Shown here: positions 1 to 64,000 of the stretch, in pieces
How the letters are laid out: each line of letters begins with the position of its first letter
Position numbering within the stretch: position 1 is the stretch's first letter
From: Moorella thermoacetica
GTDB lineage: Bacteria; Bacillota; DSM-521; Neomoorellales; Neomoorellaceae
Direction of reading: 5' to 3'
Length of the DNA: 64,000 bases
NCBI RefSeq assembly: GCF_001267405.1
Contig: NZ_CP012369.1
Span: 1,266,001-1,330,000 of the forward strand
The notes under the pieces: model-generated
The model's input: the letters and a program-made list of their open reading frames with translations, nothing else
Told to the model about the DNA's origin: nothing
Database searches by the model: none
Program-made: the position numbers and the translations under genes

Positions 1-1090
1 CGGCGGAAATCAGGAGAAAGGCACCGCCACCGATTACAAAGGCCAGGAGGACGTAGAGGACTCCCCTCCAGTCGGCGGCCGTACTGGGCGTACGGGCAGC
101 AGCGGGCCGGGCGGCAAACCCCAGGACCGGCGGCACGACGTCGGCAAAAAGGGTGACGCCCCGTTCTGCTTCCTGCAGCGTATTGGTATGACTACCTGCT
201 TCCAGCAATATCGCCCTTGGCGAGAGGTCCTGGTTATAGCTGCCAGCGCCGATGAATATCCCCCAGATTAAGCCGGGATAACGGGCATCGGCTGCTGCCT
301 TTAGTCTTTTGGCATAGTCCAGGTTGGCGCTCATGTTTTGGTTTTCCCGTCCCACCACCAGGCGGACCATAGTTACATCCTGGCCGTTGATGGTCCGGCG
401 GTAAAAGGTTGGATCCGGTACACCGTCCCGGTGGATATCAAATAAGGCTGCCGCTCCCCTCTGCATTAAGGACATGGCCGTCCGGCGGGAGCGCCGGTAG
501 GCGCCGTCATCATGGGGGGCATGGGAGGTCGTGTCGTGAACGACCGTCAAGCCCAGGCTGCGTAAACGATCAGCAAAAGCGCTCCCTACCCTTAAAACGC
601 CACCGTTCCCGGGGATACTCTGGCTACCGTCGGAGGGAACGTAGGATTCATCATCATGGGAGTGATATACGCCAATTATCTGGCTACCGGCAGCCTGGAC
701 CGGATTAGTTCCATCGCCGGGCATGGTTTGGCCTGCCTGGGCGGGAACCCCGGTATCCTCCTGGGAAATCTGCTCCACCCCTATTTCCCGGCAGATGCCT
801 TTATTACCTTCAATGCGAATTACCCGGTAACGACGGTTATCGGCTGAGATAAATTCATCGTGGATATATATCCGGCGGGCCATCATATCCAGGACCCGGC
901 CCTGTTCATCAACCAAGATTGAATATTGCCCGGTGGTGTGGTTCCCCGGCAATAACTCGGCCAGGCTGAAGACACGGACAGCCGTCCCCTGCTGCTGGCT
1001 CCGGGTATACACGACTCCTACCAGTACCAGGGCCAGGACCAGCAGGCCCAGGCTACCCCGGATTCGCCAAGACCGGCTGGCTTTACCCAT
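1..1090 (-). CDS. spoIIP: Stage II sporulation protein P (SpoIIP), partial
   Basis: Cell-wall amidase/endopeptidase of the SpoIID-SpoIIM-SpoIIP machine that remodels septal peptidoglycan during engulfment. The frame is open through the left edge, so the C terminus is missing; about 363 residues are visible. There is an N-terminal membrane anchor near residues 12-28. The hydrolase signature YHSHDDESYVP lies near residue 145, followed by VVHDTTSH, DIHRDG and LLEAGSHTN, all typical family motifs. A second hydrophobic stretch occurs near the visible end, which is not usual for the Bacillus protein. The ATG start overlaps the stop of the DUF1614 gene by 8 bases, suggesting translational coupling. 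Confidence 0.93.
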   Translation of the reverse strand, partial: MGKASRSWRIRGSLGLLVLALVLVGVVYTRSQQQGTAVRVFSLAELLPGNHTTGQYSILVDEQGRVLDMMARRIYIHDEFISADNRRYRVIRIEGNKGICREIGVEQISQEDTGVPAQAGQTMPGDGTNPVQAAGSQIIGVYHSHDDESYVPSDGSQSIPGNGGVLRVGSAFADRLRSLGLTVVHDTTSHAPHDDGAYRRSRRTAMSLMQRGAAALFDIHRDGVPDPTFYRRTINGQDVTMVRLVVGRENQNMSANLDYAKRLKAAADARYPGLIWGIFIGAGSYNQDLSPRAILLEAGSHTNTLQEAERGVTLFADVVPPVLGFAARPAAARTPSTAADWRGVLYVLLAFVIGGGAFLLISA

Positions 1091-1841
1091 TACCCTCGCC
1101 CCCTTCATTCCTGAGGCCATCTCGATTTATATCTATATCAGCCGGCGTACGTTTCAGGGATGGCCCTTTGAGCCCGGCAAGCAAGGAACGGGAATGACCT
1201 GCCAGCTCCGGCCCACCCTGCATCCTTTCCCGGACTTCACCGATCAATTCTGCCAGCAAGACCGCCACTACGGCGGCCATAAAGGTGGCATCTATAATCC
1301 CGGCCCCGCCAAAGGCCACTGTCCCCCGGAGACCCAGGCGCAGGTAAAAGATAAGGTCGATTATATTCAGGAATAGCACCCCCAGGATGGCGCCCACAAA
1401 AGCCGCCCGGCGGGAACGGCCGACCAAGTAGGCGACGAAGCCTGCCACCAGGGGGTAATAATAAAGAGGATCCAGGAGGTTAAGAGCGTAGACATTCCAT
1501 GCTTCCCTGCCGCGGGTAATGTAGGTAATGCCGAAGAGGACGACGGCGGTGATAACAGCTCCCAGCAAGGCCCGCCCCACTTCCCGGACGCTACCGGCGC
1601 GGTAGAGAATATAGATGGCCAGCCCCAGGGGTATTAAGGCCCCGCCGACGTTTATGGAGGTAACAACGCGGCTGCTGGTCAGGGGGATGTTTATAAAGCT
1701 GCCCACGATCATGGCCACAATAAGGGCCAGGGCCGTGCGATCATTTAAATAAAGACGATCCAGGACCCGGTGGGCCAGACCAAAATAGACCAAGCCAAAG
1801 ACGAGTACCAGCAATAAGACGCCAATAGTATATCCCGTCAT
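1083..1841 (-). CDS. DUF1614 family integral membrane protein
   Basis: Polytopic membrane protein of about 252 residues with roughly eight hydrophobic segments. It contains a stretch near residues 45-60 (GSFINIPLTSS) that I associate with the DUF1614 family. Its function is unknown. The frame is open further upstream to 1910, but the ATG at 1841 is preceded by AAAGGAGGATTTCC and is the clear start. It sits directly upstream of spoIIP and overlaps it. The operon arrangement suggests, but does not prove, a role in the cell envelope or sporulation. Confidence 0.82.
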   Translation of the reverse strand: MTGYTIGVLLLVLVFGLVYFGLAHRVLDRLYLNDRTALALIVAMIVGSFINIPLTSSRVVTSINVGGALIPLGLAIYILYRAGSVREVGRALLGAVITAVVLFGITYITRGREAWNVYALNLLDPLYYYPLVAGFVAYLVGRSRRAAFVGAILGVLFLNIIDLIFYLRLGLRGTVAFGGAGIIDATFMAAVVAVLLAELIGEVRERMQGGPELAGHSRSLLAGLKGPSLKRTPADIDINRDGLRNEGGEGNG

Positions 1842-1925
1842 GGAAATCCTCCTTTCAAGGATAGATTTCCCCGCCAGGATAAAAATATACCGAAAGGTTA
1901 CTGGCGCCAACCATGCCGGGCCAAT

Positions 1926-1953
1926 AGAAAACCCGGGCTTATAATCGCCCGGG
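1926..1953 (-). terminator. Intrinsic terminator after fni
   Basis: Inverted repeat CCCGGGC at 1932-1938 and 1947-1953 with an 8-nt loop. On the minus strand it is followed by TTTTCT. It begins immediately after the fni TAG stop and separates the isoprenoid/ribosomal unit from the DUF1614-spoIIP pair. Confidence 0.75.
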
Positions 1954-2994
1954 CTAATGGCGTTGCCTACCCTCCAGCCAGGCCCTGGTCTGGCCAGTAA
2001 TAACTACCGGTTTGGTAGCCAGTTCAGCCGGGGTGGTGCAGCCGGTGAGCAAGCAGATGCGTTTTAAATCCTCCTGCCACTGCAGGATCTCTTCCGTAAG
2101 GGCATCTTCACCCTGTTCCAGGAGGATTTTCAGGAAGTACCCAGCCGCCCCTACAATTTTTGCCCCCAGGGCCAGGGCCCTGGCGGCGTCCAGGGCGCTG
2201 CGGATGCCACCGGTGGCTACCACCTCCACTGGAAGGCCCAGTTCCCTTATTTCCAGAATGCTAACCGCCGTTGACAGGCCCCATCCAGCCAGGGCCGCGA
2301 CCGACCGGCCCCGGCGCCTTTCCTCAATAGCCGCAAAGTTGGTCCCGCCCCGGCCACCGACGTCCATAATACGAACCCCGGCCTGGTATAGTTGCAAGGC
2401 TGTTTCCCGAGAGAGGCCAAAGCCCACTTCTTTGGCGATAACAGGTACACCCAGGGTGTTTACCATCCCCCTGATGTTCTCCAACCAGCCCCGGAAAGCA
2501 CGATCACCCTCCGGCATTATCAATTCCTGGGCGGCATTGAGGTGTACCTGCAGGCCGTCAGCGGCAATCATGGCCACGGCCTCCCCGGCGTCCGCCGGCG
2601 AGTTCCCGGCACCAATATTGGCCAGGATTAACCCGTTAGCATTCTCCCGGCGGACAATGGTGAAGCTCTCCCGCCATTCTTTATTCTCAAGGCCCGCCCG
2701 CTGGGAGCCTACGGCCAGGGCAATCCCCGTCCGCCTGGCCACCCGCGTCAGGGCGGCGTTAATGGCCAGAGTCTCCGGAGGTCCGCCGGTCAGGGCATTA
2801 ATAATAAAAGGGGCGGCCAGGGTTTTCCCCAGCCACCGGCAGGTAAGATCGATATCCGACCAGTTAAGTTCGGGCAGGGCCTGATGAACCAGGTGCACGT
2901 CCTCCAGGCCATTGCTGCCCTTACTATCTTCCTGGAAAAAACGCAGGTGCTCCAGCTTGCGCCGGCCCCTACCTATATATTCTCTCTCGTTCAA
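1954..2994 (-). CDS. fni: Type 2 isopentenyl-diphosphate delta-isomerase
   Basis: FMN- and NADPH-dependent enzyme that interconverts isopentenyl and dimethylallyl diphosphate in isoprenoid synthesis. At 346 residues it has normal family length. Visible motifs are the N-terminal RKLEHLR, GGPPETL, AVGSQRAGLE, LNAAQELIMPEGDR, the FMN/phosphate region DVGGRGGTNFAAIE, and ATGGIRSALDAARALALGA near the C terminus. I prefer the TTG start at 2994 because an AAGGGCGG site precedes it and it gives a normal N terminus; another TTG at 3063 would overlap the upstream gene by 41 bases. It lies 28 bases after ispH-rpsA, which makes the precursor isomers this enzyme balances. Confidence 0.93.
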   Translation of the reverse strand: MNEREYIGRGRRKLEHLRFFQEDSKGSNGLEDVHLVHQALPELNWSDIDLTCRWLGKTLAAPFIINALTGGPPETLAINAALTRVARRTGIALAVGSQRAGLENKEWRESFTIVRRENANGLILANIGAGNSPADAGEAVAMIAADGLQVHLNAAQELIMPEGDRAFRGWLENIRGMVNTLGVPVIAKEVGFGLSRETALQLYQAGVRIMDVGGRGGTNFAAIEERRRGRSVAALAGWGLSTAVSILEIRELGLPVEVVATGGIRSALDAARALALGAKIVGAAGYFLKILLEQGEDALTEEILQWQEDLKRICLLTGCTTPAELATKPVVITGQTRAWLEGRQRH

Positions 2995-3022
2995 GGAAAG
3001 CTTCCGCCCTTCGCAGGTGGCG

Positions 3023-5233
3023 TCATTGGTTTGTAGATTGATTCGCCTCAAAGAGATCGCCAAAGAGATCGCCTAACTTAACCCCGCTCTCGTTCTGATT
3101 CTCGGCGGGCTTTTCGGCCGGTTTGGCCTGTTTTCTGTTCTTCTCCCGGATGGCCTGGCGCAGGCTGAGGCTCATCCGCTGGGCCTGCTGGTCCACCCCC
3201 AGGACCTTGACCGGGATGATATCGCCGATACTGACGACATCTTCCGGTTTATCGACATGGCGGTCGGCCAGCTGGGAGATGTGGACCAGGCCTTCAATAC
3301 CCGGTTCAACTTCCACAAAGGCACCGAAGGGAGCCAGTCGCAAAATCTTACCCTCGACAATGGTCCCTACCGGGTAGCGCTCGGCCGCCGTATCCCAGGG
3401 ATTGGGTAGGAGTTGCTTGCGGCCCAGGGAAACCTTGCCTTCTTCGCGGTCGATGCCCAGGATCTTGACCTCGATCTCCTGGCCTTCGCTCAGGGCGTCC
3501 CGCGGGTGTTCCACCCGACCCCAGGAGATTTCGGATACATGGAGCAGGCCATCGACACCGCCCAGGTCAACAAAGGCACCGAAGTTGGTCAACCTCCGGA
3601 CAATACCCTTGCGTACCTGGCCCACCTCCAGGCTGTTCCAGGTAGCCTGGCGCTGCTTTTCATATTCTTCTTCCAGGATGGCTTTCCGGGAAAGGACGAC
3701 CTTATTCTTGCTGCGATCGAGCTCGATTACCCGCAGGCGCAGGGTTTGCCCCAGGTAGGCATTGAGGTCTTCCACATAACCCCGTTCCACCAGGGAAGCC
3801 GGCAAAAAGCCCCTGACGCCCACGTCTACCAGCAGGCCGCCCTTGACGACCTCGATTACCTCACCCTGGATCTCTTCCCCGCTGGCCAGGTGTTCCTCCA
3901 ATTTTTCCCAGGCTACCCGGCGATCGGCACGCCTCTTGGAAAGTACGGGGTGTCCCTCTTCGTTCTCCGGCCGTAAAACCATGACGTTTATCGTATCGCC
4001 AACGGCTACCACCTCATGCGGGTCGGTTACGTTACGATGGGAGAGCTCGTTCAGGGGGATAACGCCTTCGGATTTGCCCCCTACATCTACCATCACTTCG
4101 TTATCGGTGATCTGGACGACCGTACCCGCAACGACGTTGCCGCGGCGTAGTTCTGGCATCCTTGCGGTTATCTGCTGCATCTCATTTCTTTGCTCTTCAG
4201 GGGTTCCAGTCTCCCCTGGGGCTACCCCGGGTCCCTCCTGCCCCCCGAACGCGCCGGACTTCGCGGCCTCAGCCGCCGGGGGTTCTGCCCCGCCTTCAGG
4301 TCCGGTAATTGCCGGGTTACCTTCCGGCTCAGCCGGGGCTACCGGTTGCCCGGAGGCCACCGGTTCTTGAGTGGTTACCGGCTCCTTTTCTTCTTCCGGA
4401 ACCATAATTTTTTCCTCTCCAGTCAACATTCCAACTACCTCCTCAATAATCCACGCTGGGGTCGAAGCGCCACCTGTGACCCCGACCCTCCGGGTATTTA
4501 TGAACCACTGGCGACACAACTCCCCGGCCCTTTCCACATGGTAAGTAGGCGTCCCGGTAGCCCGGCAAAGTTCGGCTAAATGCCGCGTATTGGCGCTTTC
4601 CTTACCACCGACGACGACCATTACGTCTACCTGGCGCGCCAACCTGACTGCCGCTTCCTGACGCTGGTGGGTGGCCTGGCAAACGGTATTGTGTACTACC
4701 AGAGTATCCGTATTGGAACGTAAAGCTGCTGCGACTTCTTCCAACCTGGATTCGGGCTGAGTGGTTTGGGCTAAGACCGCCCGCCGGGGATGGAAGGGCA
4801 AGGCTGCAGCCGCTTTTTTATCAGGAACTACCACCGCCCCCGGTCCGGCCCATCCCAGCATTCCCTGGACCTCAGGGTGGGCGGCATCGCCGACGATAAT
4901 CACCTGGTAACCTTCGGCGGCCATTTTTTGGGCCAGATGCTGGGCCCTTTTTACATAGGGGCAAGTAGCATCAATTATCTCCAGCCCTTTATCCCGGGCC
5001 CGGACCAAGGTCTCCGGTGTTGTCCCGTGGGAACGGATCAGGATCCGGCCGCAGTTGACTTCATCCAGGGAAGCCACCGGCCGGACTCCCTCCCGGGCAA
5101 GCTGATCCACCACCTGCCGGTTATGGATGAGCATGCCCAGGGAAGCCACCGGTTTGGGGGCTTCTCTGGCCTTTTCTACGGCCCTCTTGACGCCGAAGCA
5201 AAATCCCGCGTAATCAGCCACAATCACTTCCAT
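3023..5233 (-). CDS. ispH: IspH-ribosomal protein S1 fusion (HMBPP reductase / 30S S1)
   Basis: Bifunctional protein of 736 residues. Residues 1-280 are 4-hydroxy-3-methylbut-2-enyl diphosphate reductase, the last step of the MEP pathway, with the three cluster cysteines in GFCFGVKRA (about residue 12), DATCPYVKR (about 95) and NTVCQATHQ (about 187). A Glu/Pro/Gly-rich linker covers about 285-365. Four S1 RNA-binding repeats follow, starting near 366, 453, 538 and 625; the third and fourth carry the typical NFGAFVDL and PFGAFVEV cores. Such fusions are known in Clostridia. The ATG has an AGGAGAAG site. A candidate promoter lies about 60 bases upstream. Confidence 0.95.
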   Translation of the reverse strand: MEVIVADYAGFCFGVKRAVEKAREAPKPVASLGMLIHNRQVVDQLAREGVRPVASLDEVNCGRILIRSHGTTPETLVRARDKGLEIIDATCPYVKRAQHLAQKMAAEGYQVIIVGDAAHPEVQGMLGWAGPGAVVVPDKKAAAALPFHPRRAVLAQTTQPESRLEEVAAALRSNTDTLVVHNTVCQATHQRQEAAVRLARQVDVMVVVGGKESANTRHLAELCRATGTPTYHVERAGELCRQWFINTRRVGVTGGASTPAWIIEEVVGMLTGEEKIMVPEEEKEPVTTQEPVASGQPVAPAEPEGNPAITGPEGGAEPPAAEAAKSGAFGGQEGPGVAPGETGTPEEQRNEMQQITARMPELRRGNVVAGTVVQITDNEVMVDVGGKSEGVIPLNELSHRNVTDPHEVVAVGDTINVMVLRPENEEGHPVLSKRRADRRVAWEKLEEHLASGEEIQGEVIEVVKGGLLVDVGVRGFLPASLVERGYVEDLNAYLGQTLRLRVIELDRSKNKVVLSRKAILEEEYEKQRQATWNSLEVGQVRKGIVRRLTNFGAFVDLGGVDGLLHVSEISWGRVEHPRDALSEGQEIEVKILGIDREEGKVSLGRKQLLPNPWDTAAERYPVGTIVEGKILRLAPFGAFVEVEPGIEGLVHISQLADRHVDKPEDVVSIGDIIPVKVLGVDQQAQRMSLSLRQAIREKNRKQAKPAEKPAENQNESGVKLGDLFGDLFEANQSTNQ

Positions 5234-5290
5234 AATAAAAACATCTTCTCCTGGTCAGGCTAAGAATTAGTTTGCTGACTCCAGGCAAAC

Positions 5291-5319
5291 ATTATTTACA
5301 TTTCGCGAAAAAGGCGCAA
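5291..5319 (-). promoter_or_regulatory. Putative sigma-A promoter for ispH-rpsA-fni
   Basis: On the minus strand a TTGCGC box (5319-5314) and an AATAAT box (5296-5291) are separated by exactly 17 bases, between the plsC terminator and the ispH start. The -35 match is partial. Confidence 0.4.
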
Positions 5320-5335
5320 AATCCTGCCTCCCGCT

Positions 5336-5360
5336 AAAAAAAGCTGGCCTTTAAGCCAGC
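5336..5360 (-). terminator. Intrinsic terminator of plsC
   Basis: GCTGGC (5355-5360 on plus as GCCAGC) pairs with 5343-5348 around a 6-nt loop, followed on the minus strand by seven T. The plsC stop codon lies in the loop. Confidence 0.8.
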
Positions 5361-5932
5361 ATTTTCTTTACTTCCTGGTAGGCGGCTGACGTCAGGTCCT
5401 GAACTTGCTGGGAAGTGTAGTTTCTCCCGGAGGTTGTTATTTTCAGGGGACGGCCAAAGGTTATCTTGATGTGGCCGCCGCGAAAGACCCGGTCGGTATC
5501 TTTAATGGCCACCGGCAGGAGTACGGCCCCGGTTTTAAGGGCCAGTACCGCCGCCCCGGCCTGGAAGGGAAGTAAGCGGCCGTCAGGACTGCGGGTGCCT
5601 TCGGGAAATATACCCAGGACCTGGCCCTGGTGAAGAATCTGCAGGGCGGTTTTCAAGGCCGCACGGTCCGACTCGCCCCGGCGAACAGGGAACGCCTGCA
5701 GGCCCCTTATAATGTACTTGAAGATGGGGATATGGAAAAGCTCCTCTTTGGCCATGAAACGTACCATTCGCGGAAAGGCAACGCCGACTACCACCGGGTC
5801 CAGGTAGGAGACATGATTTGCGACGATAACCACCGGCCCTTCGGCCGGTATGTTTTCCTGGCCCCGGACTTCCCAGCGGCATATAAAGCGGAGAAATAAG
5901 TAGCAGACAAATTTGGCAAACTGGTAAAACAA
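5351..5932 (-). CDS. plsC: 1-acyl-sn-glycerol-3-phosphate acyltransferase
   Basis: Transfers an acyl chain to lysophosphatidate to form phosphatidic acid at the membrane, the second acylation of phospholipid synthesis. At 193 residues it is a compact PlsC. It shows the catalytic HX4D block NHVSYLDP near residue 38 and the glycerol-phosphate binding FPEGTRSPDG near residue 112. The start is TTG, supported by CGGAGGA eight bases upstream. It follows cmk by 227 bases and ends in its own terminator; cmk-plsC-ispH order is common in Firmicutes. Confidence 0.93.
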   Translation of the reverse strand: MFYQFAKFVCYLFLRFICRWEVRGQENIPAEGPVVIVANHVSYLDPVVVGVAFPRMVRFMAKEELFHIPIFKYIIRGLQAFPVRRGESDRAALKTALQILHQGQVLGIFPEGTRSPDGRLLPFQAGAAVLALKTGAVLLPVAIKDTDRVFRGGHIKITFGRPLKITTSGRNYTSQQVQDLTSAAYQEVKKMLA

Positions 5933-5982
5933 CTGGCGGATCCTCCGGAAATAGCTTTGCCATCGGCTGGCATTGTTTGCGA

Positions 5983-6114
5983 TTAGCGGCCGGCACTTAT
6001 CTTTCCGAACGCGTTTATAAAAGGATTACCTGGAAAGCCACCCTTTTCATTCTTCGGCTTCACCAGGGTGCCGCGCTCCCGAGCCAATCCCTTGCTGCAA
6101 ACAAATACCCGCAT
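5983..6114 (-). CDS. Possible 43-residue small protein, unrecognised
   Basis: A short ATG-initiated frame in the 227-base gap between cmk and plsC. The predicted product is basic, with the N terminus MRVFVCSKGLARERG, and resembles no family I know. The upstream GAAGAATAAT is a weak ribosome site. The frame may be chance; nothing else is evident in this gap. Confidence 0.2.
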   Translation of the reverse strand: MRVFVCSKGLARERGTLVKPKNEKGGFPGNPFINAFGKISAGR

Positions 6115-6159
6115 ATTATTCTTCATTCACCGGCGGTATTGCCTGAGGGGTACGGATGT

Positions 6160-6849
6160 CTACCCCTGTTGCCCGGTTACTGCTATCAATGACATGATCC
6201 GGGCAACTACATCCTCAACCGACATCTGACTGGTGTCGATAATGATGGCGTCAGGCGCCGGTTTTAAGGGAGCTACCTCGCGCTGGCTGTCCCGGGCATC
6301 GCGCTGGCGGATTTCTTCCATTATCGTTTCCAGGTCGGCCTCCTGGCCGGAGGCCAGGAGTTCCTGGTACCGCCGCCGCGCCCGTTCGGCCAGGCTGGCT
6401 GTGAGGAAGAATTTATAGGGGGCACCGGGCAGGACCAAGGTACCTATGTCGCGGCCATCCATGACCACCCGGTTGGAGGCTGCCATTTTCCGCTGCAGCT
6501 TCACCAGGCACTGCCGCACCCCCGGCACCCCGGCCACAATTGATACATACCGGGAGACCTCGGACCGGCGAATGGCTCTGGTGACCTCCTCACCGTCGCA
6601 GTAAACGGCTATACCCCCTTCGCCCCTGTCTTCCAGGCGAATGCTGGTACCTTCAGCCAATTCAACCAGGCGCCGGCTGTCTTCCAGGTCTATCCCCAGG
6701 CCCAGGGCCTTCCAGGTCAGGGCCCTGTACATGGCACCGGTGTCGATATATAGATAACCCAATCTGGCCGCCAGGAGTCGGGCCACGGTACTCTTACCGG
6801 CTCCTGCCGGGCCGTCGATGGCAATATTACCCTGCATTTTCTCAATCAT
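6160..6849 (-). CDS. cmk: Cytidylate kinase
   Basis: Phosphorylates CMP and dCMP to the diphosphates using ATP. The 229-residue protein has the P-loop GPAGAGKST near residue 13, the MDGRDIGTLVLP motif near residue 130, the lid region RDARDSQREVAPL near 185 and a closing IIIDTS segment. The ATG overlaps the aroA stop by 8 bases and is preceded by GGAAGAAG inside aroA, so it is probably translationally coupled to aroA. The aroA-cmk pair is widely conserved. Confidence 0.96.
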   Translation of the reverse strand: MIEKMQGNIAIDGPAGAGKSTVARLLAARLGYLYIDTGAMYRALTWKALGLGIDLEDSRRLVELAEGTSIRLEDRGEGGIAVYCDGEEVTRAIRRSEVSRYVSIVAGVPGVRQCLVKLQRKMAASNRVVMDGRDIGTLVLPGAPYKFFLTASLAERARRRYQELLASGQEADLETIMEEIRQRDARDSQREVAPLKPAPDAIIIDTSQMSVEDVVARIMSLIAVTGQQG

Positions 6850-8149
6850 CTTCTTCCTTCACCATAACCCCCAGCCTGGCCAGATCGGCAGTAAAGCCGG
6901 GATATGATATAGCGATACATTCCGCTCCCCTGACCTCTGTTGTACCTTCAGCCACCAGGCCCGCCATCGCCAGGGCCATGGCCAGGCGATGATCCCCGTG
7001 ACTGTCAACCACCGCCCCGCGAAGGCGGCGTACCCCCTTGATCCGGAAACCATCGGGCCGGGCATAAATCTCCGCTCCCATGCGGGCCAGTTCCCCGGCC
7101 ACCATGGCAATGCGGTCGCTTTCCTTCACTTTTAGCTCGGCGGCGCCACGGATAAGGGTTTCCCCTTCGGCCAGGGCGGCGGCCACCGCCAGGACCGGTA
7201 TTTCATCGATTAACCGGGGGATCATGGCCCCGCCCACTTCCAGGCCGTGAAGTCTGCCGGAGGTCACCCGGATTGACCCGGCAGGTTCCCCAGCTGTTTC
7301 TTCCCCGGGGATTATTTCAAGTGGCGCCCCCATTGCCGTCAGGACGTCGATAATGCCCGTCCTGGTGGGATTTAAGTTTACTTTTTCCAGTGTAAGGGCG
7401 GCCCGGGGGTGCAGGCAACCGGCCACCAGGAAAAAGGCGGCTGCCGAGATATCACCGGGCACGTTAATGGTCAGAGGTTTAAGGGGTTTCCGGCCCCTGA
7501 TCCTCACCCGCAAGCCCTCAACCCGGAGGTCGGCCCCGGCGGCCCGGAGCATCCTTTCGCTGTGGTCCCGTGAGCGGCAGGGCTCGGTAACGATGGTTTC
7601 CCCGGAGGTGAAAAGGCCGGCCAGGAGGAGGGCCGATTTAACCTGGGCGCTGGCTACAGGCAAGGTGTACGCCAGGGGTTCTAACTTGCCGCCCCGGACA
7701 CTTAAGGGTGCCAGTTCCCCATTCTGCCGGCCCCAGATTGCGGCCCCCATCGACCTCAGTGGTCCCGTAACCCGGCCCATGGGTCGTCGGCGTAAGGATT
7801 CATCGCCATTAATTACACTGTAAAAGGGCTGCCCGGCCAGGACACCCAGGAGAAGGCGCATGGTCGTCCCGGAATTGCCGGCATCGAGAACCGTCTCCGG
7901 CTCCTTAAGGGAATCTAACCCCCCGCCCCGCACCACTACCCGGCCCCCGTCCGGTCCTGCAATGTCTACCCCCAGGGCGCGCAGGCAATTCAAGGTACTG
8001 AGGCAGTCAGCCCCCGCCAGGAAGCCGTCGATGACAGTTGTACCTTCGGCCAGGGCGCCGATGATGGCCGCCCGGTGGGATATGGATTTATCCCCCGGCG
8101 GCTGGATATTCCCTTCCAGGGATGGCGGGGGTTGAATAATAAGCCGCAT
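6842..8149 (-). CDS. aroA: 3-phosphoshikimate 1-carboxyvinyltransferase (EPSP synthase)
   Basis: Joins shikimate-3-phosphate with phosphoenolpyruvate, the step before chorismate synthase. The 435-residue length is normal. Motifs seen are PGDKSISHRAAIIGALAEG near residue 18, LDAGNSGTTMRLL near 88, SAQVKSALLLAGL near 165, DEIPVLAVAAALAEG near 312, KVKESDR near 338 and DHRLAMALAMAGL near 383. The active-site glycine in the GNSGT segment is present. The start has a perfect CGGAGG site. It lies 58 bases after tyrA in the aromatic operon. Confidence 0.96.
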   Translation of the reverse strand: MRLIIQPPPSLEGNIQPPGDKSISHRAAIIGALAEGTTVIDGFLAGADCLSTLNCLRALGVDIAGPDGGRVVVRGGGLDSLKEPETVLDAGNSGTTMRLLLGVLAGQPFYSVINGDESLRRRPMGRVTGPLRSMGAAIWGRQNGELAPLSVRGGKLEPLAYTLPVASAQVKSALLLAGLFTSGETIVTEPCRSRDHSERMLRAAGADLRVEGLRVRIRGRKPLKPLTINVPGDISAAAFFLVAGCLHPRAALTLEKVNLNPTRTGIIDVLTAMGAPLEIIPGEETAGEPAGSIRVTSGRLHGLEVGGAMIPRLIDEIPVLAVAAALAEGETLIRGAAELKVKESDRIAMVAGELARMGAEIYARPDGFRIKGVRRLRGAVVDSHGDHRLAMALAMAGLVAEGTTEVRGAECIAISYPGFTADLARLGVMVKEEDD

Positions 8150-8207
8150 CTTTTCCTCCGCAAAAGCTAGGTTTCTTTTCTCAAACTACCAGGAATAACC
8201 CGCGGTG

Positions 8208-9335
8208 TCAAGCATTTTCCAGTAGTCGTACATTAATCCCGGAATTTTGTAATATCTCCAAGGCCCTGGTGGCAGCAGCCGCCGTGGTAAATCCCAGGCG
8301 GATGCTGCCGCCCTCCCCTTCCCGGACGCGGAGAATTTCAATATCAATGATATTGATGCCGGCATCCCCCAGGGAGGTGGCCATGGCCCCGATAACCCCG
8401 GGCCGGTCGGGGACGGTAACCACCAGTTCATGGAGGGCCGGGAGGAGGCCTTTTTGCCGGGCCGGTACCCTGGCCCGTAAGGCCCGGGCCTCATTGAGGA
8501 CGGTTTCCAGGCCGGTGGCGTCGCCCGCGCGGATCATCTCTTCCAGGGCGTCAATCTGGCAGCGCCAGGATTTTAAAAGCGCCAGGATAGCCTCCCGGTT
8601 GTAGAGAAAGATATCCCGCCACATCACCGGGTCACCGCCGGCGATGCGGGTGGTATCCCGGAAACCACCCGCAGCCAGCATTAAGGCCAGGGGGTGCTCC
8701 CGGGCAAGTTCCCCGGCAGCCTGTACCAGGCTCACAGCCAGGAAGTGGGGCAGGTGACTGACACCGGCTACGATCAGGTCATGCTCATCGGGGTCCAGGG
8801 TGATAACCCGGGAACCCAGGGATTGAAATAACCCCTCGAGGCTTTTTAAAGCCCTTGTGTCAGTGGCCGGGGTCGGTGTGAGGACATAAACGGCATTCTC
8901 CAGGAGGTAACCATCGGCGGCGGCAATGCCGGCCCGTTCGGAGCCAGCCATGGGATGCCCGCCGACATACCGGGCCCGATCCCGGAAGATTGCTTCGAGA
9001 TCCCGGACTACCGCCCCCTTAACGCTCCCCGTATCGGTGACGATGGCCTCCGGGTCGAGGAAGGGCACGATACTTCCTGCCAGGGAGCCCAGGGCACCGA
9101 CAGGAACGGCCAGTATGACTACTTGCGCCCCCTGGACGGCAGTTGCCGGGTCTGCTGCCGGGCGGTTGATGGCCCCCAGGGTCAAGGCCGTCTCGATAGT
9201 CTCCGGGTGCCGGTCATAACCGGCCACCTCTTTTACCCCCCTTTTGCGGAGGGCCAGGCCCAGGGAGCCGCCGATGAGCCCCAGACCGAGGATAGCCACC
9301 CTTTCTATCCCGGGACCAGATTTGCTACTGGCCAC
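8208..9335 (-). CDS. tyrA: Prephenate dehydrogenase with C-terminal ACT domain
   Basis: Oxidatively decarboxylates prephenate to 4-hydroxyphenylpyruvate in tyrosine synthesis. The NAD-binding Rossmann motif LGLGLIGGSLGLAL is near the N terminus. GGHPMAGSE near residue 128 and GVSHLPHFLA near 190 are the catalytic-domain signatures. The last 75 residues form an ACT domain starting PDRPGVIGAM, the likely tyrosine feedback site. The start is uncertain: an ATG at 9359 lacks a ribosome site, whereas GTG at 9335 has GGGGGTGGG before it. The gene overlaps the end of pheA either way. Confidence 0.94.
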   Translation of the reverse strand: MASSKSGPGIERVAILGLGLIGGSLGLALRKRGVKEVAGYDRHPETIETALTLGAINRPAADPATAVQGAQVVILAVPVGALGSLAGSIVPFLDPEAIVTDTGSVKGAVVRDLEAIFRDRARYVGGHPMAGSERAGIAAADGYLLENAVYVLTPTPATDTRALKSLEGLFQSLGSRVITLDPDEHDLIVAGVSHLPHFLAVSLVQAAGELAREHPLALMLAAGGFRDTTRIAGGDPVMWRDIFLYNREAILALLKSWRCQIDALEEMIRAGDATGLETVLNEARALRARVPARQKGLLPALHELVVTVPDRPGVIGAMATSLGDAGINIIDIEILRVREGEGGSIRLGFTTAAAATRALEILQNSGINVRLLENA

Positions 9336-10167
9336 TGGTCCCACCCCCATCGCGGGCATAGGAACCGAGAATTGATAATAAAGACGTTTTGGCTTTCAGG
9401 CCTACCAGGACCTCCCTTAAAGGAGGCTCCGTGGCCCTGCCCTCGCAATCAATAAAAAACAGGTACTCTCCCAGTTCCTGTTTGGTGGGCCGGGATTCAA
9501 TCCTTGTCAGGTTAATGCCTGCTGCGGCAAAATCCTTTAAAATGGCATAGAGGCTTCCCGGCCTGTTGGCCACTGCCGCTACCACCAGGGAGGTTTTATA
9601 GGGTCCTGGGAGGTGGAGGTTTTCCCTCCCCAGGACCCAGAACCGGGTCTTATTATCTGGGTAGTCTTCAATACCGGCAGCCAGAACCGGCAGCTGGTAT
9701 ACCTCGGCGGCAAAGTTAGAAGCGATGGCCGCCAGGTACGGCTGTTGCCGGGCCTGATCGGCAGCGGCAGCCGTGCTGGTAGCCGGCCGGGTTATGACTC
9801 CCGGTAAGTTTTGGGCCAGGTAATGGCGGCACTGGGCCAGGGCCTGGGGGTGGGACCAGACCTCCCGGATTGTGGCCAGGTCCCCGGCGCGGCTTATTAA
9901 ACAGTGGTGAACGGGGAGGACGACCTCCCCGATTACCTGGAGTTCCGGGTTTTCCAGGACCAGGTCCAGGGTGAGGTTGACGGCCCCTTCGATGGAGTTT
10001 TCTACTGGTAATATGGCTGCCGCAGCCTGCCCCTGGAGGACAGCGGCCAGGACTCCCGGTAAATCGGGGCAGGCCAGGAAGGAGTCCTGGCCTGCCCTCT
10101 GCCCCCAGATGGTTGCCGCCTCGTGGGAGTATGTCCCCCGGGGGCCAAGATAAGCTATTCCTTTCAT
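9325..10167 (-). CDS. pheA: Prephenate dehydratase
   Basis: Converts prephenate to phenylpyruvate for phenylalanine synthesis. The 280-residue protein is monofunctional, with no chorismate mutase domain; AroH upstream supplies that activity. It starts [13 protein letters not shown], carries the [12 protein letters not shown] substrate motif near residue 55 and KTRFWVLGR near 172. A C-terminal ACT domain contains [10 protein letters not shown] and ESRPTK, the classical phenylalanine-binding site. The ATG overlaps the aroF stop by 4 bases (ATGA). Confidence 0.96.
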
Positions 10168-11192
10168 ACGGCCTGCCGCTCCAGTTCACGCCCGCTGGCG
10201 GTGATGATGGGCCGGATCTCCCTGACCAGGGCGGCGAACTGTTCCGGGTCCAGGGACTGGGAGCCGTCGGAGAGGGCCTCCTGGGGTCGGGGGTGTACCT
10301 CAACCATGATCCCATCGGCCCCGGCTGCCAGGGCGGCCCGGGCCATAGGGGCCACCATAAACCGGCGCCCGGTCCCGTGGCTGGGATCGACAATTACAGG
10401 CAGGTGGGAGAGATGCTTTACCGCCGGTACCGCGCTGAGGTCCAGGGTATTGCGGGTATAGGTCTCAAAGGTGCGGATACCTCTCTCGCATAAAATCACC
10501 CGGCTATTGCCTGCGTTGAGGATGTACTCGGCAGCCAGAAGCCATTCTTCAATGGTGGCTGCCAGACCGCGCTTTAGGAGGACGGGTTTGTTTGTCTGGC
10601 CTACGGCCTGCAGGAGGGCAAAGTTCTGCATATTGCGGGAGCCGATCTGCAGGACGTTGGCAACGGCGGCTACATCTTCTACCAGGTTCTGGTCCATAAC
10701 CTCGGTGACCACCGGCAGGCCGGTACGTTCCCGGGCCTCAGCCAGGATTTCCAGACCCTTGGCAGCCAGCCCCTGGAAGGAGTAAGGTGAGCTGCGGGGT
10801 TTATAGGCGCCGCCGCGGAGCATGGTGGCCCCCGCCTCCCGGACAGCGTCGGCAGCCTCCAGGAGCTGGTCACGGCTTTCCACGGCACATGGCCCGGCGA
10901 TTATCTGCACCGCCGCGCCGCCTATGGTCCGATTGCCTGTTTCTACCACCGTATCCTCGGGATGGAAATCCCGGCTGGCCAGCTTATAGGGTTGCAAAAT
11001 GGGGACAACCTTCTCCACTCCGGCCAGGGCCGTTACAGTTTCGGCCTTTAACCGGGTTTTATCGCCTATTACGCCGATTATAGTCCGTTCTATACCCCGT
11101 GACAGGTGCACCTTGAAACCCTCCCGTTCCAGGTGACTGATAACTCTCTGCTCTTCTTCGCGGGTGGCTCCGGGTTGCATGACTATGATCAT
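10164..11192 (-). CDS. aroF: 3-deoxy-7-phosphoheptulonate synthase (DAHP synthase), type I-beta
   Basis: First step of the shikimate pathway, condensing PEP with erythrose-4-phosphate. The first 70 residues form the ferredoxin-like regulatory domain found in the Thermotoga/Bacillus class, which usually mediates tyrosine inhibition. The catalytic barrel follows, with IAGPCAVES near residue 102, [15 protein letters not shown] near 130, [12 protein letters not shown] near 208, and DPSHGTGRR near 270. The start is ATG with AGGGGGG upstream. A hairpin with T-rich tail sits just before the ribosome site, so expression may be attenuated. Confidence 0.96.
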
Positions 11193-11205
11193 GGATTACC
11201 CCCCT

Positions 11206-11242
11206 AAAAGCAAAACGTCACCCCCGCCAGGAGTGACGTTTT
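11206..11242 (-). terminator. Terminator or attenuator hairpin between trpA and aroF
   Basis: Perfect 10-bp inverted repeat AAAACGTCAC / GTGACGTTTT (11233-11242 and 11212-11221) with an 11-nt loop. On the minus strand the tail is GCTTTT, directly followed by the aroF ribosome site. It can end the trp transcript, and if the promoter at 11326-11354 is used it would act as an attenuator for aroF. Confidence 0.65.
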
Positions 11243-11325
11243 TTGCTAAAGTCAATTCTCCTGCCGTCCTGCCGTCCTACCATTTTAGATAACCCTGCAG
11301 TGTTATCCTACTGTACTACATTTAG

Positions 11326-11354
11326 ACTATAGCATAGCTGCCCCCTCCTGGCAA
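11326..11354 (-). promoter_or_regulatory. Putative promoter for the aroF-pheA-tyrA-aroA-cmk unit
   Basis: Minus-strand TTGCCA (11354-11349) and TATAGT (11331-11326) spaced by 17 bases, just after the trpA stop. The transcript would begin near 11319 and include two tandem GGACGGCA copies and the hairpin at 11206-11242. Confidence 0.5.
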
Positions 11355-11371
11355 GGGGCAATCTGGTTATT

Positions 11372-12154
11372 CTATAAAGCGTGCCGGAGCCTTTCTACCA
11401 GCCGGAGGGCGGCCGGTAAGCCTTCTTGATACAGGACGTCGACCAGGGCGCTGCCGACAATAATGCCGTCGCCCATAGGGGCCAGGAGCCTGGCCTGGTC
11501 GGGACTGCCGATGCCGAAACCTATTCCCAGGGGCAGGTCAGTTACCGCCCGCACCCCTGCCAGGTACTCGTCTATTCCCGGCGGCAAGCCTTCCCGGACG
11601 CCTGTTACCCCGGTAAGGGAAACGCAGTAGATAAATCCCCGGGCTGTGGCGGCAATCCGGGCCAAACGTTCCCCGGGGGTCGTCGGGGCCACCAGGGGAA
11701 TCAGGGCCAGCCCCGCCGGTTCCAGGGTTTGTCTTAAAGGTGGGTTTTCTTCCAGGGGCAGATCGGGTACAATCAAACCATCCACCCCGGCAGCGGCCAG
11801 ATCGGCAGTTAACCGTTCCAGTCCATATTGCAGCAAAGGGTTATAGTAGCTCATGAGGATCAAGGGGACAGCCAACCCCGAGCGCAGGCTCTTTACCAAT
11901 TCCAGGATTTCGGGCAGGGTTACCCCGGCGGCAAGGGCACGCTTGCTGGCAGCCTGGATGACCGGACCATCGGCCACGGGGTCAGAAAAGGGTACCCCCA
12001 GCTCAATGAGGTCCACCCCGGCGCCAGCCAGTTCCCTGACAGCTTGCCCGGTAACCTCCAGGGAAGGGTCGCCGGCACAGAGATAGACGATGAGGGCTTT
12101 GCGTCCCTCTTTTTTCCGGGCGGCAAAGGCAGCAGTTATTCTTTCAACACCCAT
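11372..12154 (-). CDS. trpA: Tryptophan synthase alpha subunit
   Basis: Cleaves indole-3-glycerol phosphate and passes indole to TrpB. The 260-residue TIM barrel shows YLCAGDPS near residue 25, the catalytic glutamate and aspartate in [19 protein letters not shown] near 50, [12 protein letters not shown] near 125, and [10 protein letters not shown] near 207. The ATG is preceded by GGGAGGGAG and overlaps the end of trpB by 11 bases. It is the last gene of the trp operon. Confidence 0.97.
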
Positions 12155-13349
12155 GGTTGGAGCTCCCTCCCTTGAGGATGGCGGCCACCTGCTGGACGTC
12201 TTTATCTCCCCGGCCGGAGAGGTTGATGATCATAATCTCTTCCGGCTTTAAGCCGGGGGCCATTTTCATGGCCAGGGCTACGGCGTGGGAGCTCTCCAGG
12301 GCGGGGATAATACCCTCTGTACGGCTCAGGAGTTGAAAGGCCTCCAGGGCTTCAGTATCAGTTATAGCTGTGTAGGTAGCCCGGCCACTATCTTTGAGGT
12401 AGCTGTGCTCCGGCCCGACGCCGGGGTAATCCAGGCCGGCCGAGACAGAATACACCGGCTCGATCTGGCCGTTTTTATCCTGGACCAGGTAACTGTAGGC
12501 ACCCTGAAAGACACCGGGGCGACCCGCGGTTAAAGAAGCGGCGTGGCGGCCGGTCTCCAGTCCCAGCCCGGCGGCTTCAGCGCCCCACATTCTGACCCCC
12601 GTTTCTTCGAGGAAGGGGTAAAAAAGTCCCATGGCATTACTGCCCCCGCCGACGCAGGCTACCAGGTGATCCGGCAGGCGCCCGGCTGCGGCCAGGATTT
12701 GCTCCCTGGCCTCTCTGCCGATGACAGATTGGAAGTCCCGTACCATCATGGGGAACGGGTGGGGACCGGTCACCGAACCAAGGAGGTAATATGTGGTGCG
12801 GACGTTGGTAACCCAGTCCCGCAGGGCTTCGTTGATGGCGTCCTTTAAAGTGGCGCTACCGGCTGTCACCGGGACCACCCTGGCCCCCAGGAGTTCCATA
12901 CGAAAGACATTCAAGGCCTGACGGCGGGTGTCTTCGGCACCCATATAAACGACGCATTCCATATCCAGGAGGGCCGCCGCTGTAGCCGCAGCCACCCCGT
13001 GCTGGCCGGCTCCTGTTTCAGCAATGAGGCGTTTCTTGCCCATACGCCGGGCAAGCAATGCCTGGCCCAAGGCGTTATTTAACTTGTGGGAACCGGTATG
13101 ATTTAAATCCTCCCTTTTCAGGTAAATCCTGGCCCCGCCCAGGTGACGGGTAAGGTTGGCCGCGTAATACAAGGGAGTCGGCCTGCCGGCGTATTGCTGA
13201 AGATAATACTGAAGTTCCTTTTGAAATTCTTTATCCCGGGAGGCTTCCCGGTAAGCCTGTTCTATCTCTTCCAGGGCCGGCATGAGGGTTTCGGGTACAA
13301 ACCGCCCGCCATAGGGGCCAAAATGACCCTGTTTATCTGGTAATGTCAT
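12144..13349 (-). CDS. trpB: Tryptophan synthase beta subunit
   Basis: PLP enzyme that condenses indole with serine. The 401-residue protein begins near the family signature [13 protein letters not shown]. The PLP lysine is in [19 protein letters not shown] near residue 80-95, with AETGAGQHG near 107, and the phosphate-binding GGGSNAMG near 230. The ATG at 13349 has GAAGGGGGA upstream and shares one base with the trpF stop (TGATG). A longer frame to 13379 is not needed. Confidence 0.97.
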
Positions 13350-14020
13350 CAAAAATCCCCCTTCAATCCCGTACAGCAACTGCTGGCGGTTGGGCGCACA
13401 TGGTGCTCCTCAGCTTTCCTCACTGCCTCCAGAAAGGCGGCTATCCGGGCCGGGTTTTTACGGCCGTCCACTTCTACCCCGCTGGAGACATCGACGGCGT
13501 AAGGGTGTACCAACTGAATGGCAGCGCCGACATTCTCAGGGGTCAGGCCGCCGGCAAGAATTACCGGTTTACCACCCGTTGCTGCCCCCCGTACCAGTTC
13601 CCAATTAAAGGTCGTACCGGTACCCCCGGCTTTTCCCGGGACCCAGGCGTCCAGGAGAAATCCCTGGACCTCCCGGTAAGCCTCCAGGCTGGCCAGGGAA
13701 GCGGCGTCACGTACCCGAATGGCTTTAATCAAACGCTGGGAAAGACCGTGACAGTACTCGGGCGGCTCGTCGCCGTGGAGCTGCAGGACATCCAGGCGGC
13801 AAAAGGAGGCTATCTCCATTAGGCTATAGCGTGGTTCGTTGACAAATACACCAACCGTGGTGGTGAAGGGTGGCAGCTTGGTGATTATCTCCCGGGCGGC
13901 TTCCGGCTTGATCGCCCTGGGACTCCTGGCGAAAACAAAGCCCAAGGTGTCTACGCCCGCGTCGAGAACCATCCGGGCTTCTTCCCAATCCCGGATGCCG
14001 CAGATTTTTACTCTGACCAC
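13349..14020 (-). CDS. trpF: Phosphoribosylanthranilate isomerase
   Basis: Amadori isomerase of tryptophan synthesis. The 223-residue protein starts [14 protein letters not shown], with the catalytic cysteine in the KICG motif. [29 protein letters not shown] and [11 protein letters not shown] follow in order, ending with [13 protein letters not shown]. The start is taken as GTG at 14020, eight bases after GGAGG; an in-frame GTG at 14035 lies before that ribosome site and is less likely. It lies 32 bases after trpC. Confidence 0.95.
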
Positions 14021-14052
14021 ATTCTTTTCCTCCACCCAAAAAATGATCGGAG

Positions 14053-14832
14053 CTAGATAGCAAGCCGTAGTTCGGCCATCTTAGCCATAACGTCCCCGGC
14101 TGTCATCAGGGCCTCGCCCACCAAGATGGCATCCACGCCGGCGCCGGCCACCAGGGCGGCATCGGCCCGGCTCCGGATGCCACTCTCGCTCACTACCACC
14201 GGTCCCCGGGGAATCATGGATCGCAGGCGTCCGGTCGTTTGCAGGTCAACCTTGAAGGTGTGCAGGTCCCGGTTGTTAATCCCGATAATACCGGCTCCTG
14301 CCCGGAGGGCTACCTCCAGTTCCGGGGCCGTATGAACCTCGACCAGGGCTGCCAGGCCTAACCTCCGGGCCAGGTCCAGATATTCCACCAGTTCCGCAGG
14401 TTCCAGGGCAGCGACAATCAGTAGGATGGCATCCGCTCCCAGGGCCCGGGCCTCATAAATCTGGTAGGGATCAATGATAAAATCCTTGCGCAGAAGGGGC
14501 AGGGTGGTTACCCGGCGCACCAGGATCAGGTACTCAGGGCGACCCCGGAAAAACCTCTGGTCCGTCAGGACGGAGATGGCCGCCGCCCCGGCGGCTATAT
14601 AACTCCTGGCCTGACCTTCAGGGTCAAAATCCTCCCTGATAAGGCCCCGGGAGGGAGAAGCCTGTTTTAGCTCAGCTATAACCTTAAGCTCGTTTCCCCG
14701 GCGCCGCAGGGCGGCCCCGAAGTCCCGGGTCAGGGGCATGGCTGCCGCTGCCTTCTCCAGGTCCGCCAGGGGGTGTTGTTCCCTGGCGGCCGCCACTTCC
14801 CGGCGTTTGTAGTCCAGGATCTCCGCCAGCAT
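14053..14832 (-). CDS. trpC: Indole-3-glycerol phosphate synthase
   Basis: Ring closure step of tryptophan synthesis. The 259-residue TIM barrel shows VIAELKQASPSRGLI near residue 50 with the catalytic lysine, LTDQRFFRG near 90, LLRKDFIIDPYQIYEARALGAD near 112, GINNRDLHTF near 180 and SESGIRSRADAALV near 212. The ATG overlaps the trpD stop by one base. It is a stand-alone enzyme, not fused to TrpF. Confidence 0.97.
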   Translation of the reverse strand: MLAEILDYKRREVAAAREQHPLADLEKAAAAMPLTRDFGAALRRRGNELKVIAELKQASPSRGLIREDFDPEGQARSYIAAGAAAISVLTDQRFFRGRPEYLILVRRVTTLPLLRKDFIIDPYQIYEARALGADAILLIVAALEPAELVEYLDLARRLGLAALVEVHTAPELEVALRAGAGIIGINNRDLHTFKVDLQTTGRLRSMIPRGPVVVSESGIRSRADAALVAGAGVDAILVGEALMTAGDVMAKMAELRLAI

Positions 14833-15851
14833 CAGGCAGCCCAGCTTTCCACCCAGGCCACCATAGCCTGGAGTTTTGCCGCCGCGGCGCCGGAATCGAT
14901 ACTTGATTCGGCCAGGGCCAGGGCTTGCTGGAGGGTGTCAGCGGCACCGGCTGCCAGGAGGGCGAAGGCGGCATTAATGAGGACGACGTCCCGGGCCGGG
15001 CCCCTGGTACCGGAAAGGACGGCGCGGGCAATGGCGGCATTGTCGGTGGCTGTACCCCCGGCCAGGTCGGCAAGGTTCGCCCGTGGCAGGCCGACATCTT
15101 CCGGGGTAAAGGTATACGTCCTGATCGCGCCTTTATCGAGGCAGGTTATCTTGCTGGGTCCGGTGATAGTTACTTCGTCCAGTCCATCGCTACCGTGGAC
15201 TACATAGGCCCGGCGGCTGCCCAGGCGCCCCAGGACGGCCGCGACTGTTTCCGTTAAATCCGGGTCGTAAACTCCCACCAGCTGGCAGGGAGCGCCCGCC
15301 GGGTTAGTCAGGGGCCCCAGGAGGTTGAAGGCTGTACGAATGCCGATCTCCCGCCGCGGTCCGGCGGCGTATTTCATTGCACCATGAAAAACGGGAGCAA
15401 AGAGGAAGGCCATGCCCACTTCATCCAGGCAGCGGGCAACGGCGTCCGGAGGCAGGTCGACTTTGATCCCCAGGGCTTCCAGCATGTCGGCGCTACCGCA
15501 ACGGCTGGAAACTGAACGGTTGCCGTGTTTGGCTACTGCTACCCCGGCGCCGGCCACGACGAAGGCCGCGGTGGTGGAAATGTTAAAGGTTTGGCGGCCG
15601 TCTCCCCCGGTACCACAGGTGTCCACAAATACCGGGTGGCTAGTGGTAAGGGGAATAGCCCGGCGGCGCATGCTGCGGGCAAAACCGGTTATCTCGTCTA
15701 CCGTTTCCCCTTTAAGGCGCAGGGCGGTGAGGAAAGCGGCAATCTGGGCCGGGGTGGCTTCGTCCGCCATGATTATGTCCATGGCTTCTGCGGCCTCGGC
15801 TTCGCTCAAGTGCTGGCCGGCTACTACTTTGCTAATCTGGGCTTTCAACAC
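14832..15851 (-). CDS. trpD: Anthranilate phosphoribosyltransferase
   Basis: Transfers phosphoribose from PRPP to anthranilate. The 339-residue protein has DTCGTGGDGRQTFNIST near residue 75-90, the KHGNRSVSSRCGSADMLEALG block near 105, AAGPRREIGIRTAFNLLGPLTNPA near 160 and HGSDGLDEVTI near 217. The start is taken as GTG at 15851, nine bases after GAGAGGAG; a TTG at 15860 abuts the ribosome site. It follows trpG by 30 bases. Confidence 0.96.
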   Translation of the reverse strand: MLKAQISKVVAGQHLSEAEAAEAMDIIMADEATPAQIAAFLTALRLKGETVDEITGFARSMRRRAIPLTTSHPVFVDTCGTGGDGRQTFNISTTAAFVVAGAGVAVAKHGNRSVSSRCGSADMLEALGIKVDLPPDAVARCLDEVGMAFLFAPVFHGAMKYAAGPRREIGIRTAFNLLGPLTNPAGAPCQLVGVYDPDLTETVAAVLGRLGSRRAYVVHGSDGLDEVTITGPSKITCLDKGAIRTYTFTPEDVGLPRANLADLAGGTATDNAAIARAVLSGTRGPARDVVLINAAFALLAAGAADTLQQALALAESSIDSGAAAAKLQAMVAWVESWAA

Positions 15852-15881
15852 TAAGCTCAACTCCTCTCAAAAATACAGTAA

Positions 15882-16496
15882 TTATTTATCCAGGCTGACT
15901 CCATTTTCTTTACTTCTGGTCCTCGCGAAGGGGCCAATGGCCAAAAAATTCCTTAGCAGTTGCTTGCCCACCGTTGTCAGGATGGACTCGGGGTGAAATT
16001 GGACACCTTCAACTGGTAACTGGCGGTGGCGCAGGCCCATTAGCTCGCCGGTTTCGCTCCGGGCCGTCACCTCCAGGCAATCCGGCAGGGTCTCCTCATC
16101 GACGATTAAGGAATGATAGCGGGTAGCTGTAAAGGGGTTGGGCAGGTCCCGGTAAATTGTTTTACCATCATGGGTAATGGTAGAAGTCTTGCCATGCATG
16201 AGCCGTCCGGCCCGCACTATCCGACCGCCGAAGGCCTGGGCAATGCTCTGGTGGCCCAGGCAGACGCCCAGGATGGGTATCTTGCCGGCAAAGGCGGTGA
16301 TGGCCGCCAAGGAGATACCGGCTTCATTGGGCGTGCAAGGGCCGGGGGAAAGGACCAGGTAATCGGGGTTTAGTTCAGCAATCTCCTCCAGGGTTATGGC
16401 GTCATTACGCCGTACCACCACCTCCTGCCCCAGTTCCAGGAAGTACTGCACCAGGTTATAGGTAAAGGAATCATAGTTATCAATCATTAGCAGCAC
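15882..16496 (-). CDS. trpG: Anthranilate synthase component II (glutamine amidotransferase)
   Basis: Supplies ammonia from glutamine to TrpE. The 204-residue class I amidotransferase has [15 protein letters not shown] at the N terminus, [12 protein letters not shown] near residue 52, the nucleophile cysteine in [15 protein letters not shown] near 80, and the catalytic His-Glu in [10 protein letters not shown] near 170. The GTG start has GGAGGTG upstream and lies inside the end of trpE, overlapping by 17 bases. It may also serve as PabA, as in other Firmicutes with one copy. Confidence 0.96.
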
Positions 16497-17979
16497 GGGT
16501 GCCCACCTCCGGCTTTTTTAATACCTGCAACAGCGCCCGGGCTTTGTTCAGGGTCTCTTCATATTCGGCTTCCGGGTCGGAGTCGGCGACAATGCCCGCC
16601 CCGGCCTGGATGAAGGCCCGACCCCGGGCAAAAACTATGGTGCGGATGGCAATGCAGGTATCCAGGTTGCCATGGAGACCCAGGTAACCTACGGCGCCGG
16701 CATAGGGTCCCCGGTTGACCGGCTCCAGTTCGGTGATGATCTCCATGGCCCGTACCTTGGGAGCCCCGGTCACCGTACCGGCGGGGAAACAGGCCAGAAG
16801 GGCGTCCAGGGCACTCCTGCCAGGAGCCAGGCGGGCGGTAATGCTGGAAACCAGGTGCATGACGTGGGAATAATACTCCACCACCATCTGCCGGGTCACC
16901 TGCAGGCTGCCCGGGACGGCTATCCTTCCCACGTCGTTCCGCCCCAGGTCCAGGAGCATCAGGTGTTCGGCACGCTCCTTCTCGCTGGCCAGGAGTTCCG
17001 CGGCCAGGGCCCTGTCCTCGGCAGCAGTCCGTCCCCGGCGCCTGGTACCGGCGATGGGGCGATAATCGATTGTTCCCCTTTCCACCCGCACCAGCATTTC
17101 CGGCGATGCGCCTACCAGTTGCACCTCCGGGAAGTTAAGGTAAAACATATACGGCGAAGGGTTAAGGGCTCGCAAGTGCCGGTAAACGACCAGGGCGTCC
17201 TCCCTGAAGGGCAGGCTCAATCTCTGGGAGAGGACCACCTGGAAGATATCGCCGGCGGCGATATACTCCTTAGCTTTTGTAACCATCCCGGTAAATTCCT
17301 GTCGGGTCACGCTGGCCTGCCAGGAGACCCCTTCCGGGACCAGTTGCCCTGCTGCCGGCGGATACCCATTCCGGTACCCGCCAGAAGATCGCCCGAGTTT
17401 TTCCAGAATTCCCTTGACCCCGGCTACAGCTTCTTCATACCCGGCAAGGGCATTCTCCCCGCCTCGCCCCAGGCAGGTTATCCTCACTGTCCGCAGGATA
17501 TGGTCGTAAACCAGGTAACAACGGTGGAGGGTCAGGTGGGTATCTGGTATTTGCAGGTCATTACCGGGCCCCGGGGGCAAAGCCTCCAGTTCCCGGACCA
17601 TATCATATCCCAGGTAGCCTACCAGGCCGCCCTGAAAGCGTGGTCCCTCACTAGGTGGTAGGGACAGGCTGGCCATTAAATTGTTTAAAGCCTTGAAGGG
17701 TTTTTCTTCCAGCAACCTGGCAGTGGCGTTATTCGTGCTTAAATAAGCCTTACCACTCCTGGCGGTGAAGGTCAGCAGGGGATCGAAGCCAATGAGGGAA
17801 TAGCGGCCCAGGTTTTCCCCGCCTTCGACACTCTCCAGTAAGAAGCTGTCCGGACCGCCGGCGAATTTTAAGTACAGGGAAATGGGAGTTTCTGTATCGG
17901 CAAGAATCTCTGTCCAGACAGGAATATAAGGGGCCTTCCGGGCCAGGTCCAGGTAGGTTGCCCGGTCAGGGTGAAACAC
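16480..17979 (-). CDS. trpE: Anthranilate synthase component I
   Basis: Converts chorismate to anthranilate, the committed Trp step. The 499-residue protein carries the tryptophan feedback motif [19 protein letters not shown] near residue 48, and the chorismate-binding core with [11 protein letters not shown] near 260, [11 protein letters not shown] near 325, DLGRNDVGR near 362, and [15 protein letters not shown] near 420. I take GTG at 17979 as the start because GGGGAGGGAG lies six bases before it; a TTG at 18003 falls next to the leader terminator's T tract. Expression should depend on the attenuator just upstream. Confidence 0.96.
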
Positions 17980-18001
17980 TGCTTTCTCCCTCCCCAGGGG
18001 C

Positions 18002-18035
18002 AAAATAAAAACCAGCGCTCAAAGATGAGCCCTGG
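18002..18035 (-). terminator. Leader terminator (attenuator) of the trp operon
   Basis: On the minus strand CCAGGGCTCA pairs with TGAGCGCTGG (18035-18026 with 18021-18012; nine pairs and one G-G mismatch) around a TCTT loop, followed by TTTTTATTTT. It stands 20-odd bases before the trpE ribosome site, so it can only act as a conditional terminator. Bases 18030-18026 can alternatively pair with 18061-18057 in the upstream (G/T)AG array, giving an antiterminator. Confidence 0.85.
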
Positions 18036-18047
18036 TAAAACTTTACC

Positions 18048-18102
18048 CTTAATCAAGCTCAACTCTAAGCTAAACTCCACTCTGCTCAACTCGCCTCAAC
18101 TG
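18048..18102 (-). promoter_or_regulatory. (G/T)AG triplet array in the trp leader, TRAP-like RNA-binding site
   Basis: Reading the minus strand, seven triplets start exactly five bases apart: GAG at 18097, 18092, 18087, 18082, 18077, then TAG at 18072 and 18067. A further GAG is at 18060 (with an overlapping GAG at 18065), and near-cognate CAG at 18102 and AAG at 18050 flank the array. Two-base spacers and (G/T)AG triplets are the known signature of a binding site for the trp RNA-binding attenuation protein (TRAP/MtrB). The last triplets overlap the predicted antiterminator strand. No leader peptide with Trp codons and no T-box motif is visible. Confidence 0.7.
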
Positions 18103-18120
18103 TATGCGATTGTTATTATA

Positions 18121-18150
18121 AGAATAACATGGATGGTAAATACCTGTCAA
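18121..18150 (-). promoter_or_regulatory. Putative trp operon promoter
   Basis: A perfect minus-strand TTGACA (18150-18145) lies just after the aroH stop. The best -10 at 18-base spacing is TATTCT (18126-18121); a perfect TATAAT sits at 18120-18115 but with too long a spacing. Transcription would begin just before the triplet array. Confidence 0.55.
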
Positions 18151-18155
18151 TACTT

Positions 18156-18566
18156 TTATTGCAGATCCGGGCGCAATTGACTCGCCCGGCCAAGGTAAAC
18201 ATGCACCGGTTGGTGATCACTGTAGGCATGGATTAACACCCGCACTATTCCCGGCTGGCTTCCCGGTACAGGTATCTCCCGGGCGCACATCAGGGCCACA
18301 TCCAACCAGCCCAGACGGCGGGCGGCTTCAGCCGGGAAGGCGGCATCAAGATCGGGGGTCACGGTGAAAATGGCGCTGATAATATCTCCTCTTTCCAGGT
18401 CGTTACGGATAACTATCTCCCGTAATAATTGTTCTGTTGCCGCAATAATTGCTGGGGCCGTATTCTCCTCGACGTCAACGGCCCCGCGCAGGCCCCTTAC
18501 TTTTTTCCCTCCGGGTCCTTTCTCCATGCCAGCCCCAGGCGCTTCCTGCCCCACCGGCTCAGTCAT
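18156..18566 (-). CDS. aroH: Chorismate mutase, AroH type
   Basis: Rearranges chorismate to prephenate, feeding PheA and TyrA. The 136-residue protein matches the trimeric Bacillus AroH fold: RGLRGAVDVEENT near residue 24, IFTVTPDLDAAFPAEAARRLGW near 66, and the C-terminal HVYLGRASQLRPDL. It has an extra 20-residue Gly/Pro-rich N terminus. The ATG has TAGGAGGGG upstream. The stop is only a few bases before the trp -35 box, so it may also be read through into the trp leader. Confidence 0.93.
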   Translation of the reverse strand: MTEPVGQEAPGAGMEKGPGGKKVRGLRGAVDVEENTAPAIIAATEQLLREIVIRNDLERGDIISAIFTVTPDLDAAFPAEAARRLGWLDVALMCAREIPVPGSQPGIVRVLIHAYSDHQPVHVYLGRASQLRPDLQ

Positions 18567-18617
18567 GCTACCCCTCCTACCATACTGCTCTGTTTACAGG
18601 CTCCGGCAGCCGCCCTT

Positions 18618-19028
18618 TTAGACAGCCCGGTGCCCCAGACCGATGCCGACTTCATCCAGGTGCAACAGGCCAATGCCGAAAAAGATGGCTACACTCAAAT
18701 GATCGTGCCAGCGGGCAATACCGATTTTCCCCCCCACATTCAGCCCGATGGCTTTGGGCATAATCTGGGAGAGGGCTTCCCGCGTCGCCCCGGCAATGGC
18801 TCCTTCTTCCTGGTGGGCCTCTTTAATGACTCCTTCCCTTTTGGCGGCCACTACTGCCCGTTCAATGATTTTCTGGACAGAATTAATAAATTCGCCCCCA
18901 TAATCCACGGCCGCCGTAGATATGCCGCCGGCTGCATATTCCTTTTTCAGCCGGGCCTCCTCCTCCCGGCTTTCCGAAAGGGCCATTTTAATGGCTACTG
19001 CCGCTACCTTTTTACTGCCGTACTCCAT
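18618..19028 (-). CDS. HutP-family RNA-binding regulator homologue
   Basis: A 136-residue protein with the HutP-family core: VVAAKREGVIKEAHQEEGAI around residue 65, AGATREALSQI, then NVGGKIGIARWHDHLSVAIF and a closing IGLGHRAV. Bacillus HutP is a hexamer that, with histidine and Mg2+, binds UAG-rich RNA and prevents termination in the hut operon. By my alignment the two metal-binding histidines of the ESHALYH segment are replaced here by glycines (EEGAIAG), while the C-terminal histidine is kept, so the ligand may differ. ATG at 19028 follows GGTGGAGG. It is 51 bases upstream of aroH-trp. Confidence 0.8.
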   Translation of the reverse strand: MEYGSKKVAAVAIKMALSESREEEARLKKEYAAGGISTAAVDYGGEFINSVQKIIERAVVAAKREGVIKEAHQEEGAIAGATREALSQIMPKAIGLNVGGKIGIARWHDHLSVAIFFGIGLLHLDEVGIGLGHRAV

Positions 19029-19194
19029 GATTGCCTCCACCCATTTATACTTGAATTGATTATATTACATCATGACCGGCATCGCAAGAAGATTTGCGGT
19101 CAAGCAAAGAAGCGCTTTTAAAAGAGCGGCCGCCTCCACATAATAATGTCAGGTAGTTTAACCCCCCAAAAACGTTTTCCTATCCAGGCTTACT

Positions 19195-19223
19195 TTGACA
19201 GCACTTTTCCGGCCTGCTAAGAT
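19195..19223 (+). promoter_or_regulatory. Promoter of the c-di-AMP riboswitch/K+ uptake operon
   Basis: TTGACA at 19195-19200 and TAAGAT at 19218-19223 with a 17-base spacer, about 30 bases upstream of the riboswitch. The segment 19029-19190 holds nothing else that I recognise. Confidence 0.65.
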
Positions 19224-19252
19224 TAACGGCAATGCATCGAGCAAATTTAAAA

Positions 19253-19416
19253 TGCCTAATCCCGGAAAAGCGGGAACGGGGGACCCACCAGAGGGGTGAA
19301 TCCCCGCCCTCAGTAAGCTTTATTACTTTGGGGTACCAAAGCTATTCAAAGTATGAAAACTGAGGGCGGGGTAGGGCTTTTCTCCGGCCCGAACCCGGCA
19401 GCTAACCCCGTCGGCA
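19253..19416 (+). ncRNA. c-di-AMP riboswitch (ydaO/yuaA class), copy 1
   Basis: Conserved ydaO blocks are present in order: GGGGGACCCACC, GGGGTGAATCC, GGGTAGGGCTTTT, CCGAACCCGGCAGCTAACC and a closing P1 strand (TGCC at 19253 pairs with GGCA at 19413). An internal peripheral helix lies at about 19300-19370. A strong terminator follows, so binding of c-di-AMP should switch the operon off. This class is known to control K+ transport and osmolyte genes. Confidence 0.93.
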
Positions 19417-19452
19417 GGAAAGGAGATGGTACCGTATGTCCAATAGGCAAAG

Positions 19453-19500
19453 AACCAGCCTGGATCCGTAAACAGGGGAGGGCTGGTTTTATTTGTTATT
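19453..19500 (+). terminator. Expression-platform terminator of riboswitch 1
   Basis: AACCAGCC (19453-19460) pairs with GGCTGGTT (19481-19488), followed by TTATTTGTTATTT. It is 30 bases upstream of the permease start. Confidence 0.85.
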
Positions 19501-19530
19501 TCAGGTTCATTAACGCTGGAGGAGGGTATT

Positions 19531-21096
19531 ATGGCCACGGCAACAGAAAAATTGGAGCTCCGCCGGGAGGTTACCGTGTGGGGCTCCTACATGTGGGGTT
19601 ACGCGGATGTCGGTGCCGACATTTATGCCGCCCTGGGACTGGTTATGCTCTGGGCTAAAGGTGCTACCAGTCTGGCCTTCGCCTTGGCCGGTCTGGTTTA
19701 CATCATGATCGGCCTGGCTTATACCGAGCTTGCCGCCGCTTACCCCGTTGCCGGCGGTGGCCAGTTTTTTACCTTGCGCGGGCTGGGTGATTTCTGGGGT
19801 TTTGTAGCCGGGGCAGCTTTGCTCTTGGACTACACCATAGATATCGCCCTTTTTGCGACTGCTTCCGCTGGCTACATCAACTTCTTTCTGCCTTACCTTT
19901 TCGGGGTCAATATTGACTCTCTGGCCGTCAGCATCGGTCCCCTGCACCACGTCAACCTGGTGTGGATGGCAGAGGCCCTGGCCCTGGTGTTCTTCCTTAT
20001 TGCCCTCAATATTCGCGGTATGAGGGAATCTTCTTTGCTCAATGAAGTCCTGGGTGCTATTGATATCTTGACGGAATCAACCATTATCGTCTTTGGGTTT
20101 CTCTTTGCCTGGCGGCCGGAACTCCTGGCCCATCAGTGGGTGACTCAGTTCCCGACTTTTAAGGAATTTGCCTATGGCTCCTCCCTGGCTATTATCTCCT
20201 TTGTCGGCCTGGAGTCTATCTCCCAGGCGGCCCAGGAAACCAAACGGCCGGCGACTGTCGTTCCCCGAACTTCTGTCGGCCTGATCTTTACTGTATTCAT
20301 TTTCGCCACCGCCTTTTCTACCATGAGCCTGGGAGTCCTACCCTGGCAGGATATCGCTAAAGCCGTCGGCGATCCGGTGGCTACCCTGGCCCATGCCATC
20401 CCCTTTATTGGCATTATTGCCGGCCCTTTTGCCGCCCTGCTGGGGGCTACCATCCTGCTCATTTCGGCCAACTCCGGGGTCATGAGCGCTTCCCGGTTGA
20501 CCTTTGCCATGAGCCAGTTTAATTTTATCAGCGACTGGTTCAACGCCGTGCACCCTCGTTACCGGACTCCTTACCGCACTATCCTTGTCTTCTCGGGCAT
20601 TGGTATCCTTCAGTTAGTTCTTTCTTTCCTGACGCCCAATGCTATGGATACCCTGGGTAACATGTATGCCTTCGGGGCTACCACAGGCTATATCCTGGTT
20701 TTTATTGCCCTGATTAAACTACGCTTCACCGATCCCTATGCACCCCGGCCCTATAAAGTGCCTTTAAACATAAAGATAAATTATCGTGGCCGGGTGGTGG
20801 AGTTCCCCATCCTGGGGGTAATCGGTACCCTGGGTATCAGCACTATACTCTTCGAAGTCATTCTTACCCATGCCATTGGCCGTATCGCCGGGCCGGCGTG
20901 GATTATCCTCTGTTTCCTCTACTACGCTTATTATCGCCGGAGCAAGGGCTACCCCATTTTCGGCAACATCCCCCGGGACTGGGAAGCCCAGCAAATAAAG
21001 GTCCTGGAAGCGGCCGAAGAGTACGACCTTCTCGAGGAATACAAGCAGGCTCTTGCAGAACGGGAACGCCTGGAGGCTAAGGCCCATGTCAAGTGA
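19531..21096 (+). CDS. APC-superfamily permease, probable KimA-like potassium importer
   Basis: A 521-residue membrane transporter with about 12 hydrophobic segments. The YPVAGGGQFFTLRGLG motif near residue 70 followed by AGAALLLDY near 95 aligns with the AYPQGGG and LLVDY segments I recall from Bacillus KimA (YdaO), including the aspartate of its K+ site; SANSGVMSASRL near 315 matches the KimA ANTG region. KimA carries a C-terminal Usp-like domain; here the permease ends earlier and a separate Usp gene follows. ATG has CTGGAGGAGG upstream. The c-di-AMP riboswitch and downstream RCK genes support K+ transport; an amino-acid substrate remains possible. Confidence 0.8.
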   Translation: MATATEKLELRREVTVWGSYMWGYADVGADIYAALGLVMLWAKGATSLAFALAGLVYIMIGLAYTELAAAYPVAGGGQFFTLRGLGDFWGFVAGAALLLDYTIDIALFATASAGYINFFLPYLFGVNIDSLAVSIGPLHHVNLVWMAEALALVFFLIALNIRGMRESSLLNEVLGAIDILTESTIIVFGFLFAWRPELLAHQWVTQFPTFKEFAYGSSLAIISFVGLESISQAAQETKRPATVVPRTSVGLIFTVFIFATAFSTMSLGVLPWQDIAKAVGDPVATLAHAIPFIGIIAGPFAALLGATILLISANSGVMSASRLTFAMSQFNFISDWFNAVHPRYRTPYRTILVFSGIGILQLVLSFLTPNAMDTLGNMYAFGATTGYILVFIALIKLRFTDPYAPRPYKVPLNIKINYRGRVVEFPILGVIGTLGISTILFEVILTHAIGRIAGPAWIILCFLYYAYYRRSKGYPIFGNIPRDWEAQQIKVLEAAEEYDLLEEYKQALAERERLEAKAHVK

Positions 21097-21304
21097 GATT
21101 AAAACCCTTACCTGGCGTGACTACTACCAGATGGTTACAACCCTGGCCATGTTGTTCCTGGGACCGGCTATCTGGATCCGTGCCCTTTCCCATCCCAGCC
21201 CTATGGCCTGGATCACTGGTGCCGGCTTCCTGGGCCTGGGAATTTACCGGTCCCTGGCCTTTACTCGTTATTTCATCCGGCGGCGTAAGGAGGCCCGGAT
21301 ATGA
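21086..21304 (+). CDS. Small membrane protein in K+ uptake operon, unrecognised
   Basis: A 72-residue protein with two hydrophobic segments (about residues 15-30 and 38-55) and a basic C terminus ending RRRKEAR. ATG at 21086 overlaps the permease stop and is preceded by TGGAGG; its own stop overlaps the next ATG by four bases. Tight coupling on both sides suggests a transporter subunit or assembly factor. I recognise no family. Confidence 0.7.
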   Translation: MSSEIKTLTWRDYYQMVTTLAMLFLGPAIWIRALSHPSPMAWITGAGFLGLGIYRSLAFTRYFIRRRKEARI

Positions 21305-21855
21305 ATAATATCCACAGCAACCCCCTGGGTGTTTTTCTGGCCCTCGCTTTTATGGTCAGCATGGGCCGCCTTTTCTGGTGGATGCTCCATGTGCCGCCAG
21401 CTGTTCCTTATGAAGTCGCCCATGTCACCAGGACTGTCGGAGCCGTCAAGCGTATCCTGGTACCTTTAGTAGACAGTGAATATGCCCGCCGGGCGGTTGA
21501 ACTGGCCTGTCGCCTGGGGACGGAACAGAAGGCTGAGATTATCCTGCTCGCGGTGCTGGAAGTCCCGCTGGCCTCTCCCCTGGGGATTGCCCTGCCGGAA
21601 ACCGAGGCCCGCTTAAATAATATTCTGGCCCAGGGCACGGAGATCGTCAATTTCCATCACTTGCCCTGCCGGACCAGGATTATCCGGGCCAGGACGGCCG
21701 GGACCGGCATCCTTCAGGCGGCGGCCGAGGAAGAGGTGCAATTAATCGTCATTGGCGTCCGGCCCAGGCGCCAAGTCGGCCTCCTGGGGAGTACCTCCGA
21801 ATGGCTGTTGCGCCGGGCCAATTGTGAATTGCTAATCGATCGCCAACCTGTGTAG
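21301..21855 (+). CDS. Membrane-anchored universal stress (Usp) domain protein
   Basis: A 184-residue protein. Residues 8-28 form one hydrophobic anchor; from about residue 49 (KRILVPLVDSEYARRAVELA) to the end it is a Usp domain with LIVIGVRPRR and the closing STSEWLLRRANCELLI. The usual nucleotide loop G-x2-G-x9-G-(S/T) is altered but recognisable (GVRPRRQVGLLGST). ATG has AAGGAGG upstream. In the KimA protein a Usp-like domain binds c-di-AMP, so this may be the sensory module of the upstream permease; that is inference. Confidence 0.8.
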   Translation: MNNIHSNPLGVFLALAFMVSMGRLFWWMLHVPPAVPYEVAHVTRTVGAVKRILVPLVDSEYARRAVELACRLGTEQKAEIILLAVLEVPLASPLGIALPETEARLNNILAQGTEIVNFHHLPCRTRIIRARTAGTGILQAAAEEEVQLIVIGVRPRRQVGLLGSTSEWLLRRANCELLIDRQPV

Positions 21856-21866
21856 GGGGTGCTTTG

Positions 21867-22271
21867 ATGAAGGTTATTATCATCGGTTGCAGCCGCCTGG
21901 GGGCCATGCTGGCCACCAGCCTGGCTGGGGCCGGTCATGAGATAAGCGTCATCGATCCCAAGGCTGAAGCCCTGGAACGCCTGCCCCACGATTTTCCCGG
22001 CCAGGTCTTCCAGGGAGTGGGTATTGACCTGGAATTACTCGCCAAAGCCGGGGCTGATACTGCCGACGCCCTGATTGCCGTGACTGATCGCGACAGCGCC
22101 AACCTGGTCACGGCCCAGGTTGCCAGGGAGAAGTTTCATATTCCCAGGGTTATCGCCCGGGCCTATGATCCCCGGGCGGCAGAGGCTTACCGGGCTATGG
22201 GCCTGGATATCTTCTGCCCGACAACCTTTGGTATTGATTATGTCATGGGCCGGCTGGGGGGTGCCGAATAA
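21867..22271 (+). CDS. TrkA-N (RCK) domain protein, single domain
   Basis: A 134-residue Rossmann protein with the dinucleotide motif IIGCSRLGAMLATSLA at the N terminus, an acidic end to beta-2 (VIDPK) and DALIAVTDRDSANLV near residue 75. It is an RCK-N module without the C-terminal ligand domain. Such proteins gate K+ transporters in response to NAD(H) or ATP. ATG at 21867 follows AGGGGGT. It shares one base with the next gene's start. Confidence 0.85.
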   Translation: MKVIIIGCSRLGAMLATSLAGAGHEISVIDPKAEALERLPHDFPGQVFQGVGIDLELLAKAGADTADALIAVTDRDSANLVTAQVAREKFHIPRVIARAYDPRAAEAYRAMGLDIFCPTTFGIDYVMGRLGGAE

Positions 22272-22933
22272 TGTATGTTGTCGTTGCCGGAGGCGGCAAA
22301 ATCGGTTTCAACCTGACCAGGACCCTCCTGGATGGCGGGCAGGAGGTGCTGCTAATCGAAAAGGATCTGCGCCGCTTTCGCTGGCTGGAGGATCACCTGG
22401 GCCAGGTAGTCCTGCATGGTGACGCCACCGAGGTGGCCACCCTGGAAGAAGCCGGCGTCAAGCGAGCGGATGTAGTGGCGGCAGTTACCGGTTTTGACGA
22501 GGATAACATCATGATCTGCCGCCTGGCGCAAAAGGTTTTTGGCGTCAAGAGGGTTATCGGCCGGGTAAACAACCCGCAGAATGAAGACGCCTTCCGCCTG
22601 CTGGGAATCAACAATATTATCAATAGCACCCGCCTTATTTACAGCCTGATCTTGCAAGAAGTCGATGCCAGCGGGCTTATCCCCCTGCTTACTTTGAAAG
22701 GGGGCAAGGTGGAATTTGTGGAAACCGTGCTGCTGCCGGAATCGCCGGCCGCGAATACGGCCGTCAAGGATCTTATCCTTCCGGATCAATGCTTGCTCAT
22801 GGCCATCCTCCGGGAAGAGGAGCTTATCTTCCCCCGGGGCGATGTCGTTTTACTCCCCGGCGACCGGGTCATTGCCGCCGCCAGGGATGATGAGGTAGAA
22901 GCCCTCCGCCGGTCTCTCCTGGGTAGTGCTTAA
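22271..22933 (+). CDS. trkA: TrkA-type K+ transport regulator (RCK-N plus RCK-C)
   Basis: A 220-residue cytoplasmic regulator. The Rossmann motif VVAGGGKIGFNLTRTL is at the N terminus, with VLHGDATEV near residue 48 and VAAVTGFDEDNIMICRLAQ near 68. The C-terminal RCK-C domain spans about 135-215. RCK-C domains can bind c-di-AMP in some KtrA/TrkA proteins. Overlap with the preceding TrkA-N gene (TAATG) suggests the two form a complex. It is the last gene of the riboswitch-controlled operon. Confidence 0.88.
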   Translation: MYVVVAGGGKIGFNLTRTLLDGGQEVLLIEKDLRRFRWLEDHLGQVVLHGDATEVATLEEAGVKRADVVAAVTGFDEDNIMICRLAQKVFGVKRVIGRVNNPQNEDAFRLLGINNIINSTRLIYSLILQEVDASGLIPLLTLKGGKVEFVETVLLPESPAANTAVKDLILPDQCLLMAILREEELIFPRGDVVLLPGDRVIAAARDDEVEALRRSLLGSA

Positions 22934-22971
22934 AGCGGGATTGTGGCCTGCCCCGGAAACCTAGCTCTAAT

Positions 22972-23014
22972 AAAAAGCCCTTGTCTCCCAAGAGAGAAGG
23001 GCTTTTTTCCTTTT
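22972..23014. terminator. Bidirectional terminator between trkA and hppA
   Basis: AAAAAGCCCTT (22972-22982) pairs with AAGGGCTTTTT (22997-23007) and has T tracts on both strands. It lies between two convergent genes. Confidence 0.85.
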
Positions 23015-23048
23015 GATCAGGAATTACGCGCCGGCAGGCATGCGCCCC

Positions 23049-25067
23049 CTAAAGCTGCATAAATAAGGGGGCAAAAACCAAGGAGACAATGGTCATTAGC
23101 TTAATAAGAATGTTCATGGCCGGGCCAGAGGTATCCTTAAAGGGATCACCCACTGTATCTCCATTGACGGCGGCAGCGTGGGCCGGTGAACCCTTACCGC
23201 CGTACTGGCCGCCCTCAATATACTTTTTGGCATTATCCCAGGCACCACCGGCATTAGCCATCATGACGGCCATCAAGAAACCCGTCACCGTGGCGCCGGC
23301 GAGAAGGCCACCCAAGGCCTCCTTACCCAGGCCGGGGATGAGACCCACGGCCAGGGGTACCAGAACGGCGAGTAGGCCGGGAACAATCATTTCCTTAATA
23401 GCGGCTCCGGTGCTAATAGCCACGCAGCGGGCGTAGTCCGGCCGGGCCTTGCCTTCCATTAAGCCGGGAATCGATTTGAACTGGCGGCGTACTTCTTCAA
23501 TCATTTGGAAAGCAGCCCTACCCACCGCTTTCATAGTTAAGGCAGCAAAAAGAAACGGCAGCATACCACCTATGAAGAGACCGCCGACTACTTTGGGGTC
23601 GGTCAGGTCAATGGCGGTAATCCTGGCAGCAGCTGTATAGGCCGAGAATAAGGCCAGGGCCGTCAGCGCCGCCGAACCGATAGCAAAACCCTTACCAATG
23701 GCAGCCGTTGTGTTGCCGACGGAGTCCAGGGCGTCGGTTATCTTACGGACCTTTGGGTCCAGTTCCGCCATTTCGGCAATACCGCCAGCATTATCGGCGA
23801 TAGGACCATAAGCATCAACGGCCACAGTAGTGCCGGTGGTCGAGAGCATGCCAACCGCCGCCATAGCAATACCATAAAGGCCGGCGAAACGGTAAGAAGC
23901 GATAATGGCAATGACGATGACCAGGATAGGCAAAACTGTGCTCAGCATACCGGTGCTTAAGCCTTCAATAATGTTGGTAGCTGTACCGGTTTGGGAAGCC
24001 TTGGCGATCTCTTTTACAGGTTCGTAATCCCCTGAAGTATAATACTCGGTAATCCGGCCAATCAAGACTCCGGCGATGAGGCCGGCGATGGTGGCTGCAA
24101 ATACGCCTGTAGAAGTGTAACTCATAGAGCCAGCGGTGAAGTGAGCCGGTAATAACCTAGTAGCCAGGAAAGTACCAACAATGGCCAGGATACTTGCCAC
24201 CATGGTACCGGTATTAAGAGCCTTCTGGGCATTGGCCCCTTCGCCCGTTTTCACGAAAAAGGCACCGAGAATGGAGGATACAATGCCGATAGCAGCAATC
24301 ATTAGAGGCACCAAGGTGCCATTAGGAATATTCAGGGCTGCCGCCAGGGCAATACCAGAAATAATCGAGCCGACATAAGACTCAAAGAGGTCAGCACCCA
24401 TACCGGCGACGTCGCCTACATTGTCACCAACGTTATCAGCAATAACGGCTGGGTTCCGGGGATCGTCTTCAGGAATACCTGCTTCTACTTTGCCGACCAA
24501 GTCCGCACCGACATCGGCGGCCTTGGTGTATATACCGCCACCGACTCTGGCAAAAAGGGCTATAGAACTGGCCCCCAGGGCGAAACCATTAACTATACTC
24601 GGGTTTTTAAAAACATAATTAATAATCCCGAGACCCAAAAGGCCCAGACCTACCACCGCCATCCCCATAACCGAACCGCCGGAAAAGGCTATGTCCAGGG
24701 CGGCATTGGAACTGTGACGGGCGGCATTGGCCGTGCGGACGTTGGCCCTAGTGGCAACCTGCATACCTATGTACCCGGCGCCAATAGAACAAAGGGTACC
24801 GGCGACATAGGCAATAGCTGTTGCCGGTTGCATGCTTTCAGCACCCCTAGTCATAAAGCCGGCAACTACAATCAAGGCCGTCATGCCAAGGACAAAAAAG
24901 ATTAAAGTTCGGTATTCCCGCATAAGGAAGGCCATGGCGCCTTCATGGATGGCGACAGCGATTTCCTGCATCCGTGGATTCCCGGGATCTGACCGATTAA
25001 TTTTATTAGTAAGGTAAAAGGCAAAAAGCAAGGCCACTATCCCTGTCAGTGGTGCTAAAAGCTCCAT
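23049..25067 (-). CDS. hppA: Membrane-bound K+-dependent pyrophosphatase, ion pumping
   Basis: Couples PPi hydrolysis to cation export across the membrane. The 672-residue protein has about 16 hydrophobic helices and the catalytic blocks [20 protein letters not shown] and [19 protein letters not shown] near residues 185-225, [13 protein letters not shown] near 420, and [14 protein letters not shown] near 640. The GNTTAA motif near 450 has alanine where K+-independent enzymes have lysine, so it should need K+. As far as I recall the Moorella enzyme was described as a Na+ pump. ATG follows GGGGAGGCGG. Confidence 0.96.
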
Positions 25068-25148
25068 AAGACCGCCTCCCCAAATTTAAACTTAACCCCT
25101 CTTGTTATTACCTAAATTTCCCTTTTAACCTCCCAACTGTTAAAATCC

Positions 25149-25183
25149 AAGAATGGCCCTGGAGAAGCCCCGGGGCCATTCTT
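25149..25183 (-). terminator. Hairpin after ilvC, likely terminator
   Basis: Perfect 11-bp inverted repeat AAGAATGGCCC / GGGCCATTCTT. The tail on the minus strand is only moderately T-rich (GGATTTTAA). It sits between ilvC and hppA. Confidence 0.55.
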
Positions 25184-25200
25184 CTATGGCTTCCGGAATT

Positions 25201-26286
<1,086 letters not shown>

Positions 26287-26316
26287 CTATAAAACAAAAA
26301 TACTGCTCACTTTCTA

Positions 26317-26856
26317 TTAGTATTCGATCCCCTTGCGGGCCTTAATCCCTTTTGCGTAAGGGTGCTTCACCTGGCGCATCTCCGTGACCAGGTCGGCGGC
26401 GGCAATTATCCCGGCCGGGGCATTGCGACCGGTCAAGACCACCTCTATCCTGGCCGGCCGCTGCCGTAAGAAATCCAGGACCTCTTCTTCCTTTAGGAGG
26501 CCGAAATAGAGGGCATTGTTAATTTCGTCAAGGATCAATATATCTACCTTACCGCTGAGCATTATTTCCCTGGCGCAGTCCAGGGCTGCCGCCGCTTGTT
26601 CATAATCTTCAGGCCTGGCGCCGCCCCGGTGGATAAAACCTTTTCGGCCGAAGGTTTTAACCTCGATTTCCGGTGCCAGGCGCTGGAAAGAGCGATGTTC
26701 GCCATAATCAGGCGTCTTCATGAACTGGATGATAGCGACTTTAAAACCGTGGCCCGCCGCCCGCAGGGCCAGGCCGAAGGCGGCCGTGCTCTTGCCCTTG
26801 GCATCCCCGGTATAGACCTGAACCAGTCCCTGTTCTAAACCAGCCAATTTTACCAT
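26317..26856 (-). CDS. cobO: Corrinoid (cob(I)alamin) adenosyltransferase
   Basis: Adenosylates cob(I)alamin with ATP, giving coenzyme B12. The 179-residue CobA/CobO-type protein has the atypical P-loop GDAKGKSTAAFGLALRAAG near residue 17, IIQFMKTPDYGE near 42, DILILDEINNAL near 105, and VVLTGRNAP near 139. B12 cofactors are heavily used in acetogens. ATG is only two bases from AGGAGG, so an in-frame TTG nine bases on may also be used. Confidence 0.94.
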   Translation of the reverse strand: MVKLAGLEQGLVQVYTGDAKGKSTAAFGLALRAAGHGFKVAIIQFMKTPDYGEHRSFQRLAPEIEVKTFGRKGFIHRGGARPEDYEQAAAALDCAREIMLSGKVDILILDEINNALYFGLLKEEEVLDFLRQRPARIEVVLTGRNAPAGIIAAADLVTEMRQVKHPYAKGIKARKGIEY

Positions 26857-26927
26857 TGCCTCCTATCAGCATTTATCACCATTCTATCATGCCTGGATGG
26901 CTTTGGCGAGGAAAAACAGGCCAGGGG

Positions 26928-27650
26928 CTATTTTTTTAAACCTACCAGCCGGTACAATCGTTCGACTTCGTGGGGGGTGAGGTGGCGATAGGTGCCGGGT
27001 TTTAAACCTCGAAGGGTTAAAAAGGCCAGGCGGATCCGCCGGAGGCGCAGGACCGGGTGACCGACCGCCGCCAGCATACGTCGCACCTCCCGGTTCCGGC
27101 CTTCCCTGAGGGTTAATTCCAGGAGGGCGCTATCTTTCCCCGCCCGGCACAAATTTACCCTCGCAGGAGCTGTAGGGCCGTCTTCCAGCTTGACACCGCA
27201 GCGTAAATGCTGGATAGTATTAGCATCGGGTATACCCCTGACCAGAGCCAGGTAGGTCTTCGTTACCCCGTATCTGGGGTGGGTCAGGCGCAGGGTTAGC
27301 TCGCCGTCGTTGGTTAGCAAGAGAAGACCCTCGGTGGCATAATCCAGGCGGCCCACGGGATATAATCTAGCAGGTATGCCGTGCACCAGGTCAGTGACCT
27401 TGGGCCGTCCCCGGGGATCGGAGACGGTAGTTACATAACCGGCCGGTTTAAACAGGAGAAGGTAATACTTTCTCTCCGGCCCGGTCACAGGCTGGCCGTC
27501 GACAGTCACTTTATCCTGTCCCGGTTCCACCTGGACACCCATAACTTTTATGACCCGGCCGTTTACCCGCACCCGCCCGGCACGGATAAGGTCTTCGGCC
27601 CGGCGCCGGGAAGCCACCCCGGCCAGGGCCAGGTACTTCTGCAAGCGCAT
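26928..27650 (-). CDS. rluB: 23S rRNA pseudouridine synthase, RsuA/RluB family
   Basis: Isomerises a uridine in rRNA. The 240-residue protein begins with an S4 RNA-binding domain (MRLQKYLALAGVASRRRAE), and the catalytic aspartate is in VGRLDYATEGLLLLTNDGE near residue 100. REGRNREVRRMLAAVGHPV near 185 is the family C-terminal motif. ATG at 27650 follows CGGAGGATGATT; the open frame upstream is not used. Whether it acts on 23S or 16S rRNA cannot be read from sequence, but RluB is the usual assignment in Firmicutes. Confidence 0.92.
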   Translation of the reverse strand: MRLQKYLALAGVASRRRAEDLIRAGRVRVNGRVIKVMGVQVEPGQDKVTVDGQPVTGPERKYYLLLFKPAGYVTTVSDPRGRPKVTDLVHGIPARLYPVGRLDYATEGLLLLTNDGELTLRLTHPRYGVTKTYLALVRGIPDANTIQHLRCGVKLEDGPTAPARVNLCRAGKDSALLELTLREGRNREVRRMLAAVGHPVLRLRRIRLAFLTLRGLKPGTYRHLTPHEVERLYRLVGLKK

Positions 27651-27744
27651 AATCATCCTCCGAAGGGAAAAAAGTCCTGCTCTCCGATACCTGCTTATTT
27701 GCTGGCGAACTTCAAAATGAATAGAAAAGAGGGGCTTCAAACCG

Positions 27745-28350
27745 GTGATCCGCAAGCGTTATTATTTATTTCTGGCCGCCTTGATGGTTATAATTTTTCT
27801 CCTGGTGGCTACTGCCATCGCCCTGCCGGAAGTCCGCTACTTTGATACCTGGATTCTTGTCAGGTTAATGGCTTACCGTAGCCCCCTGGCTACTATTTTC
27901 TTCAAAGTAATTACTTTCTTCGGTACGTCCATCTTCTTCTACCTGGCCACGGCCGCCCTGGGTATAAGCTTCCTTTTAGGGCGTGATTACAGGGGCTTCT
28001 GGGTCCTTATGTTTACCATGAACGGCGCCTGGGCCCTCATGGAGGGGCTAAAGGCCTTTTACCATCGGCCCCGCCCCGCCCTGGGTCCCCTGGAACCCGC
28101 ACCTGGCTTCAGCTTCCCCAGCGGCCATGCCATGATGGGAACCGTCTTCTTCAGCCTGCTGGCCCTGGTACTGTTACAGAGGCTCCCGTCCCGCTACCAT
28201 CCCCTGGTAGCCAGGCTGACTATTTTTTTCCTCTTCTTGCTGGGGCTCAGCCGCCTTTACCTGGGCGTCCATTACCCCACCGATGTGCTAGCCGGTTATG
28301 CCGCTGGGCTGGCAGTCGTTTCCCTGTACCGCCTCTGGTGGCCACGATGA
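27745..28350 (+). CDS. PAP2-family membrane phosphatase
   Basis: A 201-residue membrane protein with about six hydrophobic segments and the three PAP2 signatures: KAFYHRPRP near residue 104, FPSGHAMMG near 124, and SRLYLGVHYPTDVLAG near 170. Likely substrates are undecaprenyl pyrophosphate or phosphatidylglycerol phosphate; the sequence does not decide. The GTG start follows AGAGGGGC. It is transcribed away from rluB across a 94-base divergent gap. Confidence 0.9.
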   Translation: MIRKRYYLFLAALMVIIFLLVATAIALPEVRYFDTWILVRLMAYRSPLATIFFKVITFFGTSIFFYLATAALGISFLLGRDYRGFWVLMFTMNGAWALMEGLKAFYHRPRPALGPLEPAPGFSFPSGHAMMGTVFFSLLALVLLQRLPSRYHPLVARLTIFFLFLLGLSRLYLGVHYPTDVLAGYAAGLAVVSLYRLWWPR

Positions 28351-28426
28351 GTTATTTCGGAGGAGCCCATCATGGGGGCCGACACCCTCGCCACGAACAA
28401 TGAAAATGTAGGCTGAGGCAAGTGGT

Positions 28427-28659
28427 TGGAGGGTACAGGCGGAGGGCGACTTGGTTCGAGGCGTCAGATACTTACGCGAAGCCGAAGCGAGGCGGCGGTG
28501 AACGGGATGGGGATCGTAACGTGGCTTCAGGAACGAGAAGTACCACGCCCCGTTATGATTGATCAAAGAGATAAAGCCAAGCCACCCCCGCCGCCGCGCA
28601 AGGCTGAGCGCGAAGTTTGCTAGCCGAGAACCACCGGAGCCCGCAGACTGTACCCTCCA
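28427..28659. repeat. Dispersed repeat, copy 1 (233 bp, terminal inverted repeats)
   Basis: Bounded by TGGAGGGTACAG and its exact inverse CTGTACCCTCCA. Most of the interior matches, inverted, the copy at 49646-49872, at roughly 85 percent identity by eye. Features include the blocks GGCGGCGGTGAACGGGATGG, AGGAACGAGAAGTACCACGC and TTTGCTAGCCGAGAACCACC. A potential hairpin uses GTGG-CTTC and GAAG-TA-CCAC with outer AACGGG/CCCGTT pairing. No target duplication is evident. It fills most of the 380-base gap between the PAP2 gene and ogt; the rest of that gap shows nothing recognisable. Confidence 0.8.
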
Positions 28660-28730
28660 GCCTGTAGCAAAGCGCCTGCCAACAGTAACCATTTTGGGCA
28701 GAAGTCTATTTTCCGAGGAGGGCAAGGGGC

Positions 28731-29267
28731 GTGACAAGATTGCATCTTACCATCAACCATTATAATTCCCCTGTCGGCATCCTGACAATCGTAACCAGCC
28801 CTGCCGGCCTCTGCCGGCTGGCCTTTGCAGCTGAGCCTGCCGCGGTTACCTCTACTTACCTGACAAAAGTATTCCCCGGCGTTGCTATTACTACCGGTGA
28901 GCAGGACAGTCTGGCCCGGGAAACCATGGTCCAGCTGGATGAATATTTCGCCGGCCGCCGCCGGACCTTCAACCTGCCCCTGGATCTTCACGGCACCCCC
29001 TTCCAGCGCTCTGTCTGGGCGGCCCTGCTGGAAATCCCCTATGGTACCACTTGTAGCTACAGCGACCTGGCCCGGGCTATCGGCCGTCCCCGGGCTACCA
29101 GGGCTACTGGACAGGCTATCGGCAGCAATCCGGTGGGGATTATAATCCCCTGCCACCGGGTAATCGGTAAAAACGGCCGCCTGGTTGGTTTCGGCGGCGG
29201 CCTGGCAGTCAAGGAGTGGCTGCTGGGGTTTGAACATAGGGTTAACCAAACATCAGGTGGCAAATAA
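28731..29267 (+). CDS. ogt: Methylated-DNA-[protein]-cysteine S-methyltransferase
   Basis: Suicide repair of O6-alkylguanine. The 178-residue protein has the helix-turn-helix region TPFQRSVWAALLEIPYGTT near residue 88 and the acceptor cysteine in IIIPCHRVIGKNG near 140, followed by LVGFGGGLAVKEWLL. GTG start follows GAGGAGGGCAAGG. Its 3' end overlaps the convergent spmB by 26 bases. Confidence 0.95.
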   Translation: MTRLHLTINHYNSPVGILTIVTSPAGLCRLAFAAEPAAVTSTYLTKVFPGVAITTGEQDSLARETMVQLDEYFAGRRRTFNLPLDLHGTPFQRSVWAALLEIPYGTTCSYSDLARAIGRPRATRATGQAIGSNPVGIIIPCHRVIGKNGRLVGFGGGLAVKEWLLGFEHRVNQTSGGK

Positions 29268-29775
29268 ACACGGCCGCTATTAAGCTGGAAATATCGGCAA
29301 TCAGCCCCAGGGCCAGGGCGTAGCGGTAGCGCCTCACCCCCACAGAGCCGAAGTAAACTGTCAAAACATAGAAGGTTGTGTCTGTGGTCCCCTGCATGAC
29401 CGAAGCCAGGCGGCCGATGAAGGAATCTGGTCCATAGTTGCCGATCAGCTCGGCCGCTACACCCAAGGCACCGCCGCCGGACAGGGGCCGCATAACTGCC
29501 AGGGGTAACACTTCCCCGGGAATGCCCACCAGATGCAAGACCGGGTTCAGGGCCCGGGCAAAGAGGTCCATGGCCCCGGAAGCCCGGAAAATGCTAATGG
29601 CCACCAGCATCCCTACCAGAAAGGGGATAATTTTGATGGCCACCTTGAAACCGTCTTCCGCCCCGGCAACAAAGGCTTCATAAACAGCGACTCCCCGCAG
29701 GTAGCCGTAGGCCGGGATTAAAAAAATTACCAGGGGAATGGCCCAGCGGGAGACGGCAAGAACAGCTTCCGTCAC
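29242..29775 (-). CDS. spmB: Spore maturation protein B
   Basis: Membrane protein of the nucleoside-transporter-like Gate fold, needed with SpmA for full spore core dehydration. The 177-residue protein has about five hydrophobic segments and RPLSGGGALGV near residue 96 and MQGTTDTTFYVLTVYFGSVG near 128. I take GTG at 29775 as start because GGAGG lies eight bases upstream; another GTG at 29784 overlaps the spmA stop. SpmAB followed here by genes read from the same strand as dacF is the usual sporulation group. Confidence 0.93.
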   Translation of the reverse strand: MTEAVLAVSRWAIPLVIFLIPAYGYLRGVAVYEAFVAGAEDGFKVAIKIIPFLVGMLVAISIFRASGAMDLFARALNPVLHLVGIPGEVLPLAVMRPLSGGGALGVAAELIGNYGPDSFIGRLASVMQGTTDTTFYVLTVYFGSVGVRRYRYALALGLIADISSLIAAVFICHLMFG

Positions 29776-29780
29776 CTCCC

Positions 29781-30371
29781 TCACCTCCGGTTATCGCCAT
29801 AGAAGCGGCGGAAAACACGGTCAAAAACCACGGCCATGACCATACTGAACCCCGTGGCCAGGATGGTGGGACCGACGATTATTGTCGGTTCGGTGCTGTC
29901 GGCAGCCGCCCGGATGCCGATGATGGTCGCCGGGATAAGGGTTATGCAGCCGGTGTTTAGCCCCAGGAAGGTGCACATGGCCGGGGTTGCTTCCTCCGGG
30001 CGAGGGTTCAGGGTTTGGAGTTCTTGCATGGCCTTAAGGCCGAAGGGGGTAGCGGCGTTGCCCAGGCCCAGGATATTGGCGCTCATATTCATGATGATGG
30101 AACCGATAGCCGGGTGATCCCTGGGGATCTCCGGGAAGAGGTAACGGGTACAGGGACGCAGGAGGCGGGACAGGAGGGCTACAAGGCCAGCCTCTTCGGC
30201 AATCTTTAAAAGCCCCAGCCACATGGCCATGAGGCCGATAAGCTCGAAGGCCAGGGTTACCGCCGTCTGGGCTGCTTCCAGGGAGGCATCGGTAACTATC
30301 TCGATATGCCCATTTAAAGCAGCTACTACTATACCTGCCAGGAGCATTAACAACCAGATGAGATTGACCAC
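29781..30371 (-). CDS. spmA: Spore maturation protein A
   Basis: Partner of SpmB. The 196-residue membrane protein has the Gate-fold motif MNMSANILGLGNAATPFG near residue 95 and FLGLNTGCITLIPATIIGIRAA near 137. GTG at 30371 follows GGAGGGATTGCCG and gives the usual MVNLIWL N terminus; an ATG at 30386 precedes that ribosome site. It lies 57 bases after dacF and probably shares its transcript. Confidence 0.94.
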   Translation of the reverse strand: MVNLIWLLMLLAGIVVAALNGHIEIVTDASLEAAQTAVTLAFELIGLMAMWLGLLKIAEEAGLVALLSRLLRPCTRYLFPEIPRDHPAIGSIIMNMSANILGLGNAATPFGLKAMQELQTLNPRPEEATPAMCTFLGLNTGCITLIPATIIGIRAAADSTEPTIIVGPTILATGFSMVMAVVFDRVFRRFYGDNRR

Positions 30372-30428
30372 CGGCAATCCCTCCATAAATTACCTCGGTT
30401 AGTAAGATTTATGAAGGGACTTGCCTTT

Positions 30429-31586
30429 CTAGAACCGCAACCAGGGCAGGTTGAAGACTGTTAGGAAGGCTTCCAGGAAGCCCATCCACCAGGGCCGGGG
30501 GGCTACGTCACCGGCAGCTATCAGGTCCACACTTACTTCCTGGTCGTGGGAAGTGAAGATTATCCGCCCGATCCTATCCCCCTTCTTGACCGGCGCATTG
30601 AGGTCGGGATTAAGTTCCACCCGCTGCTGCCAGGTCCAGGTCTCATTCTTTGGCTCGACCACCAGGACGTCATCGGCCGTGACGGCAGGTATATTTGCTG
30701 CTATGCCGCCGCGGACACCGGCCAGGGCTACCTGCTGGCCGGCAGGCATTAACTTCACCTGGTGAAAGTTATTAAACCCGTAATCGAGGATGGCACTGGT
30801 TTCCCGGTACATATTGGGGGACTTCATGACCACGGCGATGAGCCGCCAGTTATCCCTGGTGGCCGAGGCCACCAGGACCTGCCCGACCGGGGTAGTATAG
30901 CCGTTCTTTACCCCATCGGCACCGGGGTAAGCATAATAGCCCCATAGCAGGCGATTTTCATTGATCAGCAATCGCGGCCAGGGTTTGCCGGCCCAGGGGA
31001 TAATCCGCTGGCGGGTAGCGACAATCTCCCGAAATTTAGGATTCATCATGGCGTAACGGCCAATAAGGGCCAGATCGTAAGCCGAGGAGTAGTGGTCCGG
31101 AGCTGTCAGACCGTGGGGGTTAACATAGTGGGTATCCCGGGCCCCAATCTCCTGGACCTTCGCATTCATCATGCGGGCAAAGTTTTCAACACTGCCACCG
31201 ATATGCTCAGCAATGGCCACGGCGGCATCATTGGCCGAGCGCAGTAGCAGGGCGTAGAGAAGCTCCTCCAGGGTCAGGGTCTCCCCTTCCTGGAGATAAA
31301 TAGAACTCTCCGGCGTCTCGGCGGCATTTTTACTGGCAATAACCTGGTCGTTCAAGTTGCCGCGCTCCAGGGCTAAAATGGCCGTGGTAATCTTGGTGGT
31401 ACTGGCCTGGGGCCTCCGCTCATGGGGATTCTTGGCCATAAGGACCTGGCCCGTCCGAAAATCCATTAATACATAACTCTCGGCCTGAATGTCCGGGGCA
31501 GCAGCCCGGCCTGGTTTAATAAAGCTAAGGAAAATAAATAAAAAGATCCCGGCAGCAAGGAACCGGGGGCCATACTTCTTGAACAA
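30429..31586 (-). CDS. dacF: D-alanyl-D-alanine carboxypeptidase (PBP5/DacF family)
   Basis: Trims the pentapeptide of peptidoglycan. The 385-residue protein has a signal peptide (about residues 1-29), the active serine motif STTK near residue 63, SAN near 117, and a C-terminal PBP5-associated domain from about 280. The third motif, normally KTG, reads KNG (DGVKNGYT) near 225, an uncommon substitution. The start is TTG after AGGGGG. Linkage to spmAB mirrors Bacillus dacB-spmAB and suggests a spore cortex role. Confidence 0.94.
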   Translation of the reverse strand: MFKKYGPRFLAAGIFLFIFLSFIKPGRAAAPDIQAESYVLMDFRTGQVLMAKNPHERRPQASTTKITTAILALERGNLNDQVIASKNAAETPESSIYLQEGETLTLEELLYALLLRSANDAAVAIAEHIGGSVENFARMMNAKVQEIGARDTHYVNPHGLTAPDHYSSAYDLALIGRYAMMNPKFREIVATRQRIIPWAGKPWPRLLINENRLLWGYYAYPGADGVKNGYTTPVGQVLVASATRDNWRLIAVVMKSPNMYRETSAILDYGFNNFHQVKLMPAGQQVALAGVRGGIAANIPAVTADDVLVVEPKNETWTWQQRVELNPDLNAPVKKGDRIGRIIFTSHDQEVSVDLIAAGDVAPRPWWMGFLEAFLTVFNLPWLRF

Positions 31587-31631
31587 GAGTGAAACCCCCT
31601 GTAAAACTTACTCCGGGAGGTTTATATTCGC

Positions 31632-31660
31632 CCTGGCAGGGCCTTTTCCCTGCCAGGGAT
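31632..31660 (-). terminator. Strong hairpin between ytfJ and dacF
   Basis: CCCTGGCAGGG pairs with CCCTGCCAGGG around a 6-nt loop. There is no good T tract on the minus strand, so it may be a weak terminator or an mRNA processing element. Confidence 0.45.
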
Positions 31661-31677
31661 AGAAATTTTATGTTTAC

Positions 31678-32157
31678 TTATTCTTCCGCATCCTGGGGTC
31701 GGAGAACCATTTTAGTCCGGACCGTGGTCGGAGTGCTGCTGCCGTTAACTTTACCGTTACCCTTTGCACTTTTCCCCTTACCCAGGAGTTCCTGGATCTT
31801 TTCCATCACCTGGGGGGCGACATCGATCAGGCGGTCGACGACGGCGTTACCGTCAACAGGCAGCAAGCGCACCTGTTCTTTACCTACGACCAAAAAACCC
31901 ACCGGCTGGACAGAAACCCCGGCGCCACTGCCCCCGCCGAAGGGCAGGCTTTCCTTACCTCCCCCGCCGCCGTCGGCGGTACTTGATTCATACTCCGACC
32001 CACCGGCCGCAAAACCGGCCGTTACCCGGGACACAGGAACAATGACCTGGCCGTCCTGGGTTTCAATGGGGTCCCCCACTACCGTATTCACATCGACCAT
32101 ATCTTTGATGCTTTCCATGGCTGTTTTCATCAAGGCTTCGATGGGATGTTCGGGCAT
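31678..32157 (-). CDS. ytfJ: Sporulation protein YtfJ/GerW
   Basis: A 159-residue forespore protein linked to germination in Bacillus. It starts HPIEALMKTAMESIKDMVDVNTVVGDPI, has the IVPVSRVTAGFAAGGSEY core near residue 40, a Gly-rich stretch near 62-80 and VSVQPVGFLVV near 82. ATG is preceded by GAGGGGAG. Its first 95 bases are also read in another frame as the end of the DUF2953 gene. Confidence 0.93.
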   Translation of the reverse strand: MPEHPIEALMKTAMESIKDMVDVNTVVGDPIETQDGQVIVPVSRVTAGFAAGGSEYESSTADGGGGGKESLPFGGGSGAGVSVQPVGFLVVGKEQVRLLPVDGNAVVDRLIDVAPQVMEKIQELLGKGKSAKGNGKVNGSSTPTTVRTKMVLRPQDAEE

Positions 32158-32845
32158 TTTTGCTTGCTCCCCTCGCCTGCCAGATTATACCCAGGAGTAA
32201 TCTTAAAGACCGTAAACCAGCGCTTATAATATGTCCCAGCCGAAAGGTAAATATGCAGTTAAAATCAAATAGCAGGCCCGGTGCGTTAAAACGCGGCCTT
32301 ACCAGCAGCTCCGGTTGTTGAAAATCCAGGCGCGCCCGGCGCTGTAAATTCTGGTACAGTAAAGCCAGCAGAGCCCAAGCACCACCGTAGGCCAGGGCAG
32401 TCGTGGCCGGTTCCTCCATCCCCAGGGTTAAGAATACCCGCAGCCGCTGGCAGGTCACCTGCCCGAAAAAACGACGCCAGATGTAACCAAATCTTCTTAA
32501 TAAACCCAGCCAATAGGCCAAGCGCCCCTTGACGATAAAACCAATTACCCCACCGCGGGTCCGGGCTTCATCCCCCGGATGCTCAACCTCAACCTCCCCT
32601 GCACCTATAGTTCCGGTACCGCCGGCCTGGAGCAGGGTTTTCAGGTGCAGGGGGGGCCATCGCGCCAGCCAGGCCTGGATAGAGGGAATTTCTACTTCCC
32701 ACAGGCCCCAGTCCCCTGAAAGCTTGACCTCCAGCCAAAGGCGCTCCTCCTGATTAGCATAGCGATAAGCCACCTCCAGGCGTACCGGGACCAGGAGTAA
32801 AACAACCATACCCACCAGTAAACCTGCCAGCCAGGACCAAAGCAT
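32063..32845 (-). CDS. DUF2953 domain membrane protein
   Basis: A 260-residue protein with an N-terminal membrane segment (residues 5-22), a Trp- and Leu-rich middle, and the LLVRPRFNAPGLLFDFNCIFTF-like core of DUF2953 near 205. Function is unknown; the gene is commonly next to ytfJ in Clostridia. ATG at 32845 follows GGGGGTGG. The frame runs 95 bases into ytfJ; the terminal 30 residues are polar and may be an unselected extension. Confidence 0.8.
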   Translation of the reverse strand: MLWSWLAGLLVGMVVLLLVPVRLEVAYRYANQEERLWLEVKLSGDWGLWEVEIPSIQAWLARWPPLHLKTLLQAGGTGTIGAGEVEVEHPGDEARTRGGVIGFIVKGRLAYWLGLLRRFGYIWRRFFGQVTCQRLRVFLTLGMEEPATTALAYGGAWALLALLYQNLQRRARLDFQQPELLVRPRFNAPGLLFDFNCIFTFRLGHIISAGLRSLRLLLGIIWQARGASKNARTSHRSLDENSHGKHQRYGRCEYGSGGPH

Positions 32846-32873
32846 CCCGCCACCCCCGGGAAGAAGTGTGCAA

Positions 32874-33461
32874 TTATTCTTCCCCAGGATGACCCGGTAT
32901 ACTACCACGACCACCTGCTTCACGGCTATTTTCCTGACTCGCGGCAACATCCTCCAGGGGAGGCAATTCCTTTAAGTCCTTTAAACCGAAAAACTCCAGG
33001 AATTTGGGCGTGGTACCATAAAGGATGGGGCGTCCCGGGGCCTCCTTGCGGCCAACCTCCTGGACCAGGCCCCGGCTAATGAGGGTATTTAAAACGCCAT
33101 CGACCTTGACTCCCCGGATATACTCCATTTCCGTGCGGGTTACCGGCTGGCGGTAGGCGATAATGGCCAGGGTCTCCAGGGCGGCCCGGGATAAGGCCGG
33201 CAGTTCCGGGCGCAAAAGGGCCTCACAATAGCTGGCGAACTCGGGCCGGGTGCACATCTGATAGCCACCGGCTACGGCCCGGATCTGCAGGCCCCGTTCT
33301 TCCCGGGCGTAGAGTTCCTGTAATTCAGCCGCCAGCTCATCGACATCTCCGGGTTTAACGCCCAGGCAGGCCGCCAGGGAGTCTACCGACACCGGACCGC
33401 CGGCGACAAAGAGCAAACATTCCAGGGCAGCTCTCAGGTTATCACTGAAAAATAAAGGCAA
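32874..33461 (-). CDS. scpB: Segregation and condensation protein B
   Basis: Winged-helix subunit of the SMC-ScpAB condensin. The 195-residue protein has ALECLLFVAGGPVSVD near residue 11, and the family core LSRAALETLAIIAYRQPVTR near 90 followed by EYIRGVKVDGVLNTLI and GRPILYGTTPKFLEFFGL. The start is TTG after AAGGTGAT. It follows scpA by six bases. Confidence 0.95.
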   Translation of the reverse strand: MPLFFSDNLRAALECLLFVAGGPVSVDSLAACLGVKPGDVDELAAELQELYAREERGLQIRAVAGGYQMCTRPEFASYCEALLRPELPALSRAALETLAIIAYRQPVTRTEMEYIRGVKVDGVLNTLISRGLVQEVGRKEAPGRPILYGTTPKFLEFFGLKDLKELPPLEDVAASQENSREAGGRGSIPGHPGEE

Positions 33462-33467
33462 GGATAA

Positions 33468-34214
33468 TCACCTTGCTCCTGGATGCGGTAACAACCGCAC
33501 CTCGATATTGCCGAAATTAACCTCCTGGGCCAGGGCTACCCGGCCCCGCCGGGCCAGTTCCAGCAGGGCCAGGAAGGTCAGGGCTACCTCCATCCGGGTG
33601 GGCCTGGTACTCAAGAGTCTGTCCAGGCTGAGGGTTTTTGCCCGGTAAAGGCTGCGCAAGATATGGCGTACCTGGCCCGCCAGGGTAAAGGCCAGCCGGG
33701 GTATGAGCCGGGGTTCCTCTGGTTCCTGAACCTGCTCCTTACGGGCCAGGACGCGCGCCATAGCCCGCGCCAGATCCAGGGGTGTTACGCCAGCCAGGGG
33801 GTTGATGCCGGCCAGGGCCCGCTCTACAGCCTCCTGGTCCCGGGGCCTGGTAAAAATAAGGGCACCGGTAGCGGCCAGTTCGGCCAGGTGTTGGGCCGCC
33901 TCTTTATAACAGCGGTAAGCCTGCAATCGATCCGCCAGGGCCCGGGCCGGGTCTTCCCCCTCTTCTTCCTGCTCCCCGGCCGCCGGGCGCTGCAATAGGA
34001 GCCTGGCCTTCAGAGCCAGGAGTTCCGCCCCCAGGACCAGAAACTCGCTAGCCCACTCCAGGTCCAGTTCCTCGACTTCCTGCAGGTACTCCAGGTACTG
34101 GGCCGTTACTTCCGCGACGGGGATAGCCTGAACGTCGATTTCCTGGCGTTCAATGAGAGTGAGGAGGAGATCCAGGGGGCCCTGAAAAACATCCAGCCTT
34201 ACATTACCTAGCAT
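33468..34214 (-). CDS. scpA: Segregation and condensation protein A
   Basis: Kleisin subunit bridging SMC heads. The 248-residue protein begins VRLDVFQGPLDLLLTLIE, has the ASEFLVLGAELLALKARLLL helix near residue 57 that binds SMC, and a C-terminal winged helix with ALTFLALLELARRGRVAL near 210. ATG at 34214 and GTG at 34223 are both possible starts; the ribosome-like GGGGTGGGGCGG favours ATG. Confidence 0.94.
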   Translation of the reverse strand: MLGNVRLDVFQGPLDLLLTLIERQEIDVQAIPVAEVTAQYLEYLQEVEELDLEWASEFLVLGAELLALKARLLLQRPAAGEQEEEGEDPARALADRLQAYRCYKEAAQHLAELAATGALIFTRPRDQEAVERALAGINPLAGVTPLDLARAMARVLARKEQVQEPEEPRLIPRLAFTLAGQVRHILRSLYRAKTLSLDRLLSTRPTRMEVALTFLALLELARRGRVALAQEVNFGNIEVRLLPHPGAR

Positions 34215-34275
34215 CCGCCCCACCCCGGCAAGTCAGCTTCCCCTGTACCCCCGGACAATTTCCGGGTGAATTCTA

Positions 34276-34905
34276 TCATATAAAGGCCAGGCCGCTGGCA
34301 GCAATAATTAGGTTAAGGACCAGGTTGACCAGGGGGCCCAGGATGCGGCTGATGATTCCCGTAGCAATGAGGAGGAGTAAGATCAAGGTGCCGTAACTCT
34401 CCAGGCGATAAACAGCAGCTCCTCCTTCGGGCGGGAGAATCCCGGCCAGGACCCGGGAACCATCCAGGGGCGGTACGGGAATCAGGTTAAAGACGGCCAG
34501 AACAACGTTGTAGCCCACCAGCAGGTTTAAAAAGGTCTGGATCCAGATGCCACCCAGATCCAGCCGCAGAAAAAGATGCAGGAGCACGGCTGCCAGATAG
34601 GCCAGGACCAGGTTCATAAGGGGTCCAGCCAGGCCCACCAGCATCATGCCCTTACGCCGGTCTATTTGAAAGTAAAAGGGATTTATCTGTACCGGCTTGG
34701 CCCAGCCAAATCCGGCTACGATAAGTAGCAGGGTTCCCAGGGGATCCAGGTGGGCCAGGGGATTTAAGGTTAACCGCCCCTGATTTCTGGCCGTGGGATC
34801 TCCCAGAAAGTAGGCTGCCTTCCCGTGGGCATACTCATGAAAGGTCAGGGCCATCAGGATGGCTGGAATACCCAGGATTAACTGGGACAAGCTCTGCAGG
34901 TGCAT
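34276..34905 (-). CDS. Site-2 protease family (M50) membrane metalloprotease
   Basis: A 209-residue intramembrane protease of the short YwhC-like group. The zinc motif HEYAH is at residues 23-27, [16 protein letters not shown] near 43, and the second metal motif [16 protein letters not shown] near 140. About five hydrophobic segments are seen. ATG at 34905 has AAAGGAG upstream. Its first 71 bases overlap the end of the upstream nucleotidyltransferase gene. Substrate unknown. Confidence 0.92.
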
Positions 34906-35986
34906 GGCCGACTCCTTTCCCACCAGGTAGGGCCCAGCCCGGCAACTGGCTCCACCCGGCCTGGGCCAGGGCAAAGATCAGCGCCTCCGGGGCCGGGCGC
35001 GACCCGGTCATCATTTCTCCCGGGGGCAAACCCGGTTCAGGTCCAAAACAGCCCCCTTGCTGTAAAACCCTGGCAGCGTTAATTACCCGACGACGCCTGC
35101 GGCCCCAGTTCAGGTGATCCAAAACCTCCTCCAGGGCTGCCAGGCTCAAATTAGCCGTGGCCGTTAAAAAATACACCAGGCTGGCGTCAGGGGGGTGCTG
35201 GCCCAGCCACTGCCACTGGCGCAGGAGTTTCTCCGCCCGGTAACCGGCAGCTACATCCGGGGGACCGCTCCCCGGCAGGCCCCGCCATCCCAGGGCCAGC
35301 AGGGCTTCCCAGGCAGCAACCGGCCGCGATTCCTTGAGGAGCAGGATAAACTCCTGCCAGAAACGCCGGGGTGATACCAGTTCCAGGTAGCCGGCAGCCA
35401 GGGCTTCCCGGGCTAGTTCCCTGGTCTCACTGGCCAGCTGGAAATGTAACCTGGTTCCCAGGCGTACCCCCCGCAGGATACGGGTGGGATCGTCGCGGAA
35501 ACTCGCCTGGTGGAGGACCCTTATTTTACCGGCAGCCAGGTCGGCCCGGCCGTTAAAGGGATCCCGGATCTCCCACAGGTCCCGGGCCGTTAATGGCAGG
35601 GCCATGGCGTTAATGCTAAAATCGCGCCGGGCCAGATCCTCGGCCAGGGTGGCGGCCTCGACCTCCGGCAGCGCTCCCGGCTCGGGATAATACTCCTTCC
35701 TGGCGGTGACCACATCCACCCGCTCCCCGGCCCAGTAAATGGTAGCCGTCAGGAAGCGCTCGTGGTAGACCAGGCGCCCTCCCAGTTGCCGGGCCAGTTC
35801 CCGGGCCAGGAGGAGGCCGTTCCCCTCGACCACCAGATCCAGGTCGACATCCGGCCGTCCCAGCAAGAGATCCCGGGTCGTACCCCCTACCAGGTAAACT
35901 CGCTGGCCCTTGAGGTGGGCTATTTTCCTGGCCCGGGCCAGGATGGCTAGCTGGTGCTGGTTAAAAAGCTTCCGGTAGGGAATCAT
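34835..35986 (-). CDS. CCA-adding/poly(A) polymerase family tRNA nucleotidyltransferase
   Basis: A class II nucleotidyltransferase of 383 residues. It has YLVGGTTRDLLLG near residue 31 with the catalytic acidic pair in DVDLDLVVEG, the RRDFSINAMAL motif near 145, and DDPTRILRGVRLGTRLHF near 185. There is no HD domain, and the C-terminal third is Pro/Gly-rich and unlike the usual body and tail. It could add CCA, only CC or only A. The ATG has a poor ribosome site, 12 bases after lysA. Confidence 0.85.
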   Translation of the reverse strand: MIPYRKLFNQHQLAILARARKIAHLKGQRVYLVGGTTRDLLLGRPDVDLDLVVEGNGLLLARELARQLGGRLVYHERFLTATIYWAGERVDVVTARKEYYPEPGALPEVEAATLAEDLARRDFSINAMALPLTARDLWEIRDPFNGRADLAAGKIRVLHQASFRDDPTRILRGVRLGTRLHFQLASETRELAREALAAGYLELVSPRRFWQEFILLLKESRPVAAWEALLALGWRGLPGSGPPDVAAGYRAEKLLRQWQWLGQHPPDASLVYFLTATANLSLAALEEVLDHLNWGRRRRRVINAARVLQQGGCFGPEPGLPPGEMMTGSRPAPEALIFALAQAGWSQLPGWALPGGKGVGHAPAELVPVNPGYSSHPDGPDLS

Positions 35987-35998
35987 GACAGTACTGGC

Positions 35999-37321
35999 CT
36001 AGCGAGGGCAGGCCAGGCGGGCCGGGATCACGTCGTTACGGATCAGGTCGCTGTAATCCTCCCGCTTTATAATCAAGTCGGCGACGCCATCCCGCACCAG
36101 GACGGCTGCCGGCCGGCCCAGGCGGTTATAATTGCTGGCCATGGTATAACCATAGGCCCCGGTACAGGGCATCAGGAGGATGTCGCCCCTCTCTACCGGG
36201 GGCAATTCCGCTTCCCAGATCAGCATATCCCCTGATTCGCAGCACTTCCCGGTGACGGTTACCTTCTCTGTAGCCGGCATACCGGCCTTATTGGCCAGGA
36301 TGGCCTCATACTTCGCACCGTAAAGGGCCGGGCGAATGTTATCGGCCATCCCGCCGTCAACAGCCACATACTTGCGGACGCCGGGGATCTCTTTGATGCT
36401 CCCGACGGTGTAGGCAGTGCTGCCCGCCGGCCCGACAATGGACCGACCCGGTTCGACCAAGACTCGCGGTTGGGGCAGGTTCAAGCGCCGGGCTTCCTCC
36501 CGGACCCGGGCCAGGATGGTTTCCGCATAAGCCCTTATCGGCCGGGGTTCGTCACCGGTAGTATAGTATATGCCAAAGCCGCCCCCGAGATCCAACTCGG
36601 CGGTTACCAGCCCTGTCGCCTCCTTGACCGCAGCAGCCAGCTCCATCATCACGGCTACGGCTTCATTGTAGGGCTCCAGTTCGAAAATCTGGGAGCCAAT
36701 ATGGCAGTGCAAACCCATGAACTCGATCCCCGGTAACTCGCCGGCCCTCCTGGCAGCCGCTAGTGCTTGGCCCCCCGGCAGGGTAAAACCGAACTTGGAA
36801 TCAACCTGGCCGGTGCGGATATAGTCATGGGTGTGGGCCTCAATTCCCGGGGTGACCCTCAGGATTACCTTGGCCACCTGGCCACGCTCCACTGCAAGGC
36901 GGCTTAACAGTTCCAGCTCTGTAAAGTTATCGACCATGAACCTGCCTATTCCGGCCTCCAGGCCCTGGCAGAGCTCGGCATAGCTCTTGTTGTTACCATG
37001 AAAATAAATCCGTTCCACGGGAAAACCGGCCGCCAGGGCGGTGTAAAGTTCGCCGCCGGAGACAACATCCAGTCCCAGCCCTTCACTGGCGATGATCCGG
37101 CACATGGCCGTAGTAAGAAAAGCCTTGCCGGCATAGATAACCTCGGCCTGGCCGCTGCCGGCGTTAAAGGCCCGATAAAACTGGCGGCAGTTGTCCCGGA
37201 TACAGTCTTCATCAAAAATATAAAGGGGGGTGCCAAAGTCACGGGCCAGCTGGACAACCTCACAGCCGCCGATGACCAGCCGTCCGTGTTCATTTATCGC
37301 CATCGTTCCCTGCAAGTGCAT
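35999..37321 (-). CDS. lysA: Diaminopimelate decarboxylase
   Basis: Last step of lysine synthesis, decarboxylating meso-diaminopimelate. The 440-residue PLP enzyme has the Schiff-base lysine in VIYAGKAFLTTAM near residue 66, GLHCHIGSQI near 206, DLGGGFGIYY near 247, EPGRSIVGPAG near 292 and the active-site CESGD near 362. A second ATG at 37303 is possible. No lysine riboswitch is seen upstream. Confidence 0.96.
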   Translation of the reverse strand: MHLQGTMAINEHGRLVIGGCEVVQLARDFGTPLYIFDEDCIRDNCRQFYRAFNAGSGQAEVIYAGKAFLTTAMCRIIASEGLGLDVVSGGELYTALAAGFPVERIYFHGNNKSYAELCQGLEAGIGRFMVDNFTELELLSRLAVERGQVAKVILRVTPGIEAHTHDYIRTGQVDSKFGFTLPGGQALAAARRAGELPGIEFMGLHCHIGSQIFELEPYNEAVAVMMELAAAVKEATGLVTAELDLGGGFGIYYTTGDEPRPIRAYAETILARVREEARRLNLPQPRVLVEPGRSIVGPAGSTAYTVGSIKEIPGVRKYVAVDGGMADNIRPALYGAKYEAILANKAGMPATEKVTVTGKCCESGDMLIWEAELPPVERGDILLMPCTGAYGYTMASNYNRLGRPAAVLVRDGVADLIIKREDYSDLIRNDVIPARLACPR

Positions 37322-37384
37322 TTAATTACCGGTTGCTCCTTTCACCAAATATATCTCCATTTTACCCGAGGCGGCAGCTCCTGT

Positions 37385-37422
37385 CTAGAAAATTTAAGGG
37401 AACCGCCTCCGGTTCCCTTAAA
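37385..37422 (-). terminator. Intrinsic terminator of the GT4 gene
   Basis: TTTAAGGGAACCG pairs with CGGTTCCCTTAAA (37393-37422) around four bases, followed on the minus strand by TTTTCT. Confidence 0.8.
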
Positions 37423-37438
37423 ATGCTCCCCCTCCGGG

Positions 37439-38629
37439 CTAACTGGCCCGGGGCAGGGCCAACAACTGGTTATATGCCTCCAGGGTATTTCGGGCCATCA
37501 CGGCGGTAGTAAAGTTTTCTTCTACCAGCCTGCGGCCGTCCTGGCCCATGGTCCTGGCCACCTCCGGATTACGGAGAAGGAAAGTGGTATAGCGGGCGAG
37601 TTCCTCGTGATCCCCCATAGAGACCAAAAAGCCGTTATATCCGGGACGAATGATCTCCGGCATGCCGCCGGCGCGGCTGACGATGATAGGCCTGGCCGTG
37701 GCCATGGCTTCCAGCATGACCAAACCAAACGGCTCCTGGAAGGCCGATGGGTAGAGGCAGACCTCGGCCCCCTGGTAAACAGCAGGCATCTCCTGCCACG
37801 GGAAGAAACGGATGAAGACATTTTCCTCCAGGCCCAAGCTGGCGATAAGATCCTGGAGAGAGGCTACTTCCGCCGGCTGTTTTTGGCCCCAGTCAACGGT
37901 GTTGGTGGTACCGGCCAGTACCAGGAGAACGTCGGGGATTTCCCGGCGGATGAGATCCAGGGCGCGAATGCTGACGTCACAGCCCTTGGCCCGGCTCATC
38001 CTGGCCGGGTGGAAGATAATCCGCCGTCCCCGCCATTCCGGATAGGAGGTATAAAGGGCCTGCCTGTCCTCCGGGGAGGGCGGCCGGAAGGTATTAGTAT
38101 CTGTGCCATGGTAGACAACTGTCACCCGCTCCGGCGGATAGCCATTAACCACCAATTCCTGGCGTATGTAGTGGCTGACGGCAATAACCAGGTCCCAGCC
38201 CCTGGCCAGGCTATTCATCCTGGTCCACAGTTCGTCATCCCACACATTATGGGCCGTGAGGACCAGGGGCCAGCCGTGACGGCGGCAAATTTCCTGGAGA
38301 CTGGCCGCGTGTACATAGCTGAAATAGTGAAAGTTATGGGCGTGGACCACATCCGGCCGCACTGCCAGTAAAAAGTTTTCCAAGAGTTCCTTGATCTCCC
38401 CGGCCCTGGCCTCAATAACTGCTGGAGTAAGGGAATTTAGATCCAGCAAGGGCGAGCGCTTAATTACAACTCCCTGCCAGCTTTCCTCCACCGGGGTACC
38501 GGGGGCTGTGGCCGTTAGGAGGCTTACCTGGTGCCCCTGCCGGACGAGGTAAGGGCACAGGAGGACTAGGTGGGATTCCACTCCCCCGATGATCGGCGGG
38601 AAAGCCCAATGTAACATGGCAACACGCAT
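37439..38629 (-). CDS. Glycosyltransferase family 4
   Basis: A 396-residue GT-B enzyme. The N-terminal acceptor domain begins AMLHWAFPPIIGGVESHL; the donor domain starts near residue 215 with IIFHPARMSRAKGCD and holds the retaining E-x7-E motif in EPFGLVMLEAM near 323, then GFLVSMGDHEELA. ATG follows AAGGAGGCG. Adjacent debranching-type hydrolase and trehalose genes suggest a storage-sugar or compatible-solute product, but donor and acceptor cannot be told. Confidence 0.9.
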   Translation of the reverse strand: MRVAMLHWAFPPIIGGVESHLVLLCPYLVRQGHQVSLLTATAPGTPVEESWQGVVIKRSPLLDLNSLTPAVIEARAGEIKELLENFLLAVRPDVVHAHNFHYFSYVHAASLQEICRRHGWPLVLTAHNVWDDELWTRMNSLARGWDLVIAVSHYIRQELVVNGYPPERVTVVYHGTDTNTFRPPSPEDRQALYTSYPEWRGRRIIFHPARMSRAKGCDVSIRALDLIRREIPDVLLVLAGTTNTVDWGQKQPAEVASLQDLIASLGLEENVFIRFFPWQEMPAVYQGAEVCLYPSAFQEPFGLVMLEAMATARPIIVSRAGGMPEIIRPGYNGFLVSMGDHEELARYTTFLLRNPEVARTMGQDGRRLVEENFTTAVMARNTLEAYNQLLALPRAS

Positions 38630-38735
38630 ATTACTTCGCCTCCTTAAAGAATTTTATAATCGGGGTAAGATACCACAAATATTTTATCTATAATTACCCG
38701 ATAAAGTCAAGGAAGGACAAACCCTGGTGGCTTCT

Positions 38736-40898
38736 TCAGGCCTCAATGATAACTTTGAGATTTCCTTCTTTCTTTAAAAGGTTGGCCATAACCCGACCAT
38801 CCTTTTCCTCAAAGGCCAGGTCCAGACGGCTGCCGGCTACCGCAAGGTTCCTGATCTCCACCCGCCGGGTCCCGGGCAGCAACAGGGGGCGGGAAATAAA
38901 AAGGCTCTGCTCCCTCAACTCCAGGCCCAGCAAGTGGTGCAGGAAACTGAAAAGGCTGCCAACTGCCCAGGCCTGGGGATCACAGGCTACGGGATAGCGC
39001 ACCGGGCCGCTTAAACCCCTCCGGGTAAAACCACAGAAGAGCTCCGGCCAGCGGCGGTAATTAAAGTGGGGGCTGGCGGCGAAAAGGCCCGCAGCCAGGC
39101 GTGACAATTCATCCAGGCACTGGTAACGGCGCAGGCCGGCGGCGATAATGGCGTTATCATGGGGCCAGACCGAGCCATTATGATAGCTCATGGGGTTATA
39201 GGCCTTCTCTCTTTTACTCATGGTACGAATACCCCAGCCGGAATAGAAATCTGCAGCCATCAAGCGCTGGGCAACCCTCCTGGCCCTCTCCGGCGGGAGA
39301 ATGCCGGTAAAGAGGGCCTGGCCCCCGTTGGAAACCAGGGTGGTCAAAGGCCTCTTCTCACCATCCAGGGCAAAAATCAGATATCCCTCGTCTTCCAGCC
39401 AAAAATCCTGGTTGAAGCGCGCTTTCAACCGCTGGGCCCGTTTCTTCAGCCCGGCGGCGGTCGGTTTATCACCCAGGAGGGACAATAAATGGGCGGCTTC
39501 AGTGAGGGCCAGGTAGTAGTAGGCCTGGACTTCCACCAGGGCAATAGGACCCACGGGCAGGCGCCCTTCCCGGTCGACTACGGCATCCCAGGAATCCTTC
39601 CAGCCCTGGTTGGTAAGACCTGCCGGGGACTCCCGGAGATATTCCAGGTAACCGTCGCCATCCAGGTCGCCGTAACGCAGGCACCAGTGCAGGCAGTTGC
39701 GTAAAGGGTCAGCCAGTTCCTGTAACAGGTCGTCATCCTGGGTCCACTTGTAGGTGGCGGCCAGGAGAATAATAAACCACAGGGTGGCGTCTATGGAGCC
39801 GTAATAAGGGCTATGGGGTACCTCCCCGCATCCGGTCATCTCCCCCCGGCGCAATTCGTGGAGGATTTTTCCCGGCCTTTCCTCCCGCCATCTATCCACC
39901 CCTTTGCCCTGGTAGCGGGCCAGGAAACGCAGGGTCTGGCGGGCCAGGGCCGGGTTTAAAATGAGGGTCTGCCAGGAGGTAATCAGGGAATCGCGGCCGA
40001 AGGGGGCTGTGTACCAGGGTATCCCGGCCGCTATGATCCCGCCCTCGCCCGGGTAATCTATTTGCAGGGCCTTGAGATCGGTGACGGCCGTCTGGAACAT
40101 GGCGTTGATGAAGCTATTATCCGTCCACACCCTGGTCGACTCCCTTTGCCACTGGTGGTAGGCGGCTGCCTGTTCAATGGTGGCCGCTGAAAAAAGATCG
40201 CTGATCTTGTTACCAGGTGTTGTATTTCCTGCATCCAATTCGATCTTTAAATGCAGGTAGATCTTTTTTTGGAGCGGCAAGGTAAGTTCAAAGCCTACTT
40301 CGGCCCGATCGTGGTGGCCGGTGATAGAGGTTGGCACCGGTTCAAAGGTAATGTGGGTGGTACGGATCAGGTTATCCAGGCCCCGGTAAGCCAGGACCAG
40401 CCCCTGGCGTCGTACCTCGACCGGTAACAATTCCCCCCGGCGGCGGCGCTGGCTGCCGCGAACCTCAAATATATCCCGGAAATCGGCAGCCAGGTTAAAA
40501 CGAAGCATTAACTTAACCGGGAAGGGATTAAAATTTATTAAACGCAGGCGTTGAAAAAAGGCGCCCTTAATTAACCGTAGCTGGCGAAGATGGATGGTCT
40601 GGGCCGGCACCATAGTGCCGTCGGGTAAATTGAAAACGGGATTGGTAAGTTCAATCTGGGCAAAGTGGCTGTCGCGGATGGAAGAAGATAGAAATACAGG
40701 TCGCTGCCCGGCTACAAGAAATTCCAGGTGGCTTAAATAACGGGTATCATTGTAATAAAGGCCCAGGTTACCGTTACCCCCGTCCAGAACCGAACCATCG
40801 GGCAGGGAGATGAGAAAAATCCCCCCTTCCTTCAGCACCTCCGTCGCGGGTTCAACAACACCCGGGTTATTGCGCAAATCGAGCTCTGTATCGAGCAT
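38736..40898 (-). CDS. Amylo-alpha-1,6-glucosidase / glycogen-debranching-type hydrolase
   Basis: A 720-residue protein. The first 220 residues form the N-terminal debranching domain (GGIFLISLPDGSV, YYNDTRYLSHLEF). The C-terminal (alpha/alpha)6 barrel has GIPWYTAPFGRDSLITSWQ near residue 310, DSWDAVVDREGR near 440, and YNPMSYHNGSVWPHDNAII near 570, all family motifs with the expected acidic residues. ATG at 40898 follows AAGGGAGGGGAG. It is read divergently from otsAB. Natural substrates may be glycogen or a small glucoside. Confidence 0.87.
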   Translation of the reverse strand: MLDTELDLRNNPGVVEPATEVLKEGGIFLISLPDGSVLDGGNGNLGLYYNDTRYLSHLEFLVAGQRPVFLSSSIRDSHFAQIELTNPVFNLPDGTMVPAQTIHLRQLRLIKGAFFQRLRLINFNPFPVKLMLRFNLAADFRDIFEVRGSQRRRRGELLPVEVRRQGLVLAYRGLDNLIRTTHITFEPVPTSITGHHDRAEVGFELTLPLQKKIYLHLKIELDAGNTTPGNKISDLFSAATIEQAAAYHQWQRESTRVWTDNSFINAMFQTAVTDLKALQIDYPGEGGIIAAGIPWYTAPFGRDSLITSWQTLILNPALARQTLRFLARYQGKGVDRWREERPGKILHELRRGEMTGCGEVPHSPYYGSIDATLWFIILLAATYKWTQDDDLLQELADPLRNCLHWCLRYGDLDGDGYLEYLRESPAGLTNQGWKDSWDAVVDREGRLPVGPIALVEVQAYYYLALTEAAHLLSLLGDKPTAAGLKKRAQRLKARFNQDFWLEDEGYLIFALDGEKRPLTTLVSNGGQALFTGILPPERARRVAQRLMAADFYSGWGIRTMSKREKAYNPMSYHNGSVWPHDNAIIAAGLRRYQCLDELSRLAAGLFAASPHFNYRRWPELFCGFTRRGLSGPVRYPVACDPQAWAVGSLFSFLHHLLGLELREQSLFISRPLLLPGTRRVEIRNLAVAGSRLDLAFEEKDGRVMANLLKKEGNLKVIIEA

Positions 40899-40974
40899 AT
40901 ACTCCCCTCCCTTTATTAAGAATGGATTCGGCAGGTATCCTGGAATATCCTTCCGGGAATAAATGGACACAAAA

Positions 40975-41003
40975 TTTGCATTTTGTTCCTGGCGTGATAT
41001 AAT
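40975..41003 (+). promoter_or_regulatory. Promoter of the otsAB riboswitch transcript
   Basis: TTTGCA at 40975-40980 and a perfect TATAAT at 40998-41003 with a 17-base spacer, 18 bases before the aptamer. Confidence 0.7.
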
Positions 41004-41020
41004 ATTTATATATCCTGAAA

Positions 41021-41140
41021 CGCTGAATTGCGGTGTGCAGCCGTAAGCGGGGGACCCAATTTCCCGGGGTGAATCTTGCCGGTTATACCGGTGGGTAGGG
41101 CTAGACGTGGCCCGAATCCGTCAGCTAACTTCGTAAGCGT
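41021..41140 (+). ncRNA. c-di-AMP riboswitch (ydaO/yuaA class), copy 2
   Basis: P1 starts with CGCTGAAT and closes with CGTAAGCG. In between are GCGGGGGACCCAA, CGGGGTGAATC, GGGTAGGGCTAG, GGCCCGAATCCGTCAGC and TAACTTCGTAAGCG, almost letter-perfect to the class. It fills the 400-base divergent gap before otsAB together with the promoter and terminator. Ligand binding should stop transcription. Confidence 0.96.
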
Positions 41141-41198
41141 GAAGGGAATACCGCCGGTAAACGGTGTAGTTTTCCATTACGTTTATGGTTTATGCTGC

Positions 41199-41240
41199 AA
41201 CCCCGGATTTAAACGGGGTTTATATTTTATATTTTATTTA
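41199..41240 (+). terminator. Expression-platform terminator of riboswitch 2
   Basis: AACCCCG (41199-41205) pairs with CGGGGTT (41214-41220), followed by TATATTTTATATTTTATTT. Confidence 0.8.
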
Positions 41241-41297
41241 CAGGGAGGGGCTTATTACCGGTAAATAAGTATTTGAGGTGAGGAGGAGGTAGGTAAA

Positions 41298-43490
41298 ATG
41301 TCCCAAAAGCAGCCTGCTAAAATTGTCATGGTTTCCAACCGAGGTTCATATAATTTGCAGGCAACCCGGGACGGTATCCAGGTTGTACCGGCCATCAGCG
41401 GACTGGTTTCGGCCGTGGAACCCTTCTTAAGGGAAAAAGGTGGCGTCTGGGTTGCCTGGGGTGGCTGGGAGGCGCCCCAGGAGAACAGTCCCGGTTTACG
41501 TTTACCGGTACCCGAGGGTAATCCGGCCTATACTTTTCGTGAAGTTCCCCTTACCGCCGATGAAATCAACCTCTATTACCATGGCTTTACCAATAGCGCC
41601 TTGTGGCCCCTATGCCATTACTTTTTAGAAAAATGTCGTTATGAAGTCCGGGAATGGTCGGCGTATGTCGATGTTAATGCCAAATTTGCCGCAGCCACCC
41701 TGGAAGAAGCCGGGGAAAGGGATACAGTCTGGGTAAATGATTATCACCTGGCCCTGGTACCGGCCCACCTCCGCCACCGCAGGCCCCAATTAAAACAATT
41801 CTTCTTCTGGCATATACCTTTCCCCCACCATGACCTGCTGGCGACCCTACCCTGGGCAACCCATATCCTGCGCGGTCTGCTAGGAACCGATGTCCTGGGT
41901 TTTCACCTTCAAGCCTACGTTGACAATTTTTTGCAGGCCGTGGCGCACATGCTGGGAGCCAGGGTCGATTTTGAAGCCGGTATTGTCTTCTGGGAGCAGC
42001 GGCGCATTCATGTTGGTGCCTGGCCTATGGGCATAGATTATCAAGCCTTCCAGCGCCAGGCTGCCAGTCCAGCCACCATGGCCAGGGCTCAAAAACTGCG
42101 GGAACAAATTGGTGTCGAGCGCCTGGCGTTAAGCGTGGAGCGCCTCGATTATACCAAGGGCATCCTGGAAAGGCTCCTGGCGTGGGAACGTCTGCTGGAA
42201 GAAGCCCCCGAATGGCGCGGCCGGGCCGCCCTGATCCAGGTCGCCGTTCCCAGCCGGACAGCTGTACCGGCCTATCGTCAGTTAAAGGAGCAGGTGGAAG
42301 CCACTGTAGGCCGCATCAACGGCCGTTTTAGTGACGGCAACTACCAACCGGTATACTATTTCTGGCGCGGCCTCCCCCGGCGGGAGCTGGTAGCCTATTA
42401 CCTGGCAGCCGATGTGATGCTGGTCACACCCTTAAGAGACGGCTTGAACCTGGTGGCCAAGGAATATGTAGCTTCACGGCGTGATCAGACCGGCGTCCTG
42501 GTCTTGAGCCGTTTCGCCGGTGCCGCCCAGGAATTGAAGGGTGCCGTCCTGGTGAACCCCTATGACATCGACGGGATGGCCATGATCTTTAATACGGCCC
42601 TGGGGATGGGCCGGGCAGAGCAAAGCAAAAGGTTGCAACTGTTACAGGAAAGGGTACGGCGCCATGATGTCCACTGGTGGATGAATTGTTTTCATCAGGC
42701 CATGCCGTCAGGGAAGGAGAAACCGGTGATGTCTCCGGATCAGCTGGCAGCTAGGGTACAGGAGTACCCGGAACTACTGCTGATGTGCGACTACGACGGC
42801 ACCCTGGTTCCCCTGGCCCCCAGGCCGGAAGATGCCGTCCCCGACCCCGGCCTCCTGAAATTACTGCGGCAACTGGTTTCCCGGCCAGGCTTACACCTGG
42901 CCGTTATTAGTGGCCGTCCCCTGGCCGACCTCCGCGACCTGCTGCCGATCCCCGGACTCCTCCTCGCCGGCCTGCACGGGGCCCAGGTAGCCGGACCAGA
43001 GGGACCTGTTATCAACCTCCTCCCCCCACCGCCGGGGAAAAACCCCTGGCCGGAAATTTTTAGCCTGGCCCGGCAACTGGCGGCAGGTGTTCCCGGCCTT
43101 CTTGTGGAAAATAAAGGCGAAGGGGTGGCCCTCCATTACCGGCTGGCCGAACCCGATGCCGCTGCGGGAATCCTGGAGGAATTCCGGCATGCCCTGGAAC
43201 CCTTTTTACAGGATGGCCTGGAACTAATCCCCGGCCACAAGGTACTGGAGGTTCGCCGCCGGGGCGTAAATAAAGGCCTGGCAGTAACCTACTTCACTCG
43301 CCGCTGGCCTCGGGCCTTCCCTGTATACCTGGGCGACGATCGTACCGATGAGGACGCCTTTGCAGCCCTGCCCGGGAACGGCCTGGCTATAGGCGTCGGC
43401 CAACGGCAGTCAGGCTATGCCCATTATTTCCTTGCTTCACCGGCAGAGGTTATCGAGTTTCTCCAGCTCTTAAACTGTAGCCGCACCTAA
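41298..43490 (+). CDS. otsA: Trehalose-6-phosphate synthase/phosphatase fusion (OtsA-OtsB)
   Basis: A 730-residue two-domain protein. Residues 1-475 are a GT20 synthase with VSNRGSYN at the N terminus, WVNDYHLALVP near 148, FFFWHIPFPHHD near 173, SVERLDYTKGI near 277 and DGLNLVAKEYVASRR near 377. Residues 490-730 are a HAD phosphatase with CDYDGTLVPL near 497, VISGRPL near 535 and LGDDRTDEDAF near 680. Together they should make trehalose from UDP-glucose and glucose-6-phosphate; a glucosylglycerol-type product is an alternative. ATG follows GAGGAGGAGG. Control by c-di-AMP fits an osmolyte role, and galU downstream supplies UDP-glucose. Confidence 0.9.
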   Translation: MSQKQPAKIVMVSNRGSYNLQATRDGIQVVPAISGLVSAVEPFLREKGGVWVAWGGWEAPQENSPGLRLPVPEGNPAYTFREVPLTADEINLYYHGFTNSALWPLCHYFLEKCRYEVREWSAYVDVNAKFAAATLEEAGERDTVWVNDYHLALVPAHLRHRRPQLKQFFFWHIPFPHHDLLATLPWATHILRGLLGTDVLGFHLQAYVDNFLQAVAHMLGARVDFEAGIVFWEQRRIHVGAWPMGIDYQAFQRQAASPATMARAQKLREQIGVERLALSVERLDYTKGILERLLAWERLLEEAPEWRGRAALIQVAVPSRTAVPAYRQLKEQVEATVGRINGRFSDGNYQPVYYFWRGLPRRELVAYYLAADVMLVTPLRDGLNLVAKEYVASRRDQTGVLVLSRFAGAAQELKGAVLVNPYDIDGMAMIFNTALGMGRAEQSKRLQLLQERVRRHDVHWWMNCFHQAMPSGKEKPVMSPDQLAARVQEYPELLLMCDYDGTLVPLAPRPEDAVPDPGLLKLLRQLVSRPGLHLAVISGRPLADLRDLLPIPGLLLAGLHGAQVAGPEGPVINLLPPPPGKNPWPEIFSLARQLAAGVPGLLVENKGEGVALHYRLAEPDAAAGILEEFRHALEPFLQDGLELIPGHKVLEVRRRGVNKGLAVTYFTRRWPRAFPVYLGDDRTDEDAFAALPGNGLAIGVGQRQSGYAHYFLASPAEVIEFLQLLNCSRT

Positions 43491-43576
43491 TCTTTATAAA
43501 AGCAACGGTAAAGTAGGTAATATTTCATTACCAGGGACATATGAATAGACGTGAAAATAAGAACGAGGTGATATCT

Positions 43577-44485
43577 TTGACCAGGATTCAGAAAGCTATC
43601 ATTCCCGCTGCCGGCTGGGGTACCCGTTTCCTGCCGGCCACCAAAGCCCAGCCCAAGGAAATGTTACCCATTGTTGACAAACCGGCCATTCAATTCATCG
43701 TCGAAGAAGCCGTTAATGCCGGTGCGGAGGATATCCTGATTATCACCGGTAAAAATAAACGAGCCATCGAGGACCACTTTGACCGTTCCCTGGAACTGGA
43801 GAACCTCTTGCGGGAAAAGGGAAAGGACGAACTCCTGGCCCTGGTGGAGGGGATTGCTGAACTCGCCGATATCCACTACATCCGCCAGAAGGAGCAACTG
43901 GGCCTGGGGCACGCCGTTTACTGTGCCCGCAAATTTATCGGCCAGGAACCCTTTGCCGTCCTCCTGGGGGATGATATTATCGTCAACTCCCCCTCCTGCC
44001 TGGAACAGATGCTCGCCGTTTATGAAGAAGTCGGGGCTACCATAGTCGCCGTCCAGGAGGTGCCCCGGGAGGAAGTAAACCGTTACGGTGTCATTGACCC
44101 CCTGGAAGTCGACGGCTCCCTCATCCGGGTCAGGGACCTGGTTGAGAAGCCGCGCCCCGAGGAAGCCCCTTCCAATCTGGCCGTCATTGGTCGTTACATC
44201 CTGGTGCCGGCGATCTTCCCTCTCCTGGAGAAAGTAAAACCGGGCGCTGGCGGCGAGATCCAGCTGACCGACGCCCTGCGCCTGCTGGCCCGCCAGGACC
44301 GTGTCTATGCCTACCGTTTCCAGGGTAAGCGCTACGACATCGGTGACAAGCTGGGCTTTCTCCAGGCCACGGTGGAATTTGCCCTAGCCCGCCCGGATCT
44401 CGCCGGCCCCTTTAGCGAGTACCTGGCCGGCATCATTACTTCCACTGCGGACAAGTTGCAGGTTGCCGCCACCAGGGAAGGATAA
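43577..44485 (+). CDS. galU: UTP-glucose-1-phosphate uridylyltransferase
   Basis: Makes UDP-glucose. The 302-residue protein has [21 protein letters not shown] at the N terminus, [12 protein letters not shown] near 35, LGDDII near 120, and [13 protein letters not shown] near 228. The start is taken as TTG at 43577, preceded by GAGGTGAT; an ATG at 43541 with a weaker site would add 12 polar residues. It lies about 85 bases after otsAB and may be cotranscribed. Confidence 0.95.
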
Positions 44486-44533
44486 AAATGGGGTTGACTG
44501 ACATTTAAACCCTGGTCCAACCGCGACCTAGAC

Positions 44534-45493
44534 CTAGACGGCTACAGCATTGCTCCACTTGCCACAGCGGTCGCCCCAGCGGGCCAGGACCTCTTTTCCT
44601 TCCCTTAATTCCACCACTTCGCAGTGATTGGCACACCCCCGGCATTCAAAACCGCCGGTCCGGAAGTCCCTTTCGGTAAGCTCAAAGCCCCGGAAAGCGC
44701 TCGTTTTCGGGCGGGCTTCCCGGGCCAGGAGGGCGGCCCCGTAGGCGCCCATAACACCATAATGCTCCGGGACGATGACCTCCGTCCCCAGGGCGCGACT
44801 GAAGGCCTGGCGCATACCGGCGTTGGCCGCCACCCCGCCCTGGAAGACTACCGGCGGCAGGATCTCCTTACCCTTACCGACGTTATTCAGGTAGTTGCGT
44901 ACCAGGGCCTCGCACAGGCCGGCGACGATATCATCCAGGGGGTGGCCCTGTTGCTGTTTATGGATCATATCGGATTCGGCAAAGACGGCGCAGCGCCCAG
45001 CGATGCGCACCGGGTTCTTGGCACCCAGGGCCAGGCGACCGAAATTCTCGATGGGGATCCCCAAACGGGCCGCCTGCTGGTCCAGGAAGGAACCGGTGCC
45101 GGCGGCACAGACGGTATTCATGGCAAAGTCGGTGACTACGCCCTGGCGCAGGATGATTATTTTAGAGTCCTGGCCGCCGATCTCCAGCACCGTTTGGACA
45201 CCGGGTACGACCTGGCTGGCAGCTACGGCATGGGCGGTGATTTCGTTTTTGACGACATCAGCCCCTGTCATGACGGCCGCCAGGCCCCGGCCGCTGCCTG
45301 TTGTGCCGACGCCAGCGACAGTCACCTCTCGGCCCAGGGTAGCCCTAATCTCTCGTAAACCCTCCTGGATGGCCGGGATAGGCTGGCCGCGGGTACGAAG
45401 GTAGACGGAGGCGAGTAAGTTACCGTCTATATCCAGGGCAATGACGTTGGTGCTTACTGATCCAACGTCGATGCCCAGGTAGATAGAGGTCAA
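44534..45493 (-). CDS. Acyl-CoA dehydratase activase (BadF/HgdC family ATPase)
   Basis: ASKHA-fold ATPase that drives an electron into 2-hydroxyacyl-CoA dehydratases or benzoyl-CoA reductases. The 319-residue protein has GIDVGSVSTNVIALD, GVGTTGSGR near 61, LEIGGQDSKIII near 103, and the cluster cysteine in NTVCAAGTGSFLDQQAARLG near 127, with GRCAVFAESDMIHKQQQG near 167. An extra Cys-rich tail (ECRGCANHCEV) follows near 285. TTG start after AAAGGAG. No dehydratase subunits are adjacent. Confidence 0.9.
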   Translation of the reverse strand: MTSIYLGIDVGSVSTNVIALDIDGNLLASVYLRTRGQPIPAIQEGLREIRATLGREVTVAGVGTTGSGRGLAAVMTGADVVKNEITAHAVAASQVVPGVQTVLEIGGQDSKIIILRQGVVTDFAMNTVCAAGTGSFLDQQAARLGIPIENFGRLALGAKNPVRIAGRCAVFAESDMIHKQQQGHPLDDIVAGLCEALVRNYLNNVGKGKEILPPVVFQGGVAANAGMRQAFSRALGTEVIVPEHYGVMGAYGAALLAREARPKTSAFRGFELTERDFRTGGFECRGCANHCEVVELREGKEVLARWGDRCGKWSNAVAV

Positions 45494-45574
45494 ATCGGAT
45501 CAGCTCCTTTCAGCAGCTTTCCCCATTACGTTATGTTGCTTCCCGGGGAGGGAATGTTCTCCCGGCGGGCTTTG

Positions 45575-46657
45575 TTACCCCGCTCTCACGCCCTTCTGCC
45601 GCCGGAGCATGTCGACAAAGGCTTCCAGGCGCGTCTGCAGGCCGGCTTCGCCGGTTTGCTCGTCCAGGTAGATGGTCATCACGGGAATGCCGGTAGCCTG
45701 CTGCACGGCCGGCATGACGGAGTGGGCGACGATCTCCGGCATGCAGGTTAGAGGGGCCAGCTGGATGACGCCGTCACATCCCCTGCGGGCAAAGGTTACC
45801 GTATCTCCTACCGACTCCCAGCCATGGCCGCCGACGAAGTGGTTTAAAAAAGGTGGAGCCGTCTTTTCCGGGTGATGTCCCGGTAGGGGCAGCAGGCCCT
45901 TGAAGAGGTTGTCATTAATCCAGCGGCTGAGGAAGAGACCACGGACTACTTCTACTCCCAAGGCCCCCAGGCGTTTCTCGATATCCAGGTTGACCAGGGG
46001 TTCCAGGACGGTATAGATCTCCCCCACAATGCCTACCCGGATCACCCGGACATCTGGTTTCAAGGGGAGGGCAGCCAGTTCACCTTTTATTTCTTTAACT
46101 ACCCGGTTTACTTCCTTACGACTGCCGGCGGCATCCAGTTCCTGCAAGGCCCGCCGGAAAACGGCATCAGCCAGCCCGGTCTGGGCTTCCCGCGGTCGCA
46201 GGCGCTGGACTTCCTGTTCCAGGGCGTCGACGGCACAGGCCTTCAGCCAGGCCATAACGACCCCGTGGACGCCATCCTGCCAGGGACGGCGGTTTAAATA
46301 CTTAATCTTATCCCAGACTTCGTTAAAATGGACGTCCGGAGGCTCAAAGACGACCATTTCATACGCACAGCCCAGGTCCCGGAGAATCTCCCTCTGCACC
46401 TGGCTGTAATAGCCGATCCGGCAGGGTCCTACCCCGCCGGCCATGACGATGGTATCGGCCCCCAGCTCTTTGGCTTCCAGGTAGTTGCCCAGGTTGACTT
46501 TCAGGGGCAGACAGGCCGATTCCGGGGCATGGCGCACTCCCAGTTCCAGGGTGCGACGGGTACAGGGGGGTGGTACTACTACCTCCAGTCCGATGCCGGT
46601 CAGGGCTGCCTTCAACACCAGCCAGAGATGGCCCATATGGGGAAAGGTTACCTTCAT
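45575..46657 (-). CDS. Acyl-CoA dehydratase activase-related protein (HgdB-like/DUF2229 group)
   Basis: A 360-residue protein with PHMGHLWLVLKAAL at the N terminus, SACLPLKVNLGNYLEA near residue 47, MAGGVGPCRIGYYSQVQ near 70, LAPLTCMPEIVAHS near 303 and VMTIYLDEQTGEAGLQTRLEAF near 325. Conserved cysteines at 48, 79 and 309 suggest a metal cluster. It resembles the C-terminal half of large clostridial activase fusions. Function unproven. ATG follows GGAGG and overlaps the upstream gene by four bases. Confidence 0.83.
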   Translation of the reverse strand: MKVTFPHMGHLWLVLKAALTGIGLEVVVPPPCTRRTLELGVRHAPESACLPLKVNLGNYLEAKELGADTIVMAGGVGPCRIGYYSQVQREILRDLGCAYEMVVFEPPDVHFNEVWDKIKYLNRRPWQDGVHGVVMAWLKACAVDALEQEVQRLRPREAQTGLADAVFRRALQELDAAGSRKEVNRVVKEIKGELAALPLKPDVRVIRVGIVGEIYTVLEPLVNLDIEKRLGALGVEVVRGLFLSRWINDNLFKGLLPLPGHHPEKTAPPFLNHFVGGHGWESVGDTVTFARRGCDGVIQLAPLTCMPEIVAHSVMPAVQQATGIPVMTIYLDEQTGEAGLQTRLEAFVDMLRRQKGVRAG

Positions 46658-47625
46658 GCCGGACGCCTCCGGGCCAGCATATCCATAAAGGCCTCCAGTC
46701 TGGTTTCCACGCCAGCCTCGCCGGTATGCTCATCCAAGGTTAATAGTAAAAAAGGCTTACCATGCCGGTGGGCATAGCGCTCGGCCAGGTCGCCCACCAG
46801 GGAATCGGGACCGCAGCCGAAGGCTGTAAGGTGAATCAAACCGGCGACTTCCTCCTGCTCCATCAGGTGCAGGGCTGCACCCATGATCTTGCGACCAAGG
46901 GTCCAGTAAAGGCGCTTGGGCAACCGGCGGCAGGCGGCTTCCCCCAGTTCAGGTGCAAAATTTTCCGGTAAGATCACCCTGCCACCAAGGCGCGTAACTT
47001 TACCGGCAATATCCATGCCCAGATAGCGATCGTGGAGCAGGTAGTTATGGCCAACCAGCCCCACCGCCAGGGGAGGCTGACCCCCGGGGGTTATGCCTTC
47101 CTTCTTCCCAGGAGAGAATTCCCTGCCTTGCTCCTGCTGCCCAGCCAGCCAATCCCGGTACCTGGCCCGGGCTATCTCCCCGGCCCGGTAAACTTCCCTC
47201 CCCCTGGAACCGATAGCCCGGGCCGTATCCCGGATGGCGGCCTTGAGGCCTTCCTCCGGCCGCCGCGACATGTCGACCGTGACGTCGATCACCGGCGGGC
47301 AGTCTTTAATAGCTGCCCGCAACATATCGGGCAGACCCATGAGTTTGGGGCAGATAAAGCTCTTTTGCTCCACGCTGACCAGCCTGGGGACAAAGAGGGC
47401 CTCCACCCGTGGCGCCAGCCAGGCGGCATGGCCGTAATAAACCTTCACCGGCAGGCAGGCTTCGGCAACGGCCAGGCTTATCCCCAGGTCCATTATCTCC
47501 CTGGTGGTGGGCGGAGAAACTACCACCTGGGCGCCCAGGGCCTGGAGGAAGGCTTCCCACCAGGGGGCGTAGTAATAATAAAAGAGGGCGCGAGGCACCC
47601 CCAATCGCCACTGCTTAACCTTCAC
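46654..47625 (-). CDS. Acyl-CoA dehydratase activase-related protein (DUF2229 group)
   Basis: A 323-residue paralogue of the next gene, with RLGVPRALFYYYYAPWWEAFL at the N terminus, AEACLPVKVYYGHA near 52, KSFICPKLMGLPDML near 87, LTAFGCGPDSLVGD near 265 and LTLDEHTGEAGVETRLEAFMD near 295. The DEHTGEAG and DEQTGEAG motifs shared by the pair mark their common origin. I take GTG at 47625 after AAGGAAG as start; ATG codons at 47634 and 47631 are alternatives. The 5' end overlaps spoVAF. Confidence 0.82.
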   Translation of the reverse strand: MKVKQWRLGVPRALFYYYYAPWWEAFLQALGAQVVVSPPTTREIMDLGISLAVAEACLPVKVYYGHAAWLAPRVEALFVPRLVSVEQKSFICPKLMGLPDMLRAAIKDCPPVIDVTVDMSRRPEEGLKAAIRDTARAIGSRGREVYRAGEIARARYRDWLAGQQEQGREFSPGKKEGITPGGQPPLAVGLVGHNYLLHDRYLGMDIAGKVTRLGGRVILPENFAPELGEAACRRLPKRLYWTLGRKIMGAALHLMEQEEVAGLIHLTAFGCGPDSLVGDLAERYAHRHGKPFLLLTLDEHTGEAGVETRLEAFMDMLARRRPA

Positions 47626-49201
47626 TACCATCATCTTCCTTTTTCTTTTCAAGTTCGGGCCAAATGCGTTTCTCCTCTTCCTTTTTCTCTTTAAGACTGC
47701 GTTTTAACGGTTTGCGGGCCGGAGCCGGATAGGGTTGCCGGTCCATATCCAGAAGATGCATTGCTTTCGACCGCAGTTTCAGTAAAGGAACCGGTGGACG
47801 GACCAGGACGTCCTTCAGGGCGCTGGCGTTAAAGGGTATCAGGGGCCACAGGTAGGGCAGGCCGAAGGACTTTGTGGTCAGCAGCAATAAAAAGATACCC
47901 ATGGTAACGGCCACAAAACCGGGCAAACGGAGCAGCCCCACGCCGATTAACAGAGCAATCCGTACCAGGGTGTTGGCCATCCCCAGTTCATAGCTCGGGG
48001 TGGCGAAGATACCCACGGCGGCAATGGCCATATAGAGAATAACCTCAGGGTTAAAGAAACCTACTGCCACTGCGATCTGGCCAATCAGAACGGCGGCAAT
48101 CAAACCCAGGGCGGTAGCCAGGGAGGTGGGGGTATGGATGGCCGCCAGGCGCATTAAATCGATGCCCAGTTCGGCAAAGAGAAACTGCCACACCAGGGGA
48201 ATGTATCCCAGCTGTTTGGGGCCGATCCAGGCCAGGTTCGGCGGGAGTAGATCGTGCTGCAAAGCGGCCAGGAGCCATACGGGAGGCAGAAATAAAGAAA
48301 GTAATACTCCGATAAAGCGTACCACGCGTAAAAAAGTGCCAATAAGGGGCGCTTGGCGAAACTCCTCGGCGTGCTGCAGGTGGTGGAAAATAGTCGCTGG
48401 CAGGATCATTACGCTGGGGGAAGTATCCACCATGACAAGTACGTGACCTTCAAAGAGATGGGCGGCAGCTACATCCGGCCGCTCGGTGTAGCGTACCCAT
48501 GGGAAGGGATTCCAGAAGCTCCCCGGGCTAATAAACTCCTCCAGCGATTTCTCCGCCATGGGCAGGCCGTCCATCTTTATGGCCTTGATTCGTTCTTTAA
48601 TTGTATCTACCAGCCGCGGGTTGGCGATATCTTGAACATAAACGACGGCCACATCAGTTTTGGAACGACTACCCACCTGAAGGATTTCCGTCCGCAGTTT
48701 GGGGTCCCGCACCCGGCGACGCAGGAGATTGACGTTAAATAACAGGGTTTCGACAAAATTGTCGCGGGAGCCGCGTACCACCCGCTCCAGGTCGGATTCC
48801 TGCGGATTGCGGACCGGGTGGTTCCGGGCATCGAGCTGGATAACCTTTTTAAAGCCATCTATAAGGATGACAATGCCCCCGGACAGGATTTTATCAACGA
48901 CTTTATGCAGATCGTCCAGGGCTTCGACCTGCAGGTAGCTAATATACTGGTTTAAGATCTTGGTATATGCGTCGGGGGTTACGTCCTCACGTTTCAGCTT
49001 GGAGAGGGAGGTAAGGATATATACCAGGACATCCTCCCGGGCCATACCATTAATATAAAACATAGTAGCCCGGCGCCCGGCAATGGTTATATCCCGCCTG
49101 ATAACGTCAAAACTCTGCCCAACGCCCAGTTCCTTCATAATCCAGTTATTGTTAACATCTAAATTGGGATCAACTTTTACAATGTCGCCGGAAATGGTCA
49201 T
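47615..49201 (-). CDS. spoVAF: Stage V sporulation protein AF (GerA-family membrane protein)
   Basis: A 528-residue GerA-type protein. The N-terminal soluble domain has FYINGMAREDVLVYILTSL near residue 48 and SRSKTDVAVVYVQDIANP near 178; FEGHVLVMVDTSPSVMILP near 253 precedes about five membrane helices (290-450). It ends in a highly charged Lys/Glu tail. The family forms nutrient germination complexes in the spore inner membrane; SpoVAF pairs with SpoVA. ATG follows TTAAGGGGATGAAG, 20 bases after spoVAE. Confidence 0.93.
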   Translation of the reverse strand: MTISGDIVKVDPNLDVNNNWIMKELGVGQSFDVIRRDITIAGRRATMFYINGMAREDVLVYILTSLSKLKREDVTPDAYTKILNQYISYLQVEALDDLHKVVDKILSGGIVILIDGFKKVIQLDARNHPVRNPQESDLERVVRGSRDNFVETLLFNVNLLRRRVRDPKLRTEILQVGSRSKTDVAVVYVQDIANPRLVDTIKERIKAIKMDGLPMAEKSLEEFISPGSFWNPFPWVRYTERPDVAAAHLFEGHVLVMVDTSPSVMILPATIFHHLQHAEEFRQAPLIGTFLRVVRFIGVLLSLFLPPVWLLAALQHDLLPPNLAWIGPKQLGYIPLVWQFLFAELGIDLMRLAAIHTPTSLATALGLIAAVLIGQIAVAVGFFNPEVILYMAIAAVGIFATPSYELGMANTLVRIALLIGVGLLRLPGFVAVTMGIFLLLLTTKSFGLPYLWPLIPFNASALKDVLVRPPVPLLKLRSKAMHLLDMDRQPYPAPARKPLKRSLKEKKEEEKRIWPELEKKKEDDGSEG

Positions 49202-49221
49202 TACTTCATCCCCTTAACTTC

Positions 49222-49578
49222 TTAACCGCGCGGGTTGAATATTATGGCCATGACATAATCAAAGATGACAGCCGCGGCAATACCCACCGCCCCTGCCGTG
49301 ACGCCACCGCTGAAGGCGCCGATCAGGCCCTTGGCCTGGACGGCCTCCAGGGTGCCCTGGGCGAGATTATGACCGAAACCGCTAATGGGAATGGTAGCCC
49401 CGGCTCCCCCGATCTTCACCAGGGGCCTGTAAAACCCCAGGGCGCTTAAGATAGCGCCGCCGGTAACGAAACCGACCAGGATATGGGCCGGCGTCACTTT
49501 GTAGGGTGTCAGGTCCATAATTAGCTGCCCCACTAGGCAGATCAGGCCGCCCATAATAAAGGCCATCACGATACTCAT
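49222..49578 (-). CDS. spoVAE: Stage V sporulation protein AE
   Basis: A 118-residue membrane protein with three hydrophobic segments, the core VTPAHILVGFVTGGAILSALG near residue 28 and GGAGATIPISGFGHNLAQG near 57. It forms part of the SpoVA channel moving Ca-dipicolinate. ATG at 49578 follows GGAGGAG; the upstream open frame runs through the repeat and is not used. The repeat separates it from spoVAD. Confidence 0.93.
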   Translation of the reverse strand: MSIVMAFIMGGLICLVGQLIMDLTPYKVTPAHILVGFVTGGAILSALGFYRPLVKIGGAGATIPISGFGHNLAQGTLEAVQAKGLIGAFSGGVTAGAVGIAAAVIFDYVMAIIFNPRG

Positions 49579-49645
49579 TGGATCCCGCTCCTCCAAAGAT
49601 AGGCTTCTGGTAAAAATGGATGCCAATGCCATCCGGCTTGGGATC

Positions 49646-49872
49646 TGGAGGGTACAGCCCGGCCTCCGGTGGTTCTCGGCTAGCAAACTTAGCGCTCAGC
49701 CTTGCGCGTCTGGGGTGGCTCGACTTTATCTCTTTACTCTTTCATAACGGGGCGTGGTACTTCTCGTTCCTGGAGCCACTTTGCAATCCCCATCCCGTTC
49801 ACCGCCGCCTCACTCCGGCTTCACGTAAGTATCTAACGCCTCGAACCAGTCGCTCTCTGCCTGTACCCTCCA
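49646..49872. repeat. Dispersed repeat, copy 2 (227 bp), inside the spoVA operon
   Basis: Inverted copy of the element at 28427-28659, again bounded by TGGAGGGTACAG and CTGTACCCTCCA. It occupies most of the 301-base gap between spoVAD and spoVAE, ending eight bases from the spoVAD stop codon. Both copies also share GGCTGAGG outside one end; at this copy those bases contain the spoVAD TGA stop. Apart from the repeat the gap holds only the spoVAE ribosome site. Confidence 0.8.
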
Positions 49873-49879
49873 GCCCTCC

Positions 49880-50893
49880 TCAGCCTTCGATAACCACCCC
49901 GTGGCCGATACCGGGGATGGACTCGCCCTGCTGGGTTGCCGTAGTGCTTAAGAGCGCCCCGGTGCCAACCCCCAGGATACGCTTGTAGCGGCCTTCATTT
50001 AGTTTACCCATCAGGTGGCCGGCAAAAACCACTGCCGAGCAGGCGCAGCCGCTGCCGCCAGCGTGGGTATCCTGGCGTTCATGGTCATAGATCAGGATGC
50101 CGCAATCACTATAGTTTTTGGAGACATCATATTTCTTTTCTCCCAGGAGTTTGGTAGCAATTTCATGACCCACCCGGCCCAGGTCACCGGTAATAATCAG
50201 GTCATAATCAATTGGGCCGCGGCCGGTATCCTGGAAGTGGCGGACAATGGTATCGACGGCCGCCGGGGCCATGGCAGAACCCATATCGTTGGGATCCTTG
50301 ATCCCCACATCCAGCACCCGGCCGATGGTGGCGTGGGTGATGCGGGGCCCATTACCCACCGGAGCCATCAAAACTGCACCGGCCCCGGTAACGGTCCACT
50401 GGGCTGTCGGTGGCCGCTGTATTCCCTGCTCGGTGGGAAAACGGTACTGGCGCTCGGCAGTATCGTAATGGCTGCTGCAGGCGGCCACTACATGGTGGGC
50501 AAAACCACCGTCGATGAGCATGGCTGCCAGGGCCATGCCCTCATACATGGTGGAGCAGGCCCCGTACAGGCCCAGGAAGGGTATCCCCAGGCTCCTGGCT
50601 GCGTAATTGGCAGAAATGGTCTGGTTCAATAGGTCGCCGGCCAGGAGAAAATCGATATCCTGGGGTTTAAGCTGGGCCTTAGCAATAACCATTTTCACGG
50701 CTTCTTCCAGCATTTTGCGCTCGGCCTTTTCCCAGGTTTCCTCACCGAAGTAGCTGTCATCAATGACCATATCAAAGGTATCTCCCAGGGGACCCTCCCC
50801 CTCCTTGGGGCCGACAACCGACGCCGTAGCTACTATCACCGGTGGGTTGGCAAACTGCAGGGTATGTTGCCCCACCCTCTTCGGCGCACTCAA
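49880..50893 (-). CDS. spoVAD: Stage V sporulation protein AD
   Basis: A 337-residue soluble thiolase-fold protein that binds dipicolinic acid in the SpoVA system. It has QTISANYAARSLGIPFLGLYG near residue 90, the ACSTMYEGMALA block near 111, GAGAVLMAP near 170, ITGDLGRVGHE near 232 and the C-terminal QGESIPGIGHGVVIEG, matching the natural family end. The start is TTG after GGGGGTGG. It is 15 bases after spoVAC. Confidence 0.95.
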   Translation of the reverse strand: MSAPKRVGQHTLQFANPPVIVATASVVGPKEGEGPLGDTFDMVIDDSYFGEETWEKAERKMLEEAVKMVIAKAQLKPQDIDFLLAGDLLNQTISANYAARSLGIPFLGLYGACSTMYEGMALAAMLIDGGFAHHVVAACSSHYDTAERQYRFPTEQGIQRPPTAQWTVTGAGAVLMAPVGNGPRITHATIGRVLDVGIKDPNDMGSAMAPAAVDTIVRHFQDTGRGPIDYDLIITGDLGRVGHEIATKLLGEKKYDVSKNYSDCGILIYDHERQDTHAGGSGCACSAVVFAGHLMGKLNEGRYKRILGVGTGALLSTTATQQGESIPGIGHGVVIEG

Positions 50894-50908
50894 AGTATTC
50901 CACCCCCG

Positions 50909-51421
50909 TCAGGTCAAAAAGTAAGCAATTAAACCGATTAAGACTGAAACGATAAAACCATACACTAGGACCGGGCCGGCGATGGTGAACATCCTGGCGG
51001 CTACTCCAAAGACGAAACCCTCCCGCTTATACTCCATAGCCGGGGCCACAATGGAGTTGGCGAAACCGGTAATGGGAATAATCGAACCGGCGCCGGCGAT
51101 TTTACCGATCTCATCGTAAACCCCCAGGCCAGTCAAAAAAGCTCCCAAAAAAACCATTATTATGACCGTTGCTGAAGCGGCATCCCGGGGGTTTAAACCG
51201 GCGGAGGAAAAGGCAAGGGTAATAATCTGCGCCAGGGCCGAGATAAGCCCCCCCACCCAAAAGGCGTTCAGGGCGTTGACCAGGACATTGTGTTTCGGCT
51301 TGACACTATCAGCCAGCCGCTGGTAGGCCTGCTGGTCGTATGTTTGCTTTTGCTGCATCACCTGTTCTGCCAGGGTCAGGGGTTTTTTCGGCGGCCCCGG
51401 CTGTTTGGTGCTGTCAGCCAT
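50909..51421 (-). CDS. spoVAC: Stage V sporulation protein AC
   Basis: A 170-residue membrane protein; Bacillus SpoVAC acts as a mechanosensitive channel for dipicolinate. A polar N terminus (about 50 residues) is followed by GLISALAQIITLAFSSAGL near 60, GVYDEIGKIAGAGSIIPITGFANSI near 100 and a final pair of membrane helices. ATG at 51421 follows GAGGTGAAGG. spoVAA and spoVAB are absent, as in many Clostridia. Confidence 0.94.
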   Translation of the reverse strand: MADSTKQPGPPKKPLTLAEQVMQQKQTYDQQAYQRLADSVKPKHNVLVNALNAFWVGGLISALAQIITLAFSSAGLNPRDAASATVIIMVFLGAFLTGLGVYDEIGKIAGAGSIIPITGFANSIVAPAMEYKREGFVFGVAARMFTIAGPVLVYGFIVSVLIGLIAYFLT

Positions 51422-51450
51422 TACCTTCACCTCGATTTTATCGTTCTGCT

Positions 51451-51482
51451 ATATTATCGACCGGCGTCAGGCCTCTTTATAC
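51451..51482 (-). promoter_or_regulatory. Possible forespore (sigma-G/F-like) promoter for spoVAC
   Basis: Minus-strand GTATA (51482-51478) lies about 17 bases from GATAATATA (near 51460-51452), resembling forespore sigma factor promoters. Matches are partial. Confidence 0.3.
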
Positions 51483-51527
51483 ACTAAAAGCCAGTTTGCT
51501 GGTTAATTATACCAGCAAACTGGCTTT
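51482..51527 (-). terminator. Intrinsic terminator between UPF0210 gene and spoVAC
   Basis: Perfect 17-bp inverted repeat (51487-51503 with 51511-51527), loop of seven bases, followed on the minus strand by TAGTG. The stem itself ends in TTT. It isolates spoVA from the genes upstream. Confidence 0.75.
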
Positions 51528-51559
51528 ATTGAAATTTGAACTGGTGTCAATTTTAACCT

Positions 51560-52933
51560 TCAATTTCCCAGAGCCTGCAGGGGTGCCGGGATGCGGCCGC
51601 CGCGGCGCACCAGGGCCGCCGGACTATAGGTGTTGACCTCCATCACCGGCGCCCGGCCTAGGAGACCGCCAAATTCAACCGTCTCGCCTGGCTTTTTCCC
51701 GGGTGCGGGAATGACCCGGACGGCTGTAGTTTTATTATTAATCATGCCGATGGCCGCCTCATCGGCGATAATGGCGGCTATGACCTCCGCCGGGGTATCT
51801 CCGGGGACGGCGAACATATCCAGGCCCACCGAGCAGACGGCAGTCATGGCTTCCAGCTTCTCAAGGCTTAGAGCACCGCTCTCCACGGCCCGGATCATGC
51901 CGTTATCTTCGCTCACCGGGATAAAGGCGCCGCTCAGGCCCCCCACATAAGAAGAAGCCATGGCGCCGCCCTTTTTGACGGCATCGTTGAGTAAAGCTAG
52001 GGCAGCCGTAGTGCCGTGGGCGCCGCAGCGTTCCAGGCCGATAGCTTCCAGAATCTCGGCCACGCTGTCGCCCTGGGCGTTGGTGGGAGCCAGGGAGAGG
52101 TCGACAATGCCGAAGGGTACTCCCAGGCGCTTTGAAACCTCCCGCCCCACCAATTCCCCCATGCGGGTCACCTTGAAGGCCGTATTCTTGATAATCGTCG
52201 CCAGCTGGCCCAGGTCGGCCTCGGGGTACTGGCGGATTGCCGCCAGCACAGCCCCCGGACCGCTGATGCCGACGTTAATTACGCATTCCGGTTCTCCGGG
52301 ACCATGGAAGGCCCCGGCCATAAAAGGATTATCTTCGGGGGCGTTACAAAAAGTAACCAGCTTGGCGCAGCCCAGACCCCCACGGGAGGCTGTCAGGCGG
52401 GCCGTCTCTTTAATCAGGTGCCCCAGCCAGGTAATGGCGTCCATATTCATCCCGGCTTTAGTCGTCGCTACATTGACGGAAGCACAGACACGTTCAGTTG
52501 TGGCCAGGGCTTCCGGCAGGGAGTTAAAGAGGGCCCGGTCGCCGTGGGTGAAACCCTTATGTACCAGGGCGCTGAAGCCGCCGATAAAGTTTACGCCGAC
52601 TGCTTCCGCCGCCCGGTCCAGGGCCCGGGCCAGGGGGGTGAGGTCATCCTCTCCCGAAGGTTCACCTACCTGGGCAATTGGTGTAACGGCGATGCGTTTA
52701 TTAACGATGGGGATGCCATAGGTGGCCGCCACTTCTTCTCCCACGGCTACCAGGTCCGATGCCAGTCTGGTGATTTTATCATAGACGCGACGGCAGGTCT
52801 CCTCCAGGCTGGCAGTAGCGCAGTCCCGCAAGCTGATGCCCATGGTAATAGTCCGGATATCAAGATTTTCTACCTGGATCATGCGAATGGTTTCTAGAAT
52901 TTCTTCCGGTGTAAAGGAAAACAGGCTTGGCAT
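51560..52933 (-). CDS. UPF0210 (PFL/DUF711 family) protein
   Basis: A 457-residue cytoplasmic protein of unknown biochemical role. Family features include [20 protein letters not shown] near the N terminus, [15 protein letters not shown] near 112, [16 protein letters not shown] near 215, and GCAHGTTAA-like [20 protein letters not shown] near 305. ATG follows GGAGGAAAAACG. It is paired with the ACT protein upstream, an association conserved across Firmicutes and archaea. Confidence 0.93.
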
Positions 52934-52953
52934 CGTTTTTCCTCCGAATATGG

Positions 52954-53235
52954 TTAGATGCGGTGCATGAACTTAAAGACGTCGGCCCGCTGGATGGTGA
53001 CCTGGACCCCCAGGTTCTTCCCTTTTTCCTTTAGTTGTCCCTGGAGTTCGTTAAAAGCAAGGTTTTTTTCTTTTAAGTCTACAATCATAATCATGGTGAA
53101 AAATTCCTGTAAGATAGTCTGGCTGATGTCCAGGATATTTACATTGGCCTCCGCCAGGACGGCGGTAATACCGGCCAGGATGCCTACGTGATCGCGCCCC
53201 AGCACAGTTATGATCGCCCGTTCATCGTTAATCAT
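52954..53235 (-). CDS. ACT domain protein (UPF0237 family)
   Basis: A 93-residue stand-alone ACT protein. [22 protein letters not shown] near residue 8 is the ligand-binding turn, followed by [22 protein letters not shown]. It presumably binds a small molecule, likely an amino acid, and regulates its UPF0210 neighbour; that is inference. ATG follows AAGGTGGGG, and the gene lies 20 bases before UPF0210. Confidence 0.92.
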
Positions 53236-53256
53236 GTTTCCCCACCTTTAACCTTT

Positions 53257-53937
53257 CTAGCCTTTTTGCCGTTCTTCCAGTACCATCTCTACTTCGACCC
53301 TGTCTTCCGCCAGCCAGCCCCGGGTGAACAGCGCCAGGCCGCGGAAGAAATCTGTACGGGCGGCCCGCTGGATATCGGCGGTCAGGGCCGGCACCCACTG
53401 CTCCAGGTGTTCCTCTAAAAAGCGCCCCTGTCCGGCGAGGAAACGGTCGGCATCCCCGCCGGACTGAATGCTGGCGGCTGCTTCCCGACAGAGCCGGGCC
53501 ATAAACTCCAGCTCCAGTCCCAGGTGGTCGTCTGGCTCCTGGTTCTTCTTTCTACTCTCCAGGCCAAACGAACGGTAAAACTCCCTCACAGCCAGGGTTT
53601 CCTCGCCGAAGAGGAGGTGTTCCTTGGAGCGGTAAACCGACTCCCAGGGCGGCGCTTCCAAATGGCCCGGGCCGACAAAGAGGCGGTTATAGTCTCCCTG
53701 GAGTTCCTGCCGGTAAGCCTCCAGGTCCTGCCGGCGGGCTTCCAGTTCAGCCTGCATCTGCCGGCACCCAGTGATCAGGTCTTCATTCTGGCTGCTGGCT
53801 GCTAATTCGACCAGAAATTCTTCCCCGACCAGGGCTGCCAGCAAATCCCGGGCCGGCCCCTCCTGGTAAATTCTGGCAAGGAAACTATAAACCAGCTCCC
53901 GCCCCTGGTGCCATTCTGCTAATAATTCCTTTTCCAT
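53257..53937 (-). CDS. TorD/DmsD-family molybdoenzyme chaperone
   Basis: A 226-residue all-helical protein of the TorD group, which guards molybdoenzyme precursors during cofactor insertion and Tat export. It has DYNRLFVGPGHLEAPPWESVY near residue 85 and the family motif EPDDHLGLELEFMARL near 137. ATG follows AAAGGAGATATT. Its location near two molybdopterin enzymes fits; DmsA with its Tat signal is the likeliest client. Confidence 0.9.
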   Translation of the reverse strand: MEKELLAEWHQGRELVYSFLARIYQEGPARDLLAALVGEEFLVELAASSQNEDLITGCRQMQAELEARRQDLEAYRQELQGDYNRLFVGPGHLEAPPWESVYRSKEHLLFGEETLAVREFYRSFGLESRKKNQEPDDHLGLELEFMARLCREAAASIQSGGDADRFLAGQGRFLEEHLEQWVPALTADIQRAARTDFFRGLALFTRGWLAEDRVEVEMVLEERQKG

Positions 53938-53980
53938 AATATCTCCTTTCCGGAAATGTAGATATCCCTGCCAGCCTACT

Positions 53981-55192
53981 TTACCGGCCGAGCATTACCT
54001 TAACCTGGAGGGCGGTATACAGGTTAACCTGGACATCAATCCTGCGCAAGTCCTGGCCCAGGAGTTCTTCTATTTTTTTTAAACGATAGCGCAGGGTGTT
54101 GACGTGGATAAACATGTCCTCGGCCGCCCGGTTATGATCCCCGGAGGCATACAGGTAGGCAGCCAGGGTTTCCATGAGATTGGTATTATGCTTGGCATCA
54201 TATTTCTGGATTGCACCCAGGGTTTCTTCGTAATAGTCCTCCAGTTCCTGTTCCCCCTGGTTAAAGATCAGCCGCAGCACTCCGAGTTCATCAAAAAAGG
54301 TCAAAGTACCCCGGCGCCGCAGGAGGCGGCTGATCTCCAGAGCTACCTTGGCTTCCTGGTAGGCCCGGTAGAGATCGGTGACATCTTCGTAAAAGCGCCC
54401 TGCACCGGCGGAGAAGGTCCTGCCTTCCAGGTGAGCGGCAGTCGACTTTTGCAAGGATTTAATCAGCCCGGCAATTTTTCCTTTATTAACCCCTAATTCA
54501 TCTGTAACCACCGGTATCAAGAGGATTAGCTGGTCACCGCGATCAGCAAGGATAATCTCCGGCGCCTGGTGTTTCAGGTGATATTGCATTAACTGGCGCC
54601 ACCGTTCCCACAGGGTTTCGTCCCTTTCCTGCTGGGCCTGACGGTCCAGGGATAGGACCACCAGTAAATGGGGACGGGTTAAATCCCAGCCCCAGAGGCA
54701 ACCCCTGTTGACCATGGCTTCCCGGTTTGGTAGATTATTATAAAGAATATCCTGGATGAATTCATTCCGGTAACGCCTCTCGGTTTCCTGGGCTATGCGG
54801 GCCCGGGACATCTCAATCATGGCCGCCAGAGCGGCTGCTTTCAGGGGCTCCCGATAAGGGCGCCAGTCTTCGCCCACCTCCAGGAGAAAGAGGTAACCAT
54901 ACAGCGTAACCTCACCAATTGGGAGCATGAGAAAGGGGGTTCCAGTACCGGTCTTCTGTAAACGGCCGCGGTAAAACGCCCCCTCTACCGTCTCCCTGGG
55001 GAGTTCCACTAGCAGGTAGTCACCAAAGTGCAGGGTCTTACTCGGCAGCGCCTGGCTGGCGAGGATACGCAGGGTTAGGTCGCAGATTACAACCGGCCGC
55101 CCGCTAACCTCCGCCAGGTAGCGGGCAATGGAGACCAAGCCCTTGCCCGCAGCAGCCATTTCCAGAAAACGGCGCCATTTTTGTGGTTCCAT
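53981..55192 (-). CDS. PucR/CdaR-type transcriptional regulator
   Basis: A 403-residue regulator. The first 130 residues form a sensor-like region, residues about 150-290 a degenerate GGDEF-like (PucR-specific) domain with FSAGAGRFYEDVTDLYRAYQEA, and the C terminus a helix-turn-helix with NRAAEDMFIHVNTLRYRLKKIEELLGQDL near 355. ATG at 55192 follows GGTGAT; the frame is open upstream. It lies directly after the ferredoxin subunit of the second molybdoenzyme and probably controls that cluster. Confidence 0.9.
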   Translation of the reverse strand: MEPQKWRRFLEMAAAGKGLVSIARYLAEVSGRPVVICDLTLRILASQALPSKTLHFGDYLLVELPRETVEGAFYRGRLQKTGTGTPFLMLPIGEVTLYGYLFLLEVGEDWRPYREPLKAAALAAMIEMSRARIAQETERRYRNEFIQDILYNNLPNREAMVNRGCLWGWDLTRPHLLVVLSLDRQAQQERDETLWERWRQLMQYHLKHQAPEIILADRGDQLILLIPVVTDELGVNKGKIAGLIKSLQKSTAAHLEGRTFSAGAGRFYEDVTDLYRAYQEAKVALEISRLLRRRGTLTFFDELGVLRLIFNQGEQELEDYYEETLGAIQKYDAKHNTNLMETLAAYLYASGDHNRAAEDMFIHVNTLRYRLKKIEELLGQDLRRIDVQVNLYTALQVKVMLGR

Positions 55193-55217
55193 ACAAAAAT
55201 CACCGTTAATTTTTGTA

Positions 55218-55766
55218 TTAACCAACAAGAAAAAACCTTTCCTCTTCCTCCGGAGCCTTCAGGCGCAGGGTGGGTCTGGTGATGTTGACGTCAGCCAGTC
55301 CCGGTACCCACCTCTCTCCCAGTTCCTTGCCTTCATCTAGTTGTAAAACCTGCAGGGCTTTGACGGGACAGGCTTCAACGCAGGCCGGTGGCAGGCCATT
55401 ATCTATTCTCTCTACACAGAGGTCACACTTTTCGACTTTCCCTATTGTCAGGTTATAACGGGGCGCCCCGAAGGGGCAGGCGCGGACGCAACGGTTACAA
55501 CCGCTGCACCGCCCGCTGTTATGCAGGACGATGCCGTCCCGGCGCTTGTTGTAGGCGCGTGCGGGACATACCCGGAAGCACTCGGGGTTTTCACAATGAT
55601 TGCAGGCCAGGGAGAGATAATATTCCTGCCACCGGCCCTTGACCCGGCCAGCAAAAGCCTGCACCCGCCGCAGGGGAAACCCGGGACCCTTCCAGTTCTG
55701 GCAGGCCCCCTCACAGGCCCGGCAACCGATGCAACGGTTCAGGTCCAGGAAAAAACCGACTCGCAT
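55218..55766 (-). CDS. Four-cluster ferredoxin subunit (DmsB/NrfC type) of the second molybdoenzyme
   Basis: A 182-residue electron-transfer protein with four Cys clusters: CIGCRACEGAC near residue 12, CNHCENPECFRVC near 56, CSGCNRCVRAC near 88 and CDLCVERI with CVEACPVKA near 115-132. This is the usual [4Fe-4S] relay of DMSO-reductase-family enzymes. ATG follows GGAGGGGGG. It is 107 bases after the catalytic subunit gene. Confidence 0.94.
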   Translation of the reverse strand: MRVGFFLDLNRCIGCRACEGACQNWKGPGFPLRRVQAFAGRVKGRWQEYYLSLACNHCENPECFRVCPARAYNKRRDGIVLHNSGRCSGCNRCVRACPFGAPRYNLTIGKVEKCDLCVERIDNGLPPACVEACPVKALQVLQLDEGKELGERWVPGLADVNITRPTLRLKAPEEEERFFLVG

Positions 55767-55873
55767 CCCCTGTACCCCCCTCCGAAAATGCTTATCAAGT
55801 CATTGTGCTACCGGGTAGGACATGTTCCCTTCAGGCGCTGCGTGGTGACTACAGGAAACCTGCCCGCCAGTCT

Positions 55874-57910
55874 TTACGCCACCGGGGCGATATTGACAAA
55901 GGTGTCATAATAGGCCAAGCCAGGGCCGCTGCTGGTGATAGTTCCCATATCAGTGGCCAGGGGCGGGGTAAGGTCATTGATAACCTGGCCTCCGGGCAGG
56001 GGACGCTGGTGGCAGAGGATAGTTTGCGGTGGCACCAGTTCACTTATGACCACCGGGATTATAATCTCGCCCCACTCATTGTAAAGGCGGGCCTGGCTGC
56101 CGCTATGCAGGCCCTGCTCCCGGGCCAGCCGTGGATTAACCAGGGCCAGGGGTTCCGGTACATCACCAAGATTATAAAACTGGGAGTTCAGGCCGGCGCT
56201 GGTGTGGGGGGTCAGGAGACGGTAAGGGTAAGCCTCTGTACCCGCGGCTGCCGGCTGGTAAACCGGCAGTGATGGCAGGCCGGCTGCCGCCGCCCGGTCT
56301 GAATAGATTTCATACCGCCCGGAAGGAGTGGCGAACCGTCCCCCGGCCCAGGGATTGGCCGGTAGCTTTAATTCCCTGGGACCGTCCAGGAGATCACGGT
56401 AATGGTTTATTCCCAGCAACCGGTAAACCTCCGGGTTAAAAACCTGCTCCAGCCACTCTTCTTCCGTCCAACCGGAGGGAAAAGGACAACATCCCGGGCT
56501 GATTTGATTTAGAACCCTGGCCAGGTCACTCACCACCTGGATATCGGAACGGCATTCTCCCCCCGGAGAAACGGCCGGTTCATTGATTCCTATCCAGCGA
56601 TGCCAGTAGCTGGGAACAACGTCCCAGCTTTCCAAAAAGGTCGTCACTGGCAGGAAGACGTCGGCCGCCCGGGCCGTTTCGGTCAGGAACTGGCCACTTA
56701 AGACCACCAGATCCAGATTCGCTAGGGCCCGCTGCAATTCTTGCGTTGTGGCGTTTTGCGCCAGGGGATTGGCGTTTGCCAGAAGGGCCATTTTTACTGG
56801 CGGGCTGTCGGCTTCCTCCAGGCCCCGGGCCAGGTCATAAACTGGTATTTGCCTCTCACTGCCGGCAGGGCGCATCCACTCCGGCCAGGAGGTAGTAAAA
56901 AGCTCGCTTGCTACCGGGCTGGCATAATAAACACCGCCGCCTTCACGGCCCAGGTTTCCGGTCATGGCCGCCAGGGCGTTGATGGCCCGGATGTTCTGGC
57001 CACCGTTGATGTGGCGCTGCAGGCCTATGCCTATCCAGATGGCTGCAGGGTTGCCGGCAGCATATTCCTCCGCCAGGCGGGCCATTAGCTCTAGCGGTAC
57101 ACCAGTAGCTGCCACCAGCTCCCGGGGGTCCAGGCCAGCCAGATATTCCCGCCACTCCGGCCAACCCCGCACATAATTTTCCAGGTAGTAATTATCTACT
57201 AACCCTTTCTGCCATAGTTGGTGGGCCAATCCTAAAGCCAGGGCGCCGTCGCTGCCGGGTTTTATCTGAACATAGAAGTCGGCCCGGGCCGCCGTGGCTG
57301 TAAAAATAGGATCAATAACAACCAGGCGGGCACCCCTTTCCCGGGCCTCGTAGATATATTCCATCTGGTGGACTGCCGTCCAGGCCGGGTTGGCCCCCCA
57401 GAGCAAGAGGTAACCCGCCCGGGCCATGGCTGCCGGGTCGGGGTGGTTGTGGGCGCCGTAACCATAGACCATGGCGTCCAGCCCGGCGCTCCAGCACAGG
57501 GACCCTGACGCTACAGTCACCTCTCCCAGGCTGCGGGCCAGCCAGTTCCATGCCTGGTGCAGGAGACCTATGTTACCCGAATTGCTGTAAAAGAAGACTG
57601 GCAAAAAGGAACCCCAACGACCCTTTAACTCCAGCATTTTGCCGGCAATGAGGGTCATGGCTTCGTCCCAGCCTATCCGGCGCCAGTTGCCTGAACCCCG
57701 GGGCTCCTGCCGTAAAGGGTAAAGTACCCGGGCTGGATGATGGAAAATATCCAGGTAGCTGTAGCCGAAACGGCAGAGGTGTCCCCGGCTGTAACCATGG
57801 GCCGGATCGCCGGCTAGTTCCTTGATTTTTCCCCCTTCTACCATGGAAATAAGGCCACAGGTGCTGTAACAATTCCGCGGGCAGATATGGCGATAAAACT
57901 TTGCCGCCAT
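55874..57910 (-). CDS. Molybdopterin oxidoreductase, DMSO reductase family, substrate unknown
   Basis: A 678-residue catalytic subunit. The N-terminal cluster motif is CPRNCYSTC near residue 10, with the fourth cysteine in GHLCRFGYS near 46. SGSLCWSAG near 137 lies where the Mo ligand is expected, suggesting cysteine. Later blocks are LLLWGANPAWTAVHQ near 168, GGQNIRAINALAAMTGNLGREGGG near 303, and the C-terminal cofactor domain (ATPSGRYEIYS near 555). There is no Tat signal, so it should be cytoplasmic. It shares one base with the upstream ferredoxin gene stop (TAATG). Not close to dmsA in sequence. Confidence 0.92.
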   Translation of the reverse strand: MAAKFYRHICPRNCYSTCGLISMVEGGKIKELAGDPAHGYSRGHLCRFGYSYLDIFHHPARVLYPLRQEPRGSGNWRRIGWDEAMTLIAGKMLELKGRWGSFLPVFFYSNSGNIGLLHQAWNWLARSLGEVTVASGSLCWSAGLDAMVYGYGAHNHPDPAAMARAGYLLLWGANPAWTAVHQMEYIYEARERGARLVVIDPIFTATAARADFYVQIKPGSDGALALGLAHQLWQKGLVDNYYLENYVRGWPEWREYLAGLDPRELVAATGVPLELMARLAEEYAAGNPAAIWIGIGLQRHINGGQNIRAINALAAMTGNLGREGGGVYYASPVASELFTTSWPEWMRPAGSERQIPVYDLARGLEEADSPPVKMALLANANPLAQNATTQELQRALANLDLVVLSGQFLTETARAADVFLPVTTFLESWDVVPSYWHRWIGINEPAVSPGGECRSDIQVVSDLARVLNQISPGCCPFPSGWTEEEWLEQVFNPEVYRLLGINHYRDLLDGPRELKLPANPWAGGRFATPSGRYEIYSDRAAAAGLPSLPVYQPAAAGTEAYPYRLLTPHTSAGLNSQFYNLGDVPEPLALVNPRLAREQGLHSGSQARLYNEWGEIIIPVVISELVPPQTILCHQRPLPGGQVINDLTPPLATDMGTITSSGPGLAYYDTFVNIAPVA

Positions 57911-59061
57911 TAAGCCCCGCCCCTTCTGGCTGCCACGCCGGGGAGCTCACGGCTTAAGGTGCAGCGCAGGCATTCCATTGCTGTAGCGCCGGCCTGGAAG
58001 GTTTCTCCACAGCTGGCGCACCGGTGATTTGTGACGATAGCCAGGGTGCAGGTTGCCCCGGCTGCCATGGCCTCCAGAGGCAGGTCCTCTCCCCAGGCCA
58101 GGCTGTGCTGGGGGCATACCGCCAGGCAAAGGCCGCAGTGGTTGCAGCGGGATGGGTTAAACCTCAACTCCCCTTCCGTCAACTCCAGGGCCCCGGTCGG
58201 GCACAGCCGGCTGCAGATATTGCAGAGGTAACAGGGACCGGTTACTTTCAGGGCAGCCAGGGGCAAGCGGGCCGTTGCCGGGTAACCCCCTGCCGGCCTG
58301 GCCTCCTCCAGGGCCTGCTGCAGGATAAGGGCCCGTGACCTGGCATTCACAGCCTGGGGAGATTGGGAGAGCGGGGTAATTTCTACTCCAGGAATTTTGA
58401 TCTTGCATACCAGGGAGCGGAAGAATTCGCGTCGGCCCATGACCGCCGGGACCGGGCCACCGGCCCTGCCAGTTGCACCACCATGAGCCGGGGCTGGCTT
58501 GAGATACCCTCCCCGGATCAGGCGCTCCCCGGGCAAACCCATAGCCCCCAGGGCCTGCTGGGCCCAGGCGAAAGAAGAGCGGAAGAGTCGCTCTCCCTTG
58601 TCCCCCCAGGGGCAGCCGGCACACTCTTCCGGGAGGTAGCGAAAACCTACTTGCCCCCTGACAGCCAGGGCGAGGATTACCTCCGGAGCGACGGCCCCCA
58701 GGCAGGAAGCTATTATCCAGCCATCCCGCCGGTGGTCTGCCAGTCCCCGGTTGCAGGCAAAGAGGGCTTTGCCGGTGGCGACTATACTCTCCCGCCCCCG
58801 GGCCAGGAAAAAGGAGTGGGTCCGCTCTGGATCCTCCAGGGCCCCCACAGGACAGGCTACAGCGCAGAGGCCACAACGCTGGCAATCCTTTATCCCGGGC
58901 CGGTCGTTACCCAGGTCAACACCCTTTACCGGGCAGACTTCCTGGCACCGCCGGCAAGTTACCCGGGGTGACTTCCCCCTGATACAGGCATCTCCCTGCA
59001 CTCGTACCTGTCCCAATCCCGTCAGGGTAGCGGCGATAGTCTCCAGATCCAGTTTCCCCAC
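57910..59061 (-). CDS. Polyferredoxin-type iron-sulfur protein
   Basis: A 383-residue Cys-rich protein. CRRCQEVCPVKG (about 36) and CQRCGLCAVACPVGA (about 60) form one pair of clusters; CAGCPWGDKG lies near 150; CYLCNICSRLCPTGA (about 278) and CNHCGLCLAVCPQH (about 307) form another pair; CASCG with CLRC near 350-370 looks like a zinc ribbon. GRREFFRSL near 210 is a recurrent Fe-S protein motif. GTG start follows a G-rich run. It is the first gene of the second molybdoenzyme cluster and likely brings electrons to it. Confidence 0.88.
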   Translation of the reverse strand: MGKLDLETIAATLTGLGQVRVQGDACIRGKSPRVTCRRCQEVCPVKGVDLGNDRPGIKDCQRCGLCAVACPVGALEDPERTHSFFLARGRESIVATGKALFACNRGLADHRRDGWIIASCLGAVAPEVILALAVRGQVGFRYLPEECAGCPWGDKGERLFRSSFAWAQQALGAMGLPGERLIRGGYLKPAPAHGGATGRAGGPVPAVMGRREFFRSLVCKIKIPGVEITPLSQSPQAVNARSRALILQQALEEARPAGGYPATARLPLAALKVTGPCYLCNICSRLCPTGALELTEGELRFNPSRCNHCGLCLAVCPQHSLAWGEDLPLEAMAAGATCTLAIVTNHRCASCGETFQAGATAMECLRCTLSRELPGVAARRGGA

Positions 59062-59072
59062 CCCCCTGCTTT

Positions 59073-59103
59073 GTATAAAAGCGAGCTTTTAACGCCCGCT
59101 TTT
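59073..59103 (-). terminator. Probable terminator after dmsC
   Basis: AAAAGCG (59097-59103 complement) pairs with CGCTTTT (59077-59083 complement) with a long loop that can also pair internally. The tail is TTTTAT on the minus strand. It separates dmsABC from the second cluster. Confidence 0.5.
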
Positions 59104-59191
59104 AACTATTAATTAATATTATCGTACTTTCAGGTCCAGCGGTCAAGGCAACTGTCGACCCGCGCCCGCTTAACCTGAAACCTCCTTGACC

Positions 59192-60043
59192 TTAGAACTG
59201 GCCGATTGTAATACTGACGCCGGTGGCATAGAAAAGATAGCGGCTGGCAAGTTCGGCCAGGACGAGGAGCGCCAGGGCACCATAGAGCCATTGTCCTGTC
59301 AGGAGCGACCCCTTTTCGCCGTATGCCCGCAGGGCCAGGAAGGTAAAGACGATCCCCCCGAGCACTGCCAGGGCCTGGCTAAAGATCAGTACTGGTGCCG
59401 CCCCCAGGAGTAAGCGGGCCGTTTCTTGGGCCGCCACGGGACCGGCACTCAAACTAGCCAGGTAGGGGGGCAGGCTTAAAAGCTGCAAGGCCACGCCGAT
59501 GACCGTCAGGATGCCCGTTATTTTTAGCATGCCTTGCTGGCCTTCTTGCCGGTTCCGGTAGGCCAGGACGGCGTAGAGGATGGCCCCCAGCACCAGGGCC
59601 GTAGTGTAAAAGACTAGATGGGTATAGGCTGTCTCCCATGCCGGCAGGATGGTGTGGACATATATGTTGGCCATACTGATAAGGGCCAGGATGCCGCAAA
59701 AGCCCGCCAGCCAGCCTGAAATCGCTTTAACCCCTTCGCCGGCCTGGGTCCGCAGTTCTAAATAATAATTCACCAGCCACAGGACGAAGAAACTTGCTGA
59801 GAAAAAGATCTCCCGGCTTAGCCATGAAGTCTTCAGGTTAAAGATGGCCCGTGGCGCTCCGAGGGGACTGCCCAGGTGTCCCAGAGAGACCACCATGCTG
59901 GCCGCCATGAGAATGCCCACCCACAGGAGAACCGGCTTAAGCCCTTCCCTCTGCTTCAAGTTCAATGCCTGGGCGACGACCATTAACCCTACGCTCATCT
60001 GAGCCAGTAAGGTAAAAAGCACCAGCGCCCATTCTTTACCCAT
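59192..60043 (-). CDS. dmsC: DMSO reductase-type membrane anchor subunit
   Basis: A 283-residue membrane protein with about eight hydrophobic segments. SLGHLGSPLGAPRAIFNLKTSW near residue 53, followed by LSREIFF, is the DmsC signature for quinol interaction. It anchors DmsAB and passes electrons from menaquinol. ATG follows GGGAGGAG, 18 bases after dmsB. Confidence 0.94.
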   Translation of the reverse strand: MGKEWALVLFTLLAQMSVGLMVVAQALNLKQREGLKPVLLWVGILMAASMVVSLGHLGSPLGAPRAIFNLKTSWLSREIFFSASFFVLWLVNYYLELRTQAGEGVKAISGWLAGFCGILALISMANIYVHTILPAWETAYTHLVFYTTALVLGAILYAVLAYRNRQEGQQGMLKITGILTVIGVALQLLSLPPYLASLSAGPVAAQETARLLLGAAPVLIFSQALAVLGGIVFTFLALRAYGEKGSLLTGQWLYGALALLVLAELASRYLFYATGVSITIGQF

Positions 60044-60061
60044 CAGCTTCTCCTCCCTTTT

Positions 60062-60649
60062 CTATTTCCCCAGGGCTGCATCCCGGTGGGGAGTTATTAA
60101 AATTGAAGGTTTAGTAGTGTTGGGGTCAGGCAGGCCTTTAATCTGGTTGGTACCGCCGTATTTCTTTTTGAGCTCGTCCAGGGGGCCGAAATCCAGTACC
60201 CGCATGGGACAGGCGGCTACGCACGCCGGTTGTTCCCCTTTGGCCAGGAGATCGCGGCAGAAGTCGCACTTCCCTACCTTACCGATCTGGGGGTTATACT
60301 GGGGCGCCCCGTAGGGGCAGCTCCAGACGCAGTAGCGGCAGCCGATACATTTATTCTGGTCGACGAAGACGATACCGTCCTCGGGTCGCTTTTGCATGGC
60401 CCCGGTGGGACAGTTCTTAACACAGGGCGGGTCCTGGCAGTGGTTACAGCTCAAAGAGATCCAGTAGGCATAGACGTCGGCTCTAAAGGCATTATTGCCG
60501 GTTTCCGTATAACCGCCCCCGGCAATCTCACGGACACGCCTGAATAGCTGCCCTACCTCCAGGTCGTTTTTATCCTTACAGGCTATCTGGCAGGTAAAGC
60601 AGCCGATGCAGCGGTCCTGCTGTACATGAAAACCTAGTTGACCGGCCAT
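60062..60649 (-). CDS. dmsB: DMSO reductase-type iron-sulfur subunit
   Basis: A 195-residue four-cluster ferredoxin: CIGCFTCQIAC near residue 15, CNHCQDPPCVKNC near 70, CIGCRYCVWSC near 99, and CDFCRDLL with CVAACPMRV near 125-145. It relays electrons between DmsC and DmsA. ATG follows GGAGGAG, about 60 bases after dmsA. Confidence 0.95.
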   Translation of the reverse strand: MAGQLGFHVQQDRCIGCFTCQIACKDKNDLEVGQLFRRVREIAGGGYTETGNNAFRADVYAYWISLSCNHCQDPPCVKNCPTGAMQKRPEDGIVFVDQNKCIGCRYCVWSCPYGAPQYNPQIGKVGKCDFCRDLLAKGEQPACVAACPMRVLDFGPLDELKKKYGGTNQIKGLPDPNTTKPSILITPHRDAALGK

Positions 60650-60712
60650 ATTTTTCTCCTCCGTTCTCTTTCTTACCTCTCCCGGTACCGCCAGGGAGGC
60701 AGGGCCTGCCCT

Positions 60713-63112
60713 TTAAGCTTTAGCCACCTGCACAAGGTTGGTATGCTGGGGGTTGCCGTGGGCCAGGGGCGTGGGATGATATTTGGTCAGGGTGTTGATG
60801 CAGCCCCGCTGGTCCACGCCGTTACTATCCGGTGTCCACCAGGCACCCTGGGGGATGGCCACCACCCCGGGCATAATCCGTGGCGTTACCTTTACCGGGA
60901 TTATTAGCTCCCCGCGGTCATTGAAAACCCGCGCTTTATCGCCGTCCTTCAGGCCTCGTTCGGCGGCATCCCGGGGGTTAATCCACATCTCCTGCGGGGA
61001 TGCCTCTTCCAGCCAGGGCACGTTGTCAAAGGTTGAATGAACCCGTCGCTTGTAGTGGGGTCCGATACACTGCAGGGGATATTTAGCCCGCAGGGGGTCC
61101 TGGGGACCTTCCCAGGCCGGGATATACTTGGGGATGGCCGGGATTTCCTTGGGGTTGTTCATAGCCCACAAGCGCGTTGAAAAAATTTCGATCTTACCCG
61201 AAGGTGTCTGAAAGGGATTGTTGGCCGGGTCCTTAATCTGTTTTTCATAGGCTACAATGGGGTCTTTGGGTGCTATTTTGTAGATACCCTTACGCCGGAA
61301 CTCCTCAAAGCTTGGGAAGTTGGGGTCCTTTTGCCGGGCAACGTTAACTGCTTCCCGCAGCCAATCCTGCTCGCTTTTACCCTCGGTGTACTGGTCGCCA
61401 AAGCCCAGGCGTTTGGCCAGCTCGCTACAAACATCATAAAGGCTGCGGCACTCGTACATGGGGTCAACAACTTTCTGGTGATAAATGGCATAACCGATAC
61501 CAGAAGCGAAGGTAACAATGTCTTCCCGCTCGAAGTGGGTTACATCCGGCAGCAGGATATCGGCAAACCTGGCACTGGGCGTCATGAAGACATCATGAAC
61601 AAGGATGAACTCACATTTCTTCTCATCGGCCAGGATTTTAGCAGTCTTATTAATATCCGAGTGCTGGTTAATAAGGGTGTTACCGCCGTAATTCCATATC
61701 ATCTTGATATCCGTCGAAAGCTTATCTACGCCCTTGACCCCATCGGCGGCAGTCAGTTCATGGCCGCGTTCAATAGCCTCCGGCCACATAAAGCAAGGGA
61801 TCGAAGCTTTAACAGGGTTTTGCCCGGCCGGCATCCAGCCAACTACTACCCCGTGCCCGCCGTTACGGAGGCCGGGTCCGCCGCCGCGAATGCCGATATT
61901 ACCTGTCATTGCCGCCAGGACTGGCAGGCCCCGTACTGGTTGTTCACCGTAGGCATGGCGTTGCCAGCCAAAGCCCTGCAGGAGACAGCATGGTTTTATG
62001 CTGGCAATCTGCCGGGCGAGTTTGATAATGGTGTCCCGGGGTACACCGGTGATGGCTTCCGCCCATTCCGGCGTTTTGGGAGTTTTATCTTCGCCCTGAC
62101 CCAGGACATAGCTCTTGTAGGAGTTGCCGGGCGGGATACCAGGAGGCATATGCTCCTCGTCGAAACCCAGGCAGTACTTATCCAGGAAGGCCTGGTCATG
62201 GAGATTTTCATTAATCATTACATAGGCCAGGGCGTCAATGAGGGCGTTATCCGTAGTCGGTCGAATGGGAATCCATTCGTCGGCCAGGGTCACGGCCGTG
62301 TCGGTATAACGGGGATCGACAACAATTACCCGCGCCCCCTTCTCCTTGGCCAGGCGCAGGTAATAATGGCCGTTGGCCCCGCCCAGGCGAGTCTCGCCAG
62401 GGTTATCGGCAAAGAGAACGATAAGTTTGGAGTTTAAAAGGTCATCGGGGCTGTTACCTTCTACCGTACCAAAGGTATATGGAGCGGCATAACTGAAACA
62501 GGCCGAGCTATAGGTGTTGTAATACCCCAGGTATCCACCGAACATATTGAGGAAACATGGCAGGGCGCCACCAAAGGCCGGCGTAATCCAGGACTGGCTG
62601 ACCTGGCCATAAACGCCGGTAGCATAATTGATATAGATCGCTTCGTTACCATAGTTGCTTTTGATTCGCTGTAGCTCTCTGGCAATAGTATCCAGAGCCT
62701 CATCCCAGGAGATCCTTTCAAATTTGCCTTCTCCCCGTTTACCTACCCGCTTCATGGGGTATTTTAACCGGTCGGGGTGATAGAGGCGTTTCCTCTGGGA
62801 ACGTCCCCTCAGGCAAGCGCGGACCTGGGGGAAATCGGGGCTGTCGTTTCCCTCCTGATCAGGGGAAAACCAGGTTACCACCCCGTCTTTAACATGGGCA
62901 TACAGGGGACAGCGACCACCACAGTTATGCACGCAACTGGTGGGGATAATAGTTTCCCCGGTCGCACCGGTAGCACCGCTGGCGACGGCCCCGGCCTTTT
63001 TCTCCCACATCAATGTCGTCAGGGCTGCGACCCCACCGGCAGCAGCCGCGCTAAGGGTTAAAAACTTACGCCTGGAGATGGGCTTGAGCCACAGTTTGGT
63101 GTCCTCAGCCAT
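60713..63112 (-). CDS. dmsA: DMSO reductase-type molybdopterin catalytic subunit, Tat-exported
   Basis: A 799-residue catalytic subunit. A twin-arginine signal (SRRKFLTLSA) spans residues 13-40. The N-terminal cluster motif CVHNCGGRCPLY is near 57, with the fourth cysteine in VRACLRGRSQR near 94. NTYSSACFSYAAPYTFG near 200 holds the likely serine Mo ligand, and GNSPDDLLNSK follows as in E. coli DmsA. AAMTGNIGIRGGGPG near 405 and the C-terminal cofactor domain are intact. ATG follows AAAAGGAGGAAAGG. Substrate is probably DMSO or a related S- or N-oxide; the sequence alone does not settle it. Confidence 0.94.
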   Translation of the reverse strand: MAEDTKLWLKPISRRKFLTLSAAAAGGVAALTTLMWEKKAGAVASGATGATGETIIPTSCVHNCGGRCPLYAHVKDGVVTWFSPDQEGNDSPDFPQVRACLRGRSQRKRLYHPDRLKYPMKRVGKRGEGKFERISWDEALDTIARELQRIKSNYGNEAIYINYATGVYGQVSQSWITPAFGGALPCFLNMFGGYLGYYNTYSSACFSYAAPYTFGTVEGNSPDDLLNSKLIVLFADNPGETRLGGANGHYYLRLAKEKGARVIVVDPRYTDTAVTLADEWIPIRPTTDNALIDALAYVMINENLHDQAFLDKYCLGFDEEHMPPGIPPGNSYKSYVLGQGEDKTPKTPEWAEAITGVPRDTIIKLARQIASIKPCCLLQGFGWQRHAYGEQPVRGLPVLAAMTGNIGIRGGGPGLRNGGHGVVVGWMPAGQNPVKASIPCFMWPEAIERGHELTAADGVKGVDKLSTDIKMIWNYGGNTLINQHSDINKTAKILADEKKCEFILVHDVFMTPSARFADILLPDVTHFEREDIVTFASGIGYAIYHQKVVDPMYECRSLYDVCSELAKRLGFGDQYTEGKSEQDWLREAVNVARQKDPNFPSFEEFRRKGIYKIAPKDPIVAYEKQIKDPANNPFQTPSGKIEIFSTRLWAMNNPKEIPAIPKYIPAWEGPQDPLRAKYPLQCIGPHYKRRVHSTFDNVPWLEEASPQEMWINPRDAAERGLKDGDKARVFNDRGELIIPVKVTPRIMPGVVAIPQGAWWTPDSNGVDQRGCINTLTKYHPTPLAHGNPQHTNLVQVAKA

Positions 63113-63263
63113 ACTGCCTTTCCTCCTTTTTTAAACTGCGTTAACAATCACAGCGTAGGACCATATATTCTTTCAGCCACGCTTCTTTCCCTTTGGCCTG
63201 GGCACCAAAATTTCACCCCCCTTCTGTCCAACCGGAGAGGAGCCGCCTGTCCGGTCCTTAAAG

Positions 63264-64000
63264 TCAAATATCGGTTTCCGCATCAAATATTTCCGGGCGC
63301 GTCAGTTCGACCTTCAATTTCCGCAGGTAGCTACCATCCTGGCGTTTCTCCATTACGCTGGTCGAAATTCCCACCTCAATGTCGAGTCCCGCCAGCTCTT
63401 TAACCTTGCTGATATGAAATTCAAGGAAATGGTATTGCTTATTGAGGGTATACTGGTGGTAATTAATTTTCTTAAATACTTCCAGCACCCGGGGAATGTC
63501 GTCTCCAAATACCTTGGCCGATTTGTAGAAGTAATCCCGTGGTGAGAAATACAGGAAGGCATCTACTTTCTGCCCGTAGTTTTGCTGGTAAATCTGGCCG
63601 GTATTTTTATTTTCCAGGGAGCAATAGTGAATGCCCAGCTGCAACCCCTTCTCCAGGGCAAAGTCTATCAGCTCCAGGCAATCCAGCTCGCTCCCGGCTA
63701 CCGGCAGGCCCCCGCCGTACCAGTAATTGTAAAGCACCCGATAGGGTGGATTCTTGATTTTATACCCCCTTTCGTTATATATATCCACATTATTGAAAGG
63801 AAAGCAGAACTCCAGCAAATTTATGCCAAAAATGCCTAGGCGATCCAGTTCCAGTAATACTTCCTGCATAGGTTTCCTGGTACCGGGCAGGACGGGCATT
63901 TCCACCATCACCCGGGGAATATACTCCCTGGCTAAGGCAATATGCTCGTAGGTGCGCCGCCGCACCCCTTCCGGGTCATGCAGCCTGATGCTGAAGCGTA
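63264..64000 (-). CDS. Radical SAM protein, C-terminal part
   Basis: The frame is open through the right edge, so the N terminus with the CxxxCxxC cluster is not visible; 245 residues are seen. IRLHDPEGVRRRTYEHIALA, VMVEMPVLPGTRKPMQEVL and GINLLEFCFPFNN are typical beta-strands of a radical SAM barrel. The tail carries conserved aromatic-rich segments. It may be functionally unrelated to dms; 151 bases separate them. Substrate unknown. Confidence 0.78.
   Translation of the reverse strand, partial: RFSIRLHDPEGVRRRTYEHIALAREYIPRVMVEMPVLPGTRKPMQEVLLELDRLGIFGINLLEFCFPFNNVDIYNERGYKIKNPPYRVLYNYWYGGGLPVAGSELDCLELIDFALEKGLQLGIHYCSLENKNTGQIYQQNYGQKVDAFLYFSPRDYFYKSAKVFGDDIPRVLEVFKKINYHQYTLNKQYHFLEFHISKVKELAGLDIEVGISTSVMEKRQDGSYLRKLKVELTRPEIFDAETDI

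Follow-up and report, generated by a model that had tools for sequence, protein, structure and literature searches.

The window analysed here, a 64,000-nucleotide stretch of DNA from Moorella thermoacetica, is part of one 2.53-Mb contig (G000) from a genome that is 99.9% complete. On its minus strand, which holds all of the features described below unless stated otherwise, a hutP-like gene (19028-18618) is followed by aroH (18566-18156), the trp leader, trpE-G-D-C-F-B-A (to 11372), a second leader, aroF (11192-10164), pheA, tyrA, aroA, and cmk, with the names pheA, tyrA, and aroA assigned from sequence. The aroH gene encodes a chorismate mutase (TIGR01796, 125 bits; PF07736) and aroF encodes an aroF-type DAHP synthase (NF006421, 518 bits; TIGR01361, 400 bits), the first enzyme of the shikimate pathway. 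The likely start codon of hutP is the ATG at 19028, with the mechanically called open reading frame opening four codons earlier. A sigma-A-like promoter (TTGCGA-17-TATAAT, 19059..19087) leaves hutP with a short 5′ untranslated region of about 25 nt, and in an alignment of the genus this promoter is the only conserved feature upstream of hutP in Moorella, with no conserved RNA. The trp operon has a sigma-A-like promoter of its own after aroH (TTGACA-18-TATTCT/TATAAT, 18115..18150), and hutP-aroH and trp are therefore separate units. Its leader carries a TRAP-type array in which eight (G/T)AG triplets are separated by 2-4 nt (18058..18097), homologous to arrays in relatives, and a computed intrinsic terminator (18002..18035). 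Two c-di-AMP riboswitches (RF00379) are found on the plus strand of the window, at 19243-19430 (89.7 bits) and 41011-41153 (84.1 bits); the first is divergent from hutP and precedes an amino-acid permease gene, a small ORF, a UspA-like ORF, and two TrkA-like ORFs, all named from sequence.

The hutP-like gene is the sole HutP gene of this genome and encodes a 136-residue protein of the aroH type. Its match to the Pfam profile PF09021 spans the full protein (E 1e-50, 171.7 bits against a cut-off of 25), and the closest named relative is HutP of M. thermoacetica DSM 21394, which is 99% identical. The AF2 model has a pLDDT of 95.6, and its top 10 Foldseek matches are all HutP (E 1e-9 to 3e-6), the best being B. 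subtilis HutP with TM 0.75-0.81. A search of the PDB with the single sequence gave no match; a profile search did reach the solved HutPs. In the resulting profile alignment, the metal-binding residues H73 and H77 of B. subtilis HutP correspond to G76 and G80, and the third metal ligand, H138, is also replaced, by L124. Each of the two glycines is present in 98% of 120 homologues and, judged from these sequences, the glycine form is the norm in the clostridial phylum rather than a local oddity. Some relatives have a second HutP paralogue in which all three metal histidines are kept (L046:8870-9304, minus strand, and L047:8645-9055, plus strand, in genomes G005 and G006), so that the glycine form constitutes a distinct subgroup. 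This second gene adjoins CoA-transferase-like and carboxylase-like genes, and no hut genes. Across the 399 genomes sampled, 257 have a HutP match, with a median identity to the window protein of 72%, compared with 50% for AroH and 49% for TrpE; HutP also ranks above AroF.

Within the class, every locus with an aroH-type hutP has aroH directly downstream of hutP or overlapping it, and across the phylum aroH neighbours hutP in about 90 of 121 loci. The genes that follow hutP-aroH differ, with trpE in only a subset of loci and aroF, tyrA, or aroA in others. Histidine utilisation genes are not found beside hutP, which is linked instead to aroH and to aro and trp genes. The gene lies within a conserved block, cmk-plsC-ispH-rpsA, and the age of this block may partly account for the linkage of hutP to aroH. 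In several genera ilvC is immediately 5′ of hutP (class loci such as L031, L039, and L044), and in Moorella the two are separated by other genes. These observations bear out much of the original prediction, which had described a HutP-family gene beside aroH, a trp operon downstream with a (G/T)AG array in its leader, and the replacement of two metal-binding histidines by glycines, and had asked for conserved linkage to aro or trp genes in relatives.

A candidate RNA target was first seen at the hutP-aroH junctions of many genomes as a recurrent YAG-NRYGG-YAG at the aroH ribosome-binding site. Its consensus is G-YAG-NAY-GG-YAG-NAY-GG-YAG-G, that is, UAG or CAG every eight bases with N5 spacing, where neither the A nor the leading G was prescribed by the search pattern. 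At hutP loci (1.8 Mb), the two-repeat form occurs 148 times in the sense orientation, compared with 20 times in antisense and 19 times in resampled sequence. The three-repeat form occurs 23 times in sense and not once in antisense or resampled sequence. A scan blind to gene position detected the three-repeat form in 87 of the 399 genomes, comprising 79 of 257 with HutP and 8 of 142 without (p 5e-10, a value that overstates the certainty, as the genomes are related), while a reversed-motif control gave 10 of 257 and 9 of 142 (p 0.33). Six of the eight exceptions without HutP look like chance, since they lie within genes, are repeat-like, or have no aromatic gene nearby, and the remaining two are AroF leaders in assemblies that are 80% and 87% complete. 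No exact three-repeat site is present in 178 of the 257 HutP genomes, many of which have two-repeat or degenerate forms. When DAHP synthase leaders were sampled independently of the motif, the element was found at 11 of 30 loci in genomes with HutP and 0 of 29 in genomes without (p 3e-4, which is optimistic for related genomes).

The genes downstream of the element belong largely to aromatic metabolism. Of 70 sites examined, 51 precede genes for aromatic biosynthesis, transport, or catabolism, or hutP: 32 AroF, 7 TrpX-type transporters, 4 TyrA, 3 AroH, 3 HutP, 1 tryptophanase/tyrosine phenol-lyase, and 1 phenylacetate-CoA ligase (PaaK). The sites at hutP lie in its own leader (L367, L368, L389); YAG repeats are found upstream of hutP in other genera, unlike in Moorella. 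At some loci without aroH, a TrpX-type ABC transporter is found beside hutP or close to it, with 2-3 perfect YAG repeats in its leader (L150, L155, L158, L161, L164). Of the other 19 sites, 2 precede SSF symporters and 3 precede DctP binding proteins, while 4 are unclear and 10 look like chance. We know of no aromatic substrate for these SSF and DctP transporters. The DctP-type solute-binding proteins (L309, L310, L359) are possibly importers of aromatic compounds, and the SSF symporter, a family that recurs at L360 and L393, may carry one.

An intrinsic terminator lies within 130 nt after the YAG repeats in 47 of 59 leader sites, and at these 47 sites the last repeat pairs with the 5′ arm of its own terminator at -12.6 kcal/mol, compared with -10.4 kcal/mol for swapped arms (0 of 2000 permutations). 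A second, upstream cluster with 0-1 mismatch is present at 35 of 60 sites, where 1.8 would be expected, mostly 17-45 nt away. At Rfam gathering thresholds, the YAG sites in 20 sampled loci were unmatched, and the Moorella aroF leader matched no covariance model up to E 5, on which ground a known riboswitch or T-box was rejected for this leader. The orphan cis-regulatory candidate TwoAYGGAY (RF01731) occurs at L386:152-309 on the minus strand, the same strand as the YAG site there and more than 1 kb from it. Rfam and the open-access literature yielded no earlier description of the element, and no open-access paper was found that connects HutP to Moorella, to chorismate mutase, or to aromatic regulation.

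In the Moorella genome the aroF leader has two YAG clusters. A putative promoter (TTGCCA...TATAGT, 11326..11354), identified in the sequence and conserved in the genus, is followed by a first YAG cluster, TAGTACAGTAG (11307..11317), which the motif scan found with one mismatch to the consensus, and by a second, TAGGACGGCAGGACGGCAG (11261..11279), which is the genome's sole exact three-repeat site. The minimum free energy fold of the truncated leader contains a predicted antiterminator (11225..11266), in which CGGCAGGAG, holding the third YAG repeat, pairs with CUCCUGGCG. The competing hairpin, AAAACGUCAC...GUGACGUUUU, is the computed intrinsic terminator (11212..11242), consisting of AAAACGUCACUCCUGGCGGGGGUGACGUUUU and then a U-rich tract. 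Upstream of aroH, a two-repeat site, CAGTATGGTAG (18577..18587), lies immediately before or overlapping the Shine-Dalgarno sequence (CAGTATGGTAGGAGGGGTAGCATG) and is kept at this position across the genus. Outside the aroF leader, the genome has two sites with one mismatch, located on the starts of aroE (L331, G000:C1:1497038) and of an SSF-family symporter gene (L332, G000:C1:2288389).

From these features we infer that HutP binds the YAG element and that it represses rather than activates. The Moorella protein is probably an RNA-binding feedback regulator with a HutP fold that acts on aromatic metabolism through this element in the manner of TRAP, terminating transcription or otherwise repressing its targets and leaving the trp array to TRAP. 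With an aromatic end product in ample supply, HutP would bind the YAG clusters, with their G-YAG-NAYG repeats spaced 8 nt apart. Phenylalanine and/or tyrosine would be the most likely ligand, because tryptophan is handled by TRAP. The antiterminator of the aroF leader would have the last repeat as one of its strands, and bound HutP would free the terminator. Since the repeats overlap the antiterminator, a protein bound there is expected to block its formation and cause termination, as in the logic of TRAP. Termination would then switch off DAHP synthase together with pheA-tyrA-aroA behind aroF. For aroH and aroE, the position of the repeats on the ribosome-binding site suggests that HutP binding would block translation instead.

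The sign of this regulation could be the reverse. B. subtilis HutP is an antiterminator of the hut operon and sets a family precedent for activation (PMC7430163), so that ligand-bound HutP might likewise melt the terminator and turn its genes on, and the tryptophanase- and PaaK-type targets would suit induction. However, the repeats are in the antiterminator strand, 5′ of the terminator, where a bound protein would be expected to promote termination, the majority of targets are biosynthetic and call for repression by their end product, and the aroH and aroE sites coincide with ribosome-binding sites. On these grounds an activating HutP is unlikely.

A real YAG element that regulates aromatic genes could also be read by a different RNA-binding protein, such as TRAP or a CsrA-like protein, with the hutP-aroH linkage being only an inherited gene order. 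The position of hutP in a conserved gene block, the presence of an exact site in just 31% of genomes with HutP, and the GGA that many repeat copies contain, as CsrA sites do, all speak for such a reader. GGA is not conserved, however, with the base after YAG being A, C, or T in about 29% of first and 67% of second repeats, and CsrA was rejected for this reason. TRAP was rejected because its spacing differs and because the element occurs in TRAP-free genomes, where the three-repeat form is present in 26 of 94 genomes with HutP and 5 of 106 without. The presence of HutP predicts the element, hutP's own leader has it, and NAG clusters are what B. subtilis HutP binds. We therefore think it quite improbable that the reader is a protein other than HutP.

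The very tight coupling of hutP and aroH, which often overlap or are less than 50 bp apart, could mean that HutP is a partner subunit of the chorismate mutase and no RNA regulator at all. This possibility is slight, as the neighbour is not aroH in about a quarter of loci, the fold is that of an RNA-binding hexamer, and the YAG element would be left unexplained.

That HutP reads the trp-leader array in place of TRAP, as the original prediction had proposed in case the genome lacked mtrB, has proximity and the NAG character of both motifs in its favour and is scarcely credible given the distribution of the array. A genuine mtrB, which the original prediction had itself named as a refutation, is present (PF02081, E 2.3e-40, G000:C1:1828767-1828967). 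Of the 22 genomes in the class, 20 have TRAP; the two without a match are fragmented assemblies (160 and 590 contigs), of which one is 58% complete. The geometry of the array is that of TRAP targets: many relatives have 8-12 (G/T)AG triplets directly before trpE, up to 12 and mostly with a 5-nt period. A TRAP-regulated trp leader is expected to carry, before trpE, about 11 (G/U)AG triplets with 2-3 nt spacers that overlap attenuator hairpins, and here mtrB, eight clear triplets, and a terminator are found. The predicted co-occurrence of HutP with arrays before trpE failed, with an array at 0 of 19 trpE-like loci in 16 genomes that have HutP and no TRAP, compared with about 12 of 20 genomes that have TRAP, a trpE match, and no HutP. 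Because the array follows TRAP and is absent from genomes with HutP but no TRAP, HutP is neither needed nor sufficient for it. The trp array is read by ordinary TRAP. What endures of the broader proposal, a HutP-type regulator outside histidine metabolism, are the changed ligand residues and the linkage to aroH, but not the trp array as the target.

Beyond Moorella, we consider it fairly likely that most HutPs of the clostridial phylum are not histidine regulators and form a second NAG-reading attenuation system: a HutP-fold sensor of an aromatic metabolite that, by means of a period-8 YAG element, governs the shikimate pathway (aroF, aroE, aroH, tyrA), the transport of aromatic compounds, and hutP itself, in the same cell as the unrelated TRAP with its similar RNA code. 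If true, this would give a function to a large, highly conserved, and functionally unassigned HutP clade, and entry into the aromatic pathway would have both a regulator and an RNA element in acetogens and sulphate reducers, among them Moorella and Desulfotomaculum relatives. It would also mean that TRAP and HutP, two unrelated folds, serve adjacent branches of a single pathway with similar triplet codes. The ligand switch in HutP would become directly testable.

The closest known system is B. subtilis HutP (PDB 1vea, 1wmq, 1wpv), a hexamer activated by L-histidine and Mg2+ that shares the Pfam family and fold of the Moorella protein. Its hut mRNA has two clusters of NAG-type triplets, and the candidate YAG target likewise has two clusters. 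The proteins are only about 20% identical, however, with H73, H77, and H138 replaced and shorter loops in the Moorella protein, and E55, T56, R98, and T99, RNA contacts of B. subtilis HutP, are seemingly not conserved. The genes at the YAG sites are aromatic rather than histidine genes, the triplets are GG-flanked and N5-spaced, where the spacing in B. subtilis is N4, and Moorella HutP is predicted to terminate, opposite in sign to antitermination. TRAP (MtrB) responds to an amino acid and binds NAG repeats that overlap an antiterminator, and the proposed HutP system would work alike. TRAP has an unrelated fold, though, and 11 repeats at period 5, compared with YAG clusters of 2-3 repeats at period 8, and the YAG targets belong to the common aromatic pathway rather than being trpE. 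T-box and other Rfam leaders likewise control aromatic biosynthesis and transport genes of Bacillota by attenuation, whereas neither the Moorella aroF leader nor, at gathering thresholds, the YAG sites of the 20 sampled loci matched an Rfam family.
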